DNA of 26,550 bases from a virus. Below the pieces are notes generated by a model. The model did not search any database. It was not told the origin of the DNA and saw only the letters and a program-made list of their open reading frames with translations. The DNA lies in the IMG/VR virus record IMGVR_UViG_3300017613_001350, positions 1-26,550 of that record. One strand, written 5' to 3'. The position numbers and the translations under genes were made by a program. Of the stretch, positions 1 to 26,550 are shown one piece after another; the first letter of the stretch is position 1; each line of letters opens with the position of its first letter.

Positions 1-259
1 CGATTATATTACTCAATTCCTCGCTTTCGACATTCAAGTTGAGTAATCCTACCACTAAGCCAAAACACCTAGCAAGACCAAGCCGGTTGCGCTTTGCGGG
101 ATTTCTCTTGTTATTTTTCTTTTTACTCAAGTGTGATAAATAAGTAATCGCTGAAACGGTCAGATTGTCGCCTCCTGCTTCTGCCCATTCGCTGTACGTT
201 ATTTCATACTTTTTACTTACTAAATATAAATCCTTAAACAATTGCAAATTAAACTGCAT
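1..259 (-). CDS. Putative HTH phage regulator (partial, 3' end beyond window)
   Basis: An open frame of 86 codons runs without a stop from ATG at 259 to the left edge, so the C-terminus is missing. The start is supported by a strong Shine-Dalgarno (AAAGGAGGTG) about 8 bases upstream. Residues about 22-45 (YSEWAEAGG then LTVSAITYLSHL) have the spacing of a helix-turn-helix, followed by a basic stretch (SKKKNNKRNPAKRNR). The gene is transcribed away from the early operon and shares its control region with it, the usual place of a lysogeny repressor or other early regulator. The HTH reading and repressor role are inferences; no full domain can be seen in this fragment. Confidence 0.6.
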   Translation of the reverse strand, partial: MQFNLQLFKDLYLVSKKYEITYSEWAEAGGDNLTVSAITYLSHLSKKKNNKRNPAKRNRLGLARCFGLVVGLLNLNVESEELSNII

Positions 260-295
260 TAATTTTCACCTCCTTTGTTAAAATAATTTTCTGAC

Positions 296-324
296 CTTAT
301 ATAATATTCAAATATTCTTGTCAA
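296..324 (-). promoter_or_regulatory. Leftward sigma70-type promoter for the HTH gene
   Basis: On the minus strand there is a perfect -35 TTGACA (324-319), a 17-base spacer and a -10 TATAAG (301-296). The predicted transcript would start near 289, about 30 bases before the ATG at 259. The -35 box lies inside the left arm of the inverted repeat. Confidence 0.7.
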
Positions 325-356
325 GCTTTATTTTTTTTAAAATATTTCTTGACAAG
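317..356. promoter_or_regulatory. Inverted-repeat operator pair covering both -35 boxes
   Basis: CTTGTCAAG at 317-325 and its exact reverse complement CTTGACAAG at 348-356 are 31 bases apart centre to centre, about three helical turns. They are separated by an AT-rich spacer. Each arm contains the TTGACA of one of two divergent promoters. A protein bound to both arms would repress both promoters together. The operator role is an inference from position and symmetry. Confidence 0.55.
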
Positions 357-377
357 TGAATATGGATAGAATATAAA
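349..377 (+). promoter_or_regulatory. Rightward early promoter
   Basis: A -35 TTGACA (349-354), a 17-base spacer and a -10 TATAAA (372-377) give a near-consensus sigma70 promoter pointing into the early operon. The first well-supported start codon is at 546, so the transcript would carry a leader of about 160 bases. Confidence 0.75.
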
Positions 378-493
378 AGATCTCAAGCGACAAGAAAAGT
401 AACTTTTATTAATTCTAACAGAAAAGGATTTTTTATACGCAAGGGTAATGTTTTAAAAAAAAGAATTTGTATGTTTCAAATGAAAAGACATGA

Positions 494-520
494 ACCCCGT
501 GCCGGTTGTCGGTACGGGGT
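494..520 (+). other. Leader hairpin in early transcript
   Basis: An 11-bp stem (494-504 pairing with 510-520, one G-U pair) closes a 5-base loop. It is followed by a tandem 10-base repeat (GGGTAGCAAA) that runs into the ribosome-binding site of the gene at 546. No U-tract follows, so it does not look like an intrinsic terminator. A role in RNA stability or translational control of the first gene is possible. Confidence 0.55.
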
Positions 521-545
521 AGCAAAGGGTAGCAAAGGGGAGAAA

Positions 546-755
546 ATGAATATAAAATTAAATCATAAAAAATACCCGCTCCACGAAGGCTTGATATTGG
601 TTGAGGTTGAGCGCGGGACGGACTGTGACACTGCCGGATTTGATGTTGATTATTTACGAAAAAATAATGGAAAACTTCAACCGTTCAGGTATTACTGGCA
701 TAATATAAAAGATTTTGCTTACATTGAAAAAGGTAAAAATGATAAAAAAAAGTGA
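546..755 (+). CDS. Small early protein, unknown function (69 aa)
   Basis: First gene of the early operon. The chosen start at 546 (MNIKLNHKKYPL) has a purine-rich AAAGGGGAG just upstream. An in-frame ATG at 471 would add 25 residues, but it would force translation through the leader hairpin and has no good Shine-Dalgarno. The protein is soluble and charged with a lysine-rich C-terminus (GKNDKKK). Its end overlaps the next gene by 17 bases. I do not recognise the family. Confidence 0.6.
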   Translation: MNIKLNHKKYPLHEGLILVEVERGTDCDTAGFDVDYLRKNNGKLQPFRYYWHNIKDFAYIEKGKNDKKK

Positions 756-915
756 GAAGTCAAAATTAGATATCCTTACATTTAATATTAGCCTTATATC
801 TTACCCGGATATGTCCTCAAGAAAAGGCAGGGATTTCATGCGCTCGGTACAATTCGACATGCAAAAGTTAATAAAGAAAATTGATAGAGAGGCTGATAAA
901 TATGAAAATAATTAA
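739..915 (+). CDS. Small early protein, unknown function (58 aa)
   Basis: The start at 739 (MIKKSEKSKLDIL) follows an AAAAAGG site inside the end of the previous gene. An in-frame ATG at 715 is less well placed. The C-terminal half (RSVQFDMQKLIKKIDREAD) is probably helical and charged. It overlaps the previous gene by 17 bases and the nuclease gene by 14 bases, so translation is probably coupled. No family is recognised; its position directly before the nuclease could mean an accessory role, but that is a guess. Confidence 0.5.
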   Translation: MIKKSEKSKLDILTFNISLISYPDMSSRKGRDFMRSVQFDMQKLIKKIDREADKYENN

Positions 916-1717
916 AAACATGTCAAACCAGGATTATCACGCAGAACGGGATCATATTTCTTGTTCTCAGACTGCGCATATTGCACATAGCCCCGCCACT
1001 TACCGATGGAAGCGAAACAATAAAAGGGTAATAACACCCCAAAAACAAAAGATCTTTGACACCGGGACTGTTTTTCATACTGCAATACTGGAACCTGAAA
1101 AATTAGATAGTGTTTTGGCAATAGGCCCCGAAGTAAACAGAAACACAAAAAAATGGAAAGAGTTTACAGAGGAAAACGAAGGCAAAATATTATTCAAGCC
1201 TTCAGAATTTTCAGATATTGGGTTTATGGCGGAATCGGTTAGGAAGCACCCCCTTGCAAGGGAATTAATCAGGGGCGAGATTGAACAAAGTGTTTTTTCA
1301 ACGTGCAAGGCGGTATCAGGGGTTAAAATAAAATGCCGCCCTGATAATAGAATCCGTGAAAGAAAAATGGCTGTTGACGTAAAAAGCAGTAAAGACGCAA
1401 GCCAAGCCGGATTTGAAAGATCTGCCTTTAGTCTTAGATATCACGTCCAGGCGGCTTATTACCTCGACATACTCAGGTACAAAACGTTTGTTTTCGTGGC
1501 CGTTGAGAAGACTCCGCCTTTTTTAACTGCCGTCTATATGGCAAGTAATGATGATACAATAGTGGAAAAGGGCGGCTATGAGATGCTAAGAAAAGGAATG
1601 GTAAAAGCTGGCCGCAAAGAATACATAAAAAATTTAATGCTATTAAAAAAATGCAGGGAAGAAAACAACTGGCCCGGATATAGTGAAAAGGCTAAAATTT
1701 TATACATGCCTAAATAG
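902..1717 (+). CDS. RecE/exodeoxyribonuclease VIII-like PD-(D/E)XK nuclease
   Basis: 271 aa from ATG 902, preceded by AGAGAGG; this start is preferred over the upstream in-frame ATG at 881. It matches the C-terminal nuclease domain of RecE (exodeoxyribonuclease VIII, DUF3799-type PDDEXK family). It has GTVFHTAILEP at residues 55-65 with the conserved His59, then the catalytic core P147-D148 followed by D159-V160-K161, and a helix with YHVQAAYYLD at 180-189. Known members degrade one strand of duplex DNA 5' to 3', leaving a 3' single strand. The next gene encodes RecT, the usual partner that loads on that strand. The length is that of a free-standing phage RecE domain, and all expected catalytic residues are visible. 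Confidence 0.88.
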   Translation: MKIIKNMSNQDYHAERDHISCSQTAHIAHSPATYRWKRNNKRVITPQKQKIFDTGTVFHTAILEPEKLDSVLAIGPEVNRNTKKWKEFTEENEGKILFKPSEFSDIGFMAESVRKHPLARELIRGEIEQSVFSTCKAVSGVKIKCRPDNRIRERKMAVDVKSSKDASQAGFERSAFSLRYHVQAAYYLDILRYKTFVFVAVEKTPPFLTAVYMASNDDTIVEKGGYEMLRKGMVKAGRKEYIKNLMLLKKCREENNWPGYSEKAKILYMPK

Positions 1718-1735
1718 GCGTAAGGGAGGGTAAAA

Positions 1736-2785
1736 ATGGAAGACACAAAAGAATTGACAGTTATAGACGAAAGAGAAGAAGCAAAAGCAAAGCAACTAAT
1801 AAGACAGCAGGGCGGGTCTATTTTTACAAATATGGTTTTATTCGAAGATGCACAGAGGATTGCAACACTTATGGCCTCCGCTGATTATGTGCCTAAAAAT
1901 TTTAAGGGCAATATTCCCAACACGCTTATTGCATTAGAAATTGCTGGAAGAACCGGCTCTAGTGCACTTGCCGTCATGCAGAATTTATACATCGTGCATG
2001 GCAATCCGTCTTGGTCTGCTACTTATATTATAGCAGCTATCAACGCCAGTGGCCGATTTTCACCTTTAAGGTTTAATTTTGAAGGTGAAGGGGACGAAAG
2101 AACTTGCCGCGCTTGTGCTACCGATAACCAGGGCAACGAGTTAGAAGGGCCGCCGGTTTCAATCGCAATTGCTAAAAAAGAAGGCTGGTTTCAAAAAAAT
2201 GGGAGTAAGTGGAAAACTATGCCGGAATTAATGATGCGATATAGAGCCGCCACATTTTTTGGTAGATTATACGCACCCGAAATTCTCATGGGCATGAAGA
2301 CCGCCGATGAACAAAGGGATATCGGATATGATAAAATCGAAGACCCGGCAAAAGATGTCAATGATATGCTTGAAAGCCACAACCCTGTTTATAACCCCAT
2401 AAAATTAACAGAAAAGGAAAGGCTCGAACAAAACGCAATGGCGGCAGAAATAGAAGCCGAGATAAAAAAAGAAAAAGAACCCCCTAAAAAACCCAAAATC
2501 GAGAAGAAAAACCCGGCTGAAAAAGTCAAACCAGAAGAGGTGGGCATGGCGGAACAGGTTAAGAAGTCCGGAAAAGCCAAACCAAAAACAGAGATGAACG
2601 ATGTTAATATTGAGCTTTTTGACACACTTAACCGTGAGATAAACAAGGCAACTGAAAGGAAAGATCTAGACCTGATATCGGAAGATATTAAAATGATTGA
2701 GGATTCACACCCTGATTTTCCTCAAGCACATATTACAATTTTGCACGGAACGATTGAGACGCAAGCCAAAAAGATTGGAGGTTGA
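1736..2785 (+). CDS. recT: RecT-family single-strand annealing protein
   Basis: 349 aa. Residues 75-190 carry the RecT family core: LAVMQNLYIVHGNPSWSA at 78-95, IIAAINASGRFSPLRF at 98-113, then GSKWKTMPELMMRYRAATFF and GRLYAPEILMGM to 187. The family binds single-stranded DNA and anneals complementary strands, working with RecE. A Lys/Glu/Pro-rich linker (about residues 235-290) leads to a C-terminal segment of about 60 residues that I do not recognise; it could bind SSB or another partner. The start is supported by AAGGGAGGG seven bases upstream, and the gene follows the nuclease by 18 bases. Confidence 0.93.
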   Translation: MEDTKELTVIDEREEAKAKQLIRQQGGSIFTNMVLFEDAQRIATLMASADYVPKNFKGNIPNTLIALEIAGRTGSSALAVMQNLYIVHGNPSWSATYIIAAINASGRFSPLRFNFEGEGDERTCRACATDNQGNELEGPPVSIAIAKKEGWFQKNGSKWKTMPELMMRYRAATFFGRLYAPEILMGMKTADEQRDIGYDKIEDPAKDVNDMLESHNPVYNPIKLTEKERLEQNAMAAEIEAEIKKEKEPPKKPKIEKKNPAEKVKPEEVGMAEQVKKSGKAKPKTEMNDVNIELFDTLNREINKATERKDLDLISEDIKMIEDSHPDFPQAHITILHGTIETQAKKIGG

Positions 2786-2786
2786 A

Positions 2787-2915
2787 ATGTGTTTATGTAA
2801 TGCCCCGATGCAAAAAATAAAAGATGGATTAAAAAAATGTTCTAGCTGTGGACATTTAAAACTTGTAAAAGAGCCTGATCTAAAGCCAAAAAAGGAAAAG
2901 AAAAATGAGCGATAA
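2787..2915 (+). CDS. Zinc-ribbon-like microprotein (42 aa)
   Basis: The start at 2787 follows the recT stop by one base and uses the GGAGG inside the end of recT. C2-x-C4 and C18-x-x-C21 (KKCSSCGHLK) form a plausible four-cysteine zinc site, followed by a lysine/proline-rich tail (KPKKEKKNER). A longer in-frame reading from 2697 would lie inside recT and is unlikely. The function is unknown; nucleic-acid binding is possible. Confidence 0.6.
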   Translation: MCLCNAPMQKIKDGLKKCSSCGHLKLVKEPDLKPKKEKKNER

Positions 2916-3078
2916 ATTATGGCAATATTATTGTATGTTACTTTTCTTTATGATTGCCGGTTTTGTTACAATTACATTCGGGCTTAATTGTAGATTTAAA
3001 AGGAAAGAGACTTGTCAGAACGATACGGAACCTGGGGCAAAGGCGGGTGTCCGGTTTGCAACGGGGCTGTTGTTTTAA
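2905..3078 (+). CDS. Single-pass membrane microprotein (57 aa)
   Basis: ATG at 2905 overlaps the end of the zinc-ribbon gene by 11 bases and follows AAAAGGAAAAG. Residues 8-28 (YYCMLLFFMIAGFVTITFGL region) form one hydrophobic helix, followed by a basic segment (CRFKRKETC). The function is unknown. Such small inner-membrane proteins in phage early operons sometimes act in host takeover or superinfection exclusion, but nothing in the sequence shows which. Confidence 0.5.
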   Translation: MSDKLWQYYCMLLFFMIAGFVTITFGLNCRFKRKETCQNDTEPGAKAGVRFATGLLF

Positions 3079-3109
3079 CTGGTATAAAAATGAAAAAGGA
3101 AAAAAAATA

Positions 3110-3259
3110 ATGGCTGCAAGAAAAAGAAAAGAAACCGAAGATTTTAGGCAATACCGCGAAAACTTAAAGGTAGAAGATGCAGAATTAAAACAATATTTAA
3201 AGGGCCGTTTGATTTGGAATAGCGGCACAAGGAGAAAAAATAATGGCTGGTGTAAATAA
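3110..3259 (+). CDS. Small basic protein, unknown (49 aa)
   Basis: The start at 3110 (MAARKRKETEDFRQYREN) is preceded by AAAAGGAAAAAA. The protein is highly charged, probably helical, and rich in Lys/Arg/Glu. Its end overlaps the ssb relic start at 3243 by 17 bases. An in-frame upstream ATG at 2954 lies inside the membrane microprotein gene and is not preferred. No family is recognised. Confidence 0.45.
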   Translation: MAARKRKETEDFRQYRENLKVEDAELKQYLKGRLIWNSGTRRKNNGWCK

Positions 3260-3296
3260 GGTAATAATTGTTGGTATTGACTTTACCCATCAATAA
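3243..3296 (+). pseudogene. 5' relic of an ssb gene (11 conserved codons)
   Basis: ATG at 3243 has a strong Shine-Dalgarno (AAGGAG) and encodes MAGVNKVIIVG, the classic N-terminal strand of bacterial and phage SSB. The frame then turns into six unrelated codons (IDFTHQ) and stops at 3296. A complete ssb with a different first 30 bases lies downstream at 3849, and an HNH endonuclease gene lies between them. I read this as the left remnant of an ssb gene broken by arrival of the endonuclease gene. Confidence 0.6.
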
Positions 3297-3342
3297 GGTT
3301 ATGTTGTTGCTTAATAATAGCTTTATTGAAAGGGGTATACAT

Positions 3343-3852
3343 GTGAATGAATACAAGTTATATCAAGCTGGCAATAGTATTACGGAGGTGTCAAAAATAA
3401 CCGGAGTACCATTAAGCACACTCAGGTTTAGACTTTTTAAAAAGGGAATTTTAAGAACAAACACAGAGGGAATTAGACTCGCGGCGAAAAAGGGCAAATT
3501 GTCTCACATGAAGGGTAAAAAAAGGGTTTTTACTCAAGAGTGGAAAGATAATATTAGAAAAGGTAAGCGCAGGCAGGGAGCAAAAAATGCAAGAGGGTGG
3601 TCGTTAAAGCCTAGCGGATACATAGAAATAACAAGAGGGATAAATAAAGGGCGGCCGCAGCATGTTGTTATCCTTGAAAAAGCAATAGGGCGGAGATTGT
3701 GCGACGATGAATGTACTCATCATATAAATTTCAAAAAAGATGACAACAGACTTGAAAATCTTCGCTTGATGACAAAAAAAGACCATGCTGTATTGCATGC
3801 AAAAATTAATTACAAAAAAAGAATAAGAGATAAGAAAGGAAGGTTTTTATGA
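3343..3852 (+). CDS. HNH homing endonuclease (free-standing)
   Basis: 169 aa from GTG 3343, chosen because AAAGGGG lies seven bases upstream; an in-frame ATG at 3268 lacks a site and overlaps the ssb relic. Residues 1-40 resemble a helix-turn-helix ([20 protein letters not shown]). The HNH fold is at 125-152: H126-H127, N135, N139 and H148/H152 in [17 protein letters not shown] then [10 protein letters not shown]. This is the pattern of phage-encoded HNH homing nucleases, which cut DNA near their own insertion site. The stop overlaps the ssb start as ATGA, so ssb translation may be coupled to it. It sits between an ssb relic and the intact ssb. Confidence 0.88.
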
Positions 3853-4283
3853 GCGGAGTTAATCGCACGATCCTTGTTGGAAGATTAGGCCAAGATCCAG
3901 AATTGAAATATTTCCAGGACGGTTCTGCCGTCTGCAATTTTAGCGTAGCCACGTCTGAAGAATGGAAAGACAAGGCCACTGGCGAAAAAAAGCAAAAAAC
4001 AGAATGGCATAGGGTCGCGGCTTTCAGGCGACTTGCTGAGATTTGCGGGGAGTATCTGACAAAAGGAAAACTGGTCTATATCGAAGGAAAAATTCAAACC
4101 CGTGACTGGCAAGATAAAGATGGAAATAAAAGATACACGACCGAGATAATCGCTTCTAATATGCAGATGCTAGAAGGCCGGAGCGATTCTCAATCACAAA
4201 GGCAAGCGGTTGATGTTAGCGGGATTTCGCAAGCGACAAGAGATAAATTAGCACCTGAAAAACAAAGCGATATACCTTTTTAA
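3849..4283 (+). CDS. ssb: Single-stranded DNA-binding protein
   Basis: 144 aa. [21 protein letters not shown] opens the OB fold, which continues through [23 protein letters not shown], and [16 protein letters not shown]. After a Gln/Ser-rich linker (about 110-135) it ends in SDIPF, the acidic/hydrophobic tip that recruits partner proteins. It should coat the 3' single strands made by the RecE-like nuclease and coordinate with RecT. The Shine-Dalgarno AAAGGAAGG lies inside the end of the HNH gene. Confidence 0.95.
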
Positions 4284-4310
4284 TTTAAAAAACAAGGAGA
4301 AAGTAAAACA

Positions 4311-4493
4311 ATGAAAAAAGTAAAAACAGTATTAACGATGACAATTGCAGCATTGATTTTATCTACAGGTTGCCGGGCAATTTTAGACGATGATCCACAC
4401 GCGGAAAATGACAGCGTGACTATTAATGCCGATAATGGAAGTACCGTTTATCAAAACTCTACAATTCCCGAAGAAGAAGAAGAAACAGAATAG
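4311..4493 (+). CDS. Small lipoprotein (60 aa)
   Basis: MKKVKTVLTMTIAALILSTGC is a lipoprotein signal peptide: two lysines, a hydrophobic core and the lipobox LSTGC with Cys21 as the lipidated residue. The mature part is about 40 residues and strongly acidic, ending in EEEEETE. The Shine-Dalgarno AAGGAGAAAG is clear. Known small phage lipoproteins include superinfection-exclusion proteins and outer-membrane spanins; its place in the early operon favours exclusion, but this is inference. Confidence 0.72.
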   Translation: MKKVKTVLTMTIAALILSTGCRAILDDDPHAENDSVTINADNGSTVYQNSTIPEEEEETE

Positions 4494-4501
4494 ATATAAA
4501 A

Positions 4502-4615
4502 ATGGAACAATTCTTGCAAGTGGCACAAATAATATTACATAAATTAATCTTGTTGTTTTTTGGAATTATGGCCGGAATAAGTTTGATTTCTGCAATATTT
4601 TTCAAAAACCAATGA
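4502..4615 (+). CDS. Single-pass membrane microprotein (37 aa)
   Basis: ATG 4502 opens a 37-codon frame whose residues about 14-34 (LILLFFGIMAGISLISAIFF) form one hydrophobic helix. It starts eight bases after the lipoprotein stop. No good Shine-Dalgarno is visible, so coupling to the preceding gene would be needed. The function is unknown. Confidence 0.4.
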   Translation: MEQFLQVAQIILHKLILLFFGIMAGISLISAIFFKNQ

Positions 4616-4677
4616 CACACGGCCAAGATACGGCACTTAATTTATTTTTTGATGTAATGGCATACAAAAAATATTAA
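4612..4677 (+). CDS. Possible 21-aa microprotein
   Basis: The ATG overlaps the previous stop as ATGA and opens a 21-codon frame (MTHGQDTALNLFFDVMAYKK then Y). Only the tight overlap supports it. Without it, 4616-4725 holds no gene. Confidence 0.2.
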   Translation: MTHGQDTALNLFFDVMAYKKY

Positions 4678-4725
4678 GTGTTTGTATTTTGGCTGTTTAA
4701 CTTATTAGAATTAGAAAGGGGTAAC

Positions 4726-5004
4726 ATGAGGGCAATAGACATAAAAGCAACAATAAAAGATAACGTTTTGGGAGATAGTTTTAGATCGTGGCTGGCAGAA
4801 GAAATTATACGCATGGCGATCGATGATAAGGTATCGCACATTGAAATTATTGACCAGCTATCTAAAAATTTGTATGAGTTTTTTGACAAGGGTAAAAGGG
4901 ATGTTGTCACACACACGCATGAACAAGAAGACCCTTTCAAGCAACACTTGGATACAATAGGAAATAATAGCGCACACCCAATTGACCAAAAAAGGAATAA
5001 ATAA
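4726..5004 (+). CDS. Early protein of unknown function (92 aa)
   Basis: The start at 4726 (MRAIDIKATIKDNVLG) is preceded by AAAGGGG; an in-frame upstream ATG at 4678 has no site. The protein is soluble, mostly helical in appearance, acidic in its first half, with a polar His-rich C-terminus (THTHEQEDPFKQH). No family is recognised. Its stop shares one base with the next start (TAATG). Confidence 0.65.
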   Translation: MRAIDIKATIKDNVLGDSFRSWLAEEIIRMAIDDKVSHIEIIDQLSKNLYEFFDKGKRDVVTHTHEQEDPFKQHLDTIGNNSAHPIDQKRNK

Positions 5005-5135
5005 TGATAAAAGAAACAGCTATAATTTTATCCCTGCATCTACTGGTTGCTTGCTGGGCGGGAACTCAATTAATTTTTACTGCTTGCCTGTGTGGATTTT
5101 TCTTTATTAAAAAAGGAATGAAAAATGGAATATAA
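5004..5135 (+). CDS. Membrane microprotein (43 aa)
   Basis: ATG 5004 overlaps the previous stop (TAATG) and follows AAAAGGAAT. Almost the whole chain is hydrophobic (AIILSLHLLVACWAGTQLIF and TACLCGFFFI), then a basic end. It overlaps the DUF1353 gene by 11 bases. One long or two short membrane helices are possible; a holin-like role is conceivable because it precedes the last gene of the arm, but there is no direct evidence. Confidence 0.5.
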   Translation: MIKETAIILSLHLLVACWAGTQLIFTACLCGFFFIKKGMKNGI

Positions 5136-5544
5136 AAAGGGGTATAAGTACCAGCTTGCTGAAGATTTTCAAATTGAGCTTGACAGTTTCACAACGTACG
5201 AAGCAAGCACAACTGATTTCATTCAGCTATGGGGCAAAACCGGCGACTACTACAGATCTATTCTTTTAATTAAAAAAGGTTATGCCTGGGATGGGGCAAG
5301 CGGCCCGGCGATTGACACCAAAACCTTTATGATTTCCTCGCTGGTGCATGATGCACTATATCAACTTATCAGGGAGGGTCTTTTAAATATAGAATTTCGG
5401 TCTGTTGCTGATCAAATATTATATGATATGTGTATTAAGAATGGAATGTGTAAATTGAGGGCATGGTGGGTATATAAAACTGTAAAATATTTTGCGAAAG
5501 AGGCGGCAAGCCCCAGGAACAAAAAGGAAGTTTTTATAGTCTAA
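5125..5544 (+). CDS. DUF1353-family phage protein
   Basis: 139 aa. The core matches DUF1353: KGYAWDGASGPAIDT at 51-65, then SSLVHDALYQL at 72-82 with the His75-Asp76 pair, and a helix FRSVADQILYDMC at 91-103. The family is common in phages and its biochemical role is not established. The invariant W-D-G-S and H-D residues suggest an enzyme. It closes the early operon and its stop overlaps the stop of the convergent late gene. As no endolysin is visible in the window, it is one candidate for the missing lysis enzyme, though only by elimination. Confidence 0.8.
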   Translation: MEYKKGYKYQLAEDFQIELDSFTTYEASTTDFIQLWGKTGDYYRSILLIKKGYAWDGASGPAIDTKTFMISSLVHDALYQLIREGLLNIEFRSVADQILYDMCIKNGMCKLRAWWVYKTVKYFAKEAASPRNKKEVFIV

Positions 5545-6140
5545 GGCTCGATTATAACCCACATCGAAGCTTCACTAAGTTGGGTTGGTGAATACCAGTG
5601 GAAAGGCTGGTTGACCATGAATTTCAACATGTTTGATTCTTCAATTTCGGTATCTTCGTTATCTCTGTACAGAATATGAACCATGCCGAACACGTCCCAA
5701 CTATGCCGCGTAAAGTCACGCACGACGTACTGTGCAACCCAAGACCATTTATGGGTGCGCAAGCTGGCTGTAGTCGCCGCCGGTTCAAATAGCCCCAGTT
5801 TGAATATATTAAAACCATTTTTTATATATATTTTCAAGCGGGCTATGTCAAATTGATCCGCCGGCCTAAATTTAAGCCCAGATCTTTTGCTCAAATTTGA
5901 TAAGATTTTCAGTTGTTCGATTGTGTCTAATCCGTTCAAGTAGCTTAGGTTGCTCATCCAATATACGCCGCCGGCCGGCTCCCAGAGTAGCTTTATCGAA
6001 GAAATAGACGGAATTGGATCAACTTTTTTCAAGGGTGGAATTGATACGGATTGCATAGAGGGAGCGCGCATAGGCTTATATCTCTCAGCACTCGCGGCAC
6101 TTGCAATTATTAATATAAATATAATTATTATTTTTTTCAT
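5541..6140 (-). CDS. Secreted protein of unknown function (199 aa)
   Basis: The start at 6140 is chosen because it begins a clear signal peptide (MKKIIIIFILIIASAASA, cleavage after Ala18). A longer reading to 6305 would pass through the tRNA-like sequence and bury the signal. The mature part is about 180 residues with many aromatics (FHWYSPTQLSEASMWVII at the end) and a Pro/Ser-rich N-terminus. There is no Shine-Dalgarno before the ATG; the tRNA-like 3' end lies about 10 bases upstream. It is the last gene of the late arm and overlaps the convergent DUF1353 gene by four bases. No family is recognised. Confidence 0.65.
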   Translation of the reverse strand: MKKIIIIFILIIASAASAERYKPMRAPSMQSVSIPPLKKVDPIPSISSIKLLWEPAGGVYWMSNLSYLNGLDTIEQLKILSNLSKRSGLKFRPADQFDIARLKIYIKNGFNIFKLGLFEPAATTASLRTHKWSWVAQYVVRDFTRHSWDVFGMVHILYRDNEDTEIEESNMLKFMVNQPFHWYSPTQLSEASMWVIIEP

Positions 6141-6149
6141 GTTTTTTAG

Positions 6150-6220
6150 AGCGGAAGACCGGACTTGAGCCAGTAACATCCAACCTGGGCGGTTGGCACT
6201 CTGCATTGAGCTACTTCCAC
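6150..6220 (-). tRNA. Degenerate tRNA-Gly-like sequence (CCC by position)
   Basis: A full cloverleaf can be drawn on the minus strand. The acceptor is GTGGAAG/CTTCCGC (all 7 pairs, one G-U), T8-A9 are present, the D stem is GCTC/GAGT, the anticodon stem CCAAC/GTTGG, the variable loop ATGTT and the T stem ACTGG/CCGGT. The discriminator is U and is followed by CTA instead of CCA. U73 and a CCC triplet fit glycine. Several key positions are wrong: base 33 is G not U, the D loop is only six bases and lacks the GG pair, and the T loop begins CT not TT. It fills exactly the gap between two genes. It is probably a decayed or repurposed tRNA. Confidence 0.6.
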
Positions 6221-6589
6221 TTATTTCCCGTATAGCTTTACAAGTAATGTTCCAATTATTCCCAAACACGCCGCGAAAAAAGTACCGGCGGCAGCACATG
6301 TCCACGCAAAAATCTTGTCTTGCCGGACGACTAACACCTTCATTGCCTCGATTCTTGAGTTTCGCTCTGTCTCGATCCTATCTTTTAGGTTTCTATTTAC
6401 GCTTTCAATCTCATTTTTTATCGCGCTCATTTCCGCCCTTAACGTAGTCACGGCACTTTGAAGTCTTTCAATGGCATTCCAAAAAAGCTTTTTTTCTTGC
6501 TTGTAATCTCCTGCAATTTCTGAGTGTCGTTCATGTTCAGAACAAAAGCCGCATGGATTCCGGCCATCTGCGTTAAAATTTTCATTCAT
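6221..6589 (-). CDS. Coiled-coil protein with C-terminal membrane helix (lysis-associated?)
   Basis: 122 aa. The N-terminus has a CGFCSEH cysteine motif (residues 13-19), then a heptad-rich coiled coil (about 35-85: IERLQSAVTTLRAEMSAIKN onward) and one C-terminal membrane helix (about 94-117: FAWTCAAAGTFFAACLGIIG). This resembles XhlA-type haemolysin/holin accessory proteins and other phage membrane anchors near lysis genes. The stop abuts the tRNA-like sequence. Role inferred from architecture and position. Confidence 0.6.
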   Translation of the reverse strand: MNENFNADGRNPCGFCSEHERHSEIAGDYKQEKKLFWNAIERLQSAVTTLRAEMSAIKNEIESVNRNLKDRIETERNSRIEAMKVLVVRQDKIFAWTCAAAGTFFAACLGIIGTLLVKLYGK

Positions 6590-6593
6590 AGTA

Positions 6594-6944
6594 TCATCGT
6601 TTCATGTTCTCAAGCTGTGCTTTCATGCTCGCAACTTCCGCCTGCATCGCGTAAAAATGACTATGTTTTTGAGATAGTTCATCTTCTAAGTGTTTGCATT
6701 TTTCCGTCAATGTTGCTGTAGATCCGGCAAGCTGTGTCTTCATTTCAAGATTATTTTTTGCAAGCTCATTAAAAGCGTTTTCGATCGCCTCAACACGTCT
6801 CGAAGTCTCACCGTTATTATTTTGTAAAAATTCCTCAATTTTACTTGGCTTTTTAAGATATTCAAAAACAAATTTAAATATTAATACAATACCACCACCA
6901 AGAAAAGCCATAAGCATAGCGGTAGTGAGTTTATCAGTTGTCAT
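6594..6944 (-). CDS. N-anchored coiled-coil protein (inner-membrane spanin-like?)
   Basis: 116 aa. One N-terminal membrane helix (about 8-30: TAMLMAFLGGGIVLIFKFVF) is followed by a long polar coiled-coil region to the C-terminus (AIENAFNELAKNNLEMKTQL, then KCKHLEDELSQKHSH). This is the layout of an inner-membrane spanin, which spans the periplasm to help disrupt the outer membrane. It lies five bases upstream of the coiled-coil/membrane gene at 6221. No partner o-spanin is identified; the early lipoprotein at 4311 is on the other operon. Confidence 0.55.
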   Translation of the reverse strand: MTTDKLTTAMLMAFLGGGIVLIFKFVFEYLKKPSKIEEFLQNNNGETSRRVEAIENAFNELAKNNLEMKTQLAGSTATLTEKCKHLEDELSQKHSHFYAMQAEVASMKAQLENMKR

Positions 6945-7045
6945 CCGTCCCGCTTTCCTGGCAAGATTTATGTCAACTTTTATTTTTTGCCAAATTTTAC
7001 ATATAGTTTACCCTGAAATTTTTAAAAAAGTGGTCTCTCGTCGCT

Positions 7046-7321
7046 CTATGGGGCTTGTCGTTGTGGTGCCTTTGTTTTAGCGGATCTCTTGGCTCCTGGG
7101 ATAGCTATCCCAACAATCCCACCCACGACCATACCGCACAATTGAATAAAATCCGAAAACACATCTTTTGCAAGATTAATATCAAATTTAACCGTTACAC
7201 ACGCACACGCGCCCGCGAGGAAAACTATACAGACCAAGGCACACACGATAACAGAAGTTTGACGCGGCTTAAAATCGTCAACCACGTCAAGCATTTTCTT
7301 TTTTGTATTTATATTTGTCAT
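7046..7321 (-). CDS. Holin candidate with two membrane helices
   Basis: 91 aa with two hydrophobic helices (residues about 22-43, VIVCALVCIVFLAGACACV, and 58-76, IQLCGMVVGGIVGIAIPG) and a basic, Ala/Lys-rich tail (KRSAKTKAPQRQAP). Size, two helices, charged C-terminus and position after the tail-fibre genes fit a class II holin. Holins form lesions in the inner membrane at a set time. The Shine-Dalgarno is weak. About 100 bases without a gene separate it from the next gene at 6944. Confidence 0.65.
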   Translation of the reverse strand: MTNINTKKKMLDVVDDFKPRQTSVIVCALVCIVFLAGACACVTVKFDINLAKDVFSDFIQLCGMVVGGIVGIAIPGAKRSAKTKAPQRQAP

Positions 7322-7333
7322 ATTTATTTTGCT

Positions 7334-7801
7334 TTACTCTAAAAAGAAAGGGGCCTGTTTTCTTTCAATCGTTCCTATTGCCTTTAAGATTTCATTTAAG
7401 GCTGTCTTTGTGTTTACATCTTCAACATTGGCCGCTGCTGTTTTGGCCGGAAGTAGCTGATCCGTGATCCATTTTTTAACCTGTGCCAAGCTCCGATTTT
7501 GAATGCCCGATTCCTTTTTATCATCATCAAATTCTTTGTTGCGTCTTTTTCTCGCTTCGTATTTTGTCTTTTTTTCCTGCTCTTTTTGTGTAATCGTCCA
7601 TTTCCGTGTTTGTTTATTAAATTTGTGGAAATTATCAGGACGAACAGGATCGGGGATAACCCCGGCTTCAGGGTCAACCAGCTCCCCAATTTTCCCATCC
7701 CAAGGGGTAACCGCCTCAACACAAAATTTTCCCGGCCCCGGTGTAATAGCGCCTCTCGTTCTATTTAATACCCTTTTATTATTATGTATTATAAATTCCA
7801 T
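7334..7801 (-). CDS. Tail-fibre accessory/assembly-type protein
   Basis: 155 aa from ATG 7801, with AAGGAG five bases before it; an in-frame GTG at 7807 is too close to that site. The N-terminal part (residues about 1-70) mixes beta-type and proline-rich segments ending in FNKQTRKWTITQKEQEKKTK, then a charged helix, and a C-terminal helical region (AQVKKWITDQLLPAKTAAA). It lies directly downstream of the glycine-rich fibre gene, where phages encode fibre chaperones. No specific family is certain. Confidence 0.5.
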   Translation of the reverse strand: MEFIIHNNKRVLNRTRGAITPGPGKFCVEAVTPWDGKIGELVDPEAGVIPDPVRPDNFHKFNKQTRKWTITQKEQEKKTKYEARKRRNKEFDDDKKESGIQNRSLAQVKKWITDQLLPAKTAAANVEDVNTKTALNEILKAIGTIERKQAPFFLE

Positions 7802-7813
7802 CTCCACTCCTTT

Positions 7814-8956
7814 TTATACACCTAAAAATTCAGTAATTATACATACACCAGCCGTCCCTGCTGCCCCCGCTGCCGCCGATTCACTAAAATCATTTGAAAA
7901 ACCAGCCGCGCCAGCACCATACCCAGTCCCAGCATTTGCATTGTTTAATCTTGCTTTTCCGCCCGTTCCTAATTGAGACGACCCACCGTTTGAATGCGAG
8001 TATCGTAATGCAGAAGACCACCCACCACACCCCGATACAGTCCCCGACCCTTCGCCAACCCTATCAATATCGCCGCCAGAGCCTACACCGCCATCCGCAC
8101 CGCTGTTTTCGTAAAAGGTCGCCGTTGCCGCGAAAGAATCACCGCCAATTCCACCTGAAGCCGTCAAGCCTTTAAATGTGGTTGTTCCTCCGTCGCCGCC
8201 ATCATTCAAGCCAGAACTTCCCGCCGCACCCGCCGCGCCAATAACATATGCCTCCGATGCCGACAAATCAGCGTTTGCATATACTTTCATCGTATGCCCG
8301 CCGCCGCCACCACCAAAAGAATAAGATATTTGATTGGAAGAAGTTGAGGGACAACCGCCGCTTCCACCACCACCCCCACAAATTTCAACAATAGCAAAAA
8401 TTAAATTTGCCGGCTTTGCGTAATTCCCAGAAGTGGTTTTTTCCTCTATATTCAAAATTATTTTTGTAGGGATCAGGAAAAATCTTGCCGCAGAGCTTTT
8501 ATACATTATTTTTGTCATTAAGCCCGCTTGAATTTCGCCGCCGACCAGCGCAGAACTGTCTGAAAGTGTTATCGCAACAGAACCAATTCCGTTAATATTT
8601 GCAGTCGATGCAGTCGTATTTGTCACGCTCGGAATAAAGTCAAGCGTAAATCCGTCATAATAAGCCGGGACTGCCTCTTTAGCCGACACAGGATTTAAGA
8701 CATAGGAATTAGCAACACCCGTGTCAATGTGATACGCCGCACCACCTGCCCCATAAATCGCCATAGCTCTTGCAAGTTGAACATTATTAGTAAAAACACC
8801 AGAAGCGTCAAGCGTTTGACCAGAACTTTCCACCGAATTAACAAGTTCTTGTTGTTTGATGTTTTGGTCATTCGCTTCTATTCTTGTACCAGGCGTCACG
8901 CCGGCTCTATCAACATAAGCGTTAGCAACACTATCTAAAGCATTTGTTTTAAACAT
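7814..8956 (-). CDS. Tail fibre with glycine-rich receptor-binding region
   Basis: 380 aa; ATG 8956 follows AAGGAG. The N-terminal half (1-190) should attach to the baseplate and form the shaft. From about residue 194 the chain is extremely Gly/Ala/Ser-rich with runs such as CGGGGGSGGCP, FGGGGGGHTMKVYAN and GGDGGTTTFKG, ending in ITEFLGV. Glycine-rich fibre tips of this type fold as polyglycine-II bundles and bind host surface receptors (known for T4-type gp38 adhesins and related tips). The region directly determines host range. Its DNA is correspondingly rich in CCGCC-type repeats. Confidence 0.82.
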   Translation of the reverse strand: MFKTNALDSVANAYVDRAGVTPGTRIEANDQNIKQQELVNSVESSGQTLDASGVFTNNVQLARAMAIYGAGGAAYHIDTGVANSYVLNPVSAKEAVPAYYDGFTLDFIPSVTNTTASTANINGIGSVAITLSDSSALVGGEIQAGLMTKIMYKSSAARFFLIPTKIILNIEEKTTSGNYAKPANLIFAIVEICGGGGGSGGCPSTSSNQISYSFGGGGGGHTMKVYANADLSASEAYVIGAAGAAGSSGLNDGGDGGTTTFKGLTASGGIGGDSFAATATFYENSGADGGVGSGGDIDRVGEGSGTVSGCGGWSSALRYSHSNGGSSQLGTGGKARLNNANAGTGYGAGAAGFSNDFSESAAAGAAGTAGVCIITEFLGV

Positions 8957-8973
8957 TTGTTAAATCTCCTTTT

Positions 8974-9633
8974 TTAATCGCATACCGAAAGACCACATTC
9001 CGCAATTCCGCACACGTTGTCGCTACTGTCTATAGCGTAGATGGGCGTTAAATGCGCCGGGGCTAACTTTTGTAATAAATCTTTTAATCGTAGTAATTCG
9101 CTATCATTCGCCACTTCGCCCAGAACACCATAAAAAAACATCCAAGTTGTGTCATAAACAACCCTACTATCCATACATTCCGAATTTCCGCACTCCGAAA
9201 TGCCACATTCAGACAAATAAAATCCATCTGCTATGCACTCCGCAGTTCCACACTCAGCCCCGCCGCACTCATTTGTTACTGAATCACCCTCGTCAATTTC
9301 TTGTATAACAATATCCGTAAAACCTGCTTTAATAACTCTATCTTGCAAGTATGTTATGTCTTGCCTACCTAGAGCCACGAACCATCCAAGCGTTTCCGCT
9401 TGCTGTTCCATTATAGATTTTTGATCATTGAACCGTATTCCGTAAAGCTGATACCATTCTTCCTGTGTATCCGTCGCCGTTCCAGGATTCGCCTCTCTTA
9501 CTATCGCCTCCATAAAGCCTTGCAGCCGTTTCGGTTCTTCAGATAAAGCCTCAAGAAACAATTTCAAATCATCTCTGACTTTTCCAGCCCATGCCAAACC
9601 GGTTGGAAATAATTTTGCAAGATCTATAATCAT
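8974..9633 (-). CDS. Baseplate protein, Mu gp48 / DUF2313 family, with Cys triads
   Basis: 219 aa. The N-terminal half has the family layout: LAKLFPTGLAW at 5-15, a helix LKLFLEALSEEPKRLQGF, NPGTATDTQEEWYQLYGI at 49-66, and C-terminal LKDLLQKLAPAHLTPIYAI. Such proteins lie next to gpJ-type wedges at the baseplate rim. The middle and end carry nine cysteines in three exact CxxxxCxxxxC triads (123/128/133, 143/148/153, 208/213/218), mostly as ECG. It overlaps the upstream gp47-like gene by four bases (ATGA). Confidence 0.85.
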   Translation of the reverse strand: MIIDLAKLFPTGLAWAGKVRDDLKLFLEALSEEPKRLQGFMEAIVREANPGTATDTQEEWYQLYGIRFNDQKSIMEQQAETLGWFVALGRQDITYLQDRVIKAGFTDIVIQEIDEGDSVTNECGGAECGTAECIADGFYLSECGISECGNSECMDSRVVYDTTWMFFYGVLGEVANDSELLRLKDLLQKLAPAHLTPIYAIDSSDNVCGIAECGLSVCD

Positions 9634-10745
9634 GTTATCGTGCCCAGTTTCGCAAGTTCGTTATATTCTAAAGTGTAATCCTCAATCGTTCCCGCGCCAG
9701 CGTCTATAGTTAAAGTCACAGACTGCGCGCCAGAATCAATGTAAATCGCCTCGACACCCGCCCTTGAAATTACGTTTTTAGGGTCTAATGTGTCTATAAA
9801 TTGTTCCGGCTCTCGTTCAAGTAAATATGTTGCAATGTTTTCTGCAAAACGTTCCCTGATCTCGGTTGTATCCGGCTCTAAATTCGTAACTGTTACATTA
9901 AAAGTAACTTCTGTCATTGCTAAAACGTATATTCTCACAACCTGTAGGGGAGCGCGAGAAGGATCATTTATATACGCTAAAACTTCGTCAAGTTTTGCCT
10001 GGGATGGAATACGTGTAACAGAATCATCATCTTGCAAAGGAAAAACCCAGACATACCCAGGAGTAAGGTCTAAAATCTCCCTATGTCCCCATGCAAATGT
10101 GCGAGTTATTCCCTCCACCTCATTGCCCCACAAAATATAGTCAGACAAGGAACCGCCCTGGGGTGGCCTTTGCTCCCGCTCTTGGATTCGCGGCCTATAC
10201 GCGTCAATCGTTTCAGCCTCTTCACCTTCCGTAACCGTTGCCGATATCGTCGCCTGATTATCAAGATCCGCGATAGGCTCTAATATCGTTATTATAGAAT
10301 CGTTTACAAGGTTTCCAGTATCGCCAAGCGTCAAACAATTTACAGTTGCCGTAATACTGCCACCCGTAATTATTTGTGTCGCCGCGTCAAGGCTGTATAG
10401 TAGCCCGTTTGAGTTGCCTCTGAACTGCTTCCCCTGATCTATTAGTGTACCATTCACACCCGTAAAAGTAGCCGTCAACACTGCCGCTTGCGCTGTCTTC
10501 TTTGCAATTCCGTATTGCTCGCCCTTTAGACTTAAACTATCTTCATCTTGCGTAATTGTAAAAATTTGTTTCACGCCCCATTGAAAAATTTTATATAAAA
10601 TCGTAAAGGCACCGGCTACAGACAATGCAAGCACTACATTAAAAGCTTTGGGCAATAATGGTGTCGTTTGATTTAGTTTTGTCTCGATATCGTTTATAAT
10701 ACGGTTATATATTTCTTCAGTTGTCGGAATATCAGGTAATGGCAT
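9630..10745 (-). CDS. Baseplate J-like wedge protein (Mu gp47)
   Basis: 371 aa. Family signs are the N-terminal IPTTEEIYNRIINDIETKLN, EDSLSLKGEQYGIAKKTAQAA at about 87-107, GEEAETIDAYRPRIQEREQRPPQGG at about 184-208, and LSDYILWGNEVEGI, VWVFP. J-like proteins build the wedges that link the central hub to fibres. AGAGGAAAAT gives a ribosome site. It is followed, with overlap, by the gp48-like gene as in Mu-type tails. Confidence 0.92.
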   Translation of the reverse strand: MPLPDIPTTEEIYNRIINDIETKLNQTTPLLPKAFNVVLALSVAGAFTILYKIFQWGVKQIFTITQDEDSLSLKGEQYGIAKKTAQAAVLTATFTGVNGTLIDQGKQFRGNSNGLLYSLDAATQIITGGSITATVNCLTLGDTGNLVNDSIITILEPIADLDNQATISATVTEGEEAETIDAYRPRIQEREQRPPQGGSLSDYILWGNEVEGITRTFAWGHREILDLTPGYVWVFPLQDDDSVTRIPSQAKLDEVLAYINDPSRAPLQVVRIYVLAMTEVTFNVTVTNLEPDTTEIRERFAENIATYLLEREPEQFIDTLDPKNVISRAGVEAIYIDSGAQSVTLTIDAGAGTIEDYTLEYNELAKLGTIT

Positions 10746-10753
10746 ATTTTCCT

Positions 10754-11203
10754 CTATCTTATATTAGCTAAAACAGGTTTCAAGAAGCCCGCTTCCCAAT
10801 TCAATTCATATCGTAATTGCAGTTTTTCTCCGTCCTGCTTCGTAATTAAAATATTATAATAAACTGTATCCAATTCCGGCCAAGTTGCAACTATTTCTAT
10901 CTCATTTGCAAGATTTTTAAGCATCCATTGTAAGGCATCTTTTCCAGCCTCTTCGATATCTCGCAAATATGCAGTTGTAACCGCTTTTGGCCTAACTTTT
11001 ATCTCAAAGTCCGATCCGATTTGCTTGTCAATTTCGTTAAAAAGCGCATTTCCCCACCATCCTTTTTTTGTAAATAGTGAGATAGTAACAGCATTTTCAA
11101 GACCGCCAGCATCCATGGCCGGTTGACCTCCAATATATTGGATATTTCCACCGTCCGCGCCCAGGATTAAAGCTATATCGCCTTCAAATTGGTCTAAATT
11201 CAT
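10754..11203 (-). CDS. Mu gp46-like baseplate protein
   Basis: 149 aa from ATG 11203, which overlaps the upstream stop (ATGA) and has GGGAG before it; the longer reading from 11221 is less likely. The pattern (DQFEGDIALIL, ENAVTISLFTKKGWWGNALF, then AGKDALQWMLKNLANEIEI) is that of the GP46 family, placed between the spike and the J-like wedge in Mu-type baseplates. The GWWGN segment is diagnostic. It is probably the gp25/gpW-like wedge subunit. Confidence 0.88.
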   Translation of the reverse strand: MNLDQFEGDIALILGADGGNIQYIGGQPAMDAGGLENAVTISLFTKKGWWGNALFNEIDKQIGSDFEIKVRPKAVTTAYLRDIEEAGKDALQWMLKNLANEIEIVATWPELDTVYYNILITKQDGEKLQLRYELNWEAGFLKPVLANIR

Positions 11204-12645
11204 GTTTTTAGCTCCCACCATGTCCCGATATAATCCGGCGGATACTTGTCTAAATTGCCCGAAGAAAGACTTTTATAAACATCAAGCCCGACCGAAACAT
11301 ACACATTTATAGGATATGTGTTTGCATCGTCATGTTCCCCAGGCTTCCACCATTCAGAATTATAAGCCGGTGTATTACCAGTGTTTTCAGGCCACAAGCT
11401 CTTATAAATTGTATCATCTGTGTATAATACATAATCATTTTTGTCATACGTATCTAAACTGCTATAATCTTTTTTCGTCCACTCGGACGGGCTGCTAGCT
11501 GGGGTGTTTCCTAAATTGTTAGATACATCTGACTTATAAATATCGCCAGATGAATCATAGCAATGGTCGCCCTCACTATATTTATTCAAAACCTCATAAA
11601 GCTTTGGAACCGGAACCGCTATCATGTAGGTTGTGCGGCTTTCAACATCTCCGTTTTCATCTTCTGTTTGTTCGTGCACATGGCCCTCTACATCAACGCC
11701 ATTTACCGTTACCGTTTCGGTCGCATTTATTTTAGAACCTCCAATTTCGCCACCCGCTATCGCTCCGTTTGCAGTCAAAATGCCGCTCACTGTCAACGCG
11801 CCTATAATGTTTGTTGCGCCTGTTATTGTTGTTGCGCCTGTTATTGTCGTCGCCCCCGTTACACCAACAGCCGGAGCCGACACATTCGCGCTTGTGCTTG
11901 CTGTTACATTTGCAACCGGACTTGTCACATCTACACCCACCGCGCTATTAACAGCCACCGCTCCAGCATTTGTAGCAGAGATTTCAGAATTATCATTTTC
12001 TAAAGAAATATCTCCGGTTTTATCCAGGGTGGCAGTCGCTTTGCTATTATTTATAGTTACATCGCCATCATTTGTGGCAGAAATAGACGCAGAATCATTA
12101 TCAATTAAAATGTTGCCGGTTTTTTCCAGGAAAACATCTGCTTTCCCGTTTCTAATTCTTATATCACCAGCATTTTCAAGCGTTACAAAACAAGCGTCAT
12201 TATTAACCGATATAGCACCAGAATTATTCAGAACAACAAAAACCTTGTCATTATCTAAATAAACGTCCCCACCAGCCTCTATTAAGAACCTTACAATATC
12301 ATTGTCTGTTAAAATATCACCGTTTTGTTTCAGAAAAGTTTCAGCTTTTACCGTGTCGCCTTCTGCATTTGTGCTATATAGCCTACGTTCGCCAGCTATC
12401 GCAACCGGTGTAATCTTTTGATTATGATAGGCAATTGCTATCAAATAGCCCTTGCCCCTGCCTAATTTTACGTCAAAGGTTTTACAGCCTTCCGGCAAGG
12501 CAAAATCTTCATTCGCGGGCCCAAAAACCTGCAAAGTTCTCTGATCTCCTGCAAATTCTTCCACGCTTGTGAATTGTGCTTGCTTTTCAGCTTCGCCAGT
12601 TAAGCCACTTATAAAAGCCTTAATATTTTTTCCTATTACGCCCAT
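11200..12645 (-). CDS. Baseplate spike (Mu gp45-like) with repeat helix and sugar-binding-like tail
   Basis: 481 aa, far longer than Mu gp45 (about 200). Residues 1-100 are an OB-type spike base (LPEGCKTFDVKLGRGKGYLI). Residues 101-235 hold eight copies of a 17-residue repeat with Gly at 109, 126, 143, 160, 177, 194, 211 and 228. Residues 263-286 have a hexapeptide TGATTI repeat. VNGVDVEGHVHEQ at 314-326 includes HVH (322-324), as in the metal-binding tip of gpV/gp45 spikes. After this tip, where the family normally stops, come three repeats (about 349-481) of a Y..YKS....G.TP..W type resembling CBM5/12 carbohydrate-binding modules. Neighbours are gp44- and gp46-like genes, confirming the baseplate role. 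Confidence 0.85.
   Translation of the reverse strand: MGVIGKNIKAFISGLTGEAEKQAQFTSVEEFAGDQRTLQVFGPANEDFALPEGCKTFDVKLGRGKGYLIAIAYHNQKITPVAIAGERRLYSTNAEGDTVKAETFLKQNGDILTDNDIVRFLIEAGGDVYLDNDKVFVVLNNSGAISVNNDACFVTLENAGDIRIRNGKADVFLEKTGNILIDNDSASISATNDGDVTINNSKATATLDKTGDISLENDNSEISATNAGAVAVNSAVGVDVTSPVANVTASTSANVSAPAVGVTGATTITGATTITGATNIIGALTVSGILTANGAIAGGEIGGSKINATETVTVNGVDVEGHVHEQTEDENGDVESRTTYMIAVPVPKLYEVLNKYSEGDHCYDSSGDIYKSDVSNNLGNTPASSPSEWTKKDYSSLDTYDKNDYVLYTDDTIYKSLWPENTGNTPAYNSEWWKPGEHDDANTYPINVYVSVGLDVYKSLSSGNLDKYPPDYIGTWWELKT
11941..12345 (-). repeat. 51-base coding repeat in spike gene (8 units)
   Basis: Eight units of exactly 17 codons, each with the pattern G-(D/N/A)-(I/V)-x-(I/V/L)-x-N-(D/N), occupy spike residues 101-235 with no insertions. 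A 34-residue super-period is also visible: EKTGNILIDNDSASISATND and DKTGDISLENDNSEISATNA are near copies two units apart. The regular Gly/Asp/Asn turns are typical of a beta-helix shaft. Confidence 0.85.
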
Positions 12646-13664
12646 TATAAATCCGTTGGGATCTCCCCAGTGTACGCTTCCGGTATAGTCAACTCAAAAT
12701 CAACTGTTTTTTGAGTATCGCCGCCGTTAAATCGAACCGATTTTATTAATAATGTTTTAGGCTCGTAAATCATCAAGGAAGGGGCCTTCAGCGTTATCAA
12801 TTCGTTTTCTGCCCATAGTTGGCCATCGGGCCGCGTCCAGCTTTCAAAGCCCAGGGGAATGCTAAAAGATGCCGCCATATCTGCACCAATCGCCCACTTA
12901 ACCGCGTCTTCGATGTTGCCTTGATTTGTGTCGTTTGCTTGTATTGCCGTCGTTCTCACAACATTTATATTGCTGTCTTCAAGCTTTGCGTAATTATCCG
13001 TTTTGCCGTATTCTTGCCCGTATCCCTCGTAAGATGAGAACCTGACAGTACTATCATATTCCGCATCGGATAAAATCAAGCCTTGTTGCCCCTCCACCAG
13101 TTCCGCGACTGGGGAGCCGGTTGTTTTTGCCTTTCTAAAAAGCAGTTTTCCTCCAGGCGTTTGACTCATTAATAGCTTCCGTTGTCGTGCTAAATTTTGC
13201 AAAAAGTCGAACTTGTTTGACATTGGAGAATCGGGCGCGGCTTGCTCAAATATTGCACCCGCTCCATCGGGAAATTCAGTTTCAAGGCTGTGTGGTAAGA
13301 CAACAATATCAGCTATTTCTTGCAATGTTGCCTGTTTAAATTCCTTTTGTTCCTCTTTTGTAAAAGTACAATCGACAATAACGCCAGTTTTGCTTCTACC
13401 TTGAATTGTAACAATTTTAGTTGTATCCGTTAAAGCCGGAACGATATTCTCAACGACACCTGTAATTTTTAACTCGTCATTTATCGACAACTCAAAACCT
13501 TGATATTGAAAAGGCTTGAATATATCTCTATATTCCTGTGTTTCAGGGAAAAAAGGACAGGATAAAGAAAAGCCCGCGCCGACCTGATCTATTGAAAGCA
13601 GGACGGATTCATTAAAAAATTGCTCTATTTGCTGGCCGTCTATTATTATTGTTACGTTATTCAT
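12645..13664 (-). CDS. Baseplate hub protein, Mu gp44/gpP-like
   Basis: 339 aa from ATG 13664 (MNNVTIIIDGQQIEQF); a longer in-frame reading to 13706 lies mostly inside the upstream gene. The opening strand, IVTIQGRSKTGVIVDCTF, ATLQEIADIVV and LLFRKA match the gp44/gpD-type hub fold shared with gp27. The hub connects the tube to the spike. It lies immediately before the spike gene (stop and start share one base) and overlaps the gpN-like gene by eight bases. Confidence 0.85.
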   Translation of the reverse strand: MNNVTIIIDGQQIEQFFNESVLLSIDQVGAGFSLSCPFFPETQEYRDIFKPFQYQGFELSINDELKITGVVENIVPALTDTTKIVTIQGRSKTGVIVDCTFTKEEQKEFKQATLQEIADIVVLPHSLETEFPDGAGAIFEQAAPDSPMSNKFDFLQNLARQRKLLMSQTPGGKLLFRKAKTTGSPVAELVEGQQGLILSDAEYDSTVRFSSYEGYGQEYGKTDNYAKLEDSNINVVRTTAIQANDTNQGNIEDAVKWAIGADMAASFSIPLGFESWTRPDGQLWAENELITLKAPSLMIYEPKTLLIKSVRFNGGDTQKTVDFELTIPEAYTGEIPTDL

Positions 13665-14979
13665 AATAGATAACCGCCTTCCCTCTTGGAATTTCCACGA
13701 TTTCACTACCGGTTAAATTATTGGTTAAAATAAAATAATCAAGCGCGTTATCGTCAATCGTGCCGTAAAATTTATAGCATAAATCCAAGATATTTCCAGG
13801 AGCCTCTAAAATTTCAGATCTCTTTACAGGCAAGGAAAAGGATACATCAAGCGCGGACTTGATAACCGTTCCGGCCACTTGCCAAGCTGGGGCATAGCTT
13901 TGCACGCTCTGAATGTAAGATTCAGATAAAATATTATTTTCAAAAACAAGTTGACTGCTATCAAGGAAGCTTATCAAGTTGTCCGATTGAGTTTTTATAT
14001 AATTAACAGCCGCCAAAACTTCTTCCCGCGTTTGGAAGCCTTCTTCAACACCAGGAACCGTGATATTTGCCTTGCCTGCTTGATTTCTCGATATTGTAGC
14101 AACATTCGCAAGGTTATTATTAATGCTTTCAGATATCGCAACAATCGCGGAAGTTCCGATAATTTCATCAATCAAGACATTATTTTTTGTCGTTAAATTC
14201 GGTTCTAATGTTTCATGGAGTTGTATTGTTTCAAATACGTTCGTCATGCCCTGCAACTTTGTCGAAATTCGCCCCGGCACGCTTGCTATAACGCTGATCG
14301 CACTTGTTATACTGTCCGCGAATAAAGACGGAGCCTCGACCATATCCGCCGCATTATTGATAATATTATTTATGCTTGTCTTAAATTCTACCGCCAGATC
14401 TTGATTATTTGAAACGATCCCTGACAAAAGATTAACCTGATTTGCACCAGCCAAAAAGCCTTTTTCTAGTGCCAGTTTGCTTTGCGCTCCCGCCGTTTGT
14501 ACCTGTTCTACGAAATTTGCTACCGCTTGAACTTTTGCAATAACAGCCAAAGCCGCTACAGCCGCCTTTGATGCAAGGCTAAGGGAAGGAAATTCTCGTT
14601 CTAATGTTTCTTGAAATTCTACATTAATGACAGATTGACCGGCTTCTGTTGCCAGGTTTTCCGACTGAGTAGCAGAAAGAAGTTGAACACGTTTTAAGCC
14701 CCACCGCGGGTGCATTAACGTTCCCGGCCCCGGATCATTAGCAAGTTTAATAAAAAGATCTGCCTGGGCTTGGTACATCGCCCCGTAAAAATATAACGCC
14801 ATGGGGTATATAGCGCCGCTCGTGCCCGCGTCTTGGTGTAGAGTGCCATCCACACCGGAAAAACTAAAGCTTCCAACTCGATGCGTTATTTTTCTGCTAA
14901 GATCTACAAAAGAAAAGGGTACTGTGCCCCCTGTAGACGATGTATATACACCTTTTTTTAAAGAATCTAAAAAAGACAT
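13657..14979 (-). CDS. Mu gpN-like DNA circularization/tail protein
   Basis: 440 aa. The N-terminal 130 residues have the DNA_circ_N pattern: FSFVDLSRKITHRVGSFSF, DLFIKLANDPGPGTLMHPRWG at about 74-94, and VINVEFQETLEREFPS. The middle is helical and alanine-rich. The C-terminus (LCYKFYGTIDDNALDYFILT then IPRGKAVIYYE) resembles a LysM-like/tail-end module. Despite the family name, the position between tape measure and hub indicates a baseplate component. It shares one base with the tape-measure stop. Confidence 0.88.
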   Translation of the reverse strand: MSFLDSLKKGVYTSSTGGTVPFSFVDLSRKITHRVGSFSFSGVDGTLHQDAGTSGAIYPMALYFYGAMYQAQADLFIKLANDPGPGTLMHPRWGLKRVQLLSATQSENLATEAGQSVINVEFQETLEREFPSLSLASKAAVAALAVIAKVQAVANFVEQVQTAGAQSKLALEKGFLAGANQVNLLSGIVSNNQDLAVEFKTSINNIINNAADMVEAPSLFADSITSAISVIASVPGRISTKLQGMTNVFETIQLHETLEPNLTTKNNVLIDEIIGTSAIVAISESINNNLANVATISRNQAGKANITVPGVEEGFQTREEVLAAVNYIKTQSDNLISFLDSSQLVFENNILSESYIQSVQSYAPAWQVAGTVIKSALDVSFSLPVKRSEILEAPGNILDLCYKFYGTIDDNALDYFILTNNLTGSEIVEIPRGKAVIYYE

Positions 14980-16757
14980 TAAGCCCCAGCCCCCGCAAAA
15001 CCCACGTTAAGATTAAAGCCTTTTGCATCACCCGCTTCTTTTATCTGTGTGCCAGCCGGAGTATTTTTAAAATTAACATCGACCTGAGAATTTTTATTGA
15101 TTGTTTGGTTCATCGTGCTAATCATGCCAGACTGTGGACTCATCGCCACCGGTGCGGCTGTTGCTTTAACTTCAGCATCGCCAAAACCGAACATACTTTT
15201 AATGCCAGACACCGCGCCACCCATGAAATTTTTTACTTTTCTGAATCCTGCAAGGACTTTATCCCAGTGTTTTATTATTTGCCGGATTCCTAAAATAACA
15301 AGCGTAATCCCTGTTATAAATAGCCCTAATGGATTTGCTTTCATCAGCACATTAGTAATCGCAAGTACAGCATTAAACGCCAGCATAGCCACCTTATAGC
15401 CAACAAAAAGCCCCAAAAGCACCTTGACCGCTGGTATCGTATTGAATAACCATGTCAAATTTTCAACGACAAAAGCAATAGAATTTCCAACAACCTTAAA
15501 CGCGCCGCCGATTGTGCCTAAAACAGCACCCACAGTTGATTTGTTTTGCTGTAACCATTCATCAGTTTTTTTCATTAAAGCCGTCAAGTTTTCCGTTATG
15601 TTTCCAACATTGTTTGCAATTAATTTAAAAACTGTTATTTTTAAGCCTTCCAGCGTACTTGAGAATATTTTAAATCTGTTTCCAAGTGTATCGCGCATCA
15701 TTTCGGCCATCGTTTTCGACGCGCCTGTTGCGCTTTCTAACTCTTTTCTATATGCTCTAAGCTTTTCCGCGCCTACACCCATCAAAATATTTACGCCTGC
15801 AATTGGAATCTTGCCGAAAATATCATTCAAAACCGCCGCTTTTTCAGCACTTCCAAGCCCCACAATACTTTTGTTCAAATCCTCTAATATGTCAAATACG
15901 TCTCTAAAGTTTCCAGATTTATCTGTTAATTGAACGCCAAATCTTTCAAGCTGTTTTGATGCTTCCGCCGTGGGAGCCGCCAATTTAATAAAAACATTTT
16001 TTAAAGTTGTTCCCGCGTCGCTTCCTTTTTTGCCTGCATTTCCAAGTATGCCAGCCATAGCCGCAACCGTTTCAATAGACGCGCCCAAGCCTACACCAAC
16101 CGGCCCAGCCTCTGTAAAAGTTTCAAAAAGCTGTTCTATGTCTACGTTTGCCGACGTGGTAGTTTTGGCCATCACATCAGTTACACGGGCAAGATTTTTT
16201 TGAAGTTGTATCGAATCCTTAACAGCTAAACCAAAGGATCCTAGCGTATCAGTTGCCATGTCAGACGCCTGACTCAAATCAATCTGTGCGGCTGTAGCTA
16301 AATCTATCACACCCGGTAATGCTGCTATGCTCTGTTTTACATCAAAACCGGCCATGGCTAAATAATTCAAGCCTTCAGCCGCTTGTATTGAAGAAAATTC
16401 TGTGCTTTTCCCAGCCTTCGCCGCCGCATTTTCCAAGGCATTAAAAGCCTCTGTACCTTTTTTAGCAAGACCGCCAAATTTCGCAGCCGCATTGACTAAA
16501 GTCTGTTCAAACTCCGCCCCAGTCTTGACAACATCAGCTAAGCCCGCAGTTATAGCCCCAATTGAAACAGCACCAGCCGCAAGCCCGCCCATGGTTTTTA
16601 ATCGCTTACTAAGGCCAGTCGCCGCCTTATCAGCTTTCTTGAACTCGCGGGTGGTAGTTTTACCGAACTTGCCAACAGACTTTTCCATTTTTTTAATGGG
16701 AGCCGTGACACCGTCCACCGCATTGAATTTGTTAAAAACTGAGAAGTTAAGAGCCAT
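14979..16757 (-). CDS. Tail tape measure protein (TP901 type)
   Basis: 592 aa. Residues about 60-330 form the TP901 core (KAGKSTEFSSIQAAEGLNYL, AGFDVKQSIAALPGVIDLA, NAGKKGSDAGTTLKNVFIKL, FGKIPIAGVNILMG). Residues about 425-500 hold hydrophobic helices (VKVLLGLFVGYKVAMLAFNA, ANPLGLFITGITLVILGI) that may enter the host membrane. It sets tail length; at the usual 0.15 nm per residue this implies roughly 90 nm. Its first codons overlap the end of the frameshifted chaperone product. Confidence 0.93.
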   Translation of the reverse strand: MALNFSVFNKFNAVDGVTAPIKKMEKSVGKFGKTTTREFKKADKAATGLSKRLKTMGGLAAGAVSIGAITAGLADVVKTGAEFEQTLVNAAAKFGGLAKKGTEAFNALENAAAKAGKSTEFSSIQAAEGLNYLAMAGFDVKQSIAALPGVIDLATAAQIDLSQASDMATDTLGSFGLAVKDSIQLQKNLARVTDVMAKTTTSANVDIEQLFETFTEAGPVGVGLGASIETVAAMAGILGNAGKKGSDAGTTLKNVFIKLAAPTAEASKQLERFGVQLTDKSGNFRDVFDILEDLNKSIVGLGSAEKAAVLNDIFGKIPIAGVNILMGVGAEKLRAYRKELESATGASKTMAEMMRDTLGNRFKIFSSTLEGLKITVFKLIANNVGNITENLTALMKKTDEWLQQNKSTVGAVLGTIGGAFKVVGNSIAFVVENLTWLFNTIPAVKVLLGLFVGYKVAMLAFNAVLAITNVLMKANPLGLFITGITLVILGIRQIIKHWDKVLAGFRKVKNFMGGAVSGIKSMFGFGDAEVKATAAPVAMSPQSGMISTMNQTINKNSQVDVNFKNTPAGTQIKEAGDAKGFNLNVGFAGAGA

Positions 16758-17306
16758 TACGCGCCGCGTTTTCCTCTTCTATTTTCATTTTTTTATGCCC
16801 CTCATACCAGAAAAGAATTTCCGATAGTTTCAGGGAAAGTGGGTTGCCAATTCCTGGGAACCTGGCCGCAATAGCGTAAAAGATATTTAAGCCGCCAGCC
16901 TCCCCAAACTTTATAAAAAAAGGGACATTACACCGACACCGAGCATTAAATCGCGAGTTTTGAGCTTGTTCATAACCGGAAGACCCAAACCAGTAACAGC
17001 CCCTAAAATCGCCATGGATTTACCGATATCATCACTGCCCTTTACTGTAGAAGCCTCTCTTAGTTGTGTGCCATCAGGCTCATAAATCTCTATTTCAGTA
17101 ATTTTTTTTTCACCCATTACGACCGGTGACATTAAAGTTTGCTTAAAAACACCATCAACAAACTCAAGCCTACCAGCCATTATAGCATTTATAAGCTTCT
17201 TTTTGCTCTGTTCGTCATCGCCTGTAAAAGCTTCATTTATAGACAGTTCGTCTAAAATATTTTTTAGCATTTCCTCGGCTACATCTTTGCTTACTTTTTC
17301 AGTCAT
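16747..17306 (-). CDS. Tail assembly chaperone, -1 frameshift fusion product
   Basis: The -1 frame is open from the slippery site at 16920-16914 to TAA at 16749-16747. It adds 55 residues (IKFGEAGGLNIFYAIAARFP, then GIGNPLSLKLSEILFWYEGH and a charged tail), giving a fusion of about 186 aa. It ends inside the first codons of the tape-measure gene. This is the arrangement of gpG-gpGT of lambda and gp41-gp42 of Mu-like phages, in which the minor fusion product and the major short form together hold the tape measure for tube assembly. The two-Trp/Tyr motif FWYEGHKK is typical of the T domain. Confidence 0.82.
16911..17306 (-). CDS. Tail assembly chaperone, major short form (Mu gp41-like)
   Basis: 131 aa. 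Helical N-terminus (VSKDVAEEMLKNILDELSIN), then a beta region with LEFVDGVFKQTLMSPV, ITEIEIYEPDGTQLREAS, and a final helical part ending GVMSLFL. The order tube, chaperone, tape measure and the IYEPDG motif match gp41-type chaperones. Translation ends at TAA directly after the slippery site unless ribosomes shift. Confidence 0.85.
   Translation of the reverse strand: MTEKVSKDVAEEMLKNILDELSINEAFTGDDEQSKKKLINAIMAGRLEFVDGVFKQTLMSPVVMGEKKITEIEIYEPDGTQLREASTVKGSDDIGKSMAILGAVTGLGLPVMNKLKTRDLMLGVGVMSLFL
16914..16920 (-). promoter_or_regulatory. Programmed -1 ribosomal frameshift site UUUUUUA
   Basis: On the minus strand the zero-frame codons are CTT-TTT-TTA-TAA, so the heptamer T-TTT-TTA is in the correct X-XXY-YYZ phase, three bases before the stop. 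It is the same heptamer as the HIV-1 gag-pol site. The -1 frame stays open for 55 codons. Downstream GGGGAGGCTGGCGGC may pair to form a stimulatory structure; I did not find a clear strong stem. Confidence 0.82.
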
Positions 17307-17314
17307 ATAGCCCC

Positions 17315-17692
17315 CTACATTTTAGTTAATTGCGACCCTTGAAAAGATAAAGTTGCAAGTCCTGTCATTTCATCTTTTTGGACTTCTCCGATTATGACAA
17401 GGCTTCCCGTATAACTTATATTGCTTGCATAGGTAGCAACAACAACGGTTTCAGTTCCATCCGTCGCAAGCCCTTGCAAATATTCAAGATCGCCATTGCT
17501 GTCATTAAGCTCAACATTCACATCAGAGATTGAACCAGGAACGACGCTTCTTATCGTACGGAAGGAGCCGTCACCGTTCATTTGCAACTCGTTGCTGCTT
17601 CCGCCTATCTGCTTGCTTCCACTGCCGTCATGCGAGACCTTAAAGCCTCGACCGCCGATAGTCATATTCCTCATTGCACCATATGCCGCCAT
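17315..17692 (-). CDS. Tail tube protein (Mu gpM-like)
   Basis: 125 aa, beginning MAAYGAMRNMTIGGRGFKVS and continuing SFRTIRSVVPGSISDVNVEL; size, beta-rich character and position directly after the sheath gene match the Mu-type tube family. It polymerises inside the sheath to form the DNA channel. A strong AGGAGGATAG site precedes ATG 17692. Confidence 0.9.
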   Translation of the reverse strand: MAAYGAMRNMTIGGRGFKVSHDGSGSKQIGGSSNELQMNGDGSFRTIRSVVPGSISDVNVELNDSNGDLEYLQGLATDGTETVVVATYASNISYTGSLVIIGEVQKDEMTGLATLSFQGSQLTKM

Positions 17693-17703
17693 TTTCTATC
17701 CTC

Positions 17704-19203
17704 CTATTCGGATAACGCGCCGAAGTTAAAGCCAAAATTTGTTGTCAAACTGATTATTCTTGTCGCACCTGATAACACAAGCAATGTGACAATATTAATC
17801 CTGTTCGGATTGCTGCCATCAATTCCCGCTGTCGTATTTGCTTTTGTGGTTTCCGGTTTTGTGATTATTGCCGCTTCACTAAAGGCATCCGCAAGCTTAA
17901 ATATTGCCGCTTTTGCGTCTAAAGGTCTTCGTGCATTGGGATTGCTGATTATATCAGTATCCGCAACCAGAATTTTTCCACGCCAGTCATCGGACTTGAA
18001 CACAAGCGCAACATTATAAAGCCATTCGCACAATTTCGCGATATCTACAGAATAACGGTAGGCCGGTGGTTCTTCGCCTGTTCTGTGATAGTGCATTACT
18101 ATATCTTCAAGTTTGATTATTCCATCTTCAAGGATTGTCGTGCCAGTTCCTAATTTTTCCGCTGCATCGCGCTGGGTGTAAGTCAATTGACTTGTCGCTG
18201 CTGCCGGGATTAAGCCGTCAAGCCTCAAGCCCGTGTATGGTTGCGCTGGGTCGTTTTGGTTCCTCGCCGCCATCTGCCCAACCGCCAAGGCCGCAAGCTC
18301 TAAAGGCAAGCAATAAGCAGCGGGAGAATGAATAACGCCGTTTGTACGGTCTAGCTTTCTCGCATCCGTAATTGTCGTTATTGCAGAAAAGCTGTCAGTT
18401 GATCCATAAAAAGCGCGAAAAGGCTTATTAATTAACGTATTCCATCGCTCATCTTCATTAAAAACGTCAAATTCGCCCATGGCTGTGGTATCCGTTCCGA
18501 AGGTATTTACGACATATGTATACCAATCATCACCGAAATTATTCAGGGCGGTGTCCAAGACTGGTGTAGTCGTACCGCTCGACATGTCCGTAATAACAGC
18601 CGTAACCCCACCAGGCGTATTATCTTTTTCTTGCTGTATGATATTAATAGATATATCAATATCGTTACCAATCAACCCTTTGTATTTACTCGTAATATTA
18701 ACCTTTTCCGCTGTAGAGCCATCAACCACGCCCGTAACTGGAAGATTAACATCTGCCGTAATCGCCGCCGCAACCAAGGTTGCAACATCTGCCGGGGTAG
18801 TTGTAACCGGCACAGAAACGCGTACAAGCTGTCCGGCAATATACAGGCTTAATGTTCCAGAACTCGTAGCCGTAACAGAAAAAAGTATTGAACCAGCCGC
18901 CACAACACCAGTTTCAGCGATTGGAAAAATAAAAACAGGCACAACACCGGATTTTCTCAAGGTTTGCCTTGCTGCTAAATGAGCCGGGAAGCCAAAGCCC
19001 AAAGCCTCGCCAACATCCACATCAGAAAAAAATCGTAATGGTTCATTTGCCGTAATTGTAGTTTTTGTAGGGTCATACGTGGCTAAAATCGCTATTCTTT
19101 GTGGCAAGCCCGCAACCCCTTCTCGTAAATTTACATAATTAAATTCATTGCCGAATACCGAAGCAACCGCGCCGCTCGGTACTGCATCCGAAGTAACAGC
19201 CAT
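17704..19203 (-). CDS. Contractile tail sheath protein (Mu gpL-like)
   Basis: 499 aa. The first residues (PSGAVASVFGNEFNYVNLRE), ARQTLRKSGVVPVFIFPI, GDDWYTYVVNTFGTDT, and AFYGSTDSFSAITTITDARK, HSPAAYCLPLELAALAVGQM, RLDGLIPAA match Mu-type sheath. Its presence fixes the phage as a myovirus. A GGAGGTC site lies upstream of ATG 19203. It would be one of the most abundant late proteins. Confidence 0.92.
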   Translation of the reverse strand: MAVTSDAVPSGAVASVFGNEFNYVNLREGVAGLPQRIAILATYDPTKTTITANEPLRFFSDVDVGEALGFGFPAHLAARQTLRKSGVVPVFIFPIAETGVVAAGSILFSVTATSSGTLSLYIAGQLVRVSVPVTTTPADVATLVAAAITADVNLPVTGVVDGSTAEKVNITSKYKGLIGNDIDISINIIQQEKDNTPGGVTAVITDMSSGTTTPVLDTALNNFGDDWYTYVVNTFGTDTTAMGEFDVFNEDERWNTLINKPFRAFYGSTDSFSAITTITDARKLDRTNGVIHSPAAYCLPLELAALAVGQMAARNQNDPAQPYTGLRLDGLIPAAATSQLTYTQRDAAEKLGTGTTILEDGIIKLEDIVMHYHRTGEEPPAYRYSVDIAKLCEWLYNVALVFKSDDWRGKILVADTDIISNPNARRPLDAKAAIFKLADAFSEAAIITKPETTKANTTAGIDGSNPNRINIVTLLVLSGATRIISLTTNFGFNFGALSE

Positions 19204-19220
19204 TTCATGACCTCCTTCTA

Positions 19221-19850
19221 TTAAGTTGTTGTAACAATCTGAATTAAAGGATCTACTTGTTCCAGATCTGTATTATTCGATTCAATATTTACGCTTGTTA
19301 AGGCAACCCCTGTCGCGCAAGGCGGAGTTTCCTTGAATTTTATTTTATAGCTTAATCTTGCAGCCAATACACCTTCTAAAGATATATTTGTTTCCATTGG
19401 AATAAATTTGTTTACGCTTGCGACCCAAGGTTTTTCAATCGTTCCAGCCGTCAAACCTAAATCGTAATAAATCGGACTCATTAGCGTATAATAAACCCGC
19501 GTAATTAAAGCATGCAGCACATCGGCCGCCCGTTGATCCTTTGGGGTTATTACGCCGGAAGTATTCAAGCCTTTTTCAGACGCGTAACAGTCAACGTCAT
19601 ATGTCGTAATACTTGTTTGATCAAAACTGTTTCCCTCGCCTTCAGGAAAATTTGAAGCAGACCACGCAACATTTACGACACCAGGATTGAACTCATCTGT
19701 TTCAATATTCCATGGGTCAAGTCGCTCTCTTACTGTCTTCCAGCCAGTTCCGGTCAAGGTTATCTGATTTGCAGATTCTGTTTTTAATGTGCTTTCTATT
19801 GCTTTCAGCACTGTATCAAAATACATGTTTGTGGTGATTAAAGGCAACAT
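19221..19850 (-). CDS. Tail terminator/completion candidate
   Basis: 209 aa with no motif I can name firmly. It starts within a TAATG overlap with the head-completion gene and precedes the sheath, which is where tail-terminator proteins (Mu gp37-like position) are encoded. A long N-terminal helix (FDTVLKAIESTLKTESANQI) followed by beta segments ending SLEGVLAARLSYKIKFKE agrees with a terminator ring fold. Function is inferred mainly from position. Confidence 0.55.
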   Translation of the reverse strand: MLPLITTNMYFDTVLKAIESTLKTESANQITLTGTGWKTVRERLDPWNIETDEFNPGVVNVAWSASNFPEGEGNSFDQTSITTYDVDCYASEKGLNTSGVITPKDQRAADVLHALITRVYYTLMSPIYYDLGLTAGTIEKPWVASVNKFIPMETNISLEGVLAARLSYKIKFKETPPCATGVALTSVNIESNNTDLEQVDPLIQIVTTT

Positions 19851-20200
19851 TAAGAACCCACCAGCCCAAGTTTTAAGACGATTGTTCCAAGTGTCCTATC
19901 AGGCATAGGCTCGACAACGTAGCAACTATAAGCCGTTCCAGCCGTGTCAGTTATCGCAACCAGCCAATCTTTTTTAGGCTCGCCTATCGTAATGCTTGCA
20001 AGGCGTAAAGTCACGCTTGCTTGCTCTTGCTGCACATCAGAACCAGTGTCAAAATCAATCAGCATATTTATGTGTCTAGTTTGCCCATAAAGCGTTTGAG
20101 ACTGATTAAGCAGATTTGTAATCGTAACCGGCCACCCAAAAAAAAGCGGGTTTTCTAAAGAAGTAGCAAGAAATTCCTCGCTTCTTGTTATCAAGCTCAT
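19850..20200 (-). CDS. Head-tail completion protein candidate (lambda FII-like position)
   Basis: 116 aa, beta-rich (VTLRLASITIGEPKKDWLVA, YVVEPMPDRTLGTIVLKLGL). Size and layout resemble small head-completion barrels that sit under the portal ring. Both ends overlap neighbours as TAATG, so it is translationally coupled on both sides. The family is not certain. Confidence 0.55.
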   Translation of the reverse strand: MSLITRSEEFLATSLENPLFFGWPVTITNLLNQSQTLYGQTRHINMLIDFDTGSDVQQEQASVTLRLASITIGEPKKDWLVAITDTAGTAYSCYVVEPMPDRTLGTIVLKLGLVGS

Positions 20201-20409
20201 TAATCTTTTTCACTTTTTTTAGCTGGTTTTGCTGGCTTTGCGGCCTTCTCAGGTTTTACTTTTTCAAGTTTTCCGTCTGCAATATATTCTTTTTCTGTCT
20301 CTTCGCCCATGCTTTTTATGACTGCATCAGGGATGGGATCGCCAGCGAAAAAATTTCTTTTTCCTTGAAAGGTATAACACACGTCTTTTGATATCCATTT
20401 GTAAGACAT
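20200..20409 (-). CDS. Small head-module protein with Lys/Ala/Pro tail (69 aa)
   Basis: N-terminus SYKWISKDVCYTFQGKRNFF then a short acidic stretch, ending in a KPEKAAKPAKPAKKSEKD tail. It lies just after the capsid gene, where lambda has FI and Mu-like phages have other small proteins. The basic repeat tail could contact DNA or capsid. No family recognised with confidence. Confidence 0.6.
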   Translation of the reverse strand: MSYKWISKDVCYTFQGKRNFFAGDPIPDAVIKSMGEETEKEYIADGKLEKVKPEKAAKPAKPAKKSEKD

Positions 20410-20431
20410 TTTTATTTTCCTTATATTAAGC

Positions 20432-20452
20432 CCAGCCCGCTAAGCAGACCGG
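20432..20452 (-). other. Stem-loop after the capsid gene
   Basis: In the minus-strand RNA, CCGGTCTGC and GCGGGCTGG form a nine-pair stem (three G-U) around a TTA loop. It lies 14 bases after the capsid stop and ends 23 bases before the next start. No U-tract follows, so it is not a simple terminator. It could protect the 3' end of the capsid message or partly reduce downstream expression. Confidence 0.4.
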
Positions 20453-20465
20453 ACTTGATGAAAAT

Positions 20466-21611
20466 TTACGTAGTCATTTTGACAAAAGCATCAGCCTCAA
20501 CCGGTACGAAAATGGGTGCTGCCTGGGTTCTAATATTTAAGGCTTTATTGTTACCCTGTGCGTATACGTCGAAATGAAACATGTCAGAACTAAAAATACC
20601 GGAGTTTTGCACCGCTGCCGGAGTCCCGCTCACGTCGCCAATTCCAAACATTTTTTTGACAAGACTCTGATCAATTTCAAGGCGATCTTTGGGGCCATAA
20701 TACCTATCGCACCTTGCGTCTTTTGCTAAAACAATGATTTCTCCATCAGGCAAATATAGAGTATCCGTTCCCGCAGCATCATAAACAGCGGGATAAACCC
20801 ACAGATTTAAATTATAAGTTCCTGCTTGAATTTGCCCCATAAAAATGCCGCCTGCCGCTGTCCATGCCTCGTAGCCAGGAAGAGATTTGATGTTCATGTC
20901 AACAACAAATTGAACCATTCGTCTTTTGTCTGCAAGAGCTAAAATCTGGGCAGTTGCCATAAATTCAGTCCAAGAACCTTGCCCGAAAATCACATCTGTT
21001 GCCATCCTGCCGCTATCGCGAAAAATCAACTGTGCATCCGTTGTCAAATCTGTAATAGGAACCGCATTGGCTGAATCGCTCCAAACCGTTGCCGCCGCTC
21101 TGTTATGCGTAGAGTTTCTATAAAAATCATAGGCCCCTTCCGCTACAGTCTGTGCGCCAGTTCGCATACTTTCAGCAGCAGAGTACTCCATTTCACGAAT
21201 GATCTTTTTGATATGCTCTTTATGTGCTTTCATTGCCAGAAAAGATTGCTTTTTTTGCGCTGAAAGTGGCTTAGAGACAGATTCACCGGGCAGTCTTTTC
21301 GCTATCATTTCGGAAGTGATAGGCGTGATTTCTTCGATCATCGGATACGCCCTATTTACGCTTGTATATTTCTCAAGCAAAGCCCTATTAACTGCAATAT
21401 TATTTGCATCGGAGCCTCTTGCAATATACGCCGATTTTGTGGTTGTACCCCTTTGAATGTCAATATCCACGCTTGCTGCGTCGGGGTCAATTATTTTGTG
21501 CCCTGTGGTAAAAAGTGTTTGAAACAGTGTAGACACCGGAAGAGTTTCAACGTCCGAAAAAGCCGGAGCCATAAATCTTGTGTACTTTTCTAAAGCGCTA
21601 ATTGTCGCCAT
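20466..21611 (-). CDS. Major capsid protein (lambda gpE family)
   Basis: 381 aa. Family signs include FMAPAFSDVETLPVSTLF at the start, IDIQRGTTTKSAYIARGS at about 50-67, PMIEEITPITSEMIAKRLPG, a helix KAHKEHIKKIIREMEYSAAE, VIFGQGSWTEFMA and the C-terminal GPKDRLEIDQSLVK region. This family has the HK97 capsid fold. GGAGGAAAAAC gives a strong ribosome site, as expected for the main structural protein. The decoration protein gene lies just upstream. Confidence 0.93.
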   Translation of the reverse strand: MATISALEKYTRFMAPAFSDVETLPVSTLFQTLFTTGHKIIDPDAASVDIDIQRGTTTKSAYIARGSDANNIAVNRALLEKYTSVNRAYPMIEEITPITSEMIAKRLPGESVSKPLSAQKKQSFLAMKAHKEHIKKIIREMEYSAAESMRTGAQTVAEGAYDFYRNSTHNRAAATVWSDSANAVPITDLTTDAQLIFRDSGRMATDVIFGQGSWTEFMATAQILALADKRRMVQFVVDMNIKSLPGYEAWTAAGGIFMGQIQAGTYNLNLWVYPAVYDAAGTDTLYLPDGEIIVLAKDARCDRYYGPKDRLEIDQSLVKKMFGIGDVSGTPAAVQNSGIFSSDMFHFDVYAQGNNKALNIRTQAAPIFVPVEADAFVKMTT

Positions 21612-21636
21612 TTGTTTTTCCTCCTAACTTTTTCTA

Positions 21637-22065
21637 TTATGTATTTTCATATCCGGTTAAACTGGAAGCAGATACTAATCTAATACCCGCATATCTCAAC
21701 GCAGTTCTAAGCGTAATGCTAAAATTTGTCTGCAATACGATTCTTGAATCCAGAGTTGTCGTACTTCCAAAATCAAGCGCGTCTTCGTTAAAAAGACCGA
21801 AACGATATGCACTCATTCCCGCCTGTTGTGACGCACTATTAGCAACATCAGCAGTTGCAAGCAGTAAAACAGGGAGCTGACTTCCATCAGTCGCCGTACT
21901 CACGCACAATTTATAAACACCAGGATCGGCTGTTACTTCGCCAAGAACCGCGCCTGTAGTGATTGCTCCTTGACTTGCCTCTATTGTGATTCCGTCGACA
22001 ACTTCCGCGTCACCGCTCATCACAAAAGGCTCGCTAATCAAATTATTTCTATCTTGTAAAGCCAT
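21637..22065 (-). CDS. Head decoration protein (lambda gpD family)
   Basis: 142 aa with the D-type layout: NNLISEPFVMSGDAEVVDGI, ITTGAVLGEVTADPGVYKL, PVLLLATADVANSAS, and a C-terminal LRYAGIRLV. The lambda family forms trimers that bind the expanded capsid and stabilise it against DNA pressure. The order protease-decoration-capsid is the lambda C-D-E order. AAAGGAG precedes the ATG. Confidence 0.9.
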   Translation of the reverse strand: MALQDRNNLISEPFVMSGDAEVVDGITIEASQGAITTGAVLGEVTADPGVYKLCVSTATDGSQLPVLLLATADVANSASQQAGMSAYRFGLFNEDALDFGSTTTLDSRIVLQTNFSITLRTALRYAGIRLVSASSLTGYENT

Positions 22066-22087
22066 TTTTTATACTCCTTTTTTATTG

Positions 22088-22471
22088 TTAAGCAGATATG
22101 CCAAGCATCGCGGCAATTTCTTTGCTGGTTTCGTCAATATGCTCATCGGTTTCCATTATCCCGTCTTTCATTTGCACAACTTTCTTGTTTTCAGGATCGG
22201 CCTTGATTTTCTCGGAACTTGCCTTCTCTTTTTCAAGCTCTTTTGCTGCTTGTTCCGCTGCCATCAGATTTACAGATACTTTTGTTAGATCTTCGCCCTC
22301 AGTGATTCCGGTATCAATCACTTTTTGAGAATGCGCCTGTGAAAACTTCGCCCTCAAATCAGTCAATTCCTTTACTCTTGTGCGCTCGACTGTAATCCCT
22401 TCCTCAACGCCTTCATCCATTATTTTGTTGAAAATATCAGGATGTTTTTCTTGTAACTCTTTGTAATCCAT
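22088..22471 (-). CDS. Nested scaffold protein from internal start (lambda Nu3-like)
   Basis: In frame with the protease, ATG at 22471 (Met228, MDYKELQEKHPDIFNKIMDE) is preceded by GGAGG at 22484-22480 with an eight-base spacer, a near-ideal ribosome site within coding sequence. It would give 127 aa, mostly charged helix, covering the scaffold-like tail. This is exactly the lambda C/Nu3 arrangement, where the internal product is the main scaffold and the long form carries the protease into the procapsid. Confidence 0.7.
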   Translation of the reverse strand: MDYKELQEKHPDIFNKIMDEGVEEGITVERTRVKELTDLRAKFSQAHSQKVIDTGITEGEDLTKVSVNLMAAEQAAKELEKEKASSEKIKADPENKKVVQMKDGIMETDEHIDETSKEIAAMLGISA

Positions 22472-23152
22472 AACTTTTTCCTCCATTTTTATTTTATCTT
22501 TAATTATTTTTTCTTGTTTAGGCTCGACATGCAGCATTGTTGCAAGCGCGGCCATATCTTTTTTTATGATATCCGGTTTATTTATTTTGTCGCTACATTC
22601 TTGTACTGCCAATTGTGCAAAGGCTAACATCTCATCTTTGTTTAAATCTGTTGGGTCAGGTCCCGCATCGCTTCCAGTCATCTCGTGTACAAAACCAGCT
22701 TTTTGTATTTCGTCACCGTAAAAATATGTTTCATCATCCATGGCCGCTTGAATATCTTCAATATCCATATCCGTTTTGGCTGTATATTCTTTTGCAATTA
22801 TATTGCTTAAAGCTTGCAAGTGGTTCCCAACTTTGAACATTTGCCGGTGGTCGCCTATTGCAAAAGCGGAGCCGTTATGGATCATAAAAACCGCGTTTTC
22901 TTCTGCCGTTCTTTTCTCGCCCACCATGGCGATGTAAGTTGCCATACTCGCGACGACACCGGTCAAATGTGTGTTTACTGTGCCTTTATGATTTCTTAAT
23001 AGGTTATAAATATTAAGCCCCTCCGAAATTAAGCCCCCAGGACTGGCAATATTCACTTGTATTTCTTCGTTTTCTACGCCTTTTAATTGTTCTCTAATAT
23101 CCTGTGCTGTTACATCCCAGCCTATTACATCTTCAATTATTATTGTTTTCAT
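22088..23152 (-). CDS. ClpP-like (S14/S49-type) head maturation protease with C-terminal scaffold
   Basis: 354 aa. The N-terminal 160 residues are ClpP-like: IASPGGLISEGLNIYNLLR at 35-53, the nucleophile Ser69 in VVASMATYIAM, His92 in FMIHNGSAF, and an acidic region DDETYFYGDEIQKAGFVHE at 139-157 that should supply the third residue (D139 or D140). From residue about 215 the chain is a Glu/Lys-rich helical region like a scaffold. It cleaves scaffold and other head proteins during maturation. The ATG overlaps the portal stop (ATGA), as in lambda B-C. Confidence 0.9.
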   Translation of the reverse strand: MKTIIIEDVIGWDVTAQDIREQLKGVENEEIQVNIASPGGLISEGLNIYNLLRNHKGTVNTHLTGVVASMATYIAMVGEKRTAEENAVFMIHNGSAFAIGDHRQMFKVGNHLQALSNIIAKEYTAKTDMDIEDIQAAMDDETYFYGDEIQKAGFVHEMTGSDAGPDPTDLNKDEMLAFAQLAVQECSDKINKPDIIKKDMAALATMLHVEPKQEKIIKDKIKMEEKVMDYKELQEKHPDIFNKIMDEGVEEGITVERTRVKELTDLRAKFSQAHSQKVIDTGITEGEDLTKVSVNLMAAEQAAKELEKEKASSEKIKADPENKKVVQMKDGIMETDEHIDETSKEIAAMLGISA

Positions 23153-24769
23153 GCTGCCTCTTTTAGCTCGTTTTGTATCGTTAAAGGCTCCCGCGCCGCT
23201 GCAAGTTGCTCATTTTCTCTTGTCAGTCGCTGTATTGTCGAATCAAATCCAGCCCGATTTCCTGCCCGTTGTTGTTCCTGCTCAATCGTCGTAAACCCGT
23301 GTTTGTTGCGCTCTCCCGCTGCCCGCGCTTCCTTGAAAGGGTCGATGGATGGGGAGGGAATGCCAATAAAATTAGCTTTTTCCCAAGCTGGCCGCAACTG
23401 TGGATTGTCGAACCCAGCCAAAATTAAGTTTCCCGTTGCAACTTCTCCGAGTAACCATGCACTGTGAATAGGTCGCCTAAAATCAGATATAATCTCATCT
23501 CGCCATACCTGGATTGACTGCCAAAATAATTTCAAGCTTCCTCTCGACGCTGAAAAATTATTGCCGAATTGCATTTTTAAAATTTCTATCGGAATTGACA
23601 AGGAAGATGAAAGATAGGTTGTAATACTATCAACGAAAGCGGAAAAATTTACATTGGGGCGTTTTGTGTCATAAGACTTTAAATCTTCACCAGCATTTAA
23701 GGAGCTAACCATCAAGCCGCCGGAATTGCTCAGAATGTTTTTTCCTATATTTGTATATCCAGCGTCGTAATTAGTCGCGCTATTAGCCTCATACCCAGTT
23801 GCATTTTTTAATCAGGCTCGGTGGCGTAAAAGTATTTGAAGGAAGTGGATTCGTGGCCGGTGAATTTTCTGAAGGAACAACAACATTTGCAATGGTAGCA
23901 TTTGCAACCGCTGCCATTAATTCTAACAAACTATAATCTGTTATTTTTTCAAGTTCGTGCGCGATATTGGCCAAAGCTGGAATGCCTCGCACTTCATCGC
24001 CAAACTTTTGCTTGTTCCCGTGAATAACTTTTTGCCGTCCGCCTTCGCTGAACCATTCGACACGCTGCCATTCCATTTGCCCAGTATCTTTATCCTTAAA
24101 ACTAATATAAATAGCTACATTTCGCCCGTTTTCGTCTATCTCTATACCCTCAACAATGGTATTTCCGGCCCTTTTAGCCGCTTCTATTTGCTCAGTATTG
24201 TTAGGAGTAGATACTCTGTTAGGCTGTATAACTCTTATTTGCAAGGGGTTTTGTAGTAAAAAGTTATCGGAATAGTCTAAAATAACGAAATAATCGCCTT
24301 TAACGAGCTGATTATTAAATAAAATGCGCTCAATTTGGCCCAGGGTGTTATTTCCTTGAGCATCGCACTCTTTACTATTCGCCCAAAGATTAAACCTCGA
24401 TTCAATTTTATTGGAAATTTCTTGCTTCTGCTCCGCTGAAATTCCTAAAATTGTAGCGTCCGGGGTGGATTCCAGCATTAAACCAGTGTTTATTACGCTA
24501 TCATTAAGCCTATTTATAGCACTTATCGCCTGTGGGCTTTCAGTAACAGCCTTTAAAGATCTTTCTATTAACTCGTCCCTATCAACATCAAAGGCAGTTG
24601 CATAGTTCAGACCGCCGGACATTTTTTCACCGTCGAAAAATGCGCCATATTTCCTGGAAGTATAGATATTCTGTGCATTATACTTATTAATCATATCCGG
24701 GGTGATTTGATATTGATCTCTATTGCTTTTTGTAGCAGCATTGTACATGCGTTTTGCAACTTCAAACAT
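23149..24769 (-). pseudogene. Portal protein (lambda gpB family), broken by one-base frameshift
   Basis: The start at 24769 (MFEVAKRMYNAATKSNRDQY) follows GGAGGTG. The first frame is open to a TGA at 23789 and carries typical B-family segments (LNYATAFDVDRDELIERSLK, GDYFVILDYSDN, IRVIQPNRVSTP, GIPALANIAHELEKITDYSL). The rest of the family sequence continues in another frame (GGLMVSSLNAGEDLKSYD, RPNVNFSAFVDSITTYLSSS, IPIEILKMQFGNNFSASRGS) to TGA at 23149. Removing one A from an A6 tract (plus-strand T6 at 23804-23809) joins them as SLIKNATGYEAN and gives 539 aa, close to lambda gpB at 533. It is either a true lesion or a homopolymer error. An intact portal is essential, so a viable phage would need the one-base correction. 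Confidence 0.85.
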
Positions 24770-25014
24770 TAGTAACACCTCCGGAAAGTAATAGATGTTA
24801 CGCTATCTCCAATAGATCTTTGGTATAAGGCTTCTCGTTCACCCGCAAGCATGTTTAAATATTCTTTCGTCTGTTTCATGTCCATAGAAACTTGCTGGTC
24901 ACTTTGGGAGGTATTTATTCGCCACTTTGCACCGCCCGCCGCCGTCATCATCGCTTCGCGTAGTGTGACAATCGCTGCATCATATTCCGCTACTGTATCG
25001 TATATAAAACCCAT
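24769..25014 (-). CDS. gpW-like head-tail connector protein
   Basis: 81 aa from ATG 25014 (MGFIYDTVAEYDAAIVTLRE), preceded by AAAAAGGTG; a longer in-frame start at 25041 is less well placed. A helix, a short beta hairpin (KWRINTSQSDQQVSMDM) and a second helix (KEYLNMLAGEREALYQRS) match the small gpW fold. It sits between terminase and portal as W does in lambda. The stop shares one base with the portal start (TAATG). Confidence 0.75.
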   Translation of the reverse strand: MGFIYDTVAEYDAAIVTLREAMMTAAGGAKWRINTSQSDQQVSMDMKQTKEYLNMLAGEREALYQRSIGDSVTSITFRRCY

Positions 25015-25045
25015 AACACCTTTTTTGAAAAGTTGACACATTATG

Positions 25046-25137
25046 AAAGTTTACATAATATCTTTTTTTGCTCAAATTTTTTTGAAGCCTTGATAATTAA
25101 CGTTTCCAACGACTTCAAAAAGTTTACATAATATCTT
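25046..25137. repeat. Pair of perfect 19-base direct repeats between terminase and connector
   Basis: AAAGTTTACATAATATCTT occurs at 25046-25064 and again at 25119-25137, 73 bases apart. Between them a TTTTTGAAG / CTTCAAAAA inverted pair surrounds a 33-base loop. This is the only gene-free stretch of the late arm longer than about 110 bases (25015-25162). On the minus strand each copy contains TATTAT, a -10-like hexamer, but I see no well-spaced -35. A regulator site or a recombination scar are the main options. Confidence 0.6.
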
Positions 25138-25162
25138 ATGGGTTGCTTACACGATAAATAAA

Positions 25163-26550
25163 TTAAAAGCAAGAACTTTTTTCCATATACGAATAAAAAA
25201 ATTCCACCTTTTCTGATACTAAAATTTTTCGATGATTTTTCTGCTCATATGCTTCAATGTCATCTTTTAGGATCTCGTTTGTAATATGATGATAGGCTAC
25301 CTCTCGCGCTCCAAGGTTGTAGACCATACAGTCAAGAGCCTCATTACGCTTACCGGTAGGGCAATAATACTCATATTCCGTTTTTGATCCTTTCCTTACT
25401 AATCGCTTATATTCTGCATGTAACATCCTAAAATATTTTTCATCATAGTTGTAAGGAAAGAAAGGATAATTTGTAGGAACCTCGCCCCCTGCCCCTATTT
25501 CAGTTCTCAGCGACGAATACACAAGATCTTTCAAATAATTCGTGGCAAGAGTTACAGACATTAATAGGGAACCCGGCAACATATTGATCTTAAACTTTTG
25601 CTGAGGGTTTGAAAATTTATCACGGCCTAAAATTGGATATAATCCCTGAACAGATTCACAAAAGTTTATAACTGTATCCGTTTTATAGTTAGAATCTATA
25701 AACCCCCAAAACGGCGAAAACTGCCCCCGATTATTTTTATAAACAAAATAACCATCGAGAAATTTCTTTTTGAAGTCTTCCCAGGCTGGGCTTGTTGATG
25801 TTTTTGTGTCTCCAGGTATAACAAGATATTCAATGCTCCATGTACTATATTTCCGGCCATGGCCTAAAATTTCAAGCTCGATCCTGTCCCCTTGAACATC
25901 TGCCCCAAGCGTTAAAAATAAAACCGGCTCTGGCACTGATCTTGCCGGGTAGTCTGACCGGTGCGCTCGAACGATCAAAGGCTCTGGCCGTTCGCCAACT
26001 TCCTCGTAAGGCCACCCAAGATACAAAGTTTCAAAGGTTTTCATTTTCCCAGGGTCGCCGGATTCAACCGCGTCAATATGCTTCTGCACCACATCTGCCC
26101 AGGTTATCATACCGACTGGTGAGTATAAACAAGACATATGTCTTGATATGTAATTATGTTTTTTGGCTTTTGTCGTGGCTCTCCATTCGCATTTTCCTGA
26201 GCTATACATTTCAGCTTTATGAAAATTATAAAAAGCCTTTTCGCATTTTGAATTTTGGCATTTACACCGCACCGATTCAATATCTAAAAGTCCGTCTTTG
26301 TCTCTATCGTACTCAAGATTTTTAAATTCTAATTCTTGCATAAATGAGCAATGCGGACAGGGAACAAAAAATTTACGCTGATCTCCTAACAGATACGCTT
26401 TGTAAATATTAGAAAGATCCTTTTCAACCGGCGTGGAAAATAAAACTATCTTTCTTTTTGCTTTAAATGCAGACGTTCGACCTTCTGCCTGTTCAAGCGC
26501 GTTACCTTGTTTTTTAAGATCCGAACTCGCCTCGTCAATTTCATCACCAA
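25163..26550 (-). CDS. Terminase large subunit, GpA family (partial, 5' end beyond window)
   Basis: The frame is open from the right edge to TAG at 25163; about 462 codons are visible. It begins within the ATPase at Walker B DEIDEA (26545-26528), then KRKIVLFSTPV, a motif following Walker B in GpA proteins. GDQRKFFVPCPHC starts a zinc-finger-like region with further cysteines in VRCKCQNSKC. The C-terminal nuclease has its acidic positions in TLGADVQGDRIELEILGHG, FWGFIDSNYKTD and NEALDCMVYNL. It cuts concatemeric DNA and drives packaging through the portal. The Met at 26341 is internal, not the start. The Walker A region lies outside the window. Confidence 0.92.
   Translation of the reverse strand, partial: GDEIDEASSDLKKQGNALEQAEGRTSAFKAKRKIVLFSTPVEKDLSNIYKAYLLGDQRKFFVPCPHCSFMQELEFKNLEYDRDKDGLLDIESVRCKCQNSKCEKAFYNFHKAEMYSSGKCEWRATTKAKKHNYISRHMSCLYSPVGMITWADVVQKHIDAVESGDPGKMKTFETLYLGWPYEEVGERPEPLIVRAHRSDYPARSVPEPVLFLTLGADVQGDRIELEILGHGRKYSTWSIEYLVIPGDTKTSTSPAWEDFKKKFLDGYFVYKNNRGQFSPFWGFIDSNYKTDTVINFCESVQGLYPILGRDKFSNPQQKFKINMLPGSLLMSVTLATNYLKDLVYSSLRTEIGAGGEVPTNYPFFPYNYDEKYFRMLHAEYKRLVRKGSKTEYEYYCPTGKRNEALDCMVYNLGAREVAYHHITNEILKDDIEAYEQKNHRKILVSEKVEFFYSYMEKSSCF

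Follow-up and report, generated by a model that had tools for sequence, protein, structure and literature searches.

The window, the whole stretch of 26,550 nucleotides that was analysed (IMG/VR record IMGVR_UViG_3300017613_001350), is a 26.5 kb fragment of the genome of an uncultured, myovirus-like phage. The phage is kin of Vibrio, Shewanella and Aeromonas phages, and its nearest sheath proteins are ~38-39% identical. A tRNA-Gly-like element of 74 bases lies between two late genes of this phage (Table 1). By its appearance, the product of the upstream gene resembles holin/XhlA-like proteins of the lysis-cassette type. G1 of the element abuts the TAA stop codon of this gene (6223-6221), and 6 nt separate the 3′ CTA from the ATG of the downstream gene (6140); an earlier, sequence-only reading had placed one base and about 10 bases at these two junctions, respectively. 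That reading had also described the downstream ATG as devoid of a Shine-Dalgarno sequence. The site is indeed weak, but it is not special, with ~7 of the 25 scored genes of the window similarly weak. The almost leaderless mRNA proposed for the secreted protein is backed by no test, and a weak ribosome site is nothing unusual in this genome. No terminator or promoter signal above that of shuffled sequences was detected at the element.

Table 1. Features of the locus and related elements
Feature	Position	Strand	Description and source
tRNA-Gly(CCC)-like element	6147..6220	minus	Rfam RF00005, own model, ARAGORN, fold (z -2.23)
D-loop region core	6201..6206	minus	loop AAUGCA = 6207-6202; CM alignments, start-codon scan
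Anticodon loop CGCCCAG	6183..6189	minus	C32, G33 replacing U33, CCC 34-36, A37, G38; ARAGORN drawing, fold
T-loop CUCAAGU	6161..6167	minus	T54 replaced by C; U55, C56, A57, A58 kept; CM alignments, ARAGORN drawing
Upstream gene	6221..6589	minus	122 aa, coiled coil and C-terminal transmembrane segment; weak family matches only; ORF list
Downstream gene	5541..6140	minus	199 aa, N-terminal signal-peptide-like segment; no family match, no close relatives
tRNA-like element, three related phages	L135 3133-3202, L140 4299-4368, L155 2906-2976		related uncultured phages, DNA 82-97% identical

The reading frame of the secreted protein is open through the element (window 6140-6305), and an ATG within the D-loop (6206-6204), 14 nt past the upstream stop, is in frame with it. 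An N-terminally longer form of the secreted protein, starting at 6206, is possible. The ribosome site of this ATG is weak (-4.0 kcal/mol), and 6140 is a natural-looking start for a signal peptide (MKKIIIIF).

Read on the minus strand from 6220 to 6147, the acceptor strand GUGGAAG is followed by UA, the D-arm (GCUC, AAUGCA, GAGU), a single G, the anticodon arm (CCAAC, CGCCCAG, GUUGG), the variable loop AUGUU, the T-arm (ACUGG, CUCAAGU, CCGGU), the second acceptor strand CUUCCGC, the discriminator U and CUA. G1 is thus at 6220, U73 at 6150 and the terminal CTA, in place of CCA, at 6149-6147. All 21 cloverleaf pairs are present in the ARAGORN drawing and in the predicted fold, three of them G.U: 7/7 in the acceptor stem (wobble U2.G71), 4/4 in the D stem (G10.U25), 5/5 in the anticodon stem and 5/5 in the T stem (U51.G63). 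An extra C32-G38 pair is possible in the anticodon loop. The cloverleaf is the minimum-energy fold when 20-150 nt are included on both sides, with mean pair probabilities of 0.85-1.0; with 100 nt of 5′ flank only, the acceptor, D and T stems are predicted to misfold for the most part. Several claims made from the letters alone hold up here, namely that all four stems pair, that U33 and T54 are lost (G33 and C54 are in their place), that the isotype is glycine (anticodon CCC, codon GGG, and U73) and that the 3′ end reads CTA. The D-loop GG, which had been called missing, is lost by one G only. The other is retained in AAUGCA, a loop of six bases with a single G where tRNAs carry G18 G19 according to the covariance-model alignments, in which canonical T54-T55-C56 also reads CUC.

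The covariance-model check leaves little doubt about the origin of the fold. The Rfam tRNA model matches the element with 40.9 bits (gathering threshold 29; E 4e-8 over 4227 families with an 81-base input), while 49.0 bits (E 5.5e-13 for the whole window, where the second-best match scores 7.2 bits) were obtained with our own model, built from 35 phage tRNAs and the cloverleaf structure. ARAGORN calls tRNA-Gly(ccc) at the element at 98% of its threshold (-ps98). A blastn search with a longer stretch retrieved tRNA-Gly(tcc) of Arthrobacter phage Atuin, 76.5% identical over 79 bp (E 7e-6 in 2.3 Gb). Because covariance models, ARAGORN and blastn all match, the element is a real tRNA-Gly homologue rather than a chance fold. 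All that speaks for a chance cloverleaf is that default searches fail to see the element; the E-values with the two models and the blastn match to a real tRNA-Gly refute this idea for practical purposes, and its probability is negligible.

Default ARAGORN and cmscan with Rfam gathering filters leave the element undetected, and a permissive scan of 271 bases showed no tRNA at its position. The 40.9-bit match (6144-6224) is lost under default cmscan filters unless the stretch supplied is very short. In practice, default scans with ARAGORN and Rfam thus miss an element that scores 12 bits over the threshold of the full tRNA model. With the full-length tRNA as the only query, blastn retrieved nothing from phages or plasmids. 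Short queries are probably penalised by the scoring, given that the longer one did match tRNA-Gly. A PreQ1 match of 11.9 bits was dismissed as chance.

The score of the element comes mostly from its structure. Class I phage tRNAs of the calibration set score 48-83 bits with structure and mostly 18-60 bits with the sequence-only version of our model. The 49.0 bits of the element lie at the lower edge of real phage tRNAs and ~36 of them come from pairing, while no full-length class I phage tRNA of the set has a sequence-only score as low as its 12.7 bits. Its shape is preserved and its signature bases are worn away, the structural part being as full as in real tRNAs. Phage tRNA-Gly(CCC/UCC) genes, such as Atuin tRNA-Gly(tcc) and a tRNA-Gly(ccc) on a viral contig (L009 1552-1479), are 73-78% identical to the element and share its cloverleaf, variable loop (AUGUU/AUGUC), U73 and glycine anticodon. 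However, they have G18G19, U33 and TTCGA T-loops and score 78-80 bits, as opposed to one G, G33, C54 and 49 bits in the element.

No homologue of this very element was found in the collections searched, and no close relatives of the phage were retrieved by baseplate J, the secreted protein or terminase among IMG/VR viral contigs, or by the sheath among GTDB genomes. A search of 43 related phage records with the Rfam tRNA model and default filters returned real tRNAs in two or three only; it says little about absence, because the same search misses the element. When five relatives were searched with our own model unfiltered, only a partial tRNA was found, beside an integrase in Edwardsiella phage EPP-1. 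This partial tRNA (L033 9353-9404) follows the tail genes, adjoins a tyrosine recombinase and is probably an attP site.

A conserved analogue is present in three related uncultured phages (Table 1), 5 nt past the stop of the head-scaffolding gene and ahead of the major head protein gene. Variation among the three copies is concentrated in the anticodon arm, with several substitutions and one indel, and in the sequence immediately flanking the element; the acceptor, D and T arms hardly change. Since U33 is still readable in two of the three, these elements speak more for conservation of the body than for a loss of decoding.

Phage tRNA-like sequences with a one-G D-loop surfaced during the D-arm search for relatives of the element. 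They were collected from IMG/VR by exact-pattern scans, with GTAGCTCARTGYAGAGY as the test pattern (one-G D-loop) and GTAGCTCAATGGCAGAGY as the two-G control; the D-loop letters differ between the two patterns, and all control counts are among the GTAGCTCAATGGCAGAGY matches listed. The acceptor and T stems (12 pairs) were fitted by a simple procedure that ignores loops, on metagenomic contigs without reads. Of the 39 test sequences, 31 form all 12 pairs; U33 within a canonical anticodon arm occurs in 14, TTC in 24 and both in 8. The corresponding numbers for the 94 listed controls are 80, 69, 88 and 66. U33 and TTC thus occur together far less often in the one-G set (8/39 vs 66/94 listed controls, p 3e-7), while the acceptor and T stems are fully paired to a similar extent (31/39 vs 80/94, p 0.45). 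A stricter 17-pair fit gave the same picture, with both features in 6/24 test sequences vs 63/75 listed controls (p 2e-7) and full pairing in 71% of each. The element of the window, with a six-base D-loop of the RUGYA type, has 17/17 and 12/12 pairs. CCA is encoded in about a third of the test members, as in controls.

The set, selected by the D-loop, is heterogeneous, and some members may decode; one (L019 Trp) is an otherwise canonical phage tRNA. In seven members (L127, L141, L142, L147, L149, L161 and L176), the anticodon arm is replaced by a tetraloop or by long or branched hairpins (~66 nt in L147). To judge from these arms, the usual decoding cannot take place in them. Two one-G elements (L028 and L142) adjoin endolysin genes, and the element of the window adjoins the holin-like gene. 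Tight placement behind a stop codon was considered as a hallmark of the class and rejected, as it is not commoner than in control tRNAs: 6 of 15 lone one-G elements lie <=30 nt after the upstream stop, compared with 7 of 30 lone control tRNAs (not significant).

To compare this pattern with neutral decay, canonical control tRNAs were decayed in simulation under matching D-arm and fit ascertainment. Between 25 and 45% of the passing sequences were non-decoders, compared with 31/39 observed. All 12 pairs were retained in 26 of the 31 observed non-decoders vs 39-59% of the simulated ones (p 0.003 to 5e-7). Stem retention therefore exceeds simulated neutral decay at the class level. When a single phage tRNA-Gly was decayed, all 21 pairs persisted after the loss of 3/13 invariant unpaired bases with a probability of 0.004-0.007, or 0.02-0.03 if only U33 and T54 were counted and the D-loop excluded; these probabilities are optimistic, because the intact fold is why the element was noticed. 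Supported at the class level, the cloverleaf appears to be kept by selection, above all its acceptor/T/D body, for something other than decoding.

Judging from its altered bases, the element itself has probably ceased to function as an elongator tRNA. Nearly all elongator tRNAs have U33 and T54. A tRNA-Gly(CCC) that still decodes with unusual loops would explain the ARAGORN call close to threshold, the agreement of the CCC anticodon with U73 and the existence of at least one otherwise canonical phage tRNA with a one-G D-loop (L019 Trp, above). Nevertheless, U33 and T54 are both lost, C32-G38 would tighten the anticodon loop to five bases, and the codon that would be served, GGG, is used less often in the window than any other Gly codon (90/524, 17%), so that this alternative is improbable. 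The sequence-only proposal that the element does not decode is, as an inference, well supported by G33, C54, the short D-loop, the rarity of GGG and the co-occurrence of such traits at the class level.

The main rival is a relic, a once-useful phage tRNA-Gly(CCC) that recently became non-functional and is decaying, with intact stems that reflect luck and the way it was noticed. This account has considerable weight, although we do not favour it. There is precedent, as both degenerate phage tRNAs and prokaryotic tRNA fragments have been described (PMC9897764). The wobbles U2.G71, G10.U25 and U51.G63 resemble C-to-U changes that happen to keep pairing, the loss of a D-loop G, G33, C54 and CTA are typical decay damage, and the primary-sequence score is low. 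It has to contend with the improbability of retaining 21/21 pairs under neutral decay of one tRNA (0.004-0.03, an optimistic figure) and with the rejection of the neutral pattern at the class level. Alternatively, the RNA could act as a decoy or resistant substrate. It would then undergo processing and perhaps glycylation, and would bind or spare a host factor, for example glycyl-tRNA synthetase, an anticodon nuclease or a toxin directed against tRNAs. The bacterial glycine identity set comprises U73, G1-C72, C2-G71, G3-C70, C35 and C36, as well as G10, U16 and C50-G64 (PMC9976931). All of these are present in the element except C2-G71, which is U2.G71, and a decoy or nuclease-escape role is possible because most of them remain. 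U73 and G71, the determinants of the TacT toxin, also remain, and a link has been drawn between changed anticodon loops of phage tRNAs and evasion of anticodon nucleases (PMC10264068). However, identity bases are kept no better than tertiary bases (~12/13 vs 12/15), the second acceptor pair is changed, and U33 would be required in a tRNA that evades nucleases so as to take part in translation. We regard such a role as unlikely.

An attachment-site remnant, that is, a piece of a host tRNA gene left by a temperate ancestor, is very improbable. An attachment site retains the 3′ half of the tRNA gene of its host. The element resembles the attP/attR tRNA fragments of integrative elements as a tRNA-derived sequence in a phage that is probably non-functional as a tRNA, and the distantly related EPP-1 does have a partial tRNA beside a tyrosine recombinase. 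Unlike these fragments, which are partial and match the 3′ half of a host gene, the element is a whole cloverleaf, and none of 85,000 species genomes contains its sequence from the T-loop through the discriminator (YTCAAGTCCGGTCTTCCGCT), which argues against a recently captured host tRNA end or attachment site. No integrase or recombinase family was found among the window ORFs inspected and the neighbours scanned, the window being a fragment.

The best explanation, to which we assign a probability of about 0.4, is a tRNA derivative that retains its fold, does not decode and acts as a processing element in the late transcript. The element is compatible with, and plausibly is, a processing signal; on the model we propose, it would be co-transcribed with the late genes and cut by tRNA-processing enzymes, with an effect on gene expression. 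Descended from a bacterial-type tRNA-Gly(CCC), it would be transcribed within the late operon and fold as a tRNA. Host RNase P would recognise the UAA/G1 boundary, RNase Z or E together with exonucleases would act on the 3′ side, and cutting would separate the holin-like message from the secreted-protein message. Against this processing model, T54C and the lost D-loop G would weaken, perhaps not abolish, recognition by RNase P, the 3′ end is CTA without CCA, and the tight post-stop site is not specific to the class.

In mitochondria, tRNAs punctuate polycistronic RNAs, and the punctuating tRNA is itself functional. The element is similar in that a tRNA fold would lie directly between two genes of one transcript, assuming co-transcription; it differs in that it is probably not a functional tRNA and its processing role is putative. 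Among described cases of a tRNA-Gly taken out of translation, the closest is the non-proteinogenic tRNA-Gly of Staphylococcus, which serves cell-wall pentaglycine synthesis and has UU or CU in place of the D-loop GG, the weak EF-Tu pair A49-U65 and A51-U63, with glycine identity kept (PMC4052509). The element likewise has an altered D-loop GG, A49-U65 and a largely kept glycine identity. In contrast to the Staphylococcus tRNA, one G is deleted rather than two replaced and U51.G63 takes the place of A51-U63, so that two defining changes are absent, and U33 and T54 are lost in addition.

The recurrence of the one-G combination may indicate that some phages keep the tRNA shape for another job. 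A broader form of this proposal, which we consider rather unlikely, is that many phages carry non-decoding tRNA-derived RNAs in which the acceptor, D and T arms are selected, the D-loop is short and the anticodon arm is free or replaced, used as excisable folds between late genes or as decoys that engage host tRNA-binding enzymes; default tRNA finders would often miss or misname them. Literature searches of open-licence papers returned no description of such a class. To our knowledge, the purpose of phage tRNAs has long been open, and nearly all work assumes decoding. If the recurrent set is kept for its fold, codon-supply explanations fail for that set, and hypotheses of processing, decoy function or host-enzyme involvement would be directly testable on short, easily cloned elements. 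One viral contig (L025 894-1144) contains three consecutive tRNA-like genes with anticodon CTA (Pyl according to ARAGORN), one of them with the T-loop TAAAAGT; these are possible phage amber suppressors.
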